Source of the DNA: Leeuwenhoekiella aestuarii
Lineage (GTDB): Bacteria; Bacteroidota; Bacteroidia; Flavobacteriales; Flavobacteriaceae
Length of the DNA stretch: 64,000 bases
NCBI RefSeq assembly: GCF_004104055.1
Contig: NZ_QOVJ01000001.1
Coordinates: 930,001-994,000 of the forward strand
Reading direction: 5' to 3'
Shown here: positions 1 to 64,000 of the stretch, one piece after another
Layout of the letters: the number at the start of each line of letters is the position of its first letter
Numbering within the stretch: the stretch's first letter is position 1
Translations under genes and position numbers: made by a program
The notes under the pieces: generated by a model
Told to the model about the DNA's origin: nothing
Databases searched by the model: none
Seen by the model: only the letters and a program-made list of their open reading frames with translations

Positions 1-1445
1 ATGTGCAGATCAAACAAGGTGTAAAATTGGGTAAGGCGGTTCAAATCGCTTTAAATGAAACTGTTGGCGCGTATGCAATTGCAGTTTTTGATAAGAAAAA
101 GCCTAATGAAATTGTGGTTGCTCGTTTGGGTAGTCCGCTAGCAATAGGTATCGGCGAAGATGAATTTTTTATCGCTTCAGATGCTTCCCCTTTTATAGAA
201 TATACAAATAATGCACTTTACCTTGAAGATGGTGAGATGGCTGTTGTGCGTAGAGGTAAAGAGATCAAAGTCTTTAATATTAAAGATGATGCGATTGTAA
301 GTCAGCCTTACATTCAAGAATTAAAATTAAATCTTGAGCAAATTGAGAAAGGCGGTTATCCGCATTTTATGCTCAAAGAAATATATGAGCAACCTCAGGC
401 TATTCGTGACACCTTTAGAGGTAGGATGCGTGAAAATAAGGGCATCGTAAAAATGGCTGGCGTAGATGATCATATAGATAAATTCATCAATGCCAAGCGA
501 CTGGTTATTTTAGCTTGTGGAACTTCCTGGCATGCAGGCTTGGTTGCAGAATATATTATCGAAGAACTGGTTCGCGTTCCTGTGGAGGTTGAATATGCTT
601 CTGAATTTCGGTATCGTAATCCAGTTATTGAAAAAGATGATGTTGTAATTGCGATTTCTCAAAGTGGAGAAACAGCAGATACAATGGCGGCTATGAAGCT
701 TGCTAAAGAAAAAGGAGCTTTTGTTTTTGGTGTGTGTAATGTTGTGGGTTCATCCATATCCAGAGAAGCGCAGGCCGGGGCATATACTCATGCGGGTCCT
801 GAGATAGGTGTAGCTTCAACTAAAGCATTTACAACACAGATTACAGTTCTTACGTTACTGGGCTTAAAAGTAGCTAAAGCTAAAGGTCGAATTTCTACCT
901 CAGACTTTCATATGCACTTAGAAGAATTGCGTTTGATTCCTGAAAAAGTAGAGGAAGCTTTAAAGAGCAATGACCACGTCAGAGAGATAGCAGCAGTTTA
1001 TAAAAATGCTTCTAATTGCCTGTACTTAGGTCGCGGATTTAACTTTCCTGTAGCTTTAGAAGGAGCATTGAAGCTTAAAGAGATCTCTTATATACATGCT
1101 GAAGGTTATCCGGCTGCAGAGATGAAGCATGGTCCTATAGCTTTGATTGATGAGCAAATGCCGGTTGTGGTTATTGCTACCCGTCGCGGACATTACGATA
1201 AAGTAGTGAGCAATATTCAAGAGATCAAAAGCCGAAAAGGTAAAATTATAGCAATTGTAACCAAAGGTGATGTCACAGTAAAAGAACTCGCAGATCACGT
1301 GATTGAAGTACCTGAGGTGATGGATTCTATGTCTCCGTTGTTAACTACTATTCCGCTTCAGCTTTTATCGTATCACATTGCGGTGATGCTGGGTAAAAAC
1401 GTAGATCAACCTCGTAATCTGGCGAAATCTGTCACAGTTGAGTAA
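1..1445 (+). CDS. glmS: Glutamine--fructose-6-phosphate aminotransferase, 3' part (5' end outside window)
   Basis: The enzyme makes glucosamine-6-phosphate from fructose-6-phosphate and glutamine, the first step towards UDP-GlcNAc for peptidoglycan and lipid A. About 480 residues are visible, against roughly 610 in the family. The N-terminal glutaminase domain, with its catalytic Cys, is therefore cut by the window edge, and the in-frame GTG at position 3 is internal. Two SIS sugar-isomerase domains are visible: ACGTSWHAG near visible residue 171, SQSGET near 219, STKAFTTQ, and the second domain with EGALKLKEISYIHAEGY. The C-terminus ends in the conserved tail DQPRNLAKSVTVE. The gene is followed by a 239-bp gap before atpD. 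Identification is very secure. Confidence 0.97.
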   Translation, partial: VQIKQGVKLGKAVQIALNETVGAYAIAVFDKKKPNEIVVARLGSPLAIGIGEDEFFIASDASPFIEYTNNALYLEDGEMAVVRRGKEIKVFNIKDDAIVSQPYIQELKLNLEQIEKGGYPHFMLKEIYEQPQAIRDTFRGRMRENKGIVKMAGVDDHIDKFINAKRLVILACGTSWHAGLVAEYIIEELVRVPVEVEYASEFRYRNPVIEKDDVVIAISQSGETADTMAAMKLAKEKGAFVFGVCNVVGSSISREAQAGAYTHAGPEIGVASTKAFTTQITVLTLLGLKVAKAKGRISTSDFHMHLEELRLIPEKVEEALKSNDHVREIAAVYKNASNCLYLGRGFNFPVALEGALKLKEISYIHAEGYPAAEMKHGPIALIDEQMPVVVIATRRGHYDKVVSNIQEIKSRKGKIIAIVTKGDVTVKELADHVIEVPEVMDSMSPLLTTIPLQLLSYHIAVMLGKNVDQPRNLAKSVTVE

Positions 1446-1576
1446 TTCCCTATAAGTTAATATTTTCAAGAATTTATTTGTTTTTTAGTTTCCTGAGCAT
1501 CTGTTGTTTATAAAGGTGATGTGGTTGATTTGCTGTGTTTTTTCAGAACCAAATAAATTCAATAAAAGTCTTTTAG

Positions 1577-1603
1577 GTTTTTAAATATTAAAAACTATCT
1601 TTG
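1577..1603 (+). promoter_or_regulatory. Probable atpDC promoter with an overlapping palindrome
   Basis: TATCTTTG at 1596-1603 fits the Bacteroidota -7 element TAnnTTTG. Directly upstream is a perfect inverted repeat, GTTTTTAA-ATA-TTAAAAAC (1577-1595), filling the -33/spacer region where no clear TTG is seen. The predicted transcript start is near 1609, which gives a leader of about 75 nt. The palindrome could be an operator or simply an AT-rich promoter feature. Confidence 0.5.
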
Positions 1604-1678
1604 CACGACGAAAAAAACGAGGGGTATTTATGTTCAATTTATTTTTTTCGACTACATATTTTGCTAAACATTAAATAG

Positions 1679-3193
<1,515 letters not shown>

Positions 3194-3265
3194 AACTGAG
3201 TCTACCGTTATCAGTCTCAGTATCAAGTACTGTAAACTGTAACTGTTCTCTGTAAACTTAAAAAT

Positions 3266-3544
3266 ATGCATTTAGAAATAGTAAGTCCTGAAGCTACTTT
3301 ATATAGCGGAGAAGCAACTTCGGTTATCGTACCTGGTACTGATGGTGCATTTCAGCTTTTGGATAATCACGCACCTATCGTTTCAATTCTAGAAGAAGGT
3401 ATCATGAAAGTTCAAGGAGCTAAGCTTTCAGATAAGGCTAAAAAGCATTTTACTACCGGAAAAGATGCTGGTGAAATTACACTAGCTATTAAGTCTGGAA
3501 CAGTAGAAATGAAGGATAATAAAGTAATAGTTCTAGCTGACTAA
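3266..3544 (+). CDS. atpC: F1Fo ATP synthase subunit epsilon
   Basis: This subunit belongs to the central stalk of F1 and couples rotation to catalysis. At 92 residues it is a short form containing only the N-terminal beta-sandwich (SPEATLYSGEATSVIVPGTDGAFQLLDNHAPIVS region). The C-terminal two-helix regulatory domain of E. coli epsilon, which inhibits ATP hydrolysis, is missing. Such short epsilon subunits are normal in Bacteroidota. It is co-transcribed with atpD and ends 18 bp before a strong terminator. Confidence 0.95.
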   Translation: MHLEIVSPEATLYSGEATSVIVPGTDGAFQLLDNHAPIVSILEEGIMKVQGAKLSDKAKKHFTTGKDAGEITLAIKSGTVEMKDNKVIVLAD

Positions 3545-3562
3545 GCTGAATTATTAACTAAT

Positions 3563-3602
3563 AAAAAAAGCGCTTAATCACTTTTGATTAAGCGCTTTTT
3601 TT
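3563..3602 (+). terminator. Intrinsic terminator after atpC, probably bidirectional
   Basis: A perfect 11-bp stem (GCGCTTAATCA at 3570-3580, loop CTTT, complement at 3585-3595) is followed by a T tract and preceded by an A tract. The symmetry lets it serve atpC on the plus strand and also the M61 peptidase gene ending at 3657 on the minus strand. Confidence 0.93.
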
Positions 3603-3656
3603 ATTGACCCGGCTAAAAAGTGAAGACTTATAGAGTGGGTTCCAGTTTTATTAAAA

Positions 3657-5429
3657 TCACTTTTTTGCCAGCCACGCTTGCCGGGCTTTTACAACTTCTT
3701 TCTTTGCTTTTTCATCAATGCTAATCGTGTAAGTAGGATCTGCAGCCAGGCGTACAGTAGTCTCCAATTCATTCCCAAAACGCGTAAATGTGACTTCCAG
3801 CATATCATCTATATTCTTTTCGTTAAGAAGCTGGTTAAAAGCTTCATTTGAAGTCATTTCAATGCCGTCAATTGCCGTAATGACATCTCCTTTATCAAGC
3901 TCGGCTTCGTAAGCCGGACTTCCCTTAAACGTGTTCCTGCTGATTTCCAGGCCTGATGTGGTCTCTTTAAACGAGGCTCCAAAATAGGGCTTCATAGTAT
4001 CCTGTTCCAGCTTTAGGCCTACAGAGGCCAGCAGGTCTTCATAATCTGGCATCTTGCTGTCGTAAATATACTTTTCAAAAAAGTTTTGGGCGAAATCTTT
4101 TCCGGCATAATCAGCAAGCGTGGTTTCAATATCAGCAGCCGTATAGGCCACTTCGGTTTTACCGAAACGCTTCCACATCAATTGCATAAAATCATCCAGA
4201 TTCAGACCTTTTTCGTGTAAGCTTAAATCTAAAGCAAGACCCAAAACACTTCCGTAGGAGTAATATGAGATAAACATATTCTCGCGGTTGACGGGATCAA
4301 CCGAAGTTGCAGCATCTACAAAAGGTGCCTGATTGCTCATTTCAATCGGGTTGAAATACTCCAGTGCCGGTGAATTCCATACATAATTAAACGTGCCGTT
4401 TAAACTTTTGACATAATCTTCCGCAGAAATGATTCCGGCCCGTTCCAAAATCAAATTGGTGTAATAGCTCGTGAAACCTTCGGCAAACCAAAGGCTGTTG
4501 CTCATATTGGCTTTATCAAAGTGAAACGGCTCTAAATCTGCAGGGCGAATGCGCTCCACATTCCAACTGTGAAAATATTCGTGTGATACAGTGCCAATAT
4601 TGCCCTTCATTCCGCCATTGGCGAGCGTCTCCGTATCGGTAAGAATGGTGCTGTTGCGGTGTTCCATCCCATCCCCGGAAACATTGGGCATATAACAGGC
4701 GAGAAACGTATAGGTGCCATAATCGTATTTGGGCAATTCGCCATAAACGGCCTTTTCCTGCAAGACAATTTCTTTGACCTTATCCCAGTATTCATCAAAT
4801 TCAGCTTCGGTACCCGGATCATGTAGTACAAACTTTATAGTCTGACCGTCTACTTCAAATTCACGCGCTTTGTAGTTGCTTATTTCGGTAGGGCTGTCCA
4901 TAAAATAGTACAGGTTTGGGGCGGAAAACGTATTTCCTTCCTCGTGTTTGAGTTGGGTGGCGACCTTCCAACCCAAATCTTTCCGTGCGTCAAAAGTTAT
5001 TTCGATGGGACGTTCCTGTAAGTCGTTAGCATACATAAAAGTTGCCGGCATATTCAGATGCGCGTGGGTTGCGTCTACCTGTGAATAGGTGCCTCCGCCC
5101 CGATTGGCAAAGAGAATGTATTCTATATTGATTGTGCCATCTGTATTGGTGATGATCCAACTATACGGGTCGTCTCGTTTGACCTCAAGCGGTTCTCCGG
5201 CTCCGTTGGTTGCCTTAAAACCGTAGACATTTTTAGCGAACTCGTGAATGGCGTAACGACCCGGTGAAGATCTACTCATTTCAACGCGTAGTGTTTTTGA
5301 TTTAATATCCGGAAATGTTGCTTTTACTACCGCCTCGTGGTGCACGGCATTGTTAAAAGAAATTTCATAGGTATTGGTCTGAGCCTGAAGAGAAAGGCTT
5401 ACAAGTAGGAAAGCAATCCAAAGTTTCAT
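3657..5429 (-). CDS. M61 family glycyl aminopeptidase with PDZ domain, exported
   Basis: This is a 590-residue zinc metallopeptidase. A signal peptide covers about residues 1-16 (ends SLQAQ), so it acts in the periplasm or at the outer membrane. The N-terminal M61 beta-domain is followed by the zinc motif HEYFH at 283-287 in the context SHEYFHSWNVERIRP. The third ligand is probably Glu317 in LWFAEGFTSYY. A C-terminal PDZ domain spans about 490-560 (FKGSPAYEAELDKGDVITAIDG). The fold and motif order are those of family M61; the natural substrate is unknown. It is monocistronic, and its 3' end faces the atpC terminator. Confidence 0.92.
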   Translation of the reverse strand: MKLWIAFLLVSLSLQAQTNTYEISFNNAVHHEAVVKATFPDIKSKTLRVEMSRSSPGRYAIHEFAKNVYGFKATNGAGEPLEVKRDDPYSWIITNTDGTINIEYILFANRGGGTYSQVDATHAHLNMPATFMYANDLQERPIEITFDARKDLGWKVATQLKHEEGNTFSAPNLYYFMDSPTEISNYKAREFEVDGQTIKFVLHDPGTEAEFDEYWDKVKEIVLQEKAVYGELPKYDYGTYTFLACYMPNVSGDGMEHRNSTILTDTETLANGGMKGNIGTVSHEYFHSWNVERIRPADLEPFHFDKANMSNSLWFAEGFTSYYTNLILERAGIISAEDYVKSLNGTFNYVWNSPALEYFNPIEMSNQAPFVDAATSVDPVNRENMFISYYSYGSVLGLALDLSLHEKGLNLDDFMQLMWKRFGKTEVAYTAADIETTLADYAGKDFAQNFFEKYIYDSKMPDYEDLLASVGLKLEQDTMKPYFGASFKETTSGLEISRNTFKGSPAYEAELDKGDVITAIDGIEMTSNEAFNQLLNEKNIDDMLEVTFTRFGNELETTVRLAADPTYTISIDEKAKKEVVKARQAWLAKK

Positions 5430-5499
5430 GTAAAGCAGTTTGAGAATGAATTTTAAAAGTACTCATAAAACCAATATTTTTCTAGAAACAGAGCTATTT

Positions 5500-5727
5500 C
5501 TATTCCCCTCCTTTGGAGGGGGCAGGGGAGGAAAAGGCTAAAATATCTCCCGGCTGACAATCTAAAGCCTGGCAAATGGCCTCTAAGGTTGAAAAACGTA
5601 CCGCCTTGGCCTTACCCGATTTCAGGATCGAAAGATTGGCCTCGGTGATTCCTACGATTTCCGCGAGTTCTTTGCTTTTCATATTGTGGTCTGCCAATAC
5701 CTGATCTAAGTTGATGATTATGGGCAT
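5500..5727 (-). CDS. XRE/YozG-type HTH regulator
   Basis: This is a 75-residue DNA-binding protein that is almost all one Cro/C1-type helix-turn-helix: DQVLADHNMKSKELAEIVGI as the leading helices, then EANLSILKSGKAKAVRFSTLEAICQALDCQPGDIL. It lies 2 bp downstream of a DUF2975 membrane protein gene, a pairing common in bacteria (YozG family). Its last residues, PAPSKGGE and the stop, are encoded by a CCCCTCC-TTTG palindromic repeat, so the natural C-terminus may have been changed by insertion. It probably regulates its own operon through the palindrome at 6370-6384 (inference). Confidence 0.88.
   Translation of the reverse strand: MPIIINLDQVLADHNMKSKELAEIVGITEANLSILKSGKAKAVRFSTLEAICQALDCQPGDILAFSSPAPSKGGE
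5505..5528. repeat. Short palindromic repeat, CCCCTCC/GGAGGGG type
   Basis: CCCCTCC (5505-5511), TTT, then GGAGGGG (5515-5521), followed by a G/C-rich tail. It overlaps the final codons of the HTH gene. A near copy lies in bioF at 6552-6569, and a related CCCC...GGGG element lies at 62914-62935. Confidence 0.75.
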
Positions 5728-5729
5728 GG

Positions 5730-6245
5730 CTAGACGGTTAAATCATTTTCTTCTTTTAGGGCTAAAGCTTTTCTAAAAGCATCACTGAGTAACAAAAACA
5801 GCACACCCACAATCAGCAAAAATAAAAGCAGTTTGAAATTAGACGAACCAAAAGTGATACTGAATCTGCCCGAGTTTGTAAGTATGGCATTCACGCCAAC
5901 AAAAAGAAACGAGCCCAAAGCACAGACGGTAAAAAAGCGTCCGGCTTTATTCGTGCACAATACCACTTCTTGAGAGAACAGCTTTCCCTTTAGCAGCAGC
6001 CCGGCGAATTTGCGCAGCTGATAAAATCCAAAGAAGAACAGTAGAAACAATGCGAAAAATGTAAGTGTAAAGAGCAAGGCTTTCCCTCCAAAACCACTTT
6101 CAGTAAAGGGGATATTCACACTAAAGATGCTTTGCTCCGGAAAAATCAGGATGTACAAAATAGTTCCGGGAAAAAAAACCACAATAGGAATCATAAGAAA
6201 GAAAGCCAAATCAATAACTAGCTTAAAGAGTTTATTAAGATTCAT
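5730..6245 (-). CDS. DUF2975 family membrane protein
   Basis: This is a 171-residue integral membrane protein with four predicted hydrophobic segments, at about residues 8-30, 50-75, 103-125 and 134-157. It fits the DUF2975 family, which is usually encoded next to a YozG-type HTH regulator as it is here, 2 bp away. The biochemical function is unknown; a role as membrane sensor or target of the regulator is inference. The gene starts 4 bp after the stop of a 35-codon membrane-peptide gene, so the three form one operon. Confidence 0.8.
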   Translation of the reverse strand: MNLNKLFKLVIDLAFFLMIPIVVFFPGTILYILIFPEQSIFSVNIPFTESGFGGKALLFTLTFFALFLLFFFGFYQLRKFAGLLLKGKLFSQEVVLCTNKAGRFFTVCALGSFLFVGVNAILTNSGRFSITFGSSNFKLLLFLLIVGVLFLLLSDAFRKALALKEENDLTV

Positions 6246-6249
6246 AGCT

Positions 6250-6357
6250 CTAGTGATGAATTACACCAATAACAACTTGATCTGCAATAAAAGCCATGAT
6301 TGTAAAGAGAATTACAACTGATGCGGCTACAATAAATAATACATTTTTAGTTTTCAT
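6250..6357 (-). CDS. Small single-pass membrane peptide, 35 aa, first gene of the DUF2975-HTH operon
   Basis: This is a short reading frame of 36 codons. It starts with ATG at 6357, about 23 nt after the predicted transcript start, and ends with TAG at 6250, four bases before the DUF2975 start codon. The peptide begins MKTKNVLFIVAASVVILFTI and continues with a short polar tail ending VIHH. This is one transmembrane helix with a Lys-rich cytoplasmic N-terminus. Position, spacing and the promoter upstream argue that it is a real gene. I do not recognise a family. It may be a partner subunit or regulator of the DUF2975 protein. Confidence 0.6.
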   Translation of the reverse strand: MKTKNVLFIVAASVVILFTIMAFIADQVVIGVIHH

Positions 6358-6369
6358 AGGTTTAAATAT

Positions 6370-6384
6370 TATCGTTTTACGATA
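6370..6384. promoter_or_regulatory. Operator-like palindrome TATCG-N5-CGATA
   Basis: A perfect inverted repeat TATCG TTTTA CGATA lies exactly over the predicted transcription start (near 6380) of the small peptide-DUF2975-HTH operon. A dimeric HTH protein bound here would block transcription. The product of the third gene is the obvious candidate (inference). Confidence 0.55.
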
Positions 6385-6385
6385 A

Positions 6386-6413
6386 CAAATATAGTTTAAT
6401 TATTGAAAAACAA
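6386..6413 (-). promoter_or_regulatory. Promoter of the peptide-DUF2975-HTH operon
   Basis: Read on the minus strand, TTG (6411-6413) and TATATTTG (6386-6393) are separated by 17 bp, an exact match to the flavobacterial TTG-N17-TAnnTTTG promoter. A second inverted repeat, AATTATTG-AAAAA-CAATAATT (6398-6418), covers the -33 region. Confidence 0.75.
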
Positions 6414-6469
6414 TAATTTTTAGTGAAATATTTTTCATTTGTATCTTTCGAAGAGCTCTGGGTAGGATG

Positions 6470-6477
6470 TATCTTTG
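6470..6477 (+). promoter_or_regulatory. -7 element of bioF, implying a leaderless or near-leaderless mRNA
   Basis: TATCTTTG matches TAnnTTTG and ends only 4 bases before the ATG at 6482. With the usual spacing the transcript would start at or within 1-2 bases of the start codon. No TTG is seen at the right distance upstream. Confidence 0.5.
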
Positions 6478-6481
6478 TGGG

Positions 6482-7684
6482 ATGCTAGCCAAAAAACTAC
6501 AGGATAAACTCAATCTTCGAAATGAAGCGAATGCTTTACGAAGTTTAAGCTCCCCTCCTTTGGAAGGGGTAAGTAAAGCCATTGATTTTTCTTCAAACGA
6601 TTACCTGGGTTTTTCTAAAAACGAGACCATTTTTCTCCGTGCCAGTGAAATCTTAGAAGAACAAAACCTGAAACAAAACGGAGCTACCGGTTCGCGTTTG
6701 CTTTCTGGGAATCACAAAATTTACGATCTGGCCGAAAATTATATCGCAGAAACACACGGTGTTGAAGCGGCCTTGATTTTTAACTCGGGGTATGATGCGA
6801 ATGTGGGTTTTTTCAGCAGTGTGCCCCAGCGGGGTGATGTGATTTTATATGATGAATTCATACACGCCAGCATTCGTGATGGGATTCAGATGAGCCATGC
6901 GAAGGCCTATAAATTCAAGCATAACGATTTAGAAGATCTGGTATCGAAATTGTCACTTCGAGCGCAGTCGAGAAGTCAGGTAAATACAAATCAAAGCGAA
7001 ATTTACGTAGTCACCGAATCGGTTTTTTCTATGGATGGAGATAGTCCCGATCTTAAAGCAATGACTCATTTATGTGAAAAGCACGAGGCCTGTTTTGTAG
7101 TTGATGAGGCGCACGCCCTAGGCGTGTTTGGGATGGGATTAGTCGATAATATGGCACTCGGGAACCCAGTTGTGAGGTTGGTGACTTTTGGGAAAGCTAT
7201 GGGTTGTCACGGAGCCGCTATTTTGGGCTCTGACCAACTCAAGTCTTATCTGGTTAATTTCGCCCGCAGCCTGATTTACACAACCGGTTTACCGCCGCAT
7301 AGTGTAGCAACCATCTTAGCTTCTTATAAACAGCTTGCAAATGTCACCCCGAGCGCAGTCGAGGGGCTTTCCGATGAAATGAAAAAGCTTAATGAAAACA
7401 TTCAATTTTTCCGAAAAGAAATTAAAACGAAAAAGCTTCAGGCGTATTTTATAGCAAGTGACTCCGCGATTCAATCGGCAGTAATTTCAGGAAATGAACG
7501 CGTTAAAGCCATTTCGCGAAAGCTTAAAGAAAACGGTTTTGACGTTAAAGCGATTCTTTCGCCCACGGTGCCTGCGGGACAAGAGCGCTTGCGATTTTGC
7601 CTACACAGTTACAATACGCAAAGTGAAATAGAAACCGTTCTGGAGCTTCTGGCAAAATCTTTAGAGGGATTCTCTGCAGATTAA
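6482..7684 (+). CDS. bioF: 8-amino-7-oxononanoate synthase
   Basis: This PLP enzyme condenses pimeloyl-ACP (or -CoA) with alanine in the first dedicated ring-forming stage of biotin synthesis. The ATG at 6482 gives MLAKKLQDKL, matching homologues; the upstream ATG at 6467 adds five residues lying inside the promoter. Class-II aminotransferase features are GATGSRLLSGNH, VDEAHALGVFG, and the PLP-lysine K238 in FGKAMGCHG. The length is 400 residues, slightly longer than usual (about 380). The excess is explained by three in-frame repeat insertions at about residues 23-29, 157-167 and 288-296. The gene heads bioF-bioD-bioA. Confidence 0.95.
   Translation: MLAKKLQDKLNLRNEANALRSLSSPPLEGVSKAIDFSSNDYLGFSKNETIFLRASEILEEQNLKQNGATGSRLLSGNHKIYDLAENYIAETHGVEAALIFNSGYDANVGFFSSVPQRGDVILYDEFIHASIRDGIQMSHAKAYKFKHNDLEDLVSKLSLRAQSRSQVNTNQSEIYVVTESVFSMDGDSPDLKAMTHLCEKHEACFVVDEAHALGVFGMGLVDNMALGNPVVRLVTFGKAMGCHGAAILGSDQLKSYLVNFARSLIYTTGLPPHSVATILASYKQLANVTPSAVEGLSDEMKKLNENIQFFRKEIKTKKLQAYFIASDSAIQSAVISGNERVKAISRKLKENGFDVKAILSPTVPAGQERLRFCLHSYNTQSEIETVLELLAKSLEGFSAD
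6551..6570. repeat. Palindromic repeat in bioF, copy 1 (CCCCTCC type)
   Basis: CCCCTCCTTTGGAAGGGG within bioF encodes SSPPLEG near residue 25, in the surface-exposed N-terminal part. It is almost the same as the repeat at the end of the HTH gene (5505-5521). Confidence 0.7.
6952..6980. repeat. Palindromic repeat in bioF, copy 2 (CGAGCGCAGTCGAG type)
   Basis: The core CTTCGAGCGCAGTCGAGAAG encodes LRAQSRS in bioF. The same core CGAGCGCAGTCGAG recurs at 7350-7363, 60797-60810 and 63001-63014. Confidence 0.85.
7343..7367. repeat. Palindromic repeat in bioF, copy 3 (CGAGCGCAGTCGAG type)
   Basis: CCCCGAGCGCAGTCGAGGGG within bioF encodes VTPSAVEGL near residues 288-296. The flanks (CCCC/GGGG) differ from those of copy 2, but they stay complementary to each other, which suggests selection on the stem. 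Confidence 0.85.
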
Positions 7685-7695
7685 ACTTGCGGTAG

Positions 7696-7703
7696 TACCT
7701 TTG
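7696..7703 (+). promoter_or_regulatory. -7 element upstream of bioD
   Basis: TACCTTTG fits TAnnTTTG and lies 8 bases before the bioD ATG, so the leader would be only a few nucleotides. It would give bioD-bioA an internal promoter in addition to read-through from bioF. No good TTG is seen upstream. Confidence 0.4.
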
Positions 7704-7711
7704 CAAGCACT

Positions 7712-8332
7712 ATGAAAAAACAGACTTTTTTTATAACCGGTATTTCTACAGAAGTAGGAAAAACCGTGGCTTCGGCAATTGTGACTGAAGCTTTGGAAGC
7801 TGATTACTGGAAGCCTATTCAGGCGGGTGACTTAGACGATTCTGACACCCATAAGGTTAAGCGGTTTATCAGTAATACTAAAACGCATTTTTTTGAAAAT
7901 GCCTTCAGTCTGCAAACACCTATGAGTCCGCATGCGGCGGCGGCAATCGACGGTGTTTCCATTAAAGCTTCAAGTATACAAAAACCACTAACAGAAAATA
8001 ATCTGGTGATAGAAGGAGCAGGTGGACTGCTGGTTCCTATTAGCGATACAGAGACAATTCTTGATTTAATTCAGCCTGAAGATAAAGTGATTGTCGTTTC
8101 CAGACATTATCTGGGAAGTATCAACCATACCTTGTTGACCATCGATAAACTAAAACGTGAAGGTAAAACCATTTTCGGAATTCTTTTTAGTGGCAAAGAG
8201 CACCCCACAACCGAAGCCGTAATTGAAAAAATGAGCGGTGTATCCATTTTAGGCCGAATTGATGAAGAGCCTTATTTTGATAAAATGGTAGTCAAAGAAT
8301 ATGCTGATCGTTTGAAGGAAGTTCTACAGTAA
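7712..8332 (+). CDS. bioD: Dethiobiotin synthetase
   Basis: This ATP-dependent carboxylase closes the ureido ring of biotin on 7,8-diaminopelargonate. The 206-residue protein has the P-loop variant GISTEVGKT at residues 10-18, the DAPA-binding KPIQAGD, the Mg-binding switch EGAGGLLVPI and the base-recognition region ILFSG. Length is typical. It sits 27 bp after bioF and 31 bp before bioA. Confidence 0.95.
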   Translation: MKKQTFFITGISTEVGKTVASAIVTEALEADYWKPIQAGDLDDSDTHKVKRFISNTKTHFFENAFSLQTPMSPHAAAAIDGVSIKASSIQKPLTENNLVIEGAGGLLVPISDTETILDLIQPEDKVIVVSRHYLGSINHTLLTIDKLKREGKTIFGILFSGKEHPTTEAVIEKMSGVSILGRIDEEPYFDKMVVKEYADRLKEVLQ

Positions 8333-8363
8333 GCAGACTTTTAAGAATTTTAAACTTTATATC

Positions 8364-9629
8364 TTGAATTTAACCGAACGCGATAAAAAACACATTTGGC
8401 ATCCGCTTACCCAGCACAAGCTGCATCCGGAAGCAAAGCCCATCGTCAAGGCAAAGGGAGCTTTGTTATACGATGAGGAAGGCAAAGATTATGTAGATGC
8501 GATTTCTTCATGGTATACCGCGATGTACGGGCATTGTAGTGATTTTATTATCGAACGTGCCCACAAACAAATGCTGCGGCTGGATCAGATTATTTTTAGC
8601 GGATTTACCCACGAACCCGCGGTAGAATTGTCTGAAAAATTAATGGTTATTCTTCCTGATAATCAGCAGAAGTTGATGTTTAACGACAACGGCTCTACAG
8701 CAACCGAAATCGGGATTAAAATGGCGTTGCAATACCACCACAACAAAGGTGAGAACCGAAAAACCCTCCTCGCTTTTGAGGAAGGTTTTCACGGCGATAC
8801 ATTAGGGGCGATGTCCGTAAGTGGCTTATCGGTTTATAACGGTCCGTTTGAGGAGTTTTTTATAGATGTAAAGCGAATCCCGCTGCCTGATGGCGAAAAC
8901 AATGAGAGGGTTTTAAAAACCATTGAAGACGTTCATAAGGCGAGTCCGCTTGCGGGTTTTATTTATGAGCCGCTTGTTCAGGGCGCTGCCGGAATGAAAA
9001 TGTATCAGGCACAGAATCTTGAGCCGATTTTACAAAAATGCAAAGAGCTTGGAATAATCACCGTGGCTGATGAAGTGATGACCGGTTTTGGTAAAACCGG
9101 AAGCTTTTTTGCTTCAGACCATATCGCGACCAAACCCGATGTGATGTGTCTTTCAAAAGCACTTACGGCAGGTCTAGTACCCATGGGAATCACCACCTGC
9201 ACGCAGGAGATTTACGATGCCTTTTACGATGATGATATCGGCAAGGGGTTGTTTCATGCGCATACTTATTCGGCAAACCCTATTGCCTGCGCTACGGCTA
9301 TTGCCGGGATCGAATTGTTGCAATCTGAAGAAATTCAACAGAACATCAAAACGATCCAAGGATTGCATCAGCAATTTGCAAGTGAAATAGGGGATCATCC
9401 TAAAGTACGCACCACCCGTCAACAAGGCGTTATTTTTGCGTTAGAACTGAATGTTGAAATGGAGCGCTATGGCGATCTTCGGTATAAAATTTATGAGTTT
9501 TGTATGACCGAAGGAGTTTATTTAAGACCCTTGGGAGCGACTATTTATATTTTGGCACCTTATGTAACAACTCGCGACCAGATGGAACGCGTGTATGCGG
9601 CGATCAGGAAAGTATTGGACACGTTTTAA
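8364..9629 (+). CDS. bioA: Adenosylmethionine--8-amino-7-oxononanoate aminotransferase
   Basis: This PLP enzyme converts 8-amino-7-oxononanoate to 7,8-diaminopelargonate, with SAM as the usual amino donor. It has 421 residues, with start codon TTG at 8364 giving MNLTERDKKHIWHPLTQHK. That segment is the conserved N-terminus of BioA, so the TTG is well supported. Key residues are D236 (DEVMTGFG) and the PLP-lysine K265 in CLSKALTAG. The last four bases overlap the stop of the convergent gene on the minus strand. Confidence 0.95.
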   Translation: MNLTERDKKHIWHPLTQHKLHPEAKPIVKAKGALLYDEEGKDYVDAISSWYTAMYGHCSDFIIERAHKQMLRLDQIIFSGFTHEPAVELSEKLMVILPDNQQKLMFNDNGSTATEIGIKMALQYHHNKGENRKTLLAFEEGFHGDTLGAMSVSGLSVYNGPFEEFFIDVKRIPLPDGENNERVLKTIEDVHKASPLAGFIYEPLVQGAAGMKMYQAQNLEPILQKCKELGIITVADEVMTGFGKTGSFFASDHIATKPDVMCLSKALTAGLVPMGITTCTQEIYDAFYDDDIGKGLFHAHTYSANPIACATAIAGIELLQSEEIQQNIKTIQGLHQQFASEIGDHPKVRTTRQQGVIFALELNVEMERYGDLRYKIYEFCMTEGVYLRPLGATIYILAPYVTTRDQMERVYAAIRKVLDTF

Positions 9630-10072
9630 TAATCTCCCACGTCCAATTGGTTTTCTCTCAGATCAATAATTTCACCAGTGTTCTCTAACTGAATTTCAAA
9701 AACCTCATAGACCTTATCATCGTCGCTACCTGAGGTCTTTACAGTCAGTGTAGCTTCACCATTTGGGCCATTAATAGGTATCGTTGCTTCAGTAGTTTTG
9801 TGGCCGTTGTTGTATTTTACATTGTAGTTAGAGCCAAAAGTTCCTTTTTCAATAGGTTCTCCTAAGGCTTCGATTACTTTAGTATTGTTTTGAGCAATTT
9901 CAAAGGCTTCATCTCCACCTGATCCAGATTTTACAGCGCTAAAAAAGCTAAAAAAAGCTCCGCCAATTAAGATGATTCCTAGGAGAATTACGGTAAAGCA
10001 ACCGCCTACAGGTACTACCCATTTCCAGTTGCGAGACCACCAGCTGCGTTCTTCATTTTCTAATTCGTTCAT
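9626..10072 (-). CDS. Membrane-anchored protein with Coa1-like domain
   Basis: This 148-residue protein has one membrane anchor at about residues 17-45 (WVVPVGGCFTVILLGIILIG) and a soluble C-terminal domain. The segment NNTKVIEALGEPIEKGTF...YNVKYNNGHKTTEATIPINGPNGEATLTV matches my memory of the cytochrome-oxidase-assembly-protein-1 (Coa1) fold found widely in bacteria. In bacteria such proteins are mostly uncharacterised, and a role in oxidase assembly is not shown here. Its 3' end overlaps bioA by 4 bp tail to tail. Confidence 0.7.
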   Translation of the reverse strand: MNELENEERSWWSRNWKWVVPVGGCFTVILLGIILIGGAFFSFFSAVKSGSGGDEAFEIAQNNTKVIEALGEPIEKGTFGSNYNVKYNNGHKTTEATIPINGPNGEATLTVKTSGSDDDKVYEVFEIQLENTGEIIDLRENQLDVGDY

Positions 10073-10132
10073 TGTTTGATTTTTGAACTGTGAAGCTAAG
10101 AATTTTCTGCATAAACATGCAGATTTAAGATA

Positions 10133-10159
10133 TTGTCCGTTACCGAAATATTAATTTTG
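10133..10159 (+). promoter_or_regulatory. Possible promoter of the ketosynthase-like gene
   Basis: TTG (10133-10135) and TAATTTTG (10152-10159) are separated by 16 bp, close to the flavobacterial consensus. The predicted leader is about 100 nt. Confidence 0.45.
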
Positions 10160-10264
10160 CTTGATAAAATAGATTTTCAATTTGAGAGGTTTTCTTAGAA
10201 AATACAGTCTTTTAAGGTATGTTTTTCAAAGTAGCCTGCTGAATCAAAAATCAAAAAAATACAT

Positions 10265-11443
10265 TTGAAACAACCTATTTCTATAACCGGAATTTCAGCA
10301 ATTTCAGCAGAGAAAAGCACTGGACCTCTAGGGGCGCATGCGCTATGTTTTGATAAAGAATTAGAGAACTGGGTAGGAAAAATCCCTGAAGAAATCTTAG
10401 CTGAAATTGAAGCCATACGTAATGAAAATCGGAATTATCAGGCTTTAGACGCTTCGGTCTTGTATGCTATGTACGTGTCAAGATTAGCTGTAAAACAATC
10501 CGGTTGGGAGGTAAATTCTGATTTTGGAATAAATATCGGTTCCTCACGTGGAGCCACTCAGCTTTTTGAAAAGTATTACGATGCATTTTTAGAAACCGGT
10601 AAAAGTGAGACCCTGGCTTCTCCAAGCACAACCTTAGGAAATATTTCATCTTGGGTCGCTCAGGATTTCCAGAATAATGGCCCGGATATTTCGCATTCAA
10701 TAACGTGTTCTACGGCACTACACGCAGTGCTTAATGGAGTTGCCTGGTTGCAATCTGGCATGTGTAAGAAATTTTTGGTAGGCGGTAGTGAAGCGGCTTT
10801 AACGCCATTTACCATTGCGCAAATGAAAGCTATCAAAACGTATACGAGAGCTTCTGTTGATGCTGAATTTCCATGTTTAGCATTAGATCTGGATAAGACT
10901 GAAAATACGATGGTTTTAGGGGAAGGTGCTGCGGCTGTTTGTTTAGAAATCGGTATAAAGGAAAATGCATTGGCCTACATCAACGGAGTAGGTTACGCTA
11001 CCGAAAAATTAAAGCATGCGGTTTCAATTTCTGCGGAAGCGACCTGTTTTCAAAAGTCGATGAAGATGGCGATTAAAGATGCTTTTGGAGAAATTGGAAA
11101 TGATGGGATTTCCGCCTTCGCGGAAATGACTGACCAAGTTGATGCGATTGTGATGCATGCTCCGGGAACAATTGCCGGAGATCAAACAGAATATAAAGCC
11201 ATTCAAAAAATATTTGGTTCAAACCTTCCGTTATTAACAACTAATAAATGGAAAATAGGACACACCTTTGGCGCCAGTGGCCTACTCAGTTTTGAGGCAG
11301 CTGTGCGTATGCTGCAAAACGGTAACTATGAAGAAGTTCCTTTTATTTCGCAGCAAACACAACCTAAAAAATTAAAGAATATATTAGTTAATGCTGTTGG
11401 TTTTGGAGGAAATGCCGTGAGTATTTTGATTAGCGGAACTTAG
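10265..11443 (+). CDS. Beta-ketoacyl synthase-like protein in the biotin locus
   Basis: This 392-residue thiolase-fold condensing enzyme of the FabB/FabF type has a complete Cys-His-His triad: C148 (SITCSTALHA), H298 (MHAPGT) and H333 (KIGHTFGASG). It is therefore probably catalytic, not a chain-length factor. It is encoded between bioA and bioB, while no bioC, bioH or bioZ gene is visible. A part in making the pimeloyl precursor is an attractive inference. The start is TTG at 10265 (MKQPISITGISAISA). The insert GNDGISAFAEMTD near 278-290, just before the catalytic His, is encoded by a palindromic repeat. Confidence 0.85.
   Translation: MKQPISITGISAISAEKSTGPLGAHALCFDKELENWVGKIPEEILAEIEAIRNENRNYQALDASVLYAMYVSRLAVKQSGWEVNSDFGINIGSSRGATQLFEKYYDAFLETGKSETLASPSTTLGNISSWVAQDFQNNGPDISHSITCSTALHAVLNGVAWLQSGMCKKFLVGGSEAALTPFTIAQMKAIKTYTRASVDAEFPCLALDLDKTENTMVLGEGAAAVCLEIGIKENALAYINGVGYATEKLKHAVSISAEATCFQKSMKMAIKDAFGEIGNDGISAFAEMTDQVDAIVMHAPGTIAGDQTEYKAIQKIFGSNLPLLTTNKWKIGHTFGASGLLSFEAAVRMLQNGNYEEVPFISQQTQPKKLKNILVNAVGFGGNAVSILISGT
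11105..11131. repeat. Palindromic repeat in the ketosynthase gene
   Basis: ATTTCCGC (11108-11115), CTTC, GCGGAAAT (11120-11127), flanked by GGG and GAC. It resembles the widespread bacterial element with core GGATTCCCGCCTTCGCGGG, slightly decayed. It is read in frame as GISAFAEM. Confidence 0.8.
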
Positions 11444-11472
11444 TTTTTCGCAATTATAAACATCAGATTTAG

Positions 11473-11480
11473 TATTTTTG
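11473..11480 (+). promoter_or_regulatory. -7 element upstream of bioB
   Basis: TATTTTTG fits TAnnTTTG. The predicted start is near 11486, giving a leader of about 70 nt to the bioB ATG. No clear TTG is seen at -33. Confidence 0.4.
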
Positions 11481-11558
11481 AAACCGCTACTGGCGATATA
11501 GAATTGCTTTTTCTATATTGAAAATATATCTTTTCGCTAAAGACTTAAAAAAAGACCC

Positions 11559-12638
11559 ATGAAACACGATTGGACTCGCGAGGAAATCCTCGATATTTAT
11601 AACAAACCCTTGATGGAACTGCTTTATGAAGCTGCAACAGTTCACCGGGAATATCATGACCCAAATACGGTTCAGGTTTCGACCTTACTTTCAATAAAAA
11701 CAGGAGGTTGCCCTGAAGATTGTGGTTATTGTCCGCAGGCAGCGCGCTACCATACCGATATAGAGGGTAATGATTTGATGGGTGTGCAGCAGGTAAAAGC
11801 GCAAGCGTTACGAGCAAAAGCATCAGGAAGTTCGCGTGTGTGTATGGGTGCAGCCTGGCGTAATGTAAAAGACGGGGAAGAATTTGATCAGGTTTTGGAG
11901 ATGGTGCGCACCATCAATAAATTAGATATGGAAGTGTGTTGTACCTTAGGTATGATTACCGAAAATCAGGCGCAACGTCTTGCTGAAGCTGGCTTGTATG
12001 CGTATAATCACAACTTAGATACTTCAGAAGATTATTATAAAGATGTGATCTCTACTCGTGCTTTTCAAGATCGTTTAGATACGATAGGAAATGTGCGTAA
12101 AACCAATGTTACCGTGTGTAGCGGCGGGATTATAGGGATGGGTGAAAAGGTTGAAGATCGTGCAGGTATGCTGGTTGCACTGGCTACTTTGGACCCACAG
12201 CCCGAGAGTGTACCCATCAACGCTTTAGTTGCCGTTGAAGGTACGCCGATGGAAGATATTGAACCTATTTCTATCTGGGAAATGGTGCGTATGGTAGCAA
12301 CTACACGTATTGTAATGCCCCAAACACAAGTGCGACTAAGTGCAGGACGTACGCAAATGAGCAGAGAAGGACAAGCGATGTGTTTCTTTGCCGGAGCCAA
12401 TTCTATTTTTGCCGGAGATAAGTTGCTAACAACTCCTAACCCTGACGTAAATGAGGATATGGAAATGTTTAAATTGCTTGGCTTAAATCCACAAGCTCCA
12501 TTTGTGAAGAAATCACAGCCAGAAACGGTTGAAGCTGCAGAGTCCAAACATTTGCCTAAAGGTGAAAAGCCAAAATGGTCAAGACCTGGACACACAATTC
12601 CGCGTAACGAAGAAGCGAAAGCAAAAGCAAAAGCTTAA
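11559..12638 (+). CDS. bioB: Biotin synthase
   Basis: This radical-SAM enzyme inserts sulfur into dethiobiotin, the last step of biotin synthesis. The 359-residue protein has the [4Fe-4S]/SAM motif GGCPEDCGYCPQ with C51, C55 and C58, followed by YNHNLDTSEDYY and the C-terminal barrel with the second-cluster region (VRLSAGRTQMSREGQAMCFFAGANSIF). The Lys/Ala-rich tail after residue 340 is a typical variable extension. It lies 17 bp upstream of the cupin gene. Confidence 0.97.
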   Translation: MKHDWTREEILDIYNKPLMELLYEAATVHREYHDPNTVQVSTLLSIKTGGCPEDCGYCPQAARYHTDIEGNDLMGVQQVKAQALRAKASGSSRVCMGAAWRNVKDGEEFDQVLEMVRTINKLDMEVCCTLGMITENQAQRLAEAGLYAYNHNLDTSEDYYKDVISTRAFQDRLDTIGNVRKTNVTVCSGGIIGMGEKVEDRAGMLVALATLDPQPESVPINALVAVEGTPMEDIEPISIWEMVRMVATTRIVMPQTQVRLSAGRTQMSREGQAMCFFAGANSIFAGDKLLTTPNPDVNEDMEMFKLLGLNPQAPFVKKSQPETVEAAESKHLPKGEKPKWSRPGHTIPRNEEAKAKAKA

Positions 12639-12655
12639 TTTAATTTATAGCATAC

Positions 12656-13522
12656 TTGAAACTTACCGAAATACATAGGGTAAAGAATATTACCAAAGAG
12701 GAGTTTGTTAAGAATTACCTCAAGCCGCAAAAACCGGTTGTAATCGAAAATCTTATCGGGGATTGGCCTGCTTATGACAAGTGGAGTTTAGATTATATCA
12801 AAGAGATTGCTGGTGATAAAGAAGTGCCTTTGTATGATGATCGCCCCGTAACTCACGAAGATGGTTTTAACCAGGCGCACGCTAAGATGAAAATGGCAGA
12901 TTATATTGATTTACTAAAGCGTGAACCTACTAATTACCGTATTTTTCTTTATAATATTATGAAGGAAGTACCTTCGTTGAAGAAGGATTTTAAGTTTCCT
13001 AAAATAGGATTAAGGCTTATTAAACAAATTCCGATGGTGTTTTTTGGAGGTGAAAATTCCAAAGTATTTATGCACCACGATATTGACTGGGCCAATATTT
13101 TACACTTTCATTTCCACGGAAAAAAGCAGTGTATTTTGTTTCCTCCAGATCAGACCGAAAACCTTTATAAGGTACCACACTCCTTGATCACAAGAGAGGA
13201 TATTGATTTTGATCATCCTGATTATGAGAAATTTCCAGTATTGAAAAAAGCAGAAGGCTTTATCTGCGAACTCAACCACGGTGAGACGCTTTATATGCCG
13301 GAAGGCTATTGGCATTATATGAAGTATGTAACACCTGGTTTTAGTATGAGTCTTCGTGCATTGCCACGCAAGCCTGGACACCTCTTACAAGCGGTTTATA
13401 ACGTCTTTATTATGCGTCATTTTGATAATCTGATGCGGCGTCGAAAAGGTCAGGCGTGGATTGATGAGAAAAACGAGCGTGCAATTGCTGAGACTCACAA
13501 AAAACATGGATTAGCGGTTTAA
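12656..13522 (+). CDS. Cupin-like (JmjC/Cupin_8) protein, putative Fe(II)/2-oxoglutarate oxygenase
   Basis: This 288-residue protein has the cupin-8/JmjC-like fold. PVVIENLIGDWPAYDKWS is the usual N-terminal motif. The iron site is probably H-x-D in FMHHDIDW together with the later His in GYWHYM. Family members hydroxylate proteins or RNA, but no substrate can be read here. The start is TTG at 12656 (MKLTEIHRVKN), 17 bp after bioB, so co-transcription with bioB is likely. Its 3' end overlaps recX by 4 bp tail to tail. Confidence 0.82.
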   Translation: MKLTEIHRVKNITKEEFVKNYLKPQKPVVIENLIGDWPAYDKWSLDYIKEIAGDKEVPLYDDRPVTHEDGFNQAHAKMKMADYIDLLKREPTNYRIFLYNIMKEVPSLKKDFKFPKIGLRLIKQIPMVFFGGENSKVFMHHDIDWANILHFHFHGKKQCILFPPDQTENLYKVPHSLITREDIDFDHPDYEKFPVLKKAEGFICELNHGETLYMPEGYWHYMKYVTPGFSMSLRALPRKPGHLLQAVYNVFIMRHFDNLMRRRKGQAWIDEKNERAIAETHKKHGLAV

Positions 13523-13998
13523 GGTATTAATTCTTTAGCCTTTTCATATATCCAATCACCCGGCCAGCCGCGGTACATTAAGAAGTCGGCTAATTTTTTG
13601 CGCTTTTTATATTTGTCTTTTTCGGTGAGCTGGTCAAATCGTTTTTGAGCCAGATCGTCAAAGGTATTTCTGTATTCACTTTCCCGGATTTCGGTAAAGG
13701 CTTTATTGATGAGATATATGCCTATTTCGCGTTGTTTCAATTCTTGTTTAATACGGTTTTTACCCCATTTTTTATGACGAAATTTTCCACGTGCAAAACT
13801 ACGGGCAAAGCGTTCTTCATCTAAAAATTTATGCTGTAAAAGGTGATATACGATTGCATCTATCGCATCAGGAATCATACGCATTCGAATCAGTTTTTCC
13901 CGTACTTCTTTATGACACCGATCTTGATAGGCGCAATACGCTTCAAGCTTGCGCTTGGCTTCTTCTACAGTATAGGTTTTTGTGAGTTGTTGATCCAA
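13519..13998 (-). CDS. recX: Regulatory protein RecX
   Basis: RecX inhibits RecA filament growth and ATPase. The 159-residue protein has the three-helix RecX repeats: CAYQDRCHKEVREKLIRMRM, ERFARSFARGKFRHKKWGKNRIKQELK, and a final repeat ending in YRGWPGDWIYEKAKEL. It starts with TTG (MDQQLTKTYTVEEAKRKLEAY). No recA is nearby. It is convergent with, and overlaps by 4 bp, the cupin gene. Confidence 0.9.
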   Translation of the reverse strand: MDQQLTKTYTVEEAKRKLEAYCAYQDRCHKEVREKLIRMRMIPDAIDAIVYHLLQHKFLDEERFARSFARGKFRHKKWGKNRIKQELKQREIGIYLINKAFTEIRESEYRNTFDDLAQKRFDQLTEKDKYKKRKKLADFLMYRGWPGDWIYEKAKELIP

Positions 13999-14225
13999 AA
14001 TAGGCTGTAGTGGTAGAGTTTTGTTTGAAGTTCGGTAAAAATACGAATTTGTGGTGATTGGAACGAAGGGCTGGCGTAGTAATCATTATATGTTTTAAGT
14101 CGGTAAACTAAGTTAGGCTTCTCTGTGGTTTAGAGCCTAGTCGTTTGAATTATAGAAGGGGGAAGGATTCTAAATAGATAATCAATAGCATTAGTGATAT
14201 GATACCACAATGTATCTATGGTTTA

Positions 14226-14289
14226 CCACACTTTTTGTGGAAAAGTGTGGTTGCACTGTGGTTGCATTGTGGTTGCATTGTGGTTGCAC
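14226..14289. repeat. Hairpin plus four tandem 11-bp repeats
   Basis: CCACACTTTT (14226-14235), loop TGTGG, AAAAGTGTGG (14241-14250) makes a perfect 10-bp stem. Starting inside it, the unit TGTGGTTGCAY occurs four times without gaps, at 14246, 14257, 14268 and 14279; the last base alternates C,T,T,C. The 11-bp period is one helical turn, so all copies face the same side of the DNA. Confidence 0.9.
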
Positions 14290-14420
14290 TTTGAACTTAA
14301 TATGTATTAATCATAGAGCATTCTGGGTGCAAAATGGAGATGCGGTATGGTTAACTGGATGTTTGTATGGTATTTAAATGTGCGCTTAATACGCGATAGG
14401 GTTTTAAACAAAGTCTAAGA

Positions 14421-14458
14421 AATAAAAAACCCCCACCGTTTGCACGATGAGGGTTATT
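14421..14458 (-). terminator. Terminator of rng
   Basis: On the minus strand AACCCTCATCG pairs with CGGTGGGGGTT over 11 bp if G-U wobbles are allowed, followed by TTTT. The wobbles pair only in the minus-strand RNA, which fixes the direction. Confidence 0.85.
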
Positions 14459-14462
14459 TCAG

Positions 14463-16001
14463 TTATCTAATTTCTTTCCCGTTCTTATCTGTAAAACGGT
14501 ACTCGAGATACGTGTAAGCATCTCTGGGCATTATTTTTACCCATTTTTTGTGTTCTAAAAACCATTTAGAACGAACTGAAGGGAAGCCTTTTGTCAAGAA
14601 GGCTGCTATAAAAGGGTGCGTATGTAACGTGATCTTCTTATAGTCTTTTTTGAATAGTTTGATCAAATCTGCCTGTATGCGATTTACCACACTAATAGGT
14701 GCTTCTATCTCACCATCTCCATTAGGATCTTTTTCCCGGGTTTTGATATTCATTTCGGGACGCACACGTTGCCGTGTGATTTGTATAAGACCAAATTTAC
14801 TTGGGGGTAAAATTTTATGCTTGGCGCGGTCATCGCTCATCTCATCACGTAAGTGATTGAAGAGTTTTTTACGATTTTCGGCCTTACCCATATCGATAAA
14901 GTCTATAACAATGATACCTCCCATATCACGCAGACGTAATTGTCTGGCGATCTCGGTGGCAGCGATCAAGTTAACTTCTAATGCTGTCTCTTCCTGGCTT
15001 TTAGCCTTGCTTGAGCGGTTACCGCTGTTTACATCTATTACGTGTAGTGCTTCTGTGTGTTCTATAACCAGATATGCACCGCGACTCATAGATACGGTCT
15101 TGCCAAATGAAGTTTTTATTTGACGCTCTATGCCATGTTTTTCATATATAGGCACGTTGTTTTGATATAGTTTTACGATACTTTCTTTATTAGGTGCAAT
15201 CTCTTGCAGGTATTCTTTGATTTGGTAGTACAATGTTTCATCATCTACACAGATGTTTGTAAAGGTGTCATTAAAAAGGTCTCTTAACATAGAAGAGGCT
15301 CTGTTCATCTCACCTAAAACTTTACTGGGTAAATGAGCATTGTGTAATTTTTTACACATGGCGGTCCAGCGGTCCACCAAGTTTTGTAGATCTTTATCTA
15401 GTTCAGCAACCATTTTTCCTTCTGCGACAGTACGTACAATCACTCCAAATCCTTTGGGGCGTATACTTTGCATCAAGCGTTTAAGGCGTGCCTTTTCTTC
15501 TTTAGATTCTATTTTTTGAGAAATAGAAATACGATCAGAAAATGGTACGAGAACCACATATCTTCCGGCGATAGATAGCTCACTGCTAATTCTGGGGCCT
15601 TTTGTAGAAATGGGTTCTTTAACTACTTGAACAAGAAGAGACTGGTTGGATTTAACAGCATCAGCTATCTTACCATTTTTGTCTATGTCTTTGTCTGCAG
15701 GAAAGTTTTTTAAAGAAAAATCTTTTAATTTACCTGTGCTTACACGTTTTACAAATTTCAAAAGTGTCGGAAGCTGCGGTCCTAAATCGTGATAATGCAA
15801 AAATGCATCTTTCTCGTAGCCAACATTGACAAATGCGGCGTTTAGACCAGAAACCGTCTTGCGTATTTTAGCAATAAAAATATCGCCTACGCTAAACTGA
15901 TTGTCTTCCTCATCCTTATGTAATTCTATTAGTTTACCATCTTTTAAAAGGGCAAAATCAACTGAAGTGGAACTGGATCGAATTATTAATTCATTATTCA
16001 C
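14463..16001 (-). CDS. rng: Ribonuclease G/E family protein
   Basis: This single-strand endoribonuclease, needed for rRNA and mRNA processing, has 512 residues. It has an N-terminal S1 RNA-binding domain (VGDIFIAKIRKTVSGLNAAFVNVGYEKDAFLHYHDL), a 5'-sensor/RNase-H-like region, and a DNase-I-like catalytic part with Mg-binding Asp in HVIDVNSG and IIVIDFIDM. The C-terminal end is short, as in RNase G, without an RNase E degradosome scaffold. The start is GTG at 16001 (MNNELIIRSSS). A 180-nt upstream region with hairpins separates it from the 30-aa basic protein gene. Confidence 0.93.
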   Translation of the reverse strand: MNNELIIRSSSTSVDFALLKDGKLIELHKDEEDNQFSVGDIFIAKIRKTVSGLNAAFVNVGYEKDAFLHYHDLGPQLPTLLKFVKRVSTGKLKDFSLKNFPADKDIDKNGKIADAVKSNQSLLVQVVKEPISTKGPRISSELSIAGRYVVLVPFSDRISISQKIESKEEKARLKRLMQSIRPKGFGVIVRTVAEGKMVAELDKDLQNLVDRWTAMCKKLHNAHLPSKVLGEMNRASSMLRDLFNDTFTNICVDDETLYYQIKEYLQEIAPNKESIVKLYQNNVPIYEKHGIERQIKTSFGKTVSMSRGAYLVIEHTEALHVIDVNSGNRSSKAKSQEETALEVNLIAATEIARQLRLRDMGGIIVIDFIDMGKAENRKKLFNHLRDEMSDDRAKHKILPPSKFGLIQITRQRVRPEMNIKTREKDPNGDGEIEAPISVVNRIQADLIKLFKKDYKKITLHTHPFIAAFLTKGFPSVRSKWFLEHKKWVKIMPRDAYTYLEYRFTDKNGKEIR

Positions 16002-16022
16002 GCTTCATTAAATTATATCCAT

Positions 16023-16166
16023 CCCGAGAATACGGGACAAAAGATTAAACATTATTTTTCACAGGATTTTGTGTTTCCGGCAGGAGGTATGGGTTCCCAA
16101 AAAAAATCAATGGGAAATATCTCCAGATGTCAATGAACGTTTTATTATACTAACGGTATAATAAAA
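16023..16166 (-). promoter_or_regulatory. Structured leader between the 30-aa gene and rng
   Basis: This region holds three inverted repeats: TTTTATTATAC-TAACG-GTATAATAAAA (16140-16166, perfect 11 bp), TTCCCA...TGGGAA (about 16094-16116) and CCCG-AGAATA-CGGG (about 16026-16039). The first lacks a following T tract on the minus strand, so it is not an obvious terminator. RNase E of E. coli controls its own mRNA through its 5' leader, so a comparable role is possible (inference). Confidence 0.45.
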
Positions 16167-16184
16167 GAAAAAAGTAGTACTAGA

Positions 16185-16277
16185 CTACTTTTTCTTTTTG
16201 TGACGGTTAGCACGACGGCGTTTTTTACGCTTGTGCGTCGCTACCTTGTGTCTTTTTCTTTTCTTACCACTTGGCAT
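16185..16277 (-). CDS. Small, very basic 30-aa protein, probably ribosome-associated
   Basis: A 31-codon frame runs from ATG at 16277 to TAG at 16185. It begins MPSGKKRKRHKVATHKRKKR and ends NRHKKKK; about two thirds of residues are Lys, Arg or His and there are no acidic residues. It lies between HU and rng on the same strand. I recall near-identical short proteins in many Flavobacteriia. The composition is that of small ribosomal proteins (THX, bL36 type). It may be one of the small proteins seen in Bacteroidota ribosome structures, but I cannot confirm which. Confidence 0.8.
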   Translation of the reverse strand: MPSGKKRKRHKVATHKRKKRRRANRHKKKK

Positions 16278-16301
16278 AAGAGCTCAATTTAAAATTAATA
16301 G

Positions 16302-16598
16302 TTAGTTTTCGTCTACAGATACATTAGACTTAACGCCTTCTACAAAAACCTTAGCCGGTTTAAAAGCAGGAATGTTATGTGCAGGTATCTTTATAGTAGT
16401 GTTCTTAGAAATGTTACGGCCGGTTTTCTCAGCACGTGTTTTAATGATAAAACTTCCAAAACCTCTTAGGTAAACGTTGTCTCCGCTTTCTAAAGAGTTT
16501 TTTACCTCTGTCATGAAAGTTTCAACAGTTGCTTGTACATCGTTTTTTTCAATTCCTAGTTTTTCAGAAATTTTGGCAACAATATCTGCTTTTGTCAT
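16302..16598 (-). CDS. HU family DNA-binding protein
   Basis: This 98-residue histone-like protein has the HU/IHF fold: MTKADIVAKISEKLGIEKNDVQATVETFMTEVK helices, the RGFGSFIIKTRAEKTGRNI strand and arm, and NIPAFKPAKVF after the arm. It bends and compacts DNA as a dimer. It is the first gene of an apparent HU - 30-aa protein - rng unit and has a well-matched promoter. Confidence 0.95.
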   Translation of the reverse strand: MTKADIVAKISEKLGIEKNDVQATVETFMTEVKNSLESGDNVYLRGFGSFIIKTRAEKTGRNISKNTTIKIPAHNIPAFKPAKVFVEGVKSNVSVDEN

Positions 16599-16636
16599 TA
16601 CTTGTTATTTTAGGGGGTTAAAAATTTTCAAGGGTG

Positions 16637-16668
16637 CAAATATACACATTATTAAATCAATATTTCAA
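16637..16668 (-). promoter_or_regulatory. Promoter of the HU gene
   Basis: On the minus strand TTG (16666-16668), 21 bp, TATATTTG (16637-16644), an exact match to TTG-N(17-23)-TAnnTTTG. The predicted leader is about 35 nt. Confidence 0.78.
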
Positions 16669-16726
16669 ACGTAAAAGATTAAAATATAACTAGATAAACG
16701 CATAAATTGACCAAAAGGTATTTTTT

Positions 16727-17821
16727 GTGTTAAACTTTTCTAAAAAACTCATACACTGGTATTTACAAAACAAGCGGGAGCTGCCTTGGCGGCAAATTAA
16801 TGACCCGTATCGCATTTGGCTATCAGAAATTATACTTCAACAAACGCGAGTTGAGCAGGGAACCCCCTACTATTTTAAGTTTACGGAGGCTTTTTCTGAC
16901 ATAAAAGCGCTAGCTGATGCTCATGAAGATGAAGTTTTAAAACTTTGGCAAGGACTGGGCTATTATTCACGGGCACGTAACCTGCACGCAACTGCAAAAA
17001 TGGTTGCTTATGAACTGGATGGAAAATTCCCCGATACCTATTCTGAAATAAAGAAACTAAAGGGAGTAGGAGATTATACCGCAAGTGCAATTGCATCTAT
17101 TTGCTTTGATGAAGCTGCGGCTGTAGTAGATGGTAATGTCTATCGCGTGCTTTCTCGAATTTTTGGGATAGACACTCCTATAGACAGTACACCGGGTAAA
17201 AAAGAATTTAAAGCCTTAGCTCAGGAGCTAATAGATCCTGATGATGCTGCAAATTTTAATCAGGCGATTATGGAATTTGGAGCTACGCAGTGCAAGCCCA
17301 AAAATCCGTATTGTTTGCATTGTCCTTTTAGTGAAGATTGTGTGGCTTTTCAGCAAGGGAAAATCGATAAGTTTCCGGTGAAGAAAGGAAAGATCAAAGT
17401 GAAGAATCGTTTTTTCAATTATCTTCTATTTATAACTCGGGAAGGAGAAACAGTATTGAATCAACGTGAAGATAAAGGGATCTGGCGTGGACTGTTTGAT
17501 TTTCCTTTATTAGAGACCGCGGCAGATTTGCCGGAAGAAGATTTCCGCGAGAGCGTAAAAGATCTGAAGATTACAGGAGAGACAGCGCCGGTTGTATTTG
17601 CAGCGCTTCCTGTGATTGATATAATCTTACAACAGCAAGATCCTGTTATTCACAAATTATCGCATCAAAAGCTTCACGTTAAGTTTTGGGTAATAAAATT
17701 GAAACATAAATCAGGTCTTAAAACCATTTCTTTTGAAGATTTTGAGAATTATGCAGTACCTCGTGTTATAGATCGTTTTATGGAAGGGTTTGATTATAAA
17801 GATTTTGTTTCTGTAGGCTAA
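16727..17821 (+). CDS. mutY: A/G-specific adenine glycosylase
   Basis: MutY removes adenine mispaired with 8-oxoguanine. The 364-residue protein has catalytic E34 (WLSEIILQQTRVEQ), the helix-hairpin-helix LKGVGDYTASAIAS, catalytic D135 (VVDGNVYRV), and the [4Fe-4S] cluster ligands C189-x6-C196-x2-C199-x5-C205. A C-terminal NUDIX-like 8-oxoG recognition domain follows (FFNYLLFITREGETVLNQR). The start is GTG at 16727 (MLNFSKKLIHWY). It opens the conserved mutY-ssb-gldE-gldD neighbourhood. Confidence 0.95.
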   Translation: MLNFSKKLIHWYLQNKRELPWRQINDPYRIWLSEIILQQTRVEQGTPYYFKFTEAFSDIKALADAHEDEVLKLWQGLGYYSRARNLHATAKMVAYELDGKFPDTYSEIKKLKGVGDYTASAIASICFDEAAAVVDGNVYRVLSRIFGIDTPIDSTPGKKEFKALAQELIDPDDAANFNQAIMEFGATQCKPKNPYCLHCPFSEDCVAFQQGKIDKFPVKKGKIKVKNRFFNYLLFITREGETVLNQREDKGIWRGLFDFPLLETAADLPEEDFRESVKDLKITGETAPVVFAALPVIDIILQQQDPVIHKLSHQKLHVKFWVIKLKHKSGLKTISFEDFENYAVPRVIDRFMEGFDYKDFVSVG

Positions 17822-17912
17822 GAATAAATACTGGGGTATTTGCCTTAAGTTAGTTTGCTTTAAATCTGCTATACTGCGTGTTTCTTTATTGTGAGGGTTA
17901 ACTTGTTTTTAG

Positions 17913-17943
17913 TTGAGCAACTCCTTAATTTTAGTTACTTTTG
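17913..17943 (+). promoter_or_regulatory. Promoter of ssb-gldE-gldD
   Basis: TTG (17913-17915), 20 bp, TACTTTTG (17936-17943) is a full consensus match. The predicted transcript start is near 17949, 15 nt before the ssb ATG. Confidence 0.78.
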
Positions 17944-17963
17944 ACCTTTAAAATATAGAGAAT

Positions 17964-18431
17964 ATGTCTGGTACGTTAAATAAAGTAATGCTCATAGGGC
18001 ACACGGGTGATGATGTAAAGATGCACTATTTTGAGGGTGGTGGCGCTATAGGGCGTTTTCCGCTTGCTACAAATGAAACGTATACAAACAGAACTACCGG
18101 TGAGCGTGTGAGTAATACCGAGTGGCACAATGTTGTTGTGCGTAACAAGGGCGCAGAAATTTGCGAAAAATATTTAAAAAAGGGTGATAAAGTCTATGTA
18201 GAGGGACGTATTAAAACCCGTAAGTGGCAAGATGAGTCTGGTACAGAACGGTATAGTACAGAAATACAATGTACAGACTTTACATTCTTAACACCAAAAG
18301 ACGCCAGTGGAATGCCGCAGGAAGGTGCGCAACCTGCACAAAAATCTGCTACACCAGCAACCCCAAAGGCGAGTCCGTCTCCTGTGTCTCCTGCTTACGA
18401 TGATGAAGAGGAAGATGATTTACCATTTTAA
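17964..18431 (+). CDS. ssb: Single-stranded DNA-binding protein
   Basis: This 155-residue SSB has an N-terminal OB fold (residues 1-110, MSGTLNKVMLIGHTGDDVKMHYF ... VEGRIKTRKWQD), a Pro/Ala/Ser linker, and the acidic C-terminal tip DDEEEDDLPF that recruits repair and replication partners. It coats ssDNA in replication and recombination. It lies between mutY and the gliding gene gldE and is probably co-transcribed with the latter. Confidence 0.96.
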   Translation: MSGTLNKVMLIGHTGDDVKMHYFEGGGAIGRFPLATNETYTNRTTGERVSNTEWHNVVVRNKGAEICEKYLKKGDKVYVEGRIKTRKWQDESGTERYSTEIQCTDFTFLTPKDASGMPQEGAQPAQKSATPATPKASPSPVSPAYDDEEEDDLPF

Positions 18432-18458
18432 TAATACCTACCAACTAAATTAATTTCA

Positions 18459-19787
18459 TTGGATCCTGACCCCCCAAGTTTATTAATTATTCAGCAAGGT
18501 TTTTCTGTAACTACGGTTGTAGAAATCATTGCCGTTCTTATTTTACTGGTTTGTTCTGCGCTTATAAGTGGTACTGAGGTTGCTTTTTTTGCCCTTACAC
18601 CATCAGATCTAGAGCTCGATGTAGAGAAGCAGACCCGACAACAAAATCTGGTTGTACGCCTACTAGAAAAGCCTAAGAAACTTCTCGCTACCATTCTTGT
18701 TGCCAATAACTTTATCAATATTGCAATTGTTCTCATTTTTGCCAATCTGGGGGAGACGCTGTTTTCAGGTCTTGAGAAATACCAGTTGTGGATCATTAAT
18801 CTGCGTTTTCTGGTAGAAGTTGTTGCAGTGACCTTCTTGATATTAATGTTTGGTGAAATTTTACCGAAAGTGTATGCTAACAGGAATAAGGTAGAGTTTT
18901 CAGGGAAAATGGCGTATCCGATGTTGGTTTTAGATTTTATCATTTCGCCATTAAGTACTCCTATGCGGGCAGTTACATTATTGTTGCAGGATAAATTTGG
19001 TAAGCAAAAAGCAAATATTAGTATAGATCAACTGGGGCAGGCGTTAGAACTTACCAGTGAAGAAGATACCTCTGTAGAAGAGCAAAAAATTTTAAAGGGG
19101 ATTGTGAGTTTTGGTAATACCGATACCAAACAGGTTATGAAGCCGCGCATGGATATTTTTGCGCTCAATCAAGAGCTTACTTATGCAGAAATTATTCCTC
19201 TCGTTATTGAAAATGGCTATTCTCGAATTCCTGTTTTTACCGAAAATATAGATAATATCGCCGGTATCTTATATGTGAAAGATTTGCTTCCGCATATAGA
19301 TAAAGAAGATTTTGAGTGGACAAGTCTTTTGCGGGATCCTTATTTTGTGCCCGAAAATAAAAAGCTAGACGATTTACTTAACGAGTTTAAAGATAAGCGT
19401 AATCACCTGGCAATTGTAGTTGATGAGTATGGTGGTACGAGCGGATTGATCTCTATGGAAGACATCATTGAAGAAATCGTGGGCGACATCAGTGACGAGT
19501 TTGATGATGAGGATATCATCTTTTCTAAGCTAGACGATAACAATTATATTTTTGAAGGGAAGACTTCATTAAAGGATTTCTATAAGGTTATCAGGCTTGA
19601 TGATAACTCAGCTTTTGAAGAGAATAAGGGAGAGGCAGAGACTTTAGCCGGTTTTCTTCTCGAGATTTCAAAAGGATTTCCTAGGAAAAATGAGATACTA
19701 AATTTTGAACATTACGCGTTTACCATTGAAGTGATCGATCAGAAGCGTATTAAGCAAATCAAGCTTACGATCAAAGATCTCGACTAG
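18459..19787 (+). CDS. gldE: Gliding motility-associated protein GldE (CNNM/CBS membrane protein)
   Basis: This 442-residue protein has an N-terminal CNNM/DUF21 membrane domain with about four hydrophobic segments (residues 18-40, 68-90, 100-128, 145-165). A CBS pair follows at about 215-345 (KQVMKPRMDIFAL, VDEYGGTSGLISMEDIIEEIVGDI), then a C-terminal CorC/HlyC domain. The family includes Mg/Co efflux-linked proteins. GldE supports gliding and GldD function in Flavobacterium johnsoniae. The assignment rests on the ssb-gldE-gldD order. The start is TTG at 18459 (MDPDPPSLL). Confidence 0.92.
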   Translation: MDPDPPSLLIIQQGFSVTTVVEIIAVLILLVCSALISGTEVAFFALTPSDLELDVEKQTRQQNLVVRLLEKPKKLLATILVANNFINIAIVLIFANLGETLFSGLEKYQLWIINLRFLVEVVAVTFLILMFGEILPKVYANRNKVEFSGKMAYPMLVLDFIISPLSTPMRAVTLLLQDKFGKQKANISIDQLGQALELTSEEDTSVEEQKILKGIVSFGNTDTKQVMKPRMDIFALNQELTYAEIIPLVIENGYSRIPVFTENIDNIAGILYVKDLLPHIDKEDFEWTSLLRDPYFVPENKKLDDLLNEFKDKRNHLAIVVDEYGGTSGLISMEDIIEEIVGDISDEFDDEDIIFSKLDDNNYIFEGKTSLKDFYKVIRLDDNSAFEENKGEAETLAGFLLEISKGFPRKNEILNFEHYAFTIEVIDQKRIKQIKLTIKDLD

Positions 19788-19805
19788 CACAAATTCTAAT
19801 TTCAA

Positions 19806-20372
19806 TTGAAAAATTTCAGCTTCACATTCGTGCTTTTTTTGGTGCTTACGAGTTTCGGTTCTTGTAAAGATGATGTGCTGCCTAAACCCAATGCTTTTTT
19901 AGCGCTAAACTACAGTGCACCTGAGTATACGCCTTACGGAAGTGAAGACTGTCCGTATGAATTTATGAAAAATACCAGAGCAGTTGTGCGTTACAAAAGC
20001 GATTGTTCTGCGATTTTAGAATATCCTGATATGGATGGTGCCTTGTATCTTACGTACCGAAATGTGGATGGTAACATCAAGCAATTGCTTACCGATGCGC
20101 AGAAGCTTACCTACGAGCATGTGATCAAAGCAGATAATATAGTCGAAGAAAAATACATCAACCCCGAGCATAAGGTGTATGGGATGTTTTATGACGTTGC
20201 GGGCAATGCTGCTTCTCAGTCTCAGTTTTATGTGACAGACAGCACTTCGTATTTTATAACGGGTTCTATTTACTTTAATGTGACGCCTAATTACGACAGT
20301 ATTTTGCCTGCAGCAGCGTATTTAAAGACAGATATCCGGCACTTGATGGAGAGTCTTCGCTGGAAGAAATAA
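19806..20372 (+). CDS. gldD: Gliding motility lipoprotein GldD
   Basis: This 188-residue lipoprotein has a signal peptide ending in the lipobox FGSCK (Cys at residue 20). GldD is required for gliding and is associated with type IX secretion/gliding function in F. johnsoniae; its exact biochemical role is unclear. The conserved regions PKPNAFLALNYSAPEY and YFVT-like SQFYVTDSTSYFITGSIYF are visible. The start is TTG at 19806, 18 bp after gldE, so the two are co-transcribed. Confidence 0.92.
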   Translation: MKNFSFTFVLFLVLTSFGSCKDDVLPKPNAFLALNYSAPEYTPYGSEDCPYEFMKNTRAVVRYKSDCSAILEYPDMDGALYLTYRNVDGNIKQLLTDAQKLTYEHVIKADNIVEEKYINPEHKVYGMFYDVAGNAASQSQFYVTDSTSYFITGSIYFNVTPNYDSILPAAAYLKTDIRHLMESLRWKK

Positions 20373-20431
20373 GTCTATATTCATCTTCTATTCTATTTTT
20401 TAATTACAATTTTGCAGGCTCAATATGTGCT

Positions 20432-21325
20432 ATGCAAAACAATACTAAAAAGTGGGTGTACCTTTTTATTTTATCGCTTATTTGGGGAACTTCTTATATT
20501 CTTATCAAGAAAGGATTAGTAGGTTTAAGTCCGTTGCAATTAGGAGCATTTAGAATTGTGTTTACCACGATCTTTTTATTTATAATGGGTTTTAGAACTC
20601 TATTCAAGATCCCAAAAGAGAAATGGTGCTGGGTGGCATTGAGTGCCCTGCTGGGAACATTTTTGCCGGTTTTTCTATTTGCTTTTGCCGAAACCCAAAT
20701 TGACAGCAGTATTGCTTCAATATTGAATTCACTGGTTCCACTATTCACGATATTCTTAGGTTATCTGATCTTTAAAATTCCATTTAATGGAAATCAGGTG
20801 CTGGGTGTATTGTTGGGTTTGTTGGGGGCCGGAATATTAATCTTTCAGGGTGCTGAGGTAAATCCTGAGCAGAACTATATGTTTTCCGGTTTAGTAGTTG
20901 TAGCGGCATTATGTTATGCTGGAAATGCCAATATTTTAAAATCAAAACTTCAAGAGTTATCATCACTGGGAATTGCAGTCGGGAATTTTGCTGTGATGCT
21001 GATTCCGGCAATACTTGTGCTTTATTTCTCCGGCGGGATGACCGTTGATGTTGAAGATCCTGTAATTACCGAATCACTTATTTATATCGCAGTGCTGGCT
21101 TTCTTTGGTACGGCTTTGGCTAAAATTTTATTCAATAAATTGGTTCAAATTTCTTCAGCGGTTTTTTCTACTTCTGTCACCTATTTGATTCCTATCGTGG
21201 GTATATTCTGGGGATTACTCGATGGTGAGCGTTTGACTTTGATTCATCTATTAGGAGCCTTCGTGATCCTAACGGGTGTTTACCTTGTTAACGCCAACAG
21301 AAAACAAAAAAAGACCGACGGTTAA
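20432..21325 (+). CDS. EamA/DMT family transporter
   Basis: This 297-residue inner-membrane protein has ten predicted transmembrane helices arranged as two EamA repeats. It starts KWVYLFILSLIWGTSYILIKKG, a typical first helix, and the second repeat begins near residue 150. DMT transporters export metabolites or amino acids; no substrate can be predicted. The ATG start gives MQNNTKKW. It is monocistronic, and the stop codon falls in the loop of the hairpin that follows. Confidence 0.9.
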   Translation: MQNNTKKWVYLFILSLIWGTSYILIKKGLVGLSPLQLGAFRIVFTTIFLFIMGFRTLFKIPKEKWCWVALSALLGTFLPVFLFAFAETQIDSSIASILNSLVPLFTIFLGYLIFKIPFNGNQVLGVLLGLLGAGILIFQGAEVNPEQNYMFSGLVVVAALCYAGNANILKSKLQELSSLGIAVGNFAVMLIPAILVLYFSGGMTVDVEDPVITESLIYIAVLAFFGTALAKILFNKLVQISSAVFSTSVTYLIPIVGIFWGLLDGERLTLIHLLGAFVILTGVYLVNANRKQKKTDG

Positions 21326-21335
21326 GTCGGCCTTT
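21310..21335. terminator. Possible bidirectional terminator between eamA-like gene and M16 operon
   Basis: AAAG(A)CCGAC, loop GGTTAA, GTCGG(C)CTTT is a nine-pair stem with one mismatch, A-rich before and T-rich after. The upstream gene's TAA lies in the loop. It could also serve the minus-strand M16 gene ending at 21358. Confidence 0.5.
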
Positions 21336-21357
21336 GGTATAAGTAAGTGCTTAAAGT

Positions 21358-23427
21358 TTATTGAAAATCAGCGTCGCTTACGCCTTCATTTACTTTAATT
21401 TCAGTAAAGGTAAACTCAATATTTTGAGGCCCCATAGACTGAGATAATTTATAAGGAACAAGAATTGCTCCTGCAGCTTTGTAGTCATCATACACAACCG
21501 TTTGAACAAAAGTTTGTCCTTGCATTTCCTGAGTAGTCTCTTCTTTTAATTTTAAACCACTTTCAGTAGCGTAGAATGCTTTTTTAGTATCGGTTAAAGC
21601 GATTACATATGCATTTTCGCCATCTACTTTTTCAACTCTCTCGAGCTTTACTGAAGCATCATTCATCATATCGAGTTCCGGGATGATTGCAGCTTCTTTT
21701 TTAAGTGCTGCAATTTGCTCTTCAGAAGGTGTAATTGTTTGTCCTTGTGCAGAAATAGAAGCGGTGTCACCGTTTAAAACCTGCTTAGACATCACATTAC
21801 CCATAACCGAGATTTCCTGTAAGAATTGATCTTTTGTAGTTTTCTTAATAGTCAATTTTAAAGGAGTTCCCTGAACGCTCCCTTCGCCCATCATCACGAT
21901 AGATTTGATTCCCTCAATAGCGTCTTTACCACCTATAGCTTCAATATAGTTGTTGAAAACAGTTGCTGCAGTAACACCTTCTGGCATGGCTACTTCATAT
22001 TCTGGTTTTTCAATAGCATTAGCTTCTTTATCGTAATATTTTACAGGAATGGTTTTTCCTTTAAATTGTACTTTTTCAAGATTATCAAGTACTTCGCTTC
22101 CTTTTCCGGCGATGACGATGCGCGCATTGTCTGATAAGAAATACTTCTTGGCTACACGTTGCACATCTTGAATAGTAACAGCATTTATCTTGCTTAAATA
22201 GTTTTGATAAAAATCTTTTGGAAGATTTTCGGTTTCAATATTTAAAGCAAAACGAGCTACAGTGCTTGGCTGCTCCAGAGAGCGTACAAAGCTACCTATA
22301 TATTTAGCTTTTGCATTTTTAAGATCCTTTTCAGTAACGGGTTCCTGACGTATTCTGTCAATTTCTTCAAGAAAGGCAACTACAGAGCTGTCTGTCACCA
22401 TATTTCTCACGCTTGCTGAAGCGTTAAAAGAGGTCTTACCGTACTTGTCATTGTTCATACTAGAATAAGCCCCATAGGTATAGCCTTTATCTTCTCTAAG
22501 ATTTAAGAATAAGCGTCCTTCTCCACCGCCACCCAGAATCTGATTGGCCATCAACACCGGGAAATAATCTGGATCACTCATTTTAAGTTCTACCAAATTC
22601 TCTACGATTACTTGAGACTGTACTGCGTTAGGCATGTCTACAAAATCGATTTCTGTAGTGGTAACGTTTTCTGGTGCTTTAAAGGTGTTGCTTAGATCAG
22701 TTCCTTTTTTCCAGTCTTTAAAGTTTTTAGAAACTTCTTTCTTAATGTCTTTAAAATCAACATCACCCACAACTACCAAATACGCGTTGTTAGGTATAAA
22801 AGCTTTATTGTAAAATGCTTTTGCATCAGCAAGAGTCACTTTTTCTACAGCTTCTGGAGTTTCAAATTCCCCCTTAGGATGATCTTTACCGTAAAGCAAA
22901 GCGCGGCTTACGGTACCTGCTGCTGCTTCAACACTTTTCTCATTAGTCTTTAAACCTTCGATTAAAATGTTTTGCTCCTTTTCAAATTCTTCCTGAGTAA
23001 AATTAGGGTTGATCGCTGCATCTGCAAGAAGTTCAAGAATTCGATCTGAATACTGTGAAAGTCCACTAGCAGAAGCATATTGAGAGCCAAAGTTGACACG
23101 AGCCCCCATATAGTCTACCTCTTCATTATAATCGTCTTTGCTGATACTTGTTGAGCCTTTACCTAATAATGCACCAGAAAGTGCTGCTGCCCCTACTTTG
23201 TCGTTTTCGGCGATTGGTGGGTTGTCTAGCGTAAGAGTGTAAGCTACACGAGGTAATTTATGGTTCTCAACAACAATAACTTTAAGTCCGTTTTTAAGCG
23301 TAAAAGTTTGTGGTTCACTCAGGTTGATTTCGGGAGCTGGACCTGCTTTAGGTTGCGTGCTGCGATCTACTTGTGCTACTGCGCCTAAGCTGCAGATAAG
23401 TAGTAAGCTAAAGAATATTTTTTTCAT
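21358..23427 (-). CDS. M16 family protein lacking the zinc motif (non-catalytic partner)
   Basis: This 689-residue exported protein has a signal peptide (ends GAVAQ, about residue 19). It has two M16 domains at about 35-460 followed by a 200-residue C-terminal domain (NGDTASISAQGQTITPSEEQ region). Where M16 proteases carry HxxEH, this protein has GALLGKG and no His pair, so it is probably the inactive subunit. It does contain the R/Y pair typical of substrate-binding partner subunits (LFLNLREDKGYTYGAYSS). It lies 54 bp downstream of a catalytic M16 gene, with which it probably forms a heterodimer. Confidence 0.9.
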   Translation of the reverse strand: MKKIFFSLLLICSLGAVAQVDRSTQPKAGPAPEINLSEPQTFTLKNGLKVIVVENHKLPRVAYTLTLDNPPIAENDKVGAAALSGALLGKGSTSISKDDYNEEVDYMGARVNFGSQYASASGLSQYSDRILELLADAAINPNFTQEEFEKEQNILIEGLKTNEKSVEAAAGTVSRALLYGKDHPKGEFETPEAVEKVTLADAKAFYNKAFIPNNAYLVVVGDVDFKDIKKEVSKNFKDWKKGTDLSNTFKAPENVTTTEIDFVDMPNAVQSQVIVENLVELKMSDPDYFPVLMANQILGGGGEGRLFLNLREDKGYTYGAYSSMNNDKYGKTSFNASASVRNMVTDSSVVAFLEEIDRIRQEPVTEKDLKNAKAKYIGSFVRSLEQPSTVARFALNIETENLPKDFYQNYLSKINAVTIQDVQRVAKKYFLSDNARIVIAGKGSEVLDNLEKVQFKGKTIPVKYYDKEANAIEKPEYEVAMPEGVTAATVFNNYIEAIGGKDAIEGIKSIVMMGEGSVQGTPLKLTIKKTTKDQFLQEISVMGNVMSKQVLNGDTASISAQGQTITPSEEQIAALKKEAAIIPELDMMNDASVKLERVEKVDGENAYVIALTDTKKAFYATESGLKLKEETTQEMQGQTFVQTVVYDDYKAAGAILVPYKLSQSMGPQNIEFTFTEIKVNEGVSDADFQ

Positions 23428-23481
23428 CTAAATGTATTTTATTTTAGTTTTCTGATGGTTTCTTGTTTTGAAAACAACAGG

Positions 23482-24801
23482 CTATTGCTCTTCTTTTTTA
23501 GGAAGGTATTCTACTTCTACACGTTGATTAGGTTTTAGATATTTATTTGCAACCTCTTTGATCTCTTCACGTGTGATAGAGCGGTAAATATCTATTTCGG
23601 TGTTAATGAGGTTGGTGTCATCATAAAGCATGTAATCTCTGGCAAGTGTGTTTGCAATACCTTCTACGCTTGAGTTTGAATTCACAAAATTAGTTTCAGC
23701 CTTATTTTGAAGTTTCTCATAGTCACTTTCAGAAATCAACGTGCTGCGTAATTTTGCGATTTCTTCTTCCATCCCTTCTAATAAAGTTTCGAGGCTGGTT
23801 TCACCTAAAGGAAGACCGTAAATGATATACATTCCATAATCTTCTTGCTCCAGATTGATTGCCCCAATTTGTAGTGCTTTTTTCTCTTCGTCAACCATTT
23901 TCTTATAAAGCTTAGAGCTTTTTCCATCGCTTAAATAAGAAGAGATCATGTTTAATACATAAGCGTCACGGCTTCCGTAACCCGGTGTGCGGTAAGCGGT
24001 AAGAATAGCCGGTACCTGAATGTTAGAGTCGTAAAACTGACTTCTTTTAGCTTCAGTTATAGGAGCTTCCTGAGGATAGCTGCGTTCAAGAGTAGGGCCA
24101 CTTGGAATAGGACCAAAATAATCCTGAATCATCTTTTTGGTTTTTGAGATATCAATATCGCCAGCAACTACCAATGCAGCATTACTCGGTTTGTAATATT
24201 TGTCAAAATACGCCTGAAACTCTTCAAGAGACGCTGCATCAAGATCTTCCATGTAGCCTACGTTTGGATCTTTGTAGGGATGGTTTTCAAAAAGCTGCTC
24301 GCTGATCGCAAATAGAAATTGACCATAAGGAGAGTTGTCATAACGCAAGCGACGCTCTTCTTTTACAACTTCGTTCTGAGTATCTACACCGTCTTGTTTG
24401 ATAATAGGGTGAAGCATACGCTCCGATTCCATCCACAATCCCAATTCTAAATTATTAGATGGGAAAACTTCGTAATAATACGTGCGGTCTTGAGAAGTAT
24501 TAGCATTGTTGGTTCCGCCATTAGAACTTACGATCTCAAACCATTTACCGTTCTCTATATTTTCGGTTCCTTCAAAAAGTAAGTGTTCAAAAAAGTGAGC
24601 AAAACCCGTACGGCCATCTTCTCGATCTTTACCACCTACGTGATACATAACTGCTGTAGTGACAACGGGAGCCGTATTATCTTGATGTAAGATTACGTGA
24701 AGACCGTTGTCTAAATCATATTCTTCAAATTCTACTTCCTGAGCGGTAGCAGTAAAGCTCAAAGCTAAAATTGAAGCAATTGAAAAAAGAGTCTTTTTCA
24801 T
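23482..24801 (-). CDS. M16 family zinc peptidase, catalytic partner
   Basis: This 439-residue exported protease has a signal peptide (ends FTATAQ, about residue 20). The inverted zinc motif HFFEH lies in GFAHFFEHLLFEGTENI near residue 66, with the distal Glu in QNEVVKEERR. Two M16 half-domains are present. It is encoded just upstream of the inactive partner. Such M16 pairs degrade peptides in the periplasm; the specific substrate is unknown. Confidence 0.93.
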   Translation of the reverse strand: MKKTLFSIASILALSFTATAQEVEFEEYDLDNGLHVILHQDNTAPVVTTAVMYHVGGKDREDGRTGFAHFFEHLLFEGTENIENGKWFEIVSSNGGTNNANTSQDRTYYYEVFPSNNLELGLWMESERMLHPIIKQDGVDTQNEVVKEERRLRYDNSPYGQFLFAISEQLFENHPYKDPNVGYMEDLDAASLEEFQAYFDKYYKPSNAALVVAGDIDISKTKKMIQDYFGPIPSGPTLERSYPQEAPITEAKRSQFYDSNIQVPAILTAYRTPGYGSRDAYVLNMISSYLSDGKSSKLYKKMVDEEKKALQIGAINLEQEDYGMYIIYGLPLGETSLETLLEGMEEEIAKLRSTLISESDYEKLQNKAETNFVNSNSSVEGIANTLARDYMLYDDTNLINTEIDIYRSITREEIKEVANKYLKPNQRVEVEYLPKKEEQ

Positions 24802-25009
24802 GTATATAGTTTTTGTTTTAGTTACTCGTATAAGTAGTGTGTAAGATGATATTGTTACAGTATCAATCTGTTAATTGATAATAAATTACCCTAAGTTATA
24901 ATAGTCAAAATATTTTATATTTTAGAAACAGACTTAATTTTTAACAGCTTTTTAGCTGACATACAACATTTTAATTGAGAACTTTAAGAGTAATCAAAAA
25001 TTTACAATT

Positions 25010-25477
25010 ATGCTTAAAGTCGCACTTCCTATACGTTTTGGCATCGCAATTACTGCGGGTCTTATTGCTTATTTTTTAGTACTGGCTCTTTTTGGGCTGC
25101 ATACAAATCCTATATTCAGTCTGTTTAATGGCGTTATTACAGGCTTTGGTATCTATGAAGCTATCAAATACTATAAGCTTAGTAAAGGCAAAGATTTTGA
25201 ATATGGCGATGGTTTTTCTGTAGGTGTTGTTACGGGTTTTGTTTCAACAATTTTATTCACTGCGTTCTTCGCATTATATGCTGGTAATTTGAATCCTGAA
25301 TTTCTAAGTAATATGATTGCTGCTTGGGAGACTACATACAACACGAGTTTAGGTAGTGTGATCTTTGTGGTTGGCATTATGGGCTTTGCTACGAGTATAG
25401 TGCTTACGCTCAGTTTTATGCAATTATTTAAGCCGAGCTGGAACACCAAGAAAAAGCATAAAACTTCACAGGCTTAA
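25010..25477 (+). CDS. Four-helix membrane protein, DUF4199-like
   Basis: This 155-residue protein has four hydrophobic helices (about residues 8-28, 36-50, 68-90, 110-140) and a basic tail. The pattern GFGIYEAIKYYKLSKGKDFEYGDGFSVGVVTGF resembles DUF4199 proteins, which are common in Bacteroidota and of unknown function. The family assignment is from memory and moderate. It is monocistronic, upstream of the rplU promoter. Confidence 0.65.
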   Translation: MLKVALPIRFGIAITAGLIAYFLVLALFGLHTNPIFSLFNGVITGFGIYEAIKYYKLSKGKDFEYGDGFSVGVVTGFVSTILFTAFFALYAGNLNPEFLSNMIAAWETTYNTSLGSVIFVVGIMGFATSIVLTLSFMQLFKPSWNTKKKHKTSQA

Positions 25478-25492
25478 TTTTTCATCATACAT

Positions 25493-25522
25493 TTGTATTG
25501 TAAGTAAATAGCTGTATATTTG
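25493..25522 (+). promoter_or_regulatory. Promoter of rplU-rpmA
   Basis: TTG (25493-25495), 19 bp, TATATTTG (25515-25522) is a perfect match to the flavobacterial consensus. The predicted leader is about 50 nt. Confidence 0.82.
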
Positions 25523-25578
25523 CGCCCTCTTAAATCACAAGGTTTAAGATTTTAAAAACTATTTTTAATCATTACGCT

Positions 25579-26235
25579 ATGTACGCAATTGTAGAGATAG
25601 CAGGGCAGCAATTTAAAGTTGCAAAAGACCAGAAGGTTTTTGTTAACCGCTTGGCAGGAGAAGAAGGAGACGATGTTTCTTTCGATAAAGTTCTTTTGAC
25701 AGGTGACGGTGACAACATCACTTTAGGCGCCCCGGCTATAGAAGGTGCTCTAGTAGGAGCAAAAATTTCACGTCATTTAAAAGGAGACAAAGTAATTGTT
25801 TTCAAAAAGAAAAGACGTAAAGGCTATAAGAAGAAAAATGGTCACCGTCAATCTTTAACCGAGATTGTAATTGGCGATATTTCTTTAAAAGGAGGCAAAA
25901 AAGCGGCTCCTAAAGCTGAGAAAAAAGAAGAAGCAAAAGCTGAAGCCCCAAAGGCTAAAAAAGCAAAAGCTTCATCAAAAGGAGATGATCTTAAAAAGAT
26001 CGAAGGTGCTGGACCAAAAGCTGCTGAAGCATTAGTAGCTGCAGGTATTGACACTTTTGCTAAAGTTGCAAAAACTTCTCCAGAGAAATTGAGCGAAGTT
26101 CTTTCTGAGGCAAGCTCTAGATTAAGTCACTTAGTTACCGATACTTGGCCAAAGCAAGCTGCTTTAGCTGCAGAAGGTAAATGGGATGAGCTTAAAGAAT
26201 TACAAGATAATTTAGACGGCGGGATCGAAAAATAA
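25579..26235 (+). CDS. rplU: 50S ribosomal protein L21 with C-terminal HhH extension
   Basis: The first 105 or so residues are a normal bL21 (MYAIVEIAGQQFKVAKDQKVFVNRL ... KKRRKGYKKKNGHRQ). The protein goes on to 218 residues, about twice the usual size. A Lys/Ala-rich linker (about 110-136) leads to a helix-hairpin-helix-like domain, DDLKKIEGAGPKAAEALVAAGI, with a further helical pair (TWPKQAALAAEGKWDELKELQ). The extension occurs in other Flavobacteriia. It could bind rRNA or DNA; its function is not known to me. It is followed 50 bp later by rpmA. Confidence 0.95.
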   Translation: MYAIVEIAGQQFKVAKDQKVFVNRLAGEEGDDVSFDKVLLTGDGDNITLGAPAIEGALVGAKISRHLKGDKVIVFKKKRRKGYKKKNGHRQSLTEIVIGDISLKGGKKAAPKAEKKEEAKAEAPKAKKAKASSKGDDLKKIEGAGPKAAEALVAAGIDTFAKVAKTSPEKLSEVLSEASSRLSHLVTDTWPKQAALAAEGKWDELKELQDNLDGGIEK

Positions 26236-26284
26236 TCCTTAGATTATTTGATTACGTTAAGTATAACCATAAAACTAGAATAAG

Positions 26285-26548
26285 ATGGCTCACAAAAAAG
26301 GAGTAGGTAGTTCTAAAAACGGTAGAGAATCAGAATCGAAACGTCTAGGTGTTAAGATTTTTGGTGGTCAGGCTGCTGTTGCTGGTAATATCATTGTTAG
26401 ACAACGTGGTAACACACATCACCCAGGTGATAATGTTTATGGTGGTAAAGATCATACCTTACATGCAAAAGTAGACGGTGTTGTTAAGTTTACTAAAAAG
26501 AAAGACAACAAGTCTTACGTATCTATAGTTCCTGCTGCAGAAGCTTAA
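26285..26548 (+). CDS. rpmA: 50S ribosomal protein L27
   Basis: This is an 87-residue bL27 whose N-terminus ([20 protein letters not shown]) reaches the peptidyl transferase centre. The central [21 protein letters not shown] is the family signature. There is no N-terminal extension needing cleavage, unlike in Firmicutes. It is co-transcribed with rplU and ends at a strong terminator. Confidence 0.98.
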
Positions 26549-26566
26549 GATTTACGTAATAAATAT

Positions 26567-26607
26567 AAAAAACCCATCATCTCAATTTGAGATGATGGGT
26601 TTTTTTG
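26567..26607 (+). terminator. Terminator after rpmA
   Basis: Stem CCCATCATCTCA (26573-26584), loop ATT, complement 26588-26599, then a run of T; an A run precedes it. Confidence 0.95.
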
Positions 26608-26681
26608 TTTTTAAATTTAAAATTTAGCTAATACTCAGGTAATATTAGACCGGTATATTGCTCAACTAAACGGAGCTTTAG

Positions 26682-28259
26682 TTGAAGTATTTTGGATTAG
26701 CTTTTATGTTTTTTTTGATGAGTCTCCCGATTTGGGCTCAAAATAATCCTGAAGAAAAGTTTGAGGCTTTTAAAGATTCAGTTTTCTATGTGTATAAAAA
26801 CCGATTAGAGCTTGCTGAGTCTGGTGAGAATACTTCAGAACTAGTTAATTCACATATTGATCTGGCCAGATTTTACAAACAAACTCAGATCTACACCGAA
26901 GCTGTAAACCACTACAACGCGGCGCTTATTCAAAACGAAGATCACAATAGTCAGCTTACGGCAACGGTTAAAAATGAATTGGCCGGGATCTACATAGCAC
27001 TTAATAATTATACTAAGGCAGCAGATCTTTTAAACAGCAGTCTTTCGCATTCAGAGAAACACACGTATTTAAATCTAAAATCTAAAAGTTATGAATTGCT
27101 CGGTACCTGTGCGGAAAAACAAAATCAACCGAAAAAAGCACTTGATTTTCAGCAGCAAAGCCTGCTAATCTATCGTGATCTTAAAGACTTAAGTGGAGAA
27201 GCTACAGTTCTTGAGAATATAGGCAGTATCTATGAAGATCTGGGAGATTATGACAAAGCCTATACCTATTTTGAACAGGCTTATGCCTTTTTTAAAGAGG
27301 TAGATGATGAGGCTCAGATCAATGCTTTTAATAATCTCGCTGATATTTACCGAAAAACGGGGAGGTATAAAGAAGCAATAACAAAAACCAAAGAAGTTTT
27401 AGAATTGGCTCTTGCTTATGATAATCCGCATCAGATAGCAAGTGCCTACAAAGATCTTGCAAAAGCTTATGCCTTAGCTGAAGATTATAAACATGCACAT
27501 TTCTATGCATTGGCGTATCAGGATTTGGTTGAAAAGCAATTTTACGCGCAAAACTTCAATCAACTAAATGCGTTACAAACCGTTTACGATACTAAAGAGA
27601 AACAGGCCAGAATAGAATTGCTCGAGCAGGAGCAAGAAACTTCTCAGGTAAAATTTATTGCTATGCTACTGCTGCTGTTCATTTTGATAAGCAGCGGCAT
27701 CATTCTATTTTCTTTTCAGAAGCGAAAACGACGAGCAAGGCTAGAAGTTGAGTTGTATAAACAGCGTGCATTAGAAGCTGAACTAAAAACCAAAGCAGCT
27801 CAGGAGCAAAACCTTCAAAATCAAATTCAGCTTAAAACGGCTACGCTATCAAAATACAGTTTAAGTCTGGCTCAAAAAAATAAATTGCTGGAAGAGGTTT
27901 CAGGAACCTTGCAAAAGTTGAGTTTGAGAAAGCGTATGGACATTCCTGCTAAATTGATTGCACTTTCAAGTGACTTAAAAGCGCATTTGCTAGAAGATGA
28001 TGAGTGGAATCAATTCTTGAGTTTATTTGAAGAGATCCATCCGAGCTTCACTAAAAGACTCAATCAAGCTGCCACTCAAAAATTAACAGCTACAGAGCTG
28101 CGATTATGTATGTTGCTTCGGCTTGATCTTTCTTCAAAAGAAATCGCATCGGTACTGCGTATTACTCCAGACAGTGTTCGGGTGGCCCGTTACCGACTGC
28201 GTAAAAAATTACCGCTTGATAGTACAGATGAGCTCGTGAACTTTATGCTGAAGTTATAA
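26682..28259 (+). CDS. TPR-containing membrane regulator with C-terminal HTH
   Basis: This 525-residue protein has a signal peptide (ends LPIWAQ) and a run of tetratricopeptide repeats over about residues 45-290 (ATVLENIGSIYEDLGDYDKA, AFNNLADIYRKTGRYKEA). One transmembrane helix lies near 325-345, then a coiled coil to about 410. A C-terminal LuxR/sigma-4-like helix-turn-helix follows (LSSKEIASVLRITPDSVRVA). This layout, periplasmic TPR sensor joined to a cytoplasmic DNA-binding domain, is common in Bacteroidota. It sits upstream of a TonB receptor and phytase and may regulate them. The start is TTG at 26682. Confidence 0.85.
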   Translation: MKYFGLAFMFFLMSLPIWAQNNPEEKFEAFKDSVFYVYKNRLELAESGENTSELVNSHIDLARFYKQTQIYTEAVNHYNAALIQNEDHNSQLTATVKNELAGIYIALNNYTKAADLLNSSLSHSEKHTYLNLKSKSYELLGTCAEKQNQPKKALDFQQQSLLIYRDLKDLSGEATVLENIGSIYEDLGDYDKAYTYFEQAYAFFKEVDDEAQINAFNNLADIYRKTGRYKEAITKTKEVLELALAYDNPHQIASAYKDLAKAYALAEDYKHAHFYALAYQDLVEKQFYAQNFNQLNALQTVYDTKEKQARIELLEQEQETSQVKFIAMLLLLFILISSGIILFSFQKRKRRARLEVELYKQRALEAELKTKAAQEQNLQNQIQLKTATLSKYSLSLAQKNKLLEEVSGTLQKLSLRKRMDIPAKLIALSSDLKAHLLEDDEWNQFLSLFEEIHPSFTKRLNQAATQKLTATELRLCMLLRLDLSSKEIASVLRITPDSVRVARYRLRKKLPLDSTDELVNFMLKL

Positions 28260-28392
28260 AACAGCTCCCTTTTTTGCCTCAACGTTAGGGCTGTGTAAAA
28301 TTTAGGTAATTGTTGCCTTGTTGTAGCCCGTAAAATCTTGATTCTTTACAATTTCTTAGACTTTAGTTTAGCCTGTTTTTAAAGGGCTCAGC

Positions 28393-28400
28393 TACATTTG
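28393..28400 (+). promoter_or_regulatory. -7 element of the TonB receptor-phytase operon
   Basis: TACATTTG fits TAnnTTTG and lies 22 nt upstream of the receptor ATG. No TTG is evident at -33, as expected if an activator is needed. Confidence 0.45.
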
Positions 28401-28422
28401 ATTCAATTAAAACATCAAAAAA

Positions 28423-31251
28423 ATGAAAATAATTACTAGTCTGAAGTTGCTTATTGTAACGCTGCTTTTTACACTTAATTACTCCGGTTTATACGCTCAG
28501 GAAGGTATTATTCAAGGAGTAATCACCGATGAATACGGGATTAATGTTCCAGGAGCCGCGGTGATGATCAAAAGTTTGAATAAAGGTGCTGTTTCTAATC
28601 AAGATGGGAAATTCACATTTGTAGAAATTCCTGAAGGAAATTACACCCTTACTGTAAAATATCTTGGTTTTGCCGATATAAATAAAGAGGTAACTGTATC
28701 TGCAGGTAAAACTACTTCGGTTGCTATTTTGTTAGCTTCTGAAGAAAAACAGTTAGACGATGTGCAAATCGTTGGCTTTAGTGCCGGTGGGCAGGCCAGA
28801 GCCTTGAATACACAAAAAAACAATGTAAATATTACCAATGTTGTTTCTACAGATCAGATAGGTAAATTTCCTGACGCAAACATTGGCGACGCAACTAAGC
28901 GTATTCCCGGTATCACGATGCAAATGGATCAGGGAGAAGCGCGTAATATAATTGTGCGTGGTTTATCGCCACAATTAAATTCGGTTACTTTAAACGGAAG
29001 CCGTATTCCTTCAGCAGAAGGGGATAACCGCAATGTGCAGATGGACCTTATTCCTTCTGATATGATTCAAACCATTGAAGTGAACAAAGCAGTCACTCCA
29101 GATATGGATGCTGATGCTTTGGGGGGCTCGGTAAACCTGGTAACCCGATCTACACCACAGAATTTTAGGTTGTCTGCAACAGGAGGTTCTGGTGTGAATT
29201 TTATCACAGACAAACGTATTTTGAGTGGGTCTTTTTTGTTGGGGGACCGTTCAAAAAATAAGAAGTTCGGTTGGATGGTTTCAGCTTCTATAAACGATAA
29301 TGATTTTGGTAGTGATAATGTAGAGGCAGAGTGGACAGACGCTTTTGCTTATACTGATGCTGCTGGCGAAGAAGTAGAACTCGATGTTAATCCGTATACC
29401 AATGTTTTTGAGATCCGTAAATATTTGGTACAACGGGTACGACGTAGTTTTTCAGCCAATTTTGATTACAACTTTGACGACAATAACGAGATCTATTTAA
29501 AAACGATGTACAACTGGCGTGATGATCGGGAGAATAGATTTCGATATGAGACAGAGGTTTTAGATGCAGAAGACATCAACGAAGGTGATTTTGAGATCGT
29601 AAACGGTACGCCTTCCCGTTTTCCGGTAGAAGTTAAACGCGAAACTAAAGGAGGTATTCCCGGCGGAAGAATTCAAAACAGAAGATTGGAAGATCAGCGT
29701 ATGCAGAACTACAGTTTAGGAGGTAATCACCTGTTCGGAAATCTAAAGTTCACCTGGATGGGTTCTTTTGCAAAAGCTTCAGAAGAGCGTCCTAATGAAC
29801 GTTATTTAGTTTATGCTACAGAATATGAAATCAACAATGAGATCAACGATACACGTAAGCCTATACACACTCCGGTTTCTGCAGAAGATTTTTCGCAGTT
29901 TGAATTAGATGAACTAACCGAAGAATACCAGTTTACTGAAGAAAAAGATGTCAATTTCTTTGCAAACTTTGAGTTGCCTGCAGATTTCTTTAATAATGGC
30001 GATGGTACGGTAAAGTTTGGTGTACGCGGCCGGTTTAAGAATAAAAATAGAAACAACACCTTCTCTGAGTATTCGCCACTTACTTCTGCATTAGACAACC
30101 TGGCATTGGTAAATCAGCGTGCTTATAATGGGGATGATTTTTTAGCAGGGTCAAAATACAGACCCGGAATTTTTGCTTCACCGGAGTTTTTAGGAAGTCT
30201 TGATTTGTATGACACGGCAGCTTTTGAAGGAGAAGCAGTGCCAGACGAATATCTTGGGGATAACTTTGATGTGACCGAAAATGTATATGCCGGTTATGTG
30301 ATGACTAATCAGAAATTAACAGATAAACTGAGTGTTTTAGTAGGTCTTCGCGTTGAAAATACACGAATCGAAAGTACAGGTAATAATTTTGACGTTGATG
30401 AGCCAGATACGGTGACCCAGATCAATGACCAGAGTTCATATACAAATGTTCTACCAGGCGTACATTTTAAATACAATGCTTCAGAAAATACAGTTCTGCG
30501 TTTTGCATGGACAAATACTTTGGCGCGACCTAATTATATAGACCTTGTGCCTTACCGACAACGGGAAGATGATGAGGTTTCTGTGGGTAACCCACAATTG
30601 AACCCTACTACTTCTATGAATTTTGACTTTATGGCCGAAAAGTATTTTAACTCTGTAGGTATTCTTTCAGGTGGGGTATTTTACAAAGATTTAAACGACT
30701 TTATCTATACTAATGTTTCAAAAGAAGAAAGCACGGGTTACGAGTTGTTTCAGCCTTTAAACGGAGATAAAGCACGTATTTTTGGTGCAGAAGTGGCATT
30801 TCAGCGTCAGCTTGATTTCCTCCCCGGTTTTCTTAAAAACTTCGGAGTTTATTTAAACTATACCTATCTCAATTCTGAAGCTAAAGGTATTACTAATGAA
30901 GATGGGGATATGCGTGGTGACCTTGCTTTGCCGGGTTCTTCGCCTAATATGTTTAATGCGTCAATTTCTTATGCAGATAAGTGGTTTAGTGCAAGACTTT
31001 CTAGTAATTATGCAGATGCATATTTAGATGAGTTAGGGGGTAATGCCTTTGAAGATCGTTTTTATGACGAGCAGTTTTTCTTAGACTTTAATGCCACTGT
31101 TTTCTTATCAAAGAACCTTCAGGTTTATGCCAATCTAAATAATATTACCAATCAGCCGCTACGTTATTATCAAGGAGTAAAAAACAGGACCATGCAAATG
31201 GAGTACTATAGCACACGTTTAACCTTTGGTGTAAAATATGATTTATTTTAG
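28423..31251 (+). CDS. TonB-dependent receptor, phytase-linked
   Basis: This 942-residue outer-membrane transporter has a signal peptide (ends GLYAQ, about residue 25), a carboxypeptidase-regulatory-like domain (about 27-110, GVITDEYGINVPGAAVMIKS) and a plug (about 125-245, with DQIGKFPDANIGDATKRIPGI and VRGLSPQLNSVTLNG). A 22-strand barrel follows, ending in the aromatic C-terminus KYDLF. The plug type with KFPDANI is found in receptors for sugars and organophosphates. The phytase gene begins 1 bp after its stop, so imported products of phytate cleavage, or phytate itself, are the likely substrates. Confidence 0.93.
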   Translation: MKIITSLKLLIVTLLFTLNYSGLYAQEGIIQGVITDEYGINVPGAAVMIKSLNKGAVSNQDGKFTFVEIPEGNYTLTVKYLGFADINKEVTVSAGKTTSVAILLASEEKQLDDVQIVGFSAGGQARALNTQKNNVNITNVVSTDQIGKFPDANIGDATKRIPGITMQMDQGEARNIIVRGLSPQLNSVTLNGSRIPSAEGDNRNVQMDLIPSDMIQTIEVNKAVTPDMDADALGGSVNLVTRSTPQNFRLSATGGSGVNFITDKRILSGSFLLGDRSKNKKFGWMVSASINDNDFGSDNVEAEWTDAFAYTDAAGEEVELDVNPYTNVFEIRKYLVQRVRRSFSANFDYNFDDNNEIYLKTMYNWRDDRENRFRYETEVLDAEDINEGDFEIVNGTPSRFPVEVKRETKGGIPGGRIQNRRLEDQRMQNYSLGGNHLFGNLKFTWMGSFAKASEERPNERYLVYATEYEINNEINDTRKPIHTPVSAEDFSQFELDELTEEYQFTEEKDVNFFANFELPADFFNNGDGTVKFGVRGRFKNKNRNNTFSEYSPLTSALDNLALVNQRAYNGDDFLAGSKYRPGIFASPEFLGSLDLYDTAAFEGEAVPDEYLGDNFDVTENVYAGYVMTNQKLTDKLSVLVGLRVENTRIESTGNNFDVDEPDTVTQINDQSSYTNVLPGVHFKYNASENTVLRFAWTNTLARPNYIDLVPYRQREDDEVSVGNPQLNPTTSMNFDFMAEKYFNSVGILSGGVFYKDLNDFIYTNVSKEESTGYELFQPLNGDKARIFGAEVAFQRQLDFLPGFLKNFGVYLNYTYLNSEAKGITNEDGDMRGDLALPGSSPNMFNASISYADKWFSARLSSNYADAYLDELGGNAFEDRFYDEQFFLDFNATVFLSKNLQVYANLNNITNQPLRYYQGVKNRTMQMEYYSTRLTFGVKYDLF

Positions 31252-31252
31252 A

Positions 31253-32275
31253 ATGAAAAATTTCAAATATATTGCTGGTTTCAGCACGGCACTGGTTTTA
31301 TTTTCTTGCGGAAATACAAAATCACAACTATCGGAAATCAAACCCGATACCATTACTGAACATGTTAAATATGATACTGATGATCCTGCCATTTGGATCA
31401 ACCCGGAAGATGCTTCACAAAGTATCGTTTTTGGTACTGATAAAGATACAGACGGTGGCATTTTTGCCTTTGACCTGGAAGGAAAAATTATTCCCGAAAA
31501 ATCAATTCCTAACATCAAACGCCCTAACAATGTTGATTTGCGTTATGGGTTTCCGGTAACCGATTCTACAACGACTGATATCATTGCTTTTACCGAAAGA
31601 GAGCGTAAAATGTTACGCATTTATTCGGTGCCTGATATGAAGCCTTTAGATGGCGGTGGTTTTCCGGTTTTTGTAGAGGATGCGAATGAGGAATTTCAAT
31701 ATCCAATGGGAGTGAGTTTGTATAAATCTGCTGTGGATGGAGCTTTTTATGCGATTGTAGGGCGCAAGACCGGTCCGTTAGAAAACTATCTGTACCAATA
31801 TAAAATCACATCAAAATCAGACGGTTTGGTAAGCTTTGACCTGGTACGCAAGTTTGGGAATTTTAGCGGTAAAAAAGAGATCGAAGCGATAGCGGTTGAT
31901 GATGCGCTGGGTTTTGTGTATTATTCTGACGAAGGAGAAAGCATCAAGAAATATCACGCAGAGCCTGCTAAAGGAAATGAACAACTGGCATCTTTTGGTA
32001 AGGAAGATTTCTTAGAAGATATAGAAGGTATCGCGATCGCGGCCTATGAAGATGGCAGCGGAATGCTCATTGTTTCTGATCAGCAGCGTGGTCAATTTAA
32101 TATCTACGATCGTAAGACTAATGAATTGGTTAGAATATTGAATTTGGCAACCACCGAAACAGATGGTTGTGAAGCGGTGACTGTGCCATTAAATGAGACG
32201 TTTAAAAATGGTTTATTTGTCGCAATGAATGATGATGGTACGTTTTATTACTATGATTTAGGCAAGTTGAAGTAA
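31253..32275 (+). CDS. Beta-propeller phytase, lipoprotein
   Basis: This protein hydrolyses phytate (inositol hexakisphosphate) to release phosphate in a Ca-dependent manner. The ATG at 31253 gives 340 residues, with a lipoprotein signal ending LFSCG (Cys near residue 19). The family motif DTDDPAIWINPEDASQSIV is present, with FGTDKDTDGGIFAFDLEGK, RPNNVDLRYGF and DIEGIAI, typical of the six-bladed propeller. It is outer-membrane anchored, next to its TonB receptor partner. A longer frame from 31238 overlaps the receptor stop and is not the start. Confidence 0.92.
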   Translation: MKNFKYIAGFSTALVLFSCGNTKSQLSEIKPDTITEHVKYDTDDPAIWINPEDASQSIVFGTDKDTDGGIFAFDLEGKIIPEKSIPNIKRPNNVDLRYGFPVTDSTTTDIIAFTERERKMLRIYSVPDMKPLDGGGFPVFVEDANEEFQYPMGVSLYKSAVDGAFYAIVGRKTGPLENYLYQYKITSKSDGLVSFDLVRKFGNFSGKKEIEAIAVDDALGFVYYSDEGESIKKYHAEPAKGNEQLASFGKEDFLEDIEGIAIAAYEDGSGMLIVSDQQRGQFNIYDRKTNELVRILNLATTETDGCEAVTVPLNETFKNGLFVAMNDDGTFYYYDLGKLK

Positions 32276-32294
32276 TTCAGAGCCGGTATTAAAT

Positions 32295-32330
32295 AAAAAA
32301 GCCCTGCTGAGCAATCAGCAGGGCTTTTGT
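32295..32330 (+). terminator. Terminator after the phytase gene
   Basis: Perfect 10-bp stem GCCCTGCTGA (32301-32310), loop GCAA, complement 32315-32324, then TTTT. An A run precedes it, so it may also act on the minus-strand gene ending at 32344. Confidence 0.93.
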
Positions 32331-32343
32331 GGTTTTGATAAAC

Positions 32344-32682
32344 TTACAATCCAGGATAGTTACCTGTAATGATGTCGATACCATCAATAACCCAACCTAC
32401 AACAAAGAATCCTGCGGTTAAAATAAAGATGATATTCCATAAAATCGGACTTCCTAGATACCATCTGTGGGCAGCAAAGGCTCCTAAAAATAACCAAAGC
32501 AAAATTGCCACGGTTTGACGATCTGCAGCAACAGCAGCAGGAGAAACAAGTTCGTTTGAAGCTTCAGAAGCTGCATTTACTTCAGTGGTTGTTTTTGCAA
32601 CACGCTCAACAGGAAATCCTGCAAAAGTTGTTGTTGAAATCATTAGCAGAAGTGCCAGTGAAAAGATAATTTTGAAATTCAT
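32344..32682 (-). CDS. TM2 domain-containing membrane protein
   Basis: This 112-residue protein has a signal peptide (ends TTTFAG), a variable linker, and a TM2 domain at about residues 57-110. The domain is two helices with AILLWLFLGAFAAHRWYLG between and around them, ending GWVIDGIDIITGN. TM2 proteins are widespread and poorly understood. The gene is divergent from the next one, with only 29 bp between the start codons. Confidence 0.88.
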   Translation of the reverse strand: MNFKIIFSLALLLMISTTTFAGFPVERVAKTTTEVNAASEASNELVSPAAVAADRQTVAILLWLFLGAFAAHRWYLGSPILWNIIFILTAGFFVVGWVIDGIDIITGNYPGL

Positions 32683-32711
32683 AAGATCTAAGGTTAATTA
32701 AATTACCCAAA

Positions 32712-33605
32712 ATGTACGCTATTTTGAGAAACTTCTATTCCCGAGTAATCCTGTTTTTGATATGTTTAACGTTTACTACAACATTACAAGCACAGGAGTT
32801 TGAGTTCTTTGGCGTTATTAAATTAAACGATACTTCGTTTATTAGTTATAAAGTTTTATTTGACCGGGTTAATGATTCTATTCAAGGATATTCACTTACA
32901 GATTTTGCAGGTAAACACGAGACTAAGTCTAACATTAGAGGCTTTTATCATGAAGATAAAAAGCTACTGAGTTTTAATGAGTATGACATCGTTTATACGA
33001 AGTCACCAGTTGTTCAAAAAGATTTCTGCTTTGTCAATTTTGAAGGAAAAGTGCGTAATCTGGATAAAGTGAAAGCCTTTAGTGGTGATTTTAAAGGACT
33101 TTACGCAGATGGTTCTTCCTGCCTCGATGGAATGATCATTGTAAATTCTGGGGAGCAAGTGAAAAAGCGAGTCGAAAAAATAGACAAGGTCATTCAACGT
33201 TCTAATAAATTTTCAGATACTATAAAGAAGAATATCAAGGTAGCGCGGGTTTTAGACACATTAACACGGAATATCATCGCTAAAGATGAAAACCTCAATA
33301 TTTTTACTCGGGATCAGAAGATTAAACTTTCAATCTACGATGCCGGGAAAGAAGATGGAGATGTTATCAATTTGTATGTTGATGATAAACCGGTATTAGA
33401 GAATTACACGGTTTTACACGCGAAAAAACATTTAGAATTCAAATTAGAAAATCCGCAGACGCAAATTAGAGTCGAAGCAGTAAGTGAGGGTACTTCAGCA
33501 CCTAATACCGTGCGGTTGGAAGTAGAGGATAGCCGCAATTTTGTGCGAACTATAACCAACTTGAAAGAAGGTGAAAAAGCACAAATGACGATTGTAAAAA
33601 AATAA
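32712..33605 (+). CDS. Exported protein of unknown function
   Basis: This 297-residue protein has a signal peptide (ends TTLQAQ, about residue 28), so it is periplasmic or outer-membrane associated. The first half is rich in beta-strand (FEFFGVIKLNDTSFISYKVLFDRVNDSIQG). A Lys-rich helix lies near 155-185. The C-terminal 100 residues (IKLSIYDAGKEDGDVINLYVDDKPVLENY) look like a beta-sandwich with an EDGD segment that may bind calcium. I recall similar flavobacterial proteins but no function. It is not in an operon. Confidence 0.75.
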   Translation: MYAILRNFYSRVILFLICLTFTTTLQAQEFEFFGVIKLNDTSFISYKVLFDRVNDSIQGYSLTDFAGKHETKSNIRGFYHEDKKLLSFNEYDIVYTKSPVVQKDFCFVNFEGKVRNLDKVKAFSGDFKGLYADGSSCLDGMIIVNSGEQVKKRVEKIDKVIQRSNKFSDTIKKNIKVARVLDTLTRNIIAKDENLNIFTRDQKIKLSIYDAGKEDGDVINLYVDDKPVLENYTVLHAKKHLEFKLENPQTQIRVEAVSEGTSAPNTVRLEVEDSRNFVRTITNLKEGEKAQMTIVKK

Positions 33606-33632
33606 ACCCCCGCATCACTGCGAGGGTTTTAT
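33596..33632. terminator. Terminator between the exported protein gene and ahcY
   Basis: AACCCCCGCA, loop TCAC, TGCGAGGGTT with A-rich and T-rich flanks. The single C/A mismatch becomes a G-U pair in the minus-strand RNA, so it fits ahcY termination best, but it can work both ways. Confidence 0.85.
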
Positions 33633-33665
33633 CTCATATCTTGAGTCTAAAATCTCAGATCTCGA

Positions 33666-34982
33666 CTAGTATCTGTAATACTCCGGTTTGTAAGGTCCTT
33701 CAACCGTTACACCAATATATTCAGCTTGTTCTTCGTTGAGTTTAGTCAGTTCAACACCTATTTTTTCTAAGTGTAAAGCGGCAACTTTTTCATCTAAATG
33801 CTTAGGAAGCATATATACTTCGTTTTTATAGTTGTCGCTGTTTTTCCACAATTCGATTTGTGCCAAAGTTTGGTTTGTAAAGGAGTTACTCATTACAAAA
33901 CTAGGGTGACCGGTTGCACAACCTAAATTTACCAGACGTCCTTCAGCAAGAAGAATGATGTCTTTGCCGTCAATCGTATATTTATCAACCTGTGGCTTGA
34001 TCTCGTCTTTAGTATCTCCGTAGTTCTCATTTAACCAGGCAACTTGAATCTCATTGTCAAAGTGGCCAATGTTACATACGATGGTTTTATCTTTCATCAC
34101 TTTAAAGTGCTCTCCACGTACGATATCTTTGTTTCCGGTAGTTGTGATTACAATATCGGCTTTGTCAAGTACTGTTTCAAGGCGTTTTACTTCAAAACCG
34201 TCCATTGCTGCTTGTAAGGCACAAATAGGATCAATTTCAGTTACTGTTACAATAGAACCTGCTCCTTTAAATGAAGCAGCGGTACCTTTACCTACATCAC
34301 CATAACCGCAAACTACAACGCGCTTACCTGCAAGCATTACATCAGTCGCACGACGTATTGCATCTACAGCACTTTCGCGACAGCCAAATTTGTTATCAAA
34401 CTTAGACTTAGTAACACTATCATTTACATTGATCGCTGGCATAGGTAATGTACCCTTATTCATGCGTTCGTATAAACGGTGAACTCCTGTAGTTGTTTCT
34501 TCAGAAAGACCTTTGATTGCAGCAGCAAGTTCTGGATATTCATCAAGAACCATATTGGTTAAATCTCCACCGTCATCAAGAATCATATTTAACGGCTCGC
34601 GCTCTTCACCAAAAAATAAGGTTTGTTCAATACACCAGTTAAATTCTTCCTCATTCATTCCTTTCCAGGCATAAACCGGAATTCCGGCAGCAGCAATAGC
34701 AGCAGCAGCATGATCCTGAGTAGAGAAGATATTACAAGAACTCCAGGTAACATCTGCCCCAAGAGCCACAAGTGTTTCGATTAAAACAGCAGTTTGTATG
34801 GTCATATGCAGACATCCTGCAATACGAGCTCCTTTTAAAGGTTGTTCAGCACCATACTCTTCCCGCAAAGCCATAAGGCCCGGCATCTCTGCTTCAGCTA
34901 ATTCTATTTCTTTTCTACCCCACGCGGCCAAAGAAATATCTCTGACTTTATAAGGAACATATTGCACGGTTTTCGTTGACAT
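33666..34982 (-). CDS. ahcY: Adenosylhomocysteinase
   Basis: This enzyme splits S-adenosylhomocysteine to adenosine and homocysteine, keeping SAM-dependent methylation running. The 438-residue protein has the substrate region [16 protein letters not shown], the NAD-binding [17 protein letters not shown], and the C-terminal KPEYYRY, in which the conserved Lys-Tyr end contacts NAD of the neighbouring subunit. It forms a tetramer in the cytoplasm. It is divergent from the PPTase operon. Confidence 0.97.
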
Positions 34983-35011
34983 AATCTTATATTTACAATT
35001 CTTATTTTTTG

Positions 35012-35019
35012 CAAAAATA
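35012..35019 (-). promoter_or_regulatory. -7 element of ahcY
   Basis: On the minus strand TATTTTTG, fitting TAnnTTTG, 29 nt upstream of the ATG. It lies inside the 57-bp divergent gap shared with the PPTase gene, whose GTG start is at 35040. Confidence 0.5.
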
Positions 35020-35039
35020 CGTAATAATAGCTACTTAAC

Positions 35040-35672
35040 GTGCCACTTTTCAAAACTATAACGCCTAATGCAGCTACTCAGGTTTACATCTGGAAAGTGG
35101 AAGAGTCTCTTGAGGAGTTGTCTCAAAATGTGAATTTAACACCGCATTGCAAAGCCCGTTTTGAAAGTATGAAGTCAGAACTGCACCGCCGCGGATTTTT
35201 AAGTATTAGACACCTTTTGCATCAAGCCGGTTATACCGATCAGGATTTGTATTATACCGAAAATGGAAAGCCACACTTGCAAGATGGTAAACATATTTCG
35301 ATCACCCATTCTTATAATTTTACCGCAATTATTATAAGTGATGCTATTGAGGTGGGTATAGATATCGAAATGCAACGCGATAAGATTTTGCGCATTGCAT
35401 CCCGCTTTACTCCGTTGAAAGAATACCGTACGTTGGCTAATGATGATGCTGTTATTAGAAAATTGACCATTGTTTGGGGTGCTAAAGAATCGCTTTATAA
35501 GATTTACGGCGTTAAAGGACTTAGTTTTTTACAGCACATCAATGTGACCGATTTTGATTTTGATGATCATAAAACGGATGCTATTATCAATTATCACGGC
35601 AATCAAAGTAAATACGCTATTGATTTTCTGGAGTTTGAAGGTTTTACCTGTGTTTATGCTTTAGCGCTTTGA
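35040..35672 (+). CDS. 4'-phosphopantetheinyl transferase superfamily protein
   Basis: This protein transfers phosphopantetheine from CoA to a carrier protein. The 210-residue Sfp-like protein has the motif VGIDIEMQRDKI (Mg ligands D and E) near residue 103 and WGAKESLYKIYG near residue 147. The acceptor could be fatty-acid ACP or a carrier of a secondary pathway; no carrier protein gene is in this window. The start is GTG at 35040, and the stop is one base before the next ATG. Confidence 0.92.
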   Translation: MPLFKTITPNAATQVYIWKVEESLEELSQNVNLTPHCKARFESMKSELHRRGFLSIRHLLHQAGYTDQDLYYTENGKPHLQDGKHISITHSYNFTAIIISDAIEVGIDIEMQRDKILRIASRFTPLKEYRTLANDDAVIRKLTIVWGAKESLYKIYGVKGLSFLQHINVTDFDFDDHKTDAIINYHGNQSKYAIDFLEFEGFTCVYALAL

Positions 35673-35673
35673 T

Positions 35674-36399
35674 ATGATTGATGAATTTACGCAGAGCGGA
35701 AAACGGATTTATAAAGACTTGCAGGAAGCTGCAAAGAATCAAAAAAAATGTTTTGCCATCCTTTTTGATCCTGAAGAACATTCTGAAGATACCTTGATTC
35801 AACAGGTATTACACTTACCTGAATTTACTACACACATTCTTGTTGGCGGAAGTACAGTAACGCAGACTCAAACACAACTTACCGTTCAAATACTAAAAAA
35901 GCATACAGATTTGCCGGTAATTCTTTTTCCAGGCGATTATAAGCAGATTTCAAAAGAAGCAGACGGAATACTTTTTTTAACTCTGTTATCTGGAGAGAAC
36001 CCAGAGTATTTAATAAGGCAACAAATAAAGTCTGTAAAACAGTTACAGCATTCAGACTTAGAGATTATTCCTACGGGTTATATTTTGATTGACGGCGGAA
36101 TAAAAACTGCTGTAGAACGCGTGAGTCACACACAGGCTTTGCCACAACATGATGTTGAACGTATAGTAAGCACAGCACTTGCCGGTGAATATTCTGGTAA
36201 GAAATTGATTTATCTTGAGGCCGGAAGCGGTGCTTTAAAATCGGTTTCTACCGAAATCATTCAGGCGGTAAAGTCGGCAATCTCTATTCCGTTAATTGTA
36301 GGTGGAGGAATCAGAACTCCCCTAAAGCTTCAGCAAGCTTACGAGGCGGGCGCAGATCTTGTAGTTGTAGGTACTGCTTTTGAAAAAGGTGAATTTTAG
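35674..36399 (+). CDS. Geranylgeranylglyceryl/heptaprenylglyceryl phosphate synthase family
   Basis: This 241-residue TIM-barrel enzyme belongs to the GGGPS/PcrB family. It joins a polyprenyl diphosphate to sn-glycerol-1-phosphate through an ether bond. Visible motifs are ILFDPEEHSEDTL (Mg-binding Asp), ILVGGSTVTQ, LSGENPEYLIRQQ, YLEAGSGA and VGGGIRTPLK with the phosphate-binding glycines. Bacteroidota carry the group II enzyme, like that of some archaea. The in vivo lipid product is not established. It follows the PPTase gene with a 1-bp gap and precedes pnuC by 3 bp. Confidence 0.9.
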   Translation: MIDEFTQSGKRIYKDLQEAAKNQKKCFAILFDPEEHSEDTLIQQVLHLPEFTTHILVGGSTVTQTQTQLTVQILKKHTDLPVILFPGDYKQISKEADGILFLTLLSGENPEYLIRQQIKSVKQLQHSDLEIIPTGYILIDGGIKTAVERVSHTQALPQHDVERIVSTALAGEYSGKKLIYLEAGSGALKSVSTEIIQAVKSAISIPLIVGGGIRTPLKLQQAYEAGADLVVVGTAFEKGEF

Positions 36400-36402
36400 C
36401 GT

Positions 36403-37035
36403 ATGAATTCAATTGTAGATTTCTTTTTTGGGCAATATGCAGGTTATGAAACGTTATCAATTATTCTTGAGATCGTGGGCGTTATTTTCGGGTTGCTTTC
36501 GGTCTGGTATTCAAAACAGAATAATATCTGGGTATATCCTACGGGGATGATCAGCACCTCAATTTTTGTCTATTTATTATTAAAATGGGGTTTGCTGGGT
36601 GATATGATGATCAATGCTTATTATTTCTCGATGAGTGTTTACGGGTGGTATGTTTGGACACGTAAAATAGATGCAGAGCACGTGACGCCTATTTCAAAAA
36701 CAACTAAAAAAGAACATTTCTGGTCTGCTTTTATTTTTATTGCGACCATCATTTTTGTATTTGCTGTGTACACTGTCTTTGATAAATGGAATAGTTGGAC
36801 GGCTTATGTAGACACACTTACAACAGCCATATTTTTTGTAGGTATGTGGTTAATGGCTAAGCGCAAAATTGAAAATTGGATTTATTGGATTATAGGAGAT
36901 ATTATTTCGGTTCCCCTATATTTTTACAAAGGCTTCACATTTACCAGTTTTCAATACCTTATTTTTACTGTGCTTGCTATTTATGGCTTTATCGCGTGGA
37001 AAAAATACCTCAACAACATACCGGAAACTGCATAA
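36403..37035 (+). CDS. pnuC: PnuC-type nicotinamide riboside transporter
   Basis: This 210-residue inner-membrane protein has seven predicted helices in the PnuC (full SWEET-like) fold. Signatures are YPTGMISTSIFVYLLLKWGL near residue 45, YYFSMSVYGWYVW, and NWIYWIIGDIISVPLYFYKG near residue 160. It imports nicotinamide riboside, which is trapped by phosphorylation. The next gene is a NadR-like kinase that overlaps it, making a complete uptake-and-trap pair. Confidence 0.94.
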   Translation: MNSIVDFFFGQYAGYETLSIILEIVGVIFGLLSVWYSKQNNIWVYPTGMISTSIFVYLLLKWGLLGDMMINAYYFSMSVYGWYVWTRKIDAEHVTPISKTTKKEHFWSAFIFIATIIFVFAVYTVFDKWNSWTAYVDTLTTAIFFVGMWLMAKRKIENWIYWIIGDIISVPLYFYKGFTFTSFQYLIFTVLAIYGFIAWKKYLNNIPETA

Positions 37036-37556
37036 AAATCGTGCTCTTTGGTCCCGAAAGTACCGGGAAGACTACACTTTCAAAGAAACTCTCAGAATAT
37101 TACGATGGTGCCTGTGTGCCCGAGTTTGCTCGGGAATACCTTCAGCAGAAATGGGATGAAGAGCAAAAGATTTGTGAACCTCAAGACATACTACCCATCG
37201 CCATAGGACAGATGAAGTTGGAAAATGAAGCTGTCGATTCCGGAAAAAAAACAGTATTTTGTGATACAGATCTTTTAGAAACAAAGGTTTACAGCAAGGC
37301 ATACTATGACGGATGGTGTGATGCTCAAGTAGTAGATGCTGCAAAAAACAATACGTATGATCTCTATTTGTTAACGTATATAGATACGCCCTGGCAAGCA
37401 GATGATTTACGTGACCGCCCGGAACAACGAGAAGAAATGTTCGAGTATTTTAGACAAGCTTTAATTGATAATGATCGCCCCTACATTTTGGTTAAAGGAA
37501 GTCTAGAAGAGCGACTACAATTTATTACCAACCACTTAAATTCTTTACTAATTTGA
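36996..37556 (+). CDS. NadR-like nicotinamide riboside kinase domain protein
   Basis: This AAA-type kinase resembles the C-terminal kinase domain of NadR and phosphorylates nicotinamide riboside to NMN. The P-loop GPESTGKTTL is followed by VPEFAREYL, CDTDLLETKVYSKAY and RDRPEQREEMF-type catalytic segments. A frame extends to 36876 but lies wholly inside pnuC. The best start is GTG at 36996 (MEKIPQQHTGNC), overlapping pnuC by 40 bp, giving 186 residues. No NadR adenylyltransferase or HTH domain is present. Confidence 0.88.
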   Translation: MEKIPQQHTGNCIKIVLFGPESTGKTTLSKKLSEYYDGACVPEFAREYLQQKWDEEQKICEPQDILPIAIGQMKLENEAVDSGKKTVFCDTDLLETKVYSKAYYDGWCDAQVVDAAKNNTYDLYLLTYIDTPWQADDLRDRPEQREEMFEYFRQALIDNDRPYILVKGSLEERLQFITNHLNSLLI

Positions 37557-39097
37557 ATTTTACAGACCAAGAAATCAACGAAATCAAAGATCACGGCTTA
37601 ACTGCAAAACAGGTAGAAAGTCAAATTGATCTTTTTGTTAATGGGGTGCCTAATGTTAAACTAGTAGCACCTGCAACAACATCAGACGGAATTTTTAAAC
37701 TTGCTGAAGCAGATGAATTGAAGTTTCTAGATTTTTATGAAGATAAAAAACCAAAACTCGATCTTCTAAAGTTTACACCAGCTTCTGGTGCTGCCAGTCG
37801 TATGTTTAAAAAGATCTATCAGTTTTTAGAGGACTATGATGCTTCTAAAGAAACAATAGATGAATATCTAGAACGTACCGGGGATAACCACATGAAGAAG
37901 TTTTTTGCCGGTTATGAGAAATTTCCATTTTACAATCACATTATAGATGGGCTTGACGAAAAAACCAAGGCCGATGAAAACGCTAAGAAATATGCGTTCA
38001 TCAAAACAATGATGAGTGAAGATGGTGAGAACTACGGTAATTTGCCTAAAGGTTTGATCCCATTTCATTATTACGGATGTTATAAAGCAACAGCTTTTGA
38101 AGAGCATTTGCATGAGGCTGCAGCATATGCTGCAAAAAGCGATAAAGCAGCACTACATTTTACCGTTTCGCCAGAGCATAAGGAGGCATTCGCTAAAGAA
38201 TTTGATACCATCCACGCTTCAGTAAGTAATACAACAGGAGTAAATTTTGATGTTGATTATTCGTTTCAGAAGCCGGAAACAGACACTGTTGCTGTTACTA
38301 TGGATAATAAATTATATCGCAAGAGTGACGGTTCTTTGTTGTTCCGTCCCGGGGGTCACGGGGCATTGATTGAAAACCTGAACGATGTGGATGCAGACGT
38401 GATTTTTATAAAGAATATAGATAATGTTTTGGTTCAGGATCAGATTCAAAATTTAGCACGAAGCAAACGTATTTTAGCCGGTTTACTTTTAGAAAAGCAA
38501 GCTCAGGTATTTAAATATGCAGAACTTTTAAATAAAAATACAATTTCTGAAAACGAGCTTGAGGAGTTAGTAACCTTTTTAAAAGAAGATTTCAGTACGC
38601 GTATCGATTCAGATTATACAGATTTTTCAACAGAAGAAAAGAAAAGCTATTTAGCTGAATTACTAGATAGACCTATGCGTGTTTGCGGTATGGTTAAAAA
38701 TGAAGGTGAGCCCGGAGGTGGCCCGTTTTGGGTTGAAGATGAAAGCGGTAAGGTAGCCCTGCAAATAATTGAAAGTGCACAGGTAAACACTAAAGACGCT
38801 AAACAAGGGGAGATCTTTAAAAATTCAACACACTTCAATCCGGTAGATATTGTTGCCGGCGTACGTAATTATAAAGGTGAAAAATACAATCTACTTGATT
38901 ATGTAAATCCAGATTTAGCATTTATAGCTTATAAGACAGATGGAGGAAACGAAATCAAAGCATTAGAACTTCCCGGATTGTGGAACGGTGCGATGGCACG
39001 CTGGAATACCTTATTTGTTGAAGTGCCTTTGGAAACTTTTAATCCTGTTAAAACAGTAAATGATTTACTAAAACTATCACATCAGACAAAAGCTTAA
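37553..39097 (+). CDS. DUF4301 family protein
   Basis: This 514-residue cytoplasmic protein is of unknown function. I recognise it as the Bacteroidota DUF4301 family from its start, its FTPASGAASRMFKKIYQFL segment, and LLFRPGGHGALIENLNDVDADVIFIKNIDN, which resembles nucleotidyltransferase/UDP-sugar pyrophosphorylase motifs. A sugar-nucleotidyl role is therefore possible but unproven. The start is TTG at 37553, overlapping the kinase stop by 4 bp. Its own stop overlaps the arfB ATG by 1 bp. Confidence 0.85.
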   Translation: MNFTDQEINEIKDHGLTAKQVESQIDLFVNGVPNVKLVAPATTSDGIFKLAEADELKFLDFYEDKKPKLDLLKFTPASGAASRMFKKIYQFLEDYDASKETIDEYLERTGDNHMKKFFAGYEKFPFYNHIIDGLDEKTKADENAKKYAFIKTMMSEDGENYGNLPKGLIPFHYYGCYKATAFEEHLHEAAAYAAKSDKAALHFTVSPEHKEAFAKEFDTIHASVSNTTGVNFDVDYSFQKPETDTVAVTMDNKLYRKSDGSLLFRPGGHGALIENLNDVDADVIFIKNIDNVLVQDQIQNLARSKRILAGLLLEKQAQVFKYAELLNKNTISENELEELVTFLKEDFSTRIDSDYTDFSTEEKKSYLAELLDRPMRVCGMVKNEGEPGGGPFWVEDESGKVALQIIESAQVNTKDAKQGEIFKNSTHFNPVDIVAGVRNYKGEKYNLLDYVNPDLAFIAYKTDGGNEIKALELPGLWNGAMARWNTLFVEVPLETFNPVKTVNDLLKLSHQTKA

Positions 39098-39498
39098 TGG
39101 ATAAAAACGTGCTGTATTCAGAATGTAATTTTAGGGCAGTGCGCAGCAGTGGTCCCGGTGGTCAGCATGTAAATAAGACTTCTACTAAAGTCATGCTGCA
39201 TTGGGACCTTGATGCTTCTATTGTGTTTGATGAAGATCAGAAAGAGCGTCTTCAAAAACGGCTGTCTTCAAAATTTACATCAGAAAATCAATTGGTTTTA
39301 TCTTATGATCAAAGTCGCAGTCAGCATAAAAACAAACAAGAAGTTTTTAAAAACTTAGTACGCTTGCTAGAGAAGGCACTTATTAAACCTAAAAAGCGAA
39401 AAAAGACAAAACCTACTTTAGCTTCAAAAAGACGCAGGCTTGATTCTAAAAAGAAAAATGCAGAAAAGAAAGCCAATAGAAAACCGCCTTCTTTTTAA
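39097..39498 (+). CDS. arfB: Alternative ribosome-rescue factor / peptidyl-tRNA hydrolase ArfB
   Basis: This 133-residue protein has the release-factor GGQ motif in RSSGPGGQHVNKTSTKV near residue 20 and a basic C-terminal tail rich in Lys/Arg. The tail enters the mRNA channel of stalled ribosomes. It hydrolyses the peptidyl-tRNA on non-stop complexes. It is the last gene of the PPTase operon and overlaps DUF4301 by 1 bp; a terminator hairpin follows at 39530. Confidence 0.95.
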   Translation: MDKNVLYSECNFRAVRSSGPGGQHVNKTSTKVMLHWDLDASIVFDEDQKERLQKRLSSKFTSENQLVLSYDQSRSQHKNKQEVFKNLVRLLEKALIKPKKRKKTKPTLASKRRRLDSKKKNAEKKANRKPPSF

Positions 39499-39529
39499 GT
39501 ATTCTGAATATTTTAGAGTATTTTTTATA

Positions 39530-39557
39530 AAGTGTAGATAAATTCTACACTTTTTTT
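39530..39557 (+). terminator. Terminator after arfB
   Basis: AAGTGTAGA (39530-39538), loop TAAAT, TCTACACTT (39544-39552), then a T run. Confidence 0.9.
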
Positions 39558-39743
39558 GTGGAATATACTCTTCTTCTACACAAATCACTTTTCACCTTAT
39601 TTCTTTATTCATCCCATAATCAGCTACTTAATGGGGATGAACTGTGCTACAGTTGCTATGGTACGGTTTTGCTATTTGATTAGAAGAGTTTGTAACTGAA
39701 ACAACTCAAATAAATATAACAATAAATAAGAAAACATAGAATT

Positions 39744-40070
39744 ATGAAAAATCTAGTAATGACCGTAGCTGCAGCAGCAACAATGCTTTTCGCTACACAA
39801 AATATAACAGCACAAGAAACAGAATCTGAAGTAGCAATGACTGAGACAGAAGTACAAGCACCTGTACAGGATGGCTTTGAGAAAATTGAAACTTCAGCTT
39901 TACCAGAAACAGTTACTAATGCAGTAGCAACTGACAAAGCAGGTTCTAAAGTTGAAGAAGCGTATTTCAATGAAGAATTGAGTGTTTATAAATTGATGTT
40001 GAAAGCGGAAGGTGCAGAAGCAGAAACGGCTTACATCAATGAAGAAGGTAAATGGGTAAAGATTCAATAA
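39744..40070 (+). CDS. Small exported protein, tandem copy 1
   Basis: This 108-residue protein has a signal peptide (MKNLVMTVAAAATMLFATQN, cut after ITAQ) and a mature acidic domain: DGFEKIETSALPETVTNAVA, then KVEEAYFNEELSVYKLMLKA and TAYINEEGKWVKI. The pattern of a two-helix/strand unit ending in Y-x-N-x-x-G-x-W resembles PepSY-like small periplasmic proteins; this is tentative. It is a tandem paralogue of the next gene, 67 bp away. Confidence 0.85.
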   Translation: MKNLVMTVAAAATMLFATQNITAQETESEVAMTETEVQAPVQDGFEKIETSALPETVTNAVATDKAGSKVEEAYFNEELSVYKLMLKAEGAEAETAYINEEGKWVKIQ

Positions 40071-40136
40071 AAAGAGTCTCCCTTTTAATAAATCAATTTT
40101 AATCAAAGCACCAGTGCGTGCACAAAATATAGAGTT

Positions 40137-40463
40137 ATGAAAAATCTAGTAATGACCGTAGCTGCAGCAGCAACAATGCTTTTTGCAGCAGAAGGAGTAA
40201 CAGCTCAAGAAACCACAGGAGATGTAGCACAAGCTACTACAGAATTACAAGCTCCGGTAGATGGATATACTAAAATCGAAGTTTCAGATTTACCGGTAAC
40301 TGTGACGAAAGCAGTTGAAGAGGATAAAACTGGAGCAGATGTAACTGAAGCTTGGGTTGACTCAGAAAACAAAACTTTCAAATTGACATTAGCAACAGAA
40401 GGGGCAGAGCCAGAAACTGCATATATAAATGCTGCAGGTGAGTGGATCGAACCAAAAGAGTAG
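40137..40463 (+). CDS. Small exported protein, tandem copy 2
   Basis: This 108-residue paralogue of the preceding gene has the same length. The first 47 bases of the two genes are identical, covering most of the signal peptide, while the mature parts have diverged to roughly half identity (DGYTKIEVSDLPVTVTKAVE, ETAYINAAGEWIEPKE). Like copy 1 it may be PepSY-like. It is followed by a terminator. Confidence 0.85.
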   Translation: MKNLVMTVAAAATMLFAAEGVTAQETTGDVAQATTELQAPVDGYTKIEVSDLPVTVTKAVEEDKTGADVTEAWVDSENKTFKLTLATEGAEPETAYINAAGEWIEPKE

Positions 40464-40520
40464 GTTAGGTTTCCCTAATTTGAATTTTTAATAAATAGAA
40501 TGGTTAAAAATTCAAGATTG

Positions 40521-40548
40521 AGCCCCGATGAGAATCGGGGCTTTTTTA
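40521..40548 (+). terminator. Terminator after the tandem small exported proteins
   Basis: AGCCCCGAT (40521-40529), loop GAGA, ATCGGGGCT (40534-40542), then TTTTTT. Confidence 0.95.
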
Positions 40549-40729
40549 TGTTTTATTGACACTGCTAAAGGGTTTAATACGCCTAGGTTTTCCGCGAGGT
40601 AGTTTATTTTCAAATTCAAGCATTTAGATATAAAAAAACCGAAAGATACTTTCTTAACGTTTTTTATGATTTTATTAGTTACCGCAGTTAATGGTATTTG
40701 TACTTTTAACTCAATAATTGAGATTTGAA

Positions 40730-40792
40730 TACTCCGAGGTTTGCCTCGAAGTCAAAAGCCGTTTCTTTATAATACATTTTGGGTTTGCCCAA
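40730..40792. repeat. Two palindromes with TTTG loops upstream of the response regulator
   Basis: CGAGG-TTTG-CCTCG (40735-40748) and TTGGG-TTTG-CCCAA (40779-40792) lie in the 353-bp gap before the response-regulator gene. A weaker relative, CCGAGGCTTGTCGCGAA, lies at 50911-50926. The rest of the gap (40549-40816) shows no gene. Confidence 0.6.
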
Positions 40793-40816
40793 GGTGATTT
40801 ACTAAAACTATCTGCC

Positions 40817-42190
40817 TTGTCTAAAATACTCCTTATAGAAGATGATGTTGCCTTTTGTAAAATGCTTGAGACCTTTCTCGGTAAAAAAGGCTTTGAAGTC
40901 AAAAGCGCGTTTACAGCTGGTGAAGCTTACAAAATATTAGATGAGGGATCGACAGATCTGGTTATTACAGATGTTCGTTTGCCAGATGATGACGGACTTA
41001 GCATTTTGAATTTCATTAAAGAGAAGTATTCAGCTATCCCTGCGATTTTGATGACTGGTTATGCCGAAATTAATAAAGCTGTAGAAGCTATGAAGGCCGG
41101 CGCTTTTGATTATATTTCAAAACCGGTACGTCCTGATGAACTCTTGAAGATTATAGATAAAGCCCTCAATATTCAGGAAAATTCAAAAAACACTTCAAAC
41201 ACTTCTGAACCAAAACAAAATCTAAAAAAGAAAAGTGTGGAAGTTGCATCTGCAACAAGTACTAACTTTATAAAAGGGGTAAGTGATGCCGCAGCAAAAC
41301 TCAATCAATATGTAGATCTTGTTGCACCTACTACGATGTCAATTTTGATAATTGGCGATAGCGGTACTGGTAAAGAATATGTTGCAAAAAGTATTCACGA
41401 TAAAAGCAAGCGTAGCGATCAGCCATTTATAGCTGTTGATTGCGGTGCCATACCTAAAGAACTAGCAAGTAGTGAGTTCTTTGGTCATATTAAAGGTTCT
41501 TTTACAGGAGCAGTTACAGACAAAGTGGGGCATTTTGAAGCGGCTAATGGAGGTACACTTTTTTTAGACGAAATAGGAAATCTATCATACGAATTACAGG
41601 TACAACTGCTTAGAGCCTTACAGGAGCGAAAGGTAAAACCGGTAGGTAGTAACAAGGAAATTCCGGTTGATATACGTGTTGTTGCCGCTACTAATGAAGA
41701 TCTGGAGGAAGCTATAAAAGAGAATGAATTCAGAGAAGATCTGTATCACAGGTTGAATGAGTTTTCAATCGAGATGCCACGCCTGAGTGATCGTCAGGAA
41801 GATTTGATGCTTTTTGTAAATGTTTTCTTGGACCAAGCCAATGCAGAACTTGAGAAAGAAGTGACCGGTTTTAGTGATGAGGCTATAGAGGCTTTAAAAA
41901 GATATGACTGGCCGGGAAATTTAAGAGAACTGAAGAATATCGTAAAGCGATCGGTTTTATTAACGCAAGACGCTATTATTCCTCTAAAACTGTTGCCTCG
42001 TGAAATAATGCTTTCAAAAGAAAGCATAAAAGATGAGCCATTTGCACTCTTTAATTCTAAAAATGAGCAGGAGCTTATTTTAGATGCCTTGGAAAAAACC
42101 GGAGGTAATAAAAGCAAAGCCGCAAGACTTCTTAATATTGATCGTAAAACACTTTACAATAAACTCAAGCACTACGATATCAAGTTGTAA
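40817..42190 (+). CDS. Sigma-54-dependent response regulator, NtrC type
   Basis: This 457-residue protein, from a TTG start at 40817 (MSKILLIEDDVAFCKML), has a receiver domain with phospho-acceptor D52 (VITDVRLPDD). Its AAA+ domain has Walker A GDSGTGKE (180-187), the sigma-54 contact loop GSFTGA (227-232, Ser for the usual Ala) and Walker B GTLFLDEI (246-253). A Fis-type HTH lies at the C-terminus (KSKAARLLNIDRKTLYNKLK). A longer frame to 40718 runs through palindromic repeats and is not the likely start. It overlaps the hybrid kinase gene by 11 bp tail to tail. Confidence 0.93.
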   Translation: MSKILLIEDDVAFCKMLETFLGKKGFEVKSAFTAGEAYKILDEGSTDLVITDVRLPDDDGLSILNFIKEKYSAIPAILMTGYAEINKAVEAMKAGAFDYISKPVRPDELLKIIDKALNIQENSKNTSNTSEPKQNLKKKSVEVASATSTNFIKGVSDAAAKLNQYVDLVAPTTMSILIIGDSGTGKEYVAKSIHDKSKRSDQPFIAVDCGAIPKELASSEFFGHIKGSFTGAVTDKVGHFEAANGGTLFLDEIGNLSYELQVQLLRALQERKVKPVGSNKEIPVDIRVVAATNEDLEEAIKENEFREDLYHRLNEFSIEMPRLSDRQEDLMLFVNVFLDQANAELEKEVTGFSDEAIEALKRYDWPGNLRELKNIVKRSVLLTQDAIIPLKLLPREIMLSKESIKDEPFALFNSKNEQELILDALEKTGGNKSKAARLLNIDRKTLYNKLKHYDIKL

Positions 42191-44585
42191 GAGTTTGTCT
42201 TAGCAAATCTACCAAGGTTTTCGATTTTGCCTTAACACTTAAAATAGCCGATTGTATCTCTGCCTTAGAAATGTTTTGAAGTGAGGGTTTTTCTAATTCT
42301 TCAAGAATAGTGACAATCCCTGAAGCTTCAAGCTGTTTCATCATCGGAAGCATTTTATGTGCAGTGTCATTAATAGATTTGATGTCTATAGTTTGGGCGT
42401 TTAAACTTTCTAAACTTTCTTCAGTGCTCTCACAAAACACAGTAAGAATAGTCTTTAAAGCTTCATCATCATCACCTACAAATTCTTTCAACTGCTCAAG
42501 ACTGAATAATTCAGAGTTAGATTTTGAGACAATTGAATTGGGTTCAGTTTTCTTTTTTTCTAAAGCACTTATCGTGCTAATAGCCTGAACCAGTTCATCC
42601 GGTTTGTAAGGCTTTTTTAAGTTTTCGGCGAAGCCAAAATGTTTGTAATCTGCTTGTTTGAGCGCTCCGTTTCCGCTCAGAGCAATTACAGGTATTTGAG
42701 CAGTTTCTGAGGTTGATTTAAGCTCTTTAATTAATGCAATTCCATCCATAACAGGCATTTGTATGTCTGAAAGGATGAGGTCGTATTTTTTTGTTTTAAG
42801 CAGTTTTAAAGCTTCCTCTCCATTGTTTGCAGTATCTGTCTTTAAGTCATAAGGAGCTAGAGTAGCTTGAGTAAGTTTGATCTGTACCGATTCATCATCA
42901 ACGATTAGAATACGTTCAATTGAATTTAGATCTTCTTTTGAAACTGAAACGGATTTAACAGACTCTTGCTGTTCTGTTTTTTCAACAGGAATAGAAACGG
43001 TGAATGTACTTCCTTTGCCCGGAGTACTATTTAAAGATAATTTCCCTTTAAGTAGTTTAGTTAATTTTTTTGATATGGAAAGGCCAAGACCAAAACCGCC
43101 AAATTTGCGCTGTGTGGTTTCTTCTGCCTGTGAAAATTCTTTAAAAATGAGTTGTTGCTTTTCTTTAGGAATTCCCAGGCCGGTATCAATTACTTCAAAT
43201 TTTAGACTGCTTTTTACAATTTGTGCAGTAATGATTATGCTTCCGGTTTCTGTGAATTTATAAGCATTAGTGATGAGGTTGGCGAGTATTTGTTTGATGC
43301 GAAAAGGATCGCTTAGAAAGATTTGATTAGCCTCTTCAGAGATTTCTGTGCCAATTTCAACGCCAGGTTTTATAGGTTGTGGTAAACTTACTGCAGCAAC
43401 ATCTTCAATTAATTTTTTAGGGTTAAACGGTATTCTTTCGATAGTGATCTTACCGGCTTCAAGCTTTGAAAAATCAAGCAAATCGTTAACCAGTTTTAAA
43501 ATATAATCTCCAGATTTTTGAACAGTATCTAAATACCGTAATTGTTTAGCATCAACAGGTGTTTTTTTAAGCAATTCTGTAAAGCCTAAAACCGTATTGA
43601 GGGGAGATCGCATATCATGAGTCACTGTCGCCATTAATTGTTCTCTACTCTTTAATAGGGATTGCGCAACGGCATTACTTTTTTCAAGTTCAGTGCTGTA
43701 TTGCTGGCTACGGGACGCATCTTTAAAGATCATTATGACAAAGCCTAAAGCAAGAATAATACTGATACCGCCTATGATTTTTAAGGTGTTAGAAATTTCT
43801 TCAATACGGCTATTGAGTAGAGCTTCGCGCTGTCTCGCTGTCATCGTCCCTTCACGTTCAAGCGTACTCAGAAGATTTCTGATCTTAAGGTTGATGTCGC
43901 GGTCGTTAGCAAGTAGCGTATTTTCACGATTGATGATGTTGAGCTCGAGTTCTTTCTTTCGGGTTTCTATTTTTGCCAGAGTCTTGCGCACAGTTTGTGC
44001 CATTGAAGCCATATTCTGATCCTTATCTGTATTGTCTTTTCTGATGTATTCCATCATATCAACAATCACTTTTTTTGTATACGCATCTACAGAATCTAAG
44101 CGGGGATCATTAGCATAATCTTCAAAATAAATATCTTCTTTTATAAGTTCAGAAAGCGCTTCATCGTAATAATTACGGGAGTATTGCTCTTCGCGTAAGC
44201 GCACCATTGAGCGGATGTTGCTGGTCTTGTTTGACAGTAACATTTTGATACTGTCTAACTGTTCATTTTGTGCTTTGGTTTCTGTGAGAGCTTGTAAAGA
44301 ATCTAGCTGAATGGTGATGCTGTCAACGAGAACTTCATATTTGCCAAATTGATTCTGAGAACCCGTCGCCATCGCAGTTCTGCCTATCGTTTCGGCTTCA
44401 TAAAGATAGCTCAACGCATTGCTGGTAAAAGTGAGTTTTTGATTAGTGGCTTGTTCTTTTTTAGGAGGATATATAAAGGTTTTAATCTGCGGATAAATAA
44501 ACCAAATCGCAAAAAAGATAAGCAAACCTATTAGCAGATAGCCTGTCAAAACCTTAAGTGTTATAGAGCGTTTGGTATTTTTCAT
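42180..44585 (-). CDS. Hybrid sensor histidine kinase with receiver and HPt domains
   Basis: This 801-residue membrane kinase has TM1 at about 12-31, a 240-residue periplasmic helical sensor, TM2 at about 269-288, and a HisKA domain with H323 (VTHDMRSPLN). HATPase_c follows (N440, DTGLGI, GFGLGLSISKK), then a receiver with D607 (ILSDIQMP) and a C-terminal HPt domain with H743 (DTAHKML). All relay residues are present: H323 to D607 to H743 and then an external receiver. The convergent sigma-54 regulator is the natural partner, by position. No signal is known. Confidence 0.92.
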   Translation of the reverse strand: MKNTKRSITLKVLTGYLLIGLLIFFAIWFIYPQIKTFIYPPKKEQATNQKLTFTSNALSYLYEAETIGRTAMATGSQNQFGKYEVLVDSITIQLDSLQALTETKAQNEQLDSIKMLLSNKTSNIRSMVRLREEQYSRNYYDEALSELIKEDIYFEDYANDPRLDSVDAYTKKVIVDMMEYIRKDNTDKDQNMASMAQTVRKTLAKIETRKKELELNIINRENTLLANDRDINLKIRNLLSTLEREGTMTARQREALLNSRIEEISNTLKIIGGISIILALGFVIMIFKDASRSQQYSTELEKSNAVAQSLLKSREQLMATVTHDMRSPLNTVLGFTELLKKTPVDAKQLRYLDTVQKSGDYILKLVNDLLDFSKLEAGKITIERIPFNPKKLIEDVAAVSLPQPIKPGVEIGTEISEEANQIFLSDPFRIKQILANLITNAYKFTETGSIIITAQIVKSSLKFEVIDTGLGIPKEKQQLIFKEFSQAEETTQRKFGGFGLGLSISKKLTKLLKGKLSLNSTPGKGSTFTVSIPVEKTEQQESVKSVSVSKEDLNSIERILIVDDESVQIKLTQATLAPYDLKTDTANNGEEALKLLKTKKYDLILSDIQMPVMDGIALIKELKSTSETAQIPVIALSGNGALKQADYKHFGFAENLKKPYKPDELVQAISTISALEKKKTEPNSIVSKSNSELFSLEQLKEFVGDDDEALKTILTVFCESTEESLESLNAQTIDIKSINDTAHKMLPMMKQLEASGIVTILEELEKPSLQNISKAEIQSAILSVKAKSKTLVDLLRQTLTT

Positions 44586-44653
44586 AGGTACTAAAATTAA
44601 ACTACCCTAAAATAAAACACCTTAATTTTTTTATAAAAGCAGAAATATTGCAT

Positions 44654-44661
44654 TACATTTG
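44654..44661 (+). promoter_or_regulatory. -7 element upstream of the TPP riboswitch
   Basis: TACATTTG fits TAnnTTTG. The predicted start near 44667 is right before the first conserved bases of the riboswitch. Confidence 0.55.
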
Positions 44662-44668
44662 CCGCCTA

Positions 44669-44767
44669 ATCTCAAAGGGGTGCTTAAACTTCTGTTTATT
44701 CAGAAAGCGAGCTGAGATCATACCCAATGAACCTGGGCGGATAATGCCGCCAAGGGAATCGCTTAAA
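44669..44767 (+). promoter_or_regulatory. TPP (THI-element) riboswitch
   Basis: The conserved blocks appear in order: AAAGGGGTGC (P1/P2 side), GCTGAGA with ACCC, GAACCTG, GATAATGCC, and AAGGGAA closing the element. These are the THI-box signatures that bind thiamin pyrophosphate. It lies 100 nt upstream of a TonB-dependent receptor, so high TPP should switch the receptor off. The expression platform between 44768 and 44866 includes GTTGTTTTTAAGCAAC (44783-44798). Confidence 0.95.
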
Positions 44768-44866
44768 ATACTGGTGACGATCGGGTTGTTTTTAAGCAAC
44801 ATTGCATTTTATTAACTAATAGTAACACGGAATAATCGCCCCTTTTATTCGTAAAAATTTTTACGA

Positions 44867-47083
44867 ATGAAATCACTTTTATTCGCCTGTGCTGCCAGTT
44901 TAACAACTTTTGGCGCACTCGCACAACAAACACAACAAGACACCACATCTGTAAACAAACTCGATGAAGTACTTGTAAAATCAATCCGGGTAGATGCAGA
45001 TTCACCCATCACTTACAGCAATCTTTCTAAAGAGGAAATTAACGAGCGCAATCTGGGTCAGGATTTACCCATTTTACTCAATTATCTGCCTAGCGTTGTA
45101 ACTACATCAGACGCAGGAGCAGGAGTGGGTTACACGGGTTTTCGGGTCCGCGGAACAGGGAATCAAGGGATCAACGTGACCATTAACGGGATTCCATATA
45201 ACGATACAGAAAGTCTGGGTAGTTTTTTTGTAAACCTGCAAGATTTTAGCAGTTCTATACAAAGTGTACAGTTGCAACGTGGGGTAGGGACTTCTACTAA
45301 CGGAGCCGGAGCTTTTGGTGCAAGTTTAAACATTCTTACCGATGCGGCAGAGGATAAAGCTTATGCTCAGGTTAGCGCTTCAGGCGGATCTTTTAATACC
45401 CGCAGAGCAAATGTGAAATTTGGTACGGGATTGATTAGCGATCACTTTAGTTTTTCCGGAAGGCTTTCGACCATAAAATCTGATGGTTATGTAGACCGGG
45501 CGAGTTCTGATTTGAAATCTTATTTTTTACAAGGGGAATATCGTAATGAAAACACACTGCTTAAAGCAATTGTTTTTGGAGGTCACGAGATTACCTATCA
45601 ATCGTGGAATGGTATCGATAAGCAGACTTTAGAAACCAACCGCACCTATAACCCTATAGGTTTTCAATATGATGATGCCGGAAATTTAGAGGGTTTTTAT
45701 GAGAATCAGGTAGATAATTATAAGCAAGACCACGTGCAGTTATTGTGGAATCAAAAATATGGCGGTGGCTGGTCTACTAATCTTGCATTAAACTATACAA
45801 TGGGTCGCGGCTTTTTTGAAGAGTATGTAGACTCTTGGTATTATGCCAATGTGAATTTTTCTAATGATGCTACATTTGATTTCATAGGCTGGGAGCCTTA
45901 CGAAGTAGATGGAGAGTTGCAAACAGATACAGATCTAATACGTCGTAGATGGTTAGACAATCGCTACTATGTTGCGAATTTGACGACTAATTATTCTGAT
46001 AAAAATATCGATTTTGATGCCGGGATTTTTGGTAGTGTTTACACCGGCGATCATTATGGTGAGATCACCTGGGCGCGCTATTTCTCGCAAACTGAAGAGG
46101 CTGGTTACCTATATTATTTTGGTACGGCAGATAAAAATGAGTTTACCACTTTTGTTAAGGCTACTTGGAGAATCGATGACACTTGGAGTGTATTTGGAGA
46201 TCTTCAAGGAAGATTCATTACTTATGAGACCGACGGTCTTGCCGATGATACAACACCTTTTAAAATTGATAAAGATTACTCGTTTTTCAACCCTAAAGCG
46301 GGTGTGACATTTACCGTTGATGAATCGAGTAAAGTTTACGCGTCTTATGCCAGAGCAAACCGCGAACCTAACCGTACTGATTTTGAAAATGGAAATCCCG
46401 TACCAGAGACTTTAAACGATTTTGAATTGGGATATCGCTTTACTAAAGACCGTGCGCGTATTTATGCTAATGTGTATTATATGGATTATCGCGATCAGCT
46501 AGTGCTTACCGGAGCGATAGATGATGTGGGTGCAGCGATACGCCAAAACAGCGGTTCTAGTTACCGTCTGGGTGTAGAAGTAGAAGCCGGTTTCCAGTTA
46601 GGAAGTCAGGTTGCGATTTCACCAAACATGGCTTTGAGTACTAATAAAAACCGAGATTTTTTCTTTCAAAGAGACGGTGTCTTGCAGAATCTGGGAAATA
46701 CCAATATTTCGTTTTCTCCTAACATTGTTGCCGGTAATAGAATTGATTTTTTCCCGATTCAGAATTTACGTTTTTCGCTATTATCTAAGTATGTTGGTGA
46801 GCAATATCTGGGTAATATAGATGCCGAAAGTTCTAAGCTTGAAGCTTATTTTATAAATGATTTGAACTTTCAGTACGATTTAGAAGGAATTGGTTTTGCT
46901 AAGTCGATTACATTAACGGCTTTGGTTAATAATATCTTCAGCGAAGAATACGTGTCTAATGGATACTTTTTTACCTATGATGATGATTTTACAAATCCGG
47001 GAACCGTTACTACCATTGAAGGTGCCGGGTATTATCCGCAGGCTAAAATCAACTTTTTAGTTGGAGCGACTGTACGATTTTAG
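44867..47083 (+). CDS. TonB-dependent receptor, predicted thiamin transporter
   Basis: This 738-residue outer-membrane receptor has a signal peptide (ends GALAQ, about residue 19), a TonB-box-like segment LDEVLVKSIRV, and a plug (about 45-160, GFRVRGTGNQGINVTINGIPYND). A barrel follows, ending in the aromatic C-terminus VGATVRF. It lacks the carboxypeptidase-like N-domain of the phytase-linked receptor. Control by a TPP riboswitch strongly implies uptake of thiamin or a precursor. It is monocistronic with its own terminator. Confidence 0.93.
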   Translation: MKSLLFACAASLTTFGALAQQTQQDTTSVNKLDEVLVKSIRVDADSPITYSNLSKEEINERNLGQDLPILLNYLPSVVTTSDAGAGVGYTGFRVRGTGNQGINVTINGIPYNDTESLGSFFVNLQDFSSSIQSVQLQRGVGTSTNGAGAFGASLNILTDAAEDKAYAQVSASGGSFNTRRANVKFGTGLISDHFSFSGRLSTIKSDGYVDRASSDLKSYFLQGEYRNENTLLKAIVFGGHEITYQSWNGIDKQTLETNRTYNPIGFQYDDAGNLEGFYENQVDNYKQDHVQLLWNQKYGGGWSTNLALNYTMGRGFFEEYVDSWYYANVNFSNDATFDFIGWEPYEVDGELQTDTDLIRRRWLDNRYYVANLTTNYSDKNIDFDAGIFGSVYTGDHYGEITWARYFSQTEEAGYLYYFGTADKNEFTTFVKATWRIDDTWSVFGDLQGRFITYETDGLADDTTPFKIDKDYSFFNPKAGVTFTVDESSKVYASYARANREPNRTDFENGNPVPETLNDFELGYRFTKDRARIYANVYYMDYRDQLVLTGAIDDVGAAIRQNSGSSYRLGVEVEAGFQLGSQVAISPNMALSTNKNRDFFFQRDGVLQNLGNTNISFSPNIVAGNRIDFFPIQNLRFSLLSKYVGEQYLGNIDAESSKLEAYFINDLNFQYDLEGIGFAKSITLTALVNNIFSEEYVSNGYFFTYDDDFTNPGTVTTIEGAGYYPQAKINFLVGATVRF

Positions 47084-47104
47084 GGTGCCTTGGGGTCAAT
47101 CTTT

Positions 47105-47130
47105 AAAGCCGGCATTTGCCGGCTTTTTTA
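47105..47130 (+). terminator. Terminator after the thiamin receptor
   Basis: AAAGCCGGC, loop ATTT, GCCGGCTTT, then further T residues. Confidence 0.93.
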
Positions 47131-47186
47131 TTCAATAATCGAGAACTATTTTTTAAATACTCTTAACGGAGACGGCTAGTGAAAAT

Positions 47187-47660
47187 TTAATTTGAAACAA
47201 CTATGTCATTTCCATTTTGCGAAACCCGGTATTCAATAAGTGTGTAAGCCAATTCTTGGCTGGTGTCCTGACCAGTGTACAGGGTATACGTGTTGTCTTC
47301 ACAAGAGCAGTTTGCTTCTACTCCATTTAAATTCATTGTAGAACAAGCATTGGGTACGTGATTGGGGTCGGTTGCTTCCCAGGCGCGTATAGAAGAACCT
47401 GTATTTATCACAAAAACACCGCGTATGCCTGCATTAGCAACATAAATAGCATTTCCCGGAAATTGTAACTGACTATATTCAGGCAAGTTTGTGTTTAAAC
47501 TAATGGTAAATGAGATGGGATTAACATTAGGGTTGTTGATGCGGTTATCGTCTGAACTGCACGAAAATGTCAGTATGCAAAACAAAGCCATTAGTAGTCC
47601 TCTTTTTAGGATTTTAGTTAAAGATGAGATTGTCAATTTATAAGATTTTAGAAGTAACAA
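47187..47660 (-). CDS. Lipoprotein with Rieske-like fold lacking cluster ligands (tentative)
   Basis: This protein of up to 157 residues has a lipobox TFSCSSD (Cys near residue 34). The mature part has four Cys: NACSTMNLNG, and GVEANCSCEDN followed by YTLYTGQ. The layout recalls Rieske [2Fe-2S] proteins, but the paired C-x-H / C-x-x-H ligands are absent, so no cluster is expected. Start choice is uncertain. The frame begins with TTG at 47660, while the only ATG (residue 24, MALFCILTFSC) gives a short but possible lipoprotein signal. It is common upstream of greA in related genomes, as I recall. Confidence 0.65.
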   Translation of the reverse strand: MLLLKSYKLTISSLTKILKRGLLMALFCILTFSCSSDDNRINNPNVNPISFTISLNTNLPEYSQLQFPGNAIYVANAGIRGVFVINTGSSIRAWEATDPNHVPNACSTMNLNGVEANCSCEDNTYTLYTGQDTSQELAYTLIEYRVSQNGNDIVVSN

Positions 47661-47808
47661 TTAATAAATTCGTATATTAGCAACACTTAATCCCGTTAAT
47701 TAATGGGATTTTTTGTGTTTATATATCAGGGTAAGACTTTACCATAGTATTAACACAATTGTTAAACGATAATTACATACATCGCATTGTGCATAAATAA
47801 ACGAAGTT

Positions 47809-48285
47809 ATGAGTAAAGTATCATACTATACCGCAGAAGGACTAAAAAAATTAAAAGACGAACTCAATCAGTTAAAAGATGTTGAGCGTCCTAAGGCTTC
47901 TCAAGCTATTGCAGAGGCTCGTGATAAGGGGGATTTGAGTGAAAATGCAGAATACGATGCTGCAAAAGAAGCTCAGGGAATGCTAGAGATGCGTATCTCT
48001 AAAATGGAAGAGATTGTATCAAATGCACGTATTATTGATGAGTCGCAATTAGACACTTCAAAAGCGCTGGTCCACTCTACAGTAAAAATTAAAAACCAAA
48101 CTAACGGTCAAGAAATGACCTACAAGTTGGTTGCGCAAAGTGAAGCTGATTTAAAAAGCGGAAAAATCTCTGTAGATTCTCCCATAGGAAAAGGTTTATT
48201 GGGAAAAAAAGTAGGAGAAGTCGCGGAGGTAAGTGTGCCTAATGGTACGATGAAGTTTGATATTCTTGAAATAAGCAGAACGTAA
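47809..48285 (+). CDS. greA: Transcription elongation factor GreA
   Basis: GreA rescues backtracked RNA polymerase by stimulating transcript cleavage. The 158-residue protein has an N-terminal coiled coil with the acidic tip (RDKGDLSENAEYDAAKEAQG, residues 43-62) and a C-terminal FKBP-like domain (SPIGKGLLGKKVGEVAEV). Length and motif are typical. The HIT gene starts 3 bp after its stop, so they form an operon. Confidence 0.97.
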   Translation: MSKVSYYTAEGLKKLKDELNQLKDVERPKASQAIAEARDKGDLSENAEYDAAKEAQGMLEMRISKMEEIVSNARIIDESQLDTSKALVHSTVKIKNQTNGQEMTYKLVAQSEADLKSGKISVDSPIGKGLLGKKVGEVAEVSVPNGTMKFDILEISRT

Positions 48286-48288
48286 ATT

Positions 48289-48678
48289 ATGGCATCTATT
48301 TTCACTAAAATAATCAATCGCGAAATCCCCGGTTATATTGTTGCCGAAGATGAGAAACACATCGCGATTTTAGATATAAATCCTAATGCAAAGGGTCACA
48401 CGCTTTGTATTCCTAAGAAGGAAGTAAATAAAATATTTGATCTTCCGGAAGCAGATTATATGGCGCTTATGGCTTTTAGCCGAAAGGTTGCAAAAGCATT
48501 AGAACAGGTTGTTGAGTGTAAGCGTATAGGTGTTTCTGTAATAGGGCTTGAAGTGCCTCATGTACATGTGCATTTGATTCCGTTGACTTCAATGGAGGAC
48601 GCTCGTTTTATTTCAAAAACCAAAATGGAAGCAGAAGCGTTTAAAGCCTTAGCCGAAAAAATACAGGCAGCTCTCTAA
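48289..48678 (+). CDS. HIT family protein
   Basis: This 129-residue histidine-triad hydrolase has the active site HVHVHLIPL near residue 98 and the usual N-terminus MASIFTKIINREIPGYIVAED. Bacterial HIT proteins of this size act on purine nucleoside phosphoramidates or related dinucleotides. It is co-transcribed with greA. The 3' end overlaps the convergent gene by 4 bp. Confidence 0.95.
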   Translation: MASIFTKIINREIPGYIVAEDEKHIAILDINPNAKGHTLCIPKKEVNKIFDLPEADYMALMAFSRKVAKALEQVVECKRIGVSVIGLEVPHVHVHLIPLTSMEDARFISKTKMEAEAFKALAEKIQAAL

Positions 48679-49028
48679 GGAGTCTGAAACTTGTAAATGG
48701 CAAATGCCGCTGCTGCACCGGCAACTACAATAGCGATTAAGATAATTATAGCTAAAGGTTTATAACGCACGTAGGTGTCAGGGCTTCCAAAGCGTTTCAG
48801 ATTATATAAATATACCCGGTCGATCTCATCGGTCCAAAGGCCGGGGTATATCATAGACTCACAATGGCTGCAATTAAGCTCTCCCTTCACTTCTTTAGTA
48901 GATCGTTTCATGAGCTTATTCTCCTCTACCTTATTAAAAAAGGTAAAAGTGAGCCCATCTTGGGCAAAGCATTTAGGACAGTTATTACGCAGTTTGGATT
49001 CCCCAAATTTCACGTAGTTAGAAGCCAT
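48675..49028 (-). CDS. Zinc-ribbon-like protein with C-terminal membrane anchor
   Basis: This 117-residue protein has two CxxC pairs, NCPKCFAQ (residues 17-20 region) and LNCSHCES (about 53-56), probably one zinc site. A C-terminal helix (about 91-113, AIIILIAIVVAGAAAAFAIY) makes it tail-anchored, with the zinc part in the cytoplasm. I do not recognise a named family. It lies upstream of nothing and downstream of the NUDIX gene on the same strand, and may share its transcript. Confidence 0.7.
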   Translation of the reverse strand: MASNYVKFGESKLRNNCPKCFAQDGLTFTFFNKVEENKLMKRSTKEVKGELNCSHCESMIYPGLWTDEIDRVYLYNLKRFGSPDTYVRYKPLAIIILIAIVVAGAAAAFAIYKFQTP

Positions 49029-49060
49029 AGGAGATAGGTTGGTTGTCTTGCGAAATTAAA

Positions 49061-49648
49061 TTATTTCATAAGATTCTCCAGATTTATTTGAGCATATTGC
49101 AGCAACATAATGGTTTTAGCATCTTTAATTGCGCCGGTTTTAATTAGGGCTAATGCCTCCTTGAATTGATATTCAAGCACTTCAATGTTTTCGGTTTCAT
49201 CTGTTGCACCACCACCTTCTGAGACTTTTTCTTTTTCAGAATATTCTGCTATAAAAAAGTAGAGAATTTCGGTAACAGAACCTGGGGACATATAAGATTC
49301 AAAGACTTTTTCAACCGTTTTTATACGGTATCCGGTTTCTTCTTCAATTTCTTTTAAAATAGCCGTTTCAGGGTCGTTTTCATCCAGTAAGCCGGCACAA
49401 GCTTCAATCATCATCCCGTCTTTATTTTTATTGAGATACGTAGGCATTCTAAACTGCCGTGTGAGAATTACCGTTTTTTTATAGGTATTATAAAGCAGAA
49501 CCACAGCACCGTTACCCCGGTCGTAAGCTTCACGAGATTGCTTTTCCCATTGTTTGTCATTGTTGAGGTACTCAAAATCTACTTTTTTTAAAGTGTACCA
49601 ATTGTCTGAAAGAATGCTCACCTGCATATTCCTCACATTATCATTCAT
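49061..49648 (-). CDS. NUDIX hydrolase, NudK-like (GDP-mannose pyrophosphatase type)
   Basis: This 195-residue protein carries the Nudix box GLLDENDPETAILKEIEEETGY (about residues 85-106), in which the usual Arg of REUxEE is Lys. The region around it (RQFRMPTYLNKNKDGMMIEACAG and ESYMSPGSVTEILYFFIAEY) matches ADP-ribose/GDP-mannose pyrophosphatases of the NudK group. The start overlaps the stop of the sensor-kinase gene by 4 bp, so both are translated from one mRNA. Confidence 0.88.
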   Translation of the reverse strand: MNDNVRNMQVSILSDNWYTLKKVDFEYLNNDKQWEKQSREAYDRGNGAVVLLYNTYKKTVILTRQFRMPTYLNKNKDGMMIEACAGLLDENDPETAILKEIEEETGYRIKTVEKVFESYMSPGSVTEILYFFIAEYSEKEKVSEGGGATDETENIEVLEYQFKEALALIKTGAIKDAKTIMLLQYAQINLENLMK

Positions 49649-50802
49649 GATTCAAAAAGTTTTAAAGCGATTTGAAATGTAGTTCCTTTGTTGATCTCAC
49701 TATTCAGTACGCGCACCTGGCCGTCATGATATTCTTCAATAATGCGTTTTGTGAGTGATAAGCCTAGTCCCCATCCCCGTTTTTTTGTTGTATAACCAGG
49801 TTCAAAAATAGTTGAGAAATTCATTTTAGGAATACCCTTGCCGGTATCAGAAATCAAGATTCTAACATACCTTGTGTCTCGCTTAATAGTTAGGGTTAAC
49901 TTTCCTTTACCCTTCATAGCATCGATGGCATTCTTCACCAGATTCTCAATACTCCAGGCGTATAGCTCTTTATTGAGCATTACAAAAAGTTGTCCTTTTG
50001 GCGGAACATCGATCTCGAAGTCTATAAGTTTTGAACTTCTGTTAGCAAGATACTCAAAGGCTTCCTGAGTTTCAGTGATAATATTTGTTGCGTCTAGTTT
50101 CGGGATACTTCCAATTTTTGAAAACCTGCCGGTAATCGTTTCTAGACGGTTGATGTCTTTGTTTATTTCTTCAATGTACTCGGGATTTACATTTTCGGCT
50201 TTTAAAATTTCGGTCCATCCTACTAAAGAGGAGAGTGGAGTTCCTATCTGGTGTGCAGTTTCTTTAGCCATTCCTGCCCATAACAGGTTTTGTTCGGAAG
50301 CTTTGGAGGTAGCATAGAAAAAGTAAATAACTCCGATAAATAAAATCACAATGATTACAAGCACTACTGGAAAATACTTTAACTGATTGATCACGGGAGA
50401 ATGCCCGTAATAAGCATACCAAAGTTCTCCACCCAATATGTCAATGCGTATAGGATCGTTTTCTGCGGCCATTTCCATCAAAATTTCCTGGGATTGAACA
50501 GGATCGTCCAGAACGCCTTCAGGAATGTTGATGCTGTTTACAATGCTATCCTTATAATCGGTTATGATTATGGGTATATACTGATTTTTGGAGTTGATTT
50601 TCTGACTTAGTGCATAATACTGGTTGATGTCCTCGGTATTAAAAGCTTCCATTGATGAAGCCCATACTTCCATGCGGTCACGCTCTGCCTGTTTGAGTTG
50701 GTCAAAAAACAAGGAGACATTCCAGAGAATTAATGCAGTGATGACAACTGCCGCAAAAATGATAAACCAGCGTATAAAGCGCTGATCTGTATTAAAATTC
50801 AT
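49645..50802 (-). CDS. Sensor histidine kinase
   Basis: This 385-residue membrane kinase has TM1 at about 11-33, a short periplasmic domain, TM2 at about 140-163, and a dimerisation box with the phospho-His in KETAHQIGTPLSSLVGW. HATPase_c follows with NLVKNAIDAM, DTGKGIP and GWGLGLSLTKRIIEEYH. There is no receiver, and no response regulator gene adjoins it, so it is an orphan kinase by position. It is co-transcribed with the NUDIX gene, overlapping by 4 bp. Confidence 0.9.
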   Translation of the reverse strand: MNFNTDQRFIRWFIIFAAVVITALILWNVSLFFDQLKQAERDRMEVWASSMEAFNTEDINQYYALSQKINSKNQYIPIIITDYKDSIVNSINIPEGVLDDPVQSQEILMEMAAENDPIRIDILGGELWYAYYGHSPVINQLKYFPVVLVIIVILFIGVIYFFYATSKASEQNLLWAGMAKETAHQIGTPLSSLVGWTEILKAENVNPEYIEEINKDINRLETITGRFSKIGSIPKLDATNIITETQEAFEYLANRSSKLIDFEIDVPPKGQLFVMLNKELYAWSIENLVKNAIDAMKGKGKLTLTIKRDTRYVRILISDTGKGIPKMNFSTIFEPGYTTKKRGWGLGLSLTKRIIEEYHDGQVRVLNSEINKGTTFQIALKLFES

Positions 50803-50820
50803 AGGAATATGTTCTTTTTA

Positions 50821-50972
50821 CTCGATAATCGAGATTACAATCTTTCGAGGAATACCTCAAAGTTTAAAGTCATTACAGCATTTATTGTTACCACCAAAAG
50901 GGTTAAAACTCCGAGGCTTGTCGCGAAATTGAAAATTTGTTTCTAAAGAGTGCCTCGTTAGCTCGCCCAGAG
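50821..50972. repeat. Cluster of small inverted repeats upstream of the flavin reductase gene
   Basis: The 288-bp gap holds CTCGAT-A-ATCGAG (50821-50833), GAGG-AATA-CCTC (50847-50858), CCGAGGCTTGTCGCGAA (50911-50926, related to 40735-40748) and GCCTCGTTAGCTCGCCCAGAGGC (about 50950-50972). No gene is seen. Confidence 0.55.
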
Positions 50973-51078
50973 GCAGTATACAATGGCCCCAAATTACAAA
51001 GTTGCCCCAATTTAAATATAAAGTATTTCTTAAAGAATTATTGTATTCAAAACGGTTTTAAGTATTGAAGTGGTTGAC

Positions 51079-51086
51079 TACCTTTG
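51079..51086 (+). promoter_or_regulatory. -7 element of the flavin reductase gene, implying a leaderless mRNA
   Basis: TACCTTTG fits TAnnTTTG and ends 4 bases before the ATG at 51091, so transcription would begin at or next to the start codon. Confidence 0.5.
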
Positions 51087-51090
51087 CGAC

Positions 51091-51972
51091 ATGAGTACAG
51101 AAACCTTAAGTATAGACCCTAAAGTAACTGATAATTCGCAAATTTATAGCGTGTTATCTGGTTCTGTAGGGCCTAGACCCATTGCTTTTGCAAGCACTTT
51201 AGACGCTAAAGGTAGTCCTAATTTGGCGCCTTATAGTTTTTTTAATGTGTTTAGTTCTAATCCACCGGTTGTAGTTTTTTCTCCTGTAAGAAGAGGGAGA
51301 GACAATACTACAAAACACACGTTAGACAATATTTTAGAAACAAAGGAAGTGGTAATCAACATCGTTAATTATGCGATGGTACAACAGATGTCACTGGCAA
51401 GTACAGAATATGATGCCGGCGTAGACGAATTTATAAAAGCGGGTTTTACTAAAGAAACTTCAGAGCTGGTTAAGCCTTTTCGAGTAAAAGAATCCCCGGT
51501 TCAGTTAGAATGTAAAGTAAAAGATGTAGTGGCTTTGGGTACTGAAGGCGGTGCAGGAAATCTGGTGATTTGTGAGATCGTAAAAATTCATATTCAAAAA
51601 GCGGTGTTAACAGAAGTCAATACTTTAGACGAGCATAAACTAGACCTCGTTGCGCGTATGGGTGGTAACTGGTATACACGTGCAATAGATGGAATGTTTG
51701 AAGTGCCAAAGCCCTTGCGTAATTTAGGTGTAGGCGTTGATGCCTTGCCAGAAGCAATACGTATGAGTACCATTCTTACCGGAAATGACCTGGGACGTCT
51801 GGGAAATGTAGAACTAATGCCTGATGCTGATGCTGTGGCAAAATATTTAGATGAAAACTCATCGCTACAAAATTTGGTAACTAATGGTGATACGGTAGCT
51901 TTGCATAAAGAGATTCAAAAACTGATTCAGCAAGATAATACAGGCGATGCCTGGAAATTAATTTTAGCCTAA
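51091..51972 (+). CDS. Flavin reductase family protein (FMN-binding)
   Basis: From ATG at 51091 (MSTETLSIDPKVTDNSQIYS) this is a 293-residue protein of the flavin-reductase-like/DIM6-NTAB family. Conserved parts are GPRPIAFASTLDAKGSPNLAPYSFFNVFSSNPP (FMN binding) and the KDTTKHTLDN-like SPVRRGRDNTTKHTLDN. It is an NAD(P)H:flavin oxidoreductase fold, probably binding FMN; the physiological partner is unknown. The extra upstream codons from 51070 lie inside the promoter. It is followed by DUF3127. Confidence 0.9.
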   Translation: MSTETLSIDPKVTDNSQIYSVLSGSVGPRPIAFASTLDAKGSPNLAPYSFFNVFSSNPPVVVFSPVRRGRDNTTKHTLDNILETKEVVINIVNYAMVQQMSLASTEYDAGVDEFIKAGFTKETSELVKPFRVKESPVQLECKVKDVVALGTEGGAGNLVICEIVKIHIQKAVLTEVNTLDEHKLDLVARMGGNWYTRAIDGMFEVPKPLRNLGVGVDALPEAIRMSTILTGNDLGRLGNVELMPDADAVAKYLDENSSLQNLVTNGDTVALHKEIQKLIQQDNTGDAWKLILA

Positions 51973-52006
51973 GAGAAAAGGCATATAAAACATCAAAACA
52001 ACAGAA

Positions 52007-52384
52007 ATGGAAGTACAGGGAAAAATTAAATTGATAGGAGAAACACAAACCTTTGGAAGCAATGGTTTTAGAAAGCGAGAGGTTGTTGTAATTACCGAAG
52101 AGCAGTACCCACAAACTATAATGGTTGAGTTTGTACAAGATAAAACAGACTTACTTAATAACTTTAATGTAGGTCAGAATGTAAAAATTAGCATCAATCT
52201 ACGTGGAAGAGAATGGGTAAACCCACAAGGAGAGACTAAATATTTTAACAGCATCCAAGGTTGGAGAATAGAAAATCTTCAGGCGGGAGCTCCTGCAGCA
52301 GGTATGCCACCGGTTCCACCGGCAGACCAGTTTGAGCCTGCATCAGACTTTAGTGATGATGATCATGATGATCTGCCTTTCTAA
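52007..52384 (+). CDS. DUF3127 family OB-fold-like protein with SSB-type tail
   Basis: This 125-residue protein has an N-terminal OB-like domain (MEVQGKIKLIGETQTFGSNGFRKREVVV ... VNPQGETKYFNSIQGWRIE), a Pro/Ala-rich linker, and the acidic tip DDDHDDLPF. The final DDLPF is the same as that of the SSB encoded at 17964. Known DUF3127 proteins are of unknown function and restricted mostly to Bacteroidota. The tail suggests binding to the partners that recognise SSB tips. Confidence 0.88.
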   Translation: MEVQGKIKLIGETQTFGSNGFRKREVVVITEEQYPQTIMVEFVQDKTDLLNNFNVGQNVKISINLRGREWVNPQGETKYFNSIQGWRIENLQAGAPAAGMPPVPPADQFEPASDFSDDDHDDLPF

Positions 52385-52404
52385 AAAGCACGTTAAATAC
52401 AGCG

Positions 52405-52446
52405 AATACCCCGGGTACTTTTTATAAGTTTCCGGGGTATTTTTTG
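52405..52446 (+). terminator. Terminator after DUF3127
   Basis: AATACCCCGG (52405-52414) pairs perfectly with CCGGGGTATT (52432-52441) across a 17-nt loop, followed by TTTTT. Confidence 0.88.
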
Positions 52447-52481
52447 TTATTAAAGTTTGTGAGTTTAGCTTTTGTAAAAAG

Positions 52482-52508
52482 AAAAAAGCTCTGGTTAAAG
52501 AGCTTTTT
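52482..52508. terminator. Second hairpin with T tract in the same gap
   Basis: AAAAAGCTCT, loop GGTTAA, AGAGCTTTTT is a perfect 10-bp stem 40 bp after the first terminator. It may be a back-up or belong to a lost gene; the A/T symmetry lets it work on either strand. Confidence 0.7.
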
Positions 52509-52642
52509 AATTGGTTTTAGGTTAACCTATTTAATAAACTAAAAAAGCAATGATGAACAAAAATATCGAATAGGTTGCTATAAATTTCCAAAAAAAACAG
52601 CAATTAAACAAAGTAATCTGCAATTTTTTATTAAAATCATAA

Positions 52643-53284
52643 ATTATCATTTTCATAACTCCAGATCAGCCATTTCCAGATTACAGCCTTGCAGATGCAG
52701 ACGGACTGCTGGCAGTGGGTGCAGATCTATCGGTAAAGCGTTTGGTTGATGCTTATTCTAAAGGAATCTTCCCGTGGTATAATGATGGTCAACCTGTTTT
52801 ATGGTGGTCTCCAGATCCCCGAATGGTTCTGATTCCTGAAAATATTCACGTGTCTAAAACCATGCGAAAGGTCTTACGGGAAGAACGGTTTAAAGTGACT
52901 TTCAATACGGCTTTTTTAGATGTGATCTTAAATTGTAAGCGTATTGAACGCGATGGTCAGTACGGTACGTGGATTACTAATGAAATGGTTGATGCTTATC
53001 TAGAACTCTATAAACAAGGTTTCGCAGAATCTGTTGAGATATGGGAAAGCGGCACATTAGTAGGCGGTCTTTACGGAATCAATTTAAAAGAAAAGAAGGT
53101 CTTTTGTGGCGAAAGTATGTTTGCAAAAACCAGCAATGCTAGTAAAGTAGCTCTGATTACTTTGGCACAAAATCTTCAGAAAAACAATTACAAATTAATA
53201 GATTGCCAGGTTTATACAGAGCATCTTGAAAGTATGGGAGCAGCTGAGATATCCAGAGCAGAATTCTTATCTGTTTTAACCTAG
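52643..53284 (+). CDS. aat: Leucyl/phenylalanyl-tRNA--protein transferase with non-canonical start
   Basis: Aat adds Leu or Phe to N-terminal Arg/Lys, marking proteins for ClpAP. The family core FPDYSLADADGLLAVGADLSVKRLVDAYSKGIFPW is complete only if translation starts upstream of the first ATG/GTG/TTG in frame (GTG at 52715). From the in-frame TAA at 52640 the codons read I-I-I-F-I-T-P-D-Q-P-F-P, so ATT (52643 or 52649) or ATC (52646) is the likely start, giving about 211-213 residues, the normal length. Active-site region WWSPDPRMVL is present. It is convergent with tag, overlapping by 9 bp. Confidence 0.88.
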   Translation: MIIFITPDQPFPDYSLADADGLLAVGADLSVKRLVDAYSKGIFPWYNDGQPVLWWSPDPRMVLIPENIHVSKTMRKVLREERFKVTFNTAFLDVILNCKRIERDGQYGTWITNEMVDAYLELYKQGFAESVEIWESGTLVGGLYGINLKEKKVFCGESMFAKTSNASKVALITLAQNLQKNNYKLIDCQVYTEHLESMGAAEISRAEFLSVLT

Positions 53285-53851
53285 TGCTTTCACTTCAGCA
53301 TATCTAAAGCAATTCACCTCATGGTCGTTTACCATTCCGGTAGCTTGCATATGCGCATATATAACGGTAGAACCGGTAAACTTGAACCCTCTTTTTTTTA
53401 GATCTTTTGAAAGTGCATCGCTAATCGCTGTTGTTGCCGGTGCGTCTTTGTAATAGGCTACCAAATTTTGAACGGGTTTATTATTTACAAAACTCCAGAT
53501 GTATTTTGAAAAACTACCAAATTCTTCCTGCGTTTTCATAAAAGCTTTGGCGTTAGAAACTGTTGCCTGAACCTTCAACTTATTTCTAATGATTCCGGGA
53601 TTATTGAGCAGCTCTTCAAGTTTAGATTCAGAATAATTAGCGATCTTTTTATAATCAAAATTATCAAGCGCTTCGCGGAAGTTTTCGCGCTTGCGCAAAA
53701 TAGTGATCCAACTCAACCCTGCCTGAAAGGTTTCTAAGATCAAGAATTCAAAAAGTCGTGCATCGTCATAAATCGGCACGCCCCATTCTGTATCATGATA
53801 GGCCTCATAGAGTTTGTCGCCCACGCACCAGCCACATCTGTGTTTTTCCAT
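53276..53851 (-). CDS. tag: DNA-3-methyladenine glycosylase I
   Basis: This protein excises 3-methyladenine from alkylated DNA. The 191-residue protein starts RCGWCVGDKLYEAYHDTEWG, where Cys and His are zinc ligands, with the other two in NDHEVNCFRY near the C-terminus. Catalytic Glu lies in FLILETFQAGLSW. The family signature GFKFTGSTVIYAHMQATGMVN is complete. It is monocistronic. Confidence 0.96.
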   Translation of the reverse strand: MEKHRCGWCVGDKLYEAYHDTEWGVPIYDDARLFEFLILETFQAGLSWITILRKRENFREALDNFDYKKIANYSESKLEELLNNPGIIRNKLKVQATVSNAKAFMKTQEEFGSFSKYIWSFVNNKPVQNLVAYYKDAPATTAISDALSKDLKKRGFKFTGSTVIYAHMQATGMVNDHEVNCFRYAEVKALG

Positions 53852-53944
53852 AAATTAAGTTTAAGACCTTAAAGATATTTAATCTTGCGCGAGTAGTTTA
53901 TTTTAAGGTTGTAAGTTCACTAAAAAAACTGCGACTTTTTCTTT

Positions 53945-54583
53945 ATGACTATAACTACCTTAGAAAAGCAAGATCTGGTAACCAAAGCATTTAAAAATGC
54001 GATGAACTATGCAGATTATCGCTTACTTGTTGAAAACCACGCAGAGTCGTTTACCAGCACCGGCCATACGCAAACTGAAGCTTTATCTAATTATACCGTT
54101 CTCAATTACCGCAGGATGAAACGTTGGGATAAGACTATGCGTTTTACTGAAGAGCAACAAAAGCTCATTACTGAATTAGACCGACCTTTAAATTGGTTAG
54201 TGATTACAGAAAGCTGGTGTGGTGATGCACCACCGGCAGTGGCAGTTATGCAGAAGATAGCAGAACTACAGCCGGCGATAAATTTAAAATTGGTTCTTCG
54301 GGATGAAAATCCACAGTTGATGGATGCTTTTTTGACTAACGGCTCTAAGTCTATACCCAAGCTTATTATACAAGACCCTAAAAATGATTCTGTTTTGATG
54401 AATTGGGGTTCGCGTTCTCAGGCGGCTCAAAAGCTGGTTGATGATTTTAAGGAAGAAAATGATGTGGTTACGGCAACTTTTAAAGAAAGTTTGCAACAGT
54501 GGTACAATCAAGATAAAGGAAAATCGGTTTTTAAAGAATTAGCCGAAATCTTACGCGTCCTCAACCTTGAAACTCGAATGTAA
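53945..54583 (+). CDS. Thioredoxin-like family protein
   Basis: This 212-residue cytoplasmic protein has a thioredoxin fold. The active-site position reads ITESWCGDAPPAV near residue 85, with one Cys where thioredoxins have CxxC. The cis-Pro is in KSIPKLII. Single-Cys WCGDA proteins form a distinct family whose activity is unknown; a monothiol mechanism is possible. The 3' end overlaps the TonB-like gene by 23 bp on the opposite strand. Confidence 0.85.
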   Translation: MTITTLEKQDLVTKAFKNAMNYADYRLLVENHAESFTSTGHTQTEALSNYTVLNYRRMKRWDKTMRFTEEQQKLITELDRPLNWLVITESWCGDAPPAVAVMQKIAELQPAINLKLVLRDENPQLMDAFLTNGSKSIPKLIIQDPKNDSVLMNWGSRSQAAQKLVDDFKEENDVVTATFKESLQQWYNQDKGKSVFKELAEILRVLNLETRM

Positions 54584-55295
54584 TAGAGCCTAGCTGAGAA
54601 TCTCGCTCACTTTTATTAAAAATAGCTTTCTCAGCATATTCTAAAGCTTGATCTACCAGACACCCGTTTGTTGTGGTTGATGCTGCTTTATTAAAATAAG
54701 CTTTCATAATTCCACCTACACCATTTACCTGAATGTTGATAACCACTTTTCCTGTGGCATCACAGGTATAAACAGGATTCGGAATTTGTATCGCATTTCG
54801 ATCTTTAAGCTGATAGGTAACTGTGCTTCGTCGGTAACTTGAAGTATTTACCTTAGAAATCTTTTCTGTTTTTTCAGTATCCCCAGAAGATTGTTGCTGA
54901 CTTCTTTTTTGACGCAATGCAGCAATTCGGGCTTGATAATCGGGATAATTCTCATCTTCTCCTTGATCATCTTCAGAGGCCGTTGTATTTTCTGAATCGG
55001 TTTTTAAAGCATTATCTACTTCACTTTGCTGACTAAAATATCGATTGGCTTCTCGTTTCAACCTGTTGCTGTTTTGAGCCTGATTAGTCATTTGCTGCGT
55101 TTGTTGTAACTCTTCTTCGTTAAGAAGTTCTGGGAGTTCTTCTTCTGGATCATCCTGAATTATGGGAATGGGAATAAATTCTTCTACCTGAGAAGTGTCG
55201 TAAGGTGCCACCGTAAGAAAGAGAAAAACAATCACAAAGATACTGGCACCGGTAAAGGTGATCAACATTGCTTTATCTTCAGGTGATAGTTTCAT
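54561..55295 (-). CDS. TonB-like energy transducer
   Basis: This 244-residue protein has an N-terminal transmembrane anchor (about 10-31, MLITFTGASIFVIVFLFLTV), a long acidic and Gln-rich periplasmic stretch (EEELPELLNEEELQQTQQMT), and a C-terminal domain of TonB type (PVYTCDATGKVVINIQVNGVGGIMKAYF). Proline repeats are fewer than in classic TonB. It may energise receptors such as those in this window or be a TonB-related protein of other function. It lies 70 bp downstream of truB. Confidence 0.75.
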   Translation of the reverse strand: MKLSPEDKAMLITFTGASIFVIVFLFLTVAPYDTSQVEEFIPIPIIQDDPEEELPELLNEEELQQTQQMTNQAQNSNRLKREANRYFSQQSEVDNALKTDSENTTASEDDQGEDENYPDYQARIAALRQKRSQQQSSGDTEKTEKISKVNTSSYRRSTVTYQLKDRNAIQIPNPVYTCDATGKVVINIQVNGVGGIMKAYFNKAASTTTNGCLVDQALEYAEKAIFNKSERDSQLGSITFEFQG

Positions 55296-55365
55296 CGGTT
55301 CAAAAATACAAAAACACGGCGTGTGCAGCTGTTAAACAAAACGGAAGAAACACAGAGGAATTGTA

Positions 55366-56070
55366 TTATGCTTCAGCCTGTTTTAAGGCTGTTTCAAAAT
55401 TTTCTAAGGATATAGCGTTAGCGACATCAAAATCACCAATTTTTGTTCTGCGCAAAGCGGAAAGATGTCCGCCACTTTCTAAGGCTTTACCAAAGTCGTG
55501 CGCAAGTGATCTAATATACGTTCCCTTACTGCAGCGTACGCGGAAGTGAACTTCAGGAAGCTTAATTCGGGTAATTTCAAATTCTGAAATTTGCACTTCT
55601 CTACTAGGAATCTCAACTTCTTCACCAGCTCTCGCAAATTCATACAGACGTTTTCCTTCTTTTTTTAAAGCAGAAAAAACAGGTGGTTTCTGCTGTATAG
55701 TTCCAGTGAATTGCGCAGTTGCATTTTGGATCAAATCATCATGGAGGTGTTCTGTTGGGAAGGTCGCGTCAATTTCGGTTTCTAAGTCGTAAGAGGGTGT
55801 TGTGGCTCCTAGAACAATAGTGCCTGTATATTCTTTTTCCTGACCCATAAATTCTTCTATGCGCTTGGTGAACTTACCGGTGCAGATGATTAACAAGCCA
55901 GTTGCTAATGGATCTAAGGTGCCGGCGTGACCTACCTTAATCTTTTTGATCTTATAGGCCTTGCGAATGAGCCAGCGTACTTTGTTTACCAACTGAAAAG
56001 AGGTCCAATTGAGCGGTTTGTCAAATAACAAAACCTGACCCTCTTTAAATTGTTCTTCGGTAAACTGCAT
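55366..56070 (-). CDS. truB: tRNA pseudouridine(55) synthase
   Basis: TruB makes the T-loop pseudouridine of tRNAs. The 234-residue protein has the catalytic Asp in VGHAGTLDPLATGLL near residue 53, with KPLNWTSFQLVNKV and QKPPVFSALKKEGKRLYE. It lacks the C-terminal PUA domain seen in longer enzymes, as is usual in Bacteroidota. It follows uppP by 40 bp in the ftsX operon. Confidence 0.96.
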   Translation of the reverse strand: MQFTEEQFKEGQVLLFDKPLNWTSFQLVNKVRWLIRKAYKIKKIKVGHAGTLDPLATGLLIICTGKFTKRIEEFMGQEKEYTGTIVLGATTPSYDLETEIDATFPTEHLHDDLIQNATAQFTGTIQQKPPVFSALKKEGKRLYEFARAGEEVEIPSREVQISEFEITRIKLPEVHFRVRCSKGTYIRSLAHDFGKALESGGHLSALRRTKIGDFDVANAISLENFETALKQAEA

Positions 56071-56110
56071 ACGTATTTCTATTAATGATTTTTATTCAGG
56101 TGAAAGTTGG

Positions 56111-56908
56111 TTATAAATTATAGTAACCAAAACTTACTGCAATGATTCCTACGATCAGACAATAAACTGCAAACCAAGAAAGCTTACTCTTTTTAACCAA
56201 TTTGATCATCCAGGTACAGGCGATAAGACCACTTACAAAAGCAGCTACAAAACCTATAGAAAGTGCGGTGAAGTTACCCGATTCAGTAGTGATCTCACCA
56301 CCTAAAATATCTTTAGCGATTTTTCCAAAAATTAACGGAACCACCATTAAGAATGAAAACCGAGCAGCTTTACTTTTATCATTTCCTAATAAAACCGAGG
56401 TTGAAATTGTAGCACCGCTACGAGAAATTCCGGGAAGCATAGCGATAGCCTGAGCTATACCGATTACAAAAGCATTGCGATAGGTTACCGGTTTTTGAGT
56501 GTCTTTTGCTTTATCTGCTAACCAAAGCAATAAGGCGGTAATGATGAGCATCATTCCAACTAAAAGAATATTTCCGCCGAAAAGTGATTCGAGTTGCTCT
56601 TCAAAAAAGAGTCCTATAAACACCGCAGGGATCATCGAGATAATGATTTTTAAAGAAAATTGTGTTTCTTCATTCCATTTAAACTGAAACAAACCTGTTA
56701 TGATTTTAAGGATGTCTTTCCTAAAAACGACCAGCGTACTCAAGGCAGTTGCAAAATGAAGTACTACGGTAAAGAGTAAACTTTCTTCCGGTAAGGTGCT
56801 GTCTCCTAAAATCGCTTTTCCCAGCTCGAGGTGACCACTTGACGATACCGGTAAAAATTCGGTAAGTCCTTGAATAATACCCAGTATTATTGCGTCAATT
56901 ATATCCAT
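56111..56908 (-). CDS. uppP: Undecaprenyl-diphosphate phosphatase
   Basis: This inner-membrane enzyme recycles the C55 lipid carrier of peptidoglycan synthesis and gives bacitracin resistance. The 265-residue protein has seven to eight helices and the two family motifs GLTEFLPVSSSGHLELG (residues 15-31) and PGISRSGATISTSVLLG (about 157-173), which carry catalytic Glu, His and Arg. It lies between DUF3098 and truB. Confidence 0.97.
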   Translation of the reverse strand: MDIIDAIILGIIQGLTEFLPVSSSGHLELGKAILGDSTLPEESLLFTVVLHFATALSTLVVFRKDILKIITGLFQFKWNEETQFSLKIIISMIPAVFIGLFFEEQLESLFGGNILLVGMMLIITALLLWLADKAKDTQKPVTYRNAFVIGIAQAIAMLPGISRSGATISTSVLLGNDKSKAARFSFLMVVPLIFGKIAKDILGGEITTESGNFTALSIGFVAAFVSGLIACTWMIKLVKKSKLSWFAVYCLIVGIIAVSFGYYNL

Positions 56909-56928
56909 TTAAAAAGGTTGAAAGGAGG

Positions 56929-57204
56929 TTAGTTGGCGTTTTTATTCTTATCAGGATTCAGCAATATCGCATACACTTCAATCCCAAACCCTATTAAGAC
57001 CAAAGCAGGAGCCAGGCGTATGCGTCTCCAGTTGTAAATCTCCGGGTTAAAAACATTAGGATCATCGCTGCCGCCACCAGACATTAAAATAAAGCCAAGT
57101 GCAATAACACCTAGACCTATCAACATCACTTTATAATTTTTCTTTTTAAAAATAAAACTACTGCGGTGCAGTTCGTTTTGCTTTTTACGCTTTTGTTCTC
57201 CCAT
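56929..57204 (-). CDS. DUF3098 family membrane protein
   Basis: This 91-residue protein has two transmembrane helices (about 25-42 and 67-85) and a Lys-rich N-terminus, of the DUF3098 family. The family is nearly always found between ftsX and uppP in Bacteroidota, suggesting a cell-envelope role, but its function is unknown. It is in an operon with both neighbours. Confidence 0.88.
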   Translation of the reverse strand: MGEQKRKKQNELHRSSFIFKKKNYKVMLIGLGVIALGFILMSGGGSDDPNVFNPEIYNWRRIRLAPALVLIGFGIEVYAILLNPDKNKNAN

Positions 57205-57250
57205 TTTTAAAGGGTTAAATGTTATGATTTAAAAGACACGATGTCTTTAC

Positions 57251-58129
57251 CTAATAGTATAATTCGTCTGTTCTTAAATTTAAGAAACGCTGTGTGGCTA
57301 AAAACGTACTGAACCACGTTATAATAACGCTTGCCATAAACACACCCACAAATAAAATAGCGAGAATTACAGGATCAGCAAGTAGTTCAAGTTCAGGAAA
57401 GGTCTGGTTTAAATAATATAAAACCGCAGCCATCCCTGCCAGAGCAATTAATGCGCCTACCATTCCCAGTTTCATACTCAGCCAGATAAACGGGCGGCGA
57501 ATAAAACCTTTTGTAGCGCCTACCATTTGCATGGTTTTTATGGTAAATCGTTTAGAGTAAACTGAAAGTCGTATCGCAGAGTTGATGAGCAAAACAGCGA
57601 TGAGCGTAAATACGCCGCTGATGATCACAATCCACAAACTTATTTTTTTGATATTATCGTTGAGTAAAGAGATCAAGGGTTGATCGTAGTTTACTTCTTC
57701 CACAAAATCTTTTGCGAGTAAATTGTCGGCAAATTCTTTTACCTGAGCGGCATCTACAAAGTCAGCTTTGAGGTAAACGTCAATAGAGTTCTGCAGTGGA
57801 TTGTACCCCAGAAAATCCATAAAATTCTCTCCTATTTCTTTGCTGTGTTCTTCTGCGGCATCTTCCTTAGAAACAAACTGAGTCGATTTTGTATAATCTG
57901 CTAGTGCCAGTGTTTTTTCAAGTTGTTTGATCTCAACATCTTTGGCGTCATCTTTTAGATAGATCGTAAGCGCGATTTGCTCCTTAAAATGATCAGCAAC
58001 TTTTTTAGAATTCAGTACCAGAAGTCCCAGCAGACCGAGCAAGAAGAGCACCAACGCAATACTTAAAATCACCGAAAAATAAGATGAGATCAATCTGCGA
58101 CGTTGAAACTTTTCAAAAGATGATGACAT
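57251..58129 (-). CDS. ftsX: Cell division protein FtsX
   Basis: FtsX is the permease of the FtsEX ABC complex, which controls septal peptidoglycan hydrolases. The 292-residue protein has TM1 at about 15-37, an extracellular domain with IALTIYLKDDAKDVEIKQLE, and three more helices at about 165-190, 215-240 and 262-285. Motif TMQMVGATKGFIRRPF near residue 198 is typical. The ATPase ftsE is not adjacent in this window, as is common in the phylum. It heads ftsX-DUF3098-uppP-truB. Confidence 0.94.
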   Translation of the reverse strand: MSSSFEKFQRRRLISSYFSVILSIALVLFLLGLLGLLVLNSKKVADHFKEQIALTIYLKDDAKDVEIKQLEKTLALADYTKSTQFVSKEDAAEEHSKEIGENFMDFLGYNPLQNSIDVYLKADFVDAAQVKEFADNLLAKDFVEEVNYDQPLISLLNDNIKKISLWIVIISGVFTLIAVLLINSAIRLSVYSKRFTIKTMQMVGATKGFIRRPFIWLSMKLGMVGALIALAGMAAVLYYLNQTFPELELLADPVILAILFVGVFMASVIITWFSTFLATQRFLNLRTDELYY

Positions 58130-58162
58130 ATTGCTGCTTAAAATTTAGATACCACTAGTGGG

Positions 58163-58170
58163 CAAAAATA
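58163..58170 (-). promoter_or_regulatory. -7 element of the ftsX operon
   Basis: On the minus strand TATTTTTG fits TAnnTTTG, 33 nt upstream of the ftsX ATG. Confidence 0.5.
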
Positions 58171-58302
58171 CTAAAGTTCGTGCTTCTTAAACGTACGCTT
58201 TTCGCATTTTGTATTTTTATATCAAAGCTTTCGCTACTTTCAGTGTTTATAACGGTTGAAAGACCTTATAATTAAAAGCTTAACCCTTAAAATGATAAAC
58301 TA

Positions 58303-59229
58303 ATGAACATTTTAATATACGGAGTAGGAGGAGTAGGCGGCTATTTTGGTGGAAAATTAACTAAAACCAATAATCATATAACTTTTATCGCTCGCGGAAA
58401 GCATCTGGAAGCGATTAAACAAAATGGATTGCAGGTAACTAGTTATAAAGGCGATTTTGTAGCGGAACCCGATCTGGCTACTGATGATCTCGGCGAAATT
58501 CCTACTCCGGATTTAGTGATTCTTGGTGTGAAATCTTGGCAAGTTCCTGAGAGTATTAAAGCTTTAAAACCGTATGTAAAATCTGAAACCGTGTTTTTAC
58601 CCTTGCAAAATGGTGCTGCAAATGCAGAGAAAATTCTCGAGGTTTTGCCCAATGCTCAGGTTTTAGGAGGATTGTGCAGAATTGTAGCTTTTAAAGACGG
58701 TCCCGGTAAAATAAAACATCCTACGTTTGAGCCAATTATAATATTTGGAGAACTCAACGGCAGTCTTACTGACCGCATAAAAGCCCTTCAGGAATTGTTT
58801 CAGGAAGCTGGTTTTGTGAGTGATTCAGTAGAAAACATTCAGGTTGAGATCTGGAAGAAATTTTTATTCATCTGTACGATAAGCGGTATTGGCGGATTAA
58901 CCCGCGTGCCTATGGGTAAAATACGTTCTAGCGAATACCTGTTCCAGATGATGAAAGATACTGCCCGAGAGATTTTTAAAGTAGCAAAAGCCAAAGGAAT
59001 AAATCTAACAGAAGCCCATATGGATTCGGTTTTTGAAGTGATTCAAAATCAAGATGCAGAGGTTACTGCTTCCACCCAACGGGATATTATGGAAGGCAAA
59101 CCCAGTGAACTCGACAATTTTAATGGGTATATCGTTCGTGAAGGGAAACGGTTGGGCGTGCCAGTGCCAGTAAACGAACTCATTTATGAGTGCTTATTAC
59201 CTATGGAAAAAGAGGCTCGAAAGTTGTAG
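58303..59229 (+). CDS. panE: 2-dehydropantoate 2-reductase (ketopantoate reductase family)
   Basis: This 308-residue protein has an N-terminal Rossmann motif YGVGGVGGYFGGKL, NGAANAEKILEVLPNAQV, and the C-terminal helical ApbA domain with the catalytic Lys region EIWKKFLFICTISG. It fits the PanE reaction, NADPH reduction of ketopantoate to pantoate for CoA synthesis. Several paralogues of this family have other substrates, so the symbol is probable rather than certain. No pan genes adjoin. Confidence 0.85.
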   Translation: MNILIYGVGGVGGYFGGKLTKTNNHITFIARGKHLEAIKQNGLQVTSYKGDFVAEPDLATDDLGEIPTPDLVILGVKSWQVPESIKALKPYVKSETVFLPLQNGAANAEKILEVLPNAQVLGGLCRIVAFKDGPGKIKHPTFEPIIIFGELNGSLTDRIKALQELFQEAGFVSDSVENIQVEIWKKFLFICTISGIGGLTRVPMGKIRSSEYLFQMMKDTAREIFKVAKAKGINLTEAHMDSVFEVIQNQDAEVTASTQRDIMEGKPSELDNFNGYIVREGKRLGVPVPVNELIYECLLPMEKEARKL

Positions 59230-59259
59230 TGATTTTTTGCTCATCACTTATTTTCCATT

Positions 59260-59826
59260 ATGATTCGATTCAGCATTATTCTTTGTCTTTTTTTAATGCA
59301 TTTGAATGTATTTAGTCAAAAACAAGAAAGAGATTCTCTGGAATTGTGGACCATGTTTACAATTGGGAATTTGGTGAATACAAAAGCGCATGAATTTGTG
59401 GCTCAGGGTTTACCAATTAAAATCATGCACAAAACTGGCGATGTTTTTTGGGAAACGGAAGATGAGGATGCTGTATTTAAAACAGAAATAGAATTCATCG
59501 AGGCGCATAACGATTCCGTTTGGACAGCATTAGAAAAACAAGGTTTCAAATTTCCAGAAGAACGCTACAATGAGAATTTTCAGATTGAACGAACTAATTT
59601 GGAGCTAGCTCTAAAACTTTTCAATGAAAGTCCGCTGATTAAAACCTATTATGAGAATCGCCCCAGGAATAGATTTCCAAATGTTGGTATTAAAAAGATT
59701 ACGGCTGGTGTTTATGGAATAACGGTCGGGTCATTTGACGTTGAAAATCCTGTAAATACCTATAAGGACGAATTTCTAGGTAAAATAGATATCAAGACCA
59801 GACAAACCTCCATTCAGAAACTTTAG
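59260..59826 (+). CDS. Exported protein of unknown function
   Basis: This 188-residue protein has a signal peptide (MIRFSIILCLFLMHLNVFSQ, cut about residue 20). The mature part is mixed alpha/beta and acidic (FWETEDEDAVFKTEIEFIEAHND), ending DEFLGKIDIKTRQTSIQKL. I recognise no family. It sits between panE and leuS as its own transcription unit and its composition is like its neighbours, so it is probably a lineage-specific but resident gene. Confidence 0.7.
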   Translation: MIRFSIILCLFLMHLNVFSQKQERDSLELWTMFTIGNLVNTKAHEFVAQGLPIKIMHKTGDVFWETEDEDAVFKTEIEFIEAHNDSVWTALEKQGFKFPEERYNENFQIERTNLELALKLFNESPLIKTYYENRPRNRFPNVGIKKITAGVYGITVGSFDVENPVNTYKDEFLGKIDIKTRQTSIQKL

Positions 59827-59845
59827 CATAGGAGTTTAATAATCG

Positions 59846-59853
59846 TAAATTTG
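59846..59853 (+). promoter_or_regulatory. -7 element of leuS
   Basis: TAAATTTG fits TAnnTTTG. The predicted start near 59859 puts the palindrome at 59867-59897 inside the 5' leader of leuS. Confidence 0.5.
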
Positions 59854-59866
59854 CCGCTTCTAAAAA

Positions 59867-59897
59867 GACTTCGCAGGTTTTGAAAACCTGTGAGGTC
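59867..59897. repeat. Palindromic repeat in the leuS leader
   Basis: GACTTCGCAGGTTTT (59867-59881) and AAAACCTGTGAGGTC (59883-59897) are complementary over 15 bp with G-U pairs, separated by one base. It is of the CGCAGGTTTTnAAAACCTGCG type that I recall as dispersed in flavobacterial genomes. It ends 19 bp before the leuS ATG. Confidence 0.8.
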
Positions 59898-59916
59898 CGG
59901 AAAAAATGAACTCACG

Positions 59917-62913
59917 ATGAATTACGATTTTAACGCGATTGAAAAGAAGTGGCAACAGTTTTGGAAAGAACACAAAACCTTTGAAGCCCAAAACAACATC
60001 GATAAGCCTAAATATTATGTGCTTGATATGTTTCCCTATCCCTCGGGAGCGGGCTTGCACGTGGGGCATCCGCTGGGATATATCGCCAGTGACATTTACG
60101 CGCGTTACAAGCGTCATCAGGGGTTTAATGTCTTGCATCCACAGGGATATGACTCGTTTGGACTTCCGGCGGAACAATATGCGATTCAAACCGGGCAACA
60201 CCCGGCAATCACTACCGAAACCAATATTGCCCGTTACCGCGAGCAACTGGATAAAATCGGTTTTTCGTTTGACTGGAGTCGCGAGGTACGCACGTCTAAC
60301 TCTGAATATTACAAGTGGACGCAGTGGATTTTTATTCAGCTTTTTGAAAGTTGGTACAACAACGACAGCAACAAAGCGGAACACATCGATACACTAATCG
60401 CCAAATTTGAAGCTGAAGGAAGTGCTTCGGTAAATGCCGTGTGTGATGAAGATGTAGAAGCTTTTACTGCTGAAGATTGGAATAACGCTTCTGCGAAAGC
60501 GAAACAAGAAATACTACTTAAGTACCGCTTAACCTACCTCGCAGAAACCGAAGTGAACTGGTGTCCGGCTTTGGGTACCGTATTGGCAAACGATGAGATT
60601 GTTAACGGCGTTTCAGAACGTGGCGGGCATCCCGTAGTGCGTAAAAAAATGACGCAGTGGAGTATGCGCATCAGCGCCTACGCGCAACGTTTATTAGACG
60701 GTTTGCAAAATATAGACTGGCCGCAGCCGCTTAAAGATTCACAAACCAACTGGATTGGTAGAAGTAAAGGAGCTTCTGTGAAATTTAATGTCACTTCGAG
60801 CGCAGTCGAGAAGTCTTACGAAGTTGAAGTCTTCACCACCCGTCCCGACACCATTTTTGGGGTGACTTTTATGACTCTGGCACCGGAGTTAGACCTGGTG
60901 CAGGAGGTTACCACACCTGAGCAAAAAGCGGAGGTTGATGACTATATTGAGGCGACGGCTAAACGTAGCGAGCGCGAGCGTATGGCTGATGTCAAGACCA
61001 TTTCGGGGGCATTTACCGGGGCTTATGCTGAGCATCCATTTACAAAAGAGCCCATCCCGATCTGGATAGGGGATTATGTGCTGGCCGGTTACGGTACTGG
61101 TGCGGTGATGGCCGTGCCTTGCGGGGATCAGCGGGACTGGGATTTTGCCAAGCATTTCAATATTCCCATTAAGAATATTTTTGACGGAGTTGATATCAGT
61201 GAGCAGGCTTACGCCGAAAAAGACAATACACCACTTAAAGATTCTGACTTTTTAAACGGACTTTCGTACAAGCAGGCGCTTCCTAAAGCGATTGAAGAAT
61301 TGGAGAAAATTGATGCCGGTAAGGGAAAAGTCAATTATCGTCTGCGTGATGCGGTGTTTAGCCGTCAACGCTATTGGGGCGAACCCTTCCCGGTTTATTA
61401 TGTGGACGGTATGCCGCAAATGATTGATGCGAAATACCTGCCATTAGAACTACCCGAAGTAGAAAAATACTTACCCACCGAAGAAGGGGAGCCGCCACTA
61501 GGCCGCGCTGATGTTTGGGCCTGGGACACCAACCAACATAAGGTGATAAGCAACGATAAAGTTGATAACGAAACCATTTTTCCTCTTGAACTAAACACCA
61601 TGCCCGGCTGGGCAGGAAGCAGCTGGTATTTCTTCAGATATATGGAGAAAGCCTTGCGTGACGAGACTTTTGCCTCAAAAGAAGCGATGGACTATTGGCA
61701 GGATGTAGATTTATACATTGGCGGTAGTGAACACGCGACAGGTCATTTACTATACAGCCGCTTCTGGGTGAAATTTTTAAAAGACCGCAGTTTTGCACCG
61801 GTTGAAGAACCTTTTAAAAAGCTGATCAATCAGGGAATGATTTTGGGAGAGAGTGCTTTTGCACAGTTTTATCTTTTGAATTGTTATAATATTTCAGATG
61901 GAGATGTTTCAAAAGATGTTCCAAGGCCTGAACTATATTTCTTATCAAAGGAAGAATATCAAGAAGGTCTCAATGGCACTGTTCCCCAAAAGATATACGA
62001 ATTACTTGAAAAGAAAAATGGACCTAAAGAATCTTGGACTTTTGATGTTAAAATTGGAGCTTCTGATTGTCTAAGAAGACATATTGATATAAGTTTATTA
62101 ATAGGTACTTCTGATAAATTGGATTTAGAATTGTTCCGAAAGGATAAGCGATACAAAGACCTTAAGGATTCAATTTTATTAGAAGATAATTACGAAACTT
62201 CAAGAGAGGTCGAAAAAATGTCTAAATCCAAATACAACGTGGTGAATCCCGATGATATTTGTGAAGAATACGGGGCTGATACGTTGCGTATGTATGAGAT
62301 GTTTTTAGGTCCGTTGGAGCAGGCAAAACCCTGGAATACGGCTGGAATCACCGGCGTACATAACTTCCTGAAGAAATTGTGGAAACTATACCATCAGGTG
62401 GACAAAGCAGGAAATCTGGGCGAATTTGAAGTTTCAGATGCGCCGGCTTCTAAAGAGGCGATGAAAGTGCTTCATAAAACCATCAAAAAGGTACAGGAAG
62501 ATATTGAGAACTTCAGTTTTAATACTTCAGTATCTACGTTTATGATCGCGGTTAATGAGCTTTCGGCGTTAAAATGCAACAACCGCGAAGTGCTGGAACC
62601 TTTGGCGGTTTTGATTTCGCCTTATGCGCCGCACATCGCAGAAGAATTGTGGAGTTTATTGGGTCACGAAGGTTCGATTGCAACGGCTCCGTTTCCGGAG
62701 TTTGACGCCAAGCATTTGGTAGAAAGCAGCAAAGAATACCCGATTTCGTTTAACGGTAAAATGCGATTTACGATGGAGCTTCCACTAGGTCTTTCTAAAG
62801 AAGAAATCGAGAAAGCAGTACGTGCTCACGAGAAAACTCAGGAATATCTGGGCGGTCGCGAACCTAATAAAGTCATTGTGGTTCCCGGGAAGATCGTGAA
62901 TTTTGTAGGCTAG
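59917..62913 (+). CDS. leuS: Leucyl-tRNA synthetase, with a divergent segment
   Basis: This enzyme charges tRNA-Leu. From ATG at 59917 (MNYDFNAIEKKWQQFWKEHK) it has 998 residues, long for the family (about 930-960 in relatives). Class I motifs are HVGH (48-51) and KMSKS (767-771). The CP1 editing domain holds TTRPDTIFGVTFM. Two oddities are seen. A repeat encoding TSSAVEK is inserted ahead of that motif (60790-60815). About 120 residues before KMSKS (the leucine-specific region, 61850-62214) are AT-rich and unlike the usual sequence. Ends are canonical and the frame is open throughout, so it should be functional. The longer frame from 59890 starts in the repeat and is not used. Confidence 0.96.
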   Translation: MNYDFNAIEKKWQQFWKEHKTFEAQNNIDKPKYYVLDMFPYPSGAGLHVGHPLGYIASDIYARYKRHQGFNVLHPQGYDSFGLPAEQYAIQTGQHPAITTETNIARYREQLDKIGFSFDWSREVRTSNSEYYKWTQWIFIQLFESWYNNDSNKAEHIDTLIAKFEAEGSASVNAVCDEDVEAFTAEDWNNASAKAKQEILLKYRLTYLAETEVNWCPALGTVLANDEIVNGVSERGGHPVVRKKMTQWSMRISAYAQRLLDGLQNIDWPQPLKDSQTNWIGRSKGASVKFNVTSSAVEKSYEVEVFTTRPDTIFGVTFMTLAPELDLVQEVTTPEQKAEVDDYIEATAKRSERERMADVKTISGAFTGAYAEHPFTKEPIPIWIGDYVLAGYGTGAVMAVPCGDQRDWDFAKHFNIPIKNIFDGVDISEQAYAEKDNTPLKDSDFLNGLSYKQALPKAIEELEKIDAGKGKVNYRLRDAVFSRQRYWGEPFPVYYVDGMPQMIDAKYLPLELPEVEKYLPTEEGEPPLGRADVWAWDTNQHKVISNDKVDNETIFPLELNTMPGWAGSSWYFFRYMEKALRDETFASKEAMDYWQDVDLYIGGSEHATGHLLYSRFWVKFLKDRSFAPVEEPFKKLINQGMILGESAFAQFYLLNCYNISDGDVSKDVPRPELYFLSKEEYQEGLNGTVPQKIYELLEKKNGPKESWTFDVKIGASDCLRRHIDISLLIGTSDKLDLELFRKDKRYKDLKDSILLEDNYETSREVEKMSKSKYNVVNPDDICEEYGADTLRMYEMFLGPLEQAKPWNTAGITGVHNFLKKLWKLYHQVDKAGNLGEFEVSDAPASKEAMKVLHKTIKKVQEDIENFSFNTSVSTFMIAVNELSALKCNNREVLEPLAVLISPYAPHIAEELWSLLGHEGSIATAPFPEFDAKHLVESSKEYPISFNGKMRFTMELPLGLSKEEIEKAVRAHEKTQEYLGGREPNKVIVVPGKIVNFVG
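60790..60816. repeat. Palindromic repeat in leuS (CGAGCGCAGTCGAG type)
   Basis: CACTTCGAGCGCAGTCGAGA with a following AGTC is nearly the same as bioF copy 2 (6952-6980). It is read in frame as VTSSAVEKS, just before the conserved TTRPDT strand of the editing domain. Confidence 0.85.
61850..62214 (+). other. Divergent AT-rich segment within leuS
   Basis: The segment covers residues of about 645-766, between the conserved LINQGMILG and VEKMSKS. By hand count its 60-base lines contain about 25-38% G+C, against about 40-50% in adjacent leuS lines. Codon choice shifts to A/T-ending codons. The end (HIDISLLIGTSDKLDLELFR) still aligns by eye with the usual family sequence. Confidence 0.7.
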
Positions 62914-63077
62914 CCCCTTAACCCCAAAGGGGGAGTTGAAATAGGAAATGCAAAATTTGAAATACGAGGTTTCAGATTTCTGGAATTCTCAGTGTCACAT
63001 CGAGCGCAGTCGAGATGCTGCCTTTAAACGTGCCGGTCTCTGAGTGGCGCGACGAAAGGAGCGGTGTATCGAAGTGA
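62914..63077. repeat. Repeat cluster downstream of leuS
   Basis: The cluster begins with CCCCTTAACCCCAAAGGGGG (about 62915-62934), a palindromic element. An 83-bp element (62995-63077) follows, with inverted ends TCACATCGA and TCGAAGTGA and the CGAGCGCAGTCGAG core at 63001-63014. This looks like the full-length form of the element of which the bioF and leuS insertions are the short left-end form. No gene is seen here. Confidence 0.75.
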
Positions 63078-63156
63078 CCGTCAAAAAGACAGCCCTTATT
63101 TTCGGCTTATTTTTTGCTAATTATTGATTAGTTTTAATACACTAAAATTTAAAATT

Positions 63157-63864
63157 ATGTTTGGAGGATATATGGGTTACTACATTCTGGTGGGTATTAT
63201 CGCACTGGTAAGTTGGGCCGTAAGTAATAAATTAAAAAGCAAGTTTAAAGAATACTCACAGATTCACTTGCAAAATGGGATGAGCGGTGCTGAGATTGCC
63301 CGCAAGATGCTTAGTGATAACGGGATTAATGACGTAAAAGTCATTTCGGTACAGGGTCAGTTGACCGACCATTACAATCCCGCCAATAAAACGGTAAACC
63401 TGAGTGAACCGGTGTACAATCAGCGTAATGCCGCTGCGGCTGCGGTAGCAGCACACGAATGTGGCCACGCCGTGCAACATGCAAAAGCCTACAGTTGGTT
63501 AACCATGCGTTCTAAATTGGTACCTGTAGTTAGCGTGGCTTCGCGGATGTCTATGTTTGTAATTATAGGTGGTGTGGTGTTGATGTCAATTATTGGCTCT
63601 GGCCTTGGGATGACGGTAGCGCTTATCGGTTTAGGGCTTTTTGCAATGGGTACGATCTTCGCGTTTATTACGCTTCCGGTAGAATATGATGCCAGTAACC
63701 GTGCTTTGGCCTGGTTAGAGTCTTCAAATATGTTGACGCGTCAGGAACACGACGGCGCAAAAGACGCGCTTAAGTGGGCGGCACGTACGTATGTGGTGGC
63801 TGCGATCGGTTCGCTGGCAACCTTATTGTACTTCGCGTTGCAGATTTTTGGCGGAAGACGCTAG
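63157..63864 (+). CDS. Zinc metallopeptidase, YugP-like membrane protein
   Basis: From ATG at 63157 (MFGGYMGYYILVGIIALVSW) this is a 235-residue inner-membrane protein of the Zn_peptidase_2/YugP family. It has an N-terminal helix, the zinc motif AAHECGHAVQHAKAYSW near residue 95, and two further hydrophobic segments (about 120-170) ahead of a helical tail (LPVEYDASNRALAWLESSN holds the third ligand region). Substrates are unknown. A longer frame from 63124 adds 11 residues that homologues do not have. Confidence 0.9.
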   Translation: MFGGYMGYYILVGIIALVSWAVSNKLKSKFKEYSQIHLQNGMSGAEIARKMLSDNGINDVKVISVQGQLTDHYNPANKTVNLSEPVYNQRNAAAAAVAAHECGHAVQHAKAYSWLTMRSKLVPVVSVASRMSMFVIIGGVVLMSIIGSGLGMTVALIGLGLFAMGTIFAFITLPVEYDASNRALAWLESSNMLTRQEHDGAKDALKWAARTYVVAAIGSLATLLYFALQIFGGRR

Positions 63865-63885
63865 TGCTTAAAAGCACATCATAAA

Positions 63886-63933
63886 AAAAGAAAAACCCCA
63901 TCAACAGGATTTTGTTGATGGGGTTTTTTATTG
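63886..63933 (+). terminator. Terminator after the YugP-like gene
   Basis: AAAACCCCATCAACA (63892-63906), loop GGATTT, and its complement (63913-63927), followed by T residues. An A run precedes it, so it can also act on a minus-strand gene lying beyond the window end. Confidence 0.95.
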
Positions 63934-64000
63934 CAATTATTTTAGATTAATCCAGTATCCGGATTACAAAATAATTTTTCTTACCGCGTTGTAAAAGTAC

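What the first reader, a model, noticed from the sequence alone, without database searches (positions are those of the whole stretch)
6549..7367. Three palindromic repeats inserted in frame inside bioF
bioF contains one CCCCTCC-type and two CGAGCGCAGTCGAG-type palindromes, all read in frame without stop codons, and the protein is about 20 residues longer than usual. The two copies of the second type differ in flanking stem bases (ACTTC/GAAGT against ACCCC/GGGG) but each keeps self-complementarity, so selection or a conversion process may maintain the stem. Repeats that tolerate translation are known from Rickettsia palindromic elements; I know of no such description for this family, though I cannot rule it out.
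Basis: partly seen in the sequence, partly recalled or inferred. Interest (0 to 1): 0.72.

Follow-up and report, generated by a model that had tools for sequence, protein, structure and literature searches.

The report
Nuclease-linked palindromes lodged inside bioF
Short hairpin-forming repeats, which elsewhere form the ends of tiny mobile nuclease genes, sit in frame in loops of two enzymes (BioF and LeuS) of this marine bacterium, and related bacteria carry different repeats, or a whole nuclease domain, in the same loops.

Summary
Confirmed. bioF (6467-7684) holds one C-rich palindrome and two copies of a TGTC-headed palindrome (REP-A), all in frame. REP-A is a dispersed family: 10 exact 14-mers in the genome, none for the reversed control; its outer stem covaries between copies. 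The host is a Leeuwenhoekiella. The first REP-A site is a loop in which 34 of 81 homologues carry a repeat core (38 of 5300 other windows in the same genes), of several families, in both orientations and two frames. The window's leuS carries REP-A in a loop that holds a complete in-frame DUF559 domain in 8 of 13 Leeuwenhoekiella. Elsewhere REP-A and REP-B form the inverted ends of 0.35-0.4 kb units that encode small GIY-YIG nucleases, and C-rich palindromes flank DUF559 genes. GTC-tagged palindromes flank GIY-YIG genes in 12 of 14 plasmid-collection records inspected, over three phyla. Best reading: solo ends of nuclease-driven minimal mobile elements, tolerated in permissive loops; mobilisation by the nuclease is inferred. 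In-frame REPs are known in other taxa; a GIY-YIG/repeat link in Neisseria (Ssn) is recalled, not verified.

The parts
6467..7684 (+). bioF (8-amino-7-oxononanoate synthase), 405 codons, host gene of three palindromes
   Evidence: ORF; PF00155; 40 distinct solved sequences at E<=1e-20 incl. 8dle, 1bs0
6552..6569 (+). site 0: C-rich palindrome CCCCTCCTTTGGAAGGGG (of the type seen beside DUF559 genes), read S-P-P-L-E-G; a perfect form in L. polynyae L036, a decayed one in L037
6952..6976 (+). site 1: REP-A GTCACTTCGAGCGCAGTCGAGAAGT, read L-S-L-R-A-Q-S-R-S; loop between KFKHND and TESVFSMDGD
7343..7366 (+). site 2: REP-A GTCACCCCGAGCGCAGTCGAGGGG, read N-V-T-P-S-A-V-E-G; of the 14 genes aligned only in window, L036, L037
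59920..62913 (+). leuS, second gene of the window with an in-frame REP-A
60790..60814 (+). REP-A inside the leuS editing domain (GTCACTTCGAGCGCAGTCGAGAAGT, read N-V-T-S-S-A-V-E-K-S); same loop holds DUF559 in 8 of 13 Leeuwenhoekiella
62994..63017 (+). REP-A copy between leuS and the next ORF (GTCACATCGAGCGCAGTCGAGATG)
5505..5521 (+). second exact copy in the genome of the 13-mer CCCCTCCTTTGGA; its reverse strand encodes the last residues (..SSPAPSKGGE) of a small HTH protein 5500-5727 (-)

Best explanation
The three palindromes in bioF (and the one in leuS) are solo, non-autonomous copies of the terminal palindromes of minimal mobile elements made of one small nuclease gene between inverted hairpin repeats. 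REP-A and REP-B belong to GIY-YIG nuclease units, the C-rich palindrome to DUF559 (REase-like) units. Copies arrive at many places. Inside genes only those survive that keep the frame, lack stops and fall in tolerant loops, so a few loops (BioF after KFKHND, LeuS editing domain) are found occupied again and again. Shown: dispersed family, stem covariation, extra length relative to homologues, repeated occupancy by different families, pairing of repeat type with nuclease clade. Inferred: that the nuclease moves the repeats, probably by cutting single-stranded or hairpin DNA, and that the peptide is merely tolerated.
For: Dispersed family: 10 exact cores, control 0; core present in 10 of 13 Leeuwenhoekiella genomes. 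Stem covariation, all four Watson-Crick pair types at pair 3. Loop occupancy 34 of 81 against 38 of 5300 windows and 26 of 4050 shuffles; by a stricter hairpin test 25 of 81 loops, 4.7 hairpins per kb in the loop against 0.8 elsewhere in the genes. On a tree built without the loop at least 24 state changes; supported sister pairs differ in family or orientation (six of the labels set by eye). LeuS loop: of 50 Flavobacteriaceae read (of 60 searched), 31 have the 14-aa form, 7 hold a GTC-headed REP by eye, 4 a DUF559 domain; in 13 Leeuwenhoekiella 4 short, 1 REP-A (own), 8 DUF559. REP-A as inverted ends of GIY-YIG units in two genomes read and, by coordinates, a third; a ~414-bp REP-B/GIY-YIG unit between bioD and bioA in four relatives, not seen in the window, L037 and L038. 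Both-side REP flanks: 7 of 30 GIY-YIG loci against 1 of 181 control ORFs. Repeat type against GIY-YIG tree: 4 changes, the least possible for 5 types; the ten shuffles printed gave 13-17. GTC-tagged palindromes beside GIY-YIG in 12 of 14 records of other groups. DUF559: C-rich palindromes on both sides in 15 of 23 loci, 5 of 1212 random anchors. 8 of 39 REP-A copies lie in long ORFs, two of them doubtful.
Against: No movement was observed and no target-site duplication or clean empty site was established. The net gain in LeuS is 4 codons, less than one REP, so integration was not simple insertion or was followed by deletion. Some turnover of the BioF loop looks like allele exchange (loops of L040 and L041 are alike including flanks), so the 24 changes are not 24 insertions. 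17 of 30 family GIY-YIG loci showed no REP within 160 bp, and some of the 13 one-sided calls look like chance hairpins. Several GIY-YIG clades of the genus have no such flanks, and one of them (L271) has long hairpins of another make. In the third clade the head in Leeuwenhoekiella reads TTC, not GTC. Two of the 14 records of other groups have no palindrome and one has it on one side only. The window's genome has only two small GIY-YIG genes, a clade-I one with an internal stop and a clade-III one, so nothing shows that its REP-A copies can move now.
Confidence: 0.7

Rival explanations
1. Ordinary REPs moved in trans by a RAYT (TnpA-REP, HUH Y1 transposase).
For: Y1_Tnp (PF01797) matches occur in 7 of 13 Leeuwenhoekiella at E<=0.001; RAYTs are the established partner of GTAG REPs (PMC3733652, PMC6006769, parts read).
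Against: Own genome has none at E<=0.001. The RAYT-like genes L146, L147 and L151 have CACACGATGCAATCGTGCGG or CCGCGCGATTGTATCGCGTGG-type palindromes around them, and none of the 11 loci holds an exact REP-A core.
Confidence: 0.08
2. The hairpins are kept because the bioF or leuS mRNA, or the DNA, needs a structure there (pausing, regulation).
For: Stem covariation between copies.
Against: Orthologous copies decay; 47 of 81 BioF loops hold no recognised core; no Rfam match at gathering threshold in the window; unrelated palindromes replace each other at the site.
Confidence: 0.04
3. The added peptides are selected: new charged surface segments useful to the protein.
For: Recurrence at the same loops; peptides are charged (RAQSRS, ERSRSP, RHSELVSESH, EMLKRVQHD).
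Against: The same element is read in different frames and both orientations, sister species differ, and 47 of 81 loops lack a recognised core.
Confidence: 0.08
4. Few insertions long ago, then spread of loop alleles between species by recombination of bioF.
For: L040 and L041 share a loop with flanks while L039, the supported sister of L041, shares the REP-A loop of the window.
Against: Families, frames and orientations differ too much for one origin; nested repeats and the LeuS loop point to repeated arrival.
Confidence: 0.25

Closest known systems
CGTC-tagged REPs (Di Nocera, De Gregorio and Rocco 2013, PMC3733652; abstract, sections 6 and 15, part 1 of 2 of section 17 and passages read)
   Same: GTC-type unpaired head (CGTC, often TGTC), short stem-loop, inverted dimers, some copies in frame inside genes incl. 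tRNA synthetases; different REPs at about the same site of recB in two Xanthomonas; no dedicated transposase known. REP-B fits stem 8, loop 5, AT start.
   Different: REP-A has loop 6 with tandem G.A and usually no A-T first pair; tails are not CCA. A nuclease partner and repeated occupancy of one loop across a family are not in the parts read.
Rickettsia palindromic elements (RPE)
   Same: Palindromes read in frame in conserved enzymes; one such protein (Gmk) is active (PMC2229807, passages read).
   Different: RPEs are 105-146 bp in that review; here about 25 bp. RPE-4 and RPE-6 are counted as CGTC REPs in PMC3733652. No nuclease partner in the passages read.
RAYT/TnpA-REP with GTAG REPs (PMC3733652; PMC6006769, passages and section 25 read)
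   Same: Hairpin repeats flanking a small nuclease-type gene, solo copies elsewhere.
   Different: Y1 HUH transposase there; GIY-YIG or DUF559 here; head is TGTC, not GTAG.
Ssn GIY-YIG single-strand nucleases and their repeated target in Neisseria (recalled from memory, Nature Communications 2025; the DOI I tried is not held; nothing read)
   Same: As recalled: small GIY-YIG nuclease with a cognate sequence repeated hundreds of times. The Neisseria locus seen here has such flanks.
   Different: As recalled the paper concerns ssDNA cutting and transformation; in-frame copies in enzymes and DUF559 units are, as far as I recall, not treated.

Membership tests
CGTC/TGTC REP superfamily | unpaired GTC-type head next to the stem | tested here: met
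   GTC within 8 nt upstream of the core in 36 of 40 REP-A copies; also on the REP-B copies beside GIY-YIG genes
CGTC/TGTC REP superfamily | stem 8-9 bp, loop 4-5, A-T in first two pairs, CCA-like tail | tested here: not met
   REP-A: loop 6, tandem G.A, pair 5 Watson-Crick in 14 of 40. REP-B has stem 8 and loop 5, mostly AT or AC start, tail CTC
CGTC/TGTC REP superfamily | dispersed multi-copy, mostly extragenic | tested here: met
   31 of 39 REP-A copies examined lie outside ORFs of 150 codons or more
RAYT-associated REP | RAYT gene flanked by the same palindrome | tested here: not met
   (own genome and 12 others of the genus)
Rickettsia palindromic elements | in-frame insertion in conserved protein genes | tested here: met
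Rickettsia palindromic elements | sequence homology to an RPE family | not tested
   no Rickettsia sequence was fetched
Ssn-type GIY-YIG/target pair | small GIY-YIG protein linked to its own repeat | tested here: met
   PF01541; pairing on the tree; flanks in 12 of 14 records of other groups
Ssn-type GIY-YIG/target pair | site-specific cutting of single-stranded DNA | not testable with these tools
   needs biochemistry; the feature itself is recalled

The most novel reading that the evidence does not exclude
REPs of the CGTC/TGTC superfamily, across phyla, are the ends of one-gene GIY-YIG transposable units, and C-rich palindromes are the ends of DUF559 units; both move through hairpin DNA, use resident hairpin loops as targets, and load themselves in frame into a few permissive loops of essential enzymes, so that a complete nuclease can ride inside LeuS.
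Probability: 0.4. Interest if true: 0.87.

Novelty: new variant of a known kind. Interest (0 to 1): 0.68.

Why it matters
It proposes an enzyme for a large class of bacterial repeats that the 2013 survey left without one, and makes it testable: each repeat type goes with one nuclease clade. It also shows loops of housekeeping enzymes serving as recurrent harbours for what looks like selfish DNA, up to a whole in-frame nuclease domain, which bears on how proteins gain insertions and on gene annotation in Flavobacteriaceae.

Tried and rejected
RAYT as the mobiliser was looked for first and dropped. RNA fold energy of 60-nt windows gave only a weak signal (21 of 81 loops in the lowest 5%), with several windows tried inside each loop, so it is not used. 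Rfam gave nothing at the gathering threshold. Nested repeats at the GAGCG^CAGTCGA loop centre: a scan of all DNA then held gave four hits, three convincing (L036 twice, L074) and one (L132) that looks like chance. In L036 site 1 the extra repeat sits in a second half-copy of REP-A behind an intact one. L083, L089 and L109 were read by eye only. Target preference for loops is therefore a lead, not a result. The link of REP-A copy number with presence of clade-I GIY-YIG (7 genomes with, 6 without, one-sided p 0.018) ignores relatedness, and my clade calls were by eye.

Row choices; 80 of the 101 BioF relatives reported were held, plus the window; 50 of the 60 genomes, namely the 30 best-scoring loci and 20 more; four of these (G014, G035, G048, G062) were taken because their match was split at the loop, and 10 genomes were not read, so the DUF559 share is not an unbiased rate. 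Repeat types in LeuS were read by eye, several are decayed; 34 labels came from the script and 6 (L042, L050, L074, L082, L084, L089) by eye; 23 of the 30 DUF559 loci held (31 matches) showed the search motif and were tested; 30 loci; in L305, L319 and L322 my script picked a wrong or broken frame. Its controls come from loci picked for REP-A, leuS or GIY-YIG, which raises the control rate; 51 proteins passed length and motif filters (L234, L251 and L273 did not; L250 is in twice); 19 without a recognised repeat were left out of the count of changes; I ran 100 shuffles but printed 10; 14 of 33 records were opened, chosen to cover different genera.

Literature: 10 searches of open-licence PMC papers only, mostly seen as listings. 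GIY-YIG with 'extragenic palindromic': 0 papers. GIY-YIG, palindromic and REPs together: only a fungal mitogenome paper among the 15 of 258 listed. DUF559 with 'palindromic': two papers, on other matters by their abstracts; no DUF559 paper among the 15 of 1,561 listed.

Full report
What is there. The window belongs to a Leeuwenhoekiella (Flavobacteriaceae): the best BioF relatives are L. polynyae and a Leeuwenhoekiella MAG at 87-88%. bioF is 6467-7684. It contains a C-rich palindrome (6552-6569) and two copies of what I call REP-A: GTCACTTCGAGCGCAGTCGAGAAGT at 6952-6976 and GTCACCCCGAGCGCAGTCGAGGGG at 7343-7366. REP-A is not a plain Watson-Crick palindrome: four outer pairs close on CGAG...CGAG, which lets two G.A pairs stack between C-G and G-C (tandem G.A; inferred from sequence). 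A search for that architecture finds four hairpins in 64 kb (shuffled mean 0.73): the two in bioF, one in leuS and one intergenic.

More than chance. The 14-mer core occurs 10 times in the genome, its reversed control never; a shifted 14-mer with up to two mismatches gives 23 places against 3 for the control. Across 40 distinct copies from the window's genome and its genus, outer pairs 1 to 4 are Watson-Crick in 37, 38, 38 and 37 of 40, although pairs 3 and 4 use four and three different base pairs; shuffling partners gives means of 12.0 and 16.2 at pairs 3 and 4. GTC stands within 8 bases upstream in 36 of 40. So the stem and the GTC head are features of the family. Of 39 copies examined for context, 8 lie in ORFs of 150 codons or more (two of them, near the start of a gene that I read as tex, are doubtful) and 31 do not; as most of a bacterial genome is coding, this means strong purging from genes. 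All three forward frames of REP-A are open, and two of the three reverse frames.

Insertion and recurrence in BioF. In a DNA alignment of 14 genes, site 2 is seen only in the window, L036 and L037, and site 1 in these plus L038, L039 and L048. I took the site-1 loop from 81 BioF genes (window and the 80 relatives held of 101 reported). Its length runs from 19 to 42 residues. 34 of 81 loops hold the core of a repeat family within 2-3 mismatches; the same test is met by 38 of 5300 windows elsewhere in the same genes and 26 of 4050 shuffles. A strict hairpin test finds one in 25 of 81 loops, 4.7 per kb of loop against 0.8 per kb elsewhere in the genes. The families are REP-A in the frame RAQSR (window and close kin, a Polaribacter), REP-A in the frame ERSR with other outer stems (Algibacter, Flavivirga, Hyunsoonleella and others), REP-B (GTCATTCTGAACTTGTTTCAGAATCTC, read RHSELVSES), REP-B on the other strand (read EMLKRVQHD), and REP-C (TGAGCTTGTCGAA). 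On a tree made without the loop the state changes at least 24 times; L039/L041, L064/L066 and L068/L073 are supported sister pairs with different repeats or opposite orientation. Part of this may be exchange of loop alleles, since the loops of L040 and L041 agree including flanks. In L. polynyae both bioF REP-A sites carry another repeat, between GAGCG and CAGTCGAG (at site 1 in a second half-copy of REP-A), and one Flavivirga has a third repeat at the same point.

The same in LeuS. The window's leuS has REP-A in its editing domain (PF13603 covers residues 277-461). I read the corresponding loop in 50 of 60 Flavobacteriaceae genomes searched. It is 14 residues in 31. Of the 19 longer ones 7 hold, by eye, a GTC-headed repeat (REP-A; CGTCATTGCGAGCGAAGCGAAGCAATCTC and decayed kin; an inverted REP-B pair; and others), 4 hold a DUF559 domain (Pfam), and 8 are something else or unclear. 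In 13 Leeuwenhoekiella the loop is short in 4, REP-A in the window's genome only, and a whole in-frame DUF559 domain in 8. 15 of 23 DUF559 loci tested have C-rich palindromes on both sides, against 5 of 1212 random anchors. The bioF site-0 palindrome is of this kind.

The nuclease link. Pairs of inverted REP-A copies about 355 bp apart enclose a gene for a 104-residue GIY-YIG protein in two genomes read; by coordinates a third genome has such a pair 357 bp apart around its GIY-YIG gene (G003:C20, and one side read). In the genus the REP type goes with the GIY-YIG clade: REP-A or REP-C with one, REP-B with a second, a CCGCGAAGGCGG palindrome (head TTC here) with a third; other clades showed no such flank by the test used, one (L271) having long hairpins of another make. 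A REP-B/GIY-YIG unit of about 414 bp sits between bioD and bioA in L036, L039, L040 and L041; it was not seen in the window, L037 or L038. In the family, 38 of 60 genomes have a relative of the REP-B-type protein. The 30 loci held show a GTC-tagged hairpin on at least one side in 13 and on both in 7; control ORFs 23 and 1 of 181. A tree of 51 GIY-YIG proteins, 32 with a recognised repeat, needs 4 changes of repeat type for 5 types, the minimum; the ten shuffles printed gave 13-17. In the plasmid collection 33 records hold a relative of a third-clade protein; of the 14 opened (Bacteroidota, Cyanobacteriota, Pseudomonadota) 12 have a GTC-tagged palindrome within 180 bp of the match on at least one side and 11 on both. 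Photobacterium and Rhizobium tumorigenes have none there.

How it most likely works. One small nuclease gene between two hairpins is the autonomous form; single hairpins are its offspring. The nuclease presumably recognises the hairpin, perhaps as single-stranded DNA, and frees or integrates it. I recall that a GIY-YIG family called Ssn cuts single-stranded DNA at a repeated Neisseria sequence; I could not read that paper here. Insertions in genes are mostly lost; those in frame in a tolerant loop remain, then decay. The window's genome has two small GIY-YIG genes, a clade-I one with a stop inside and a clade-III one, one DUF559 gene, free-standing, and no Y1 transposase match, so its REP-A copies may now be relics. 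What is missing is any sight of movement, a clean empty site, or biochemistry.

Known and new. In-frame palindromes in genes are known from Rickettsia and from GTAG and CGTC REPs (PMC3733652, PMC2229807; parts read as stated). Not met in 10 searches of an open-licence library, mostly seen as listings: the family in Flavobacteriaceae, one loop used again and again by unrelated repeats, a whole DUF559 domain in LeuS between such palindromes, and the broad pairing of CGTC-type REPs with GIY-YIG clades (perhaps partly covered by the recalled Ssn work).

Noticed in passing
window 5500-5727 (-): A small HTH_26 protein ends in ..SSPAPSKGGE encoded by the only other exact copy of the 13-mer CCCCTCCTTTGGA; the HTH domain match stops at residue 65 of 75, before that tail.
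   Followed up: partly
L036, L039, L040, L041 (between bioD and bioA): A complete REP-B/GIY-YIG unit of about 414 bp lies in the biotin gene cluster of four relatives; it was not seen in the window, L037 and L038.
   Followed up: yes
L146, L147, L151: RAYT-like genes of Leeuwenhoekiella with CGCGATTGTATCGCG- or CACGATGCAATCGTG-type palindromes nearby, a separate REP system.
   Followed up: partly
L125 (G002:C1:1906090-1907072): Four REP-A copies with the same flanks at about 320-bp spacing in one orientation, a tandem array.
   Followed up: no
L126 and L205: A gene that I read as metH has a REP-A core with a partly decayed stem in one species and an in-frame DUF559 domain at another point in a second species.
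   Followed up: partly
L158, L326, L327: Some LeuS loops of normal length are made of a TTCAGAATTCAGAATTC microsatellite.
   Followed up: no
G066:C4:563283 and G002:C1:2064623: GIY-YIG matches inside open frames of 874 and 377 residues, possible in-frame GIY-YIG insertions in larger genes; only the second stretch was fetched (L277).
   Followed up: no
L162: LeuS loop with a perfect 12-bp-arm palindrome AAGATTATTGCC-gaa-GGCAATAATCTT, family unknown.
   Followed up: no
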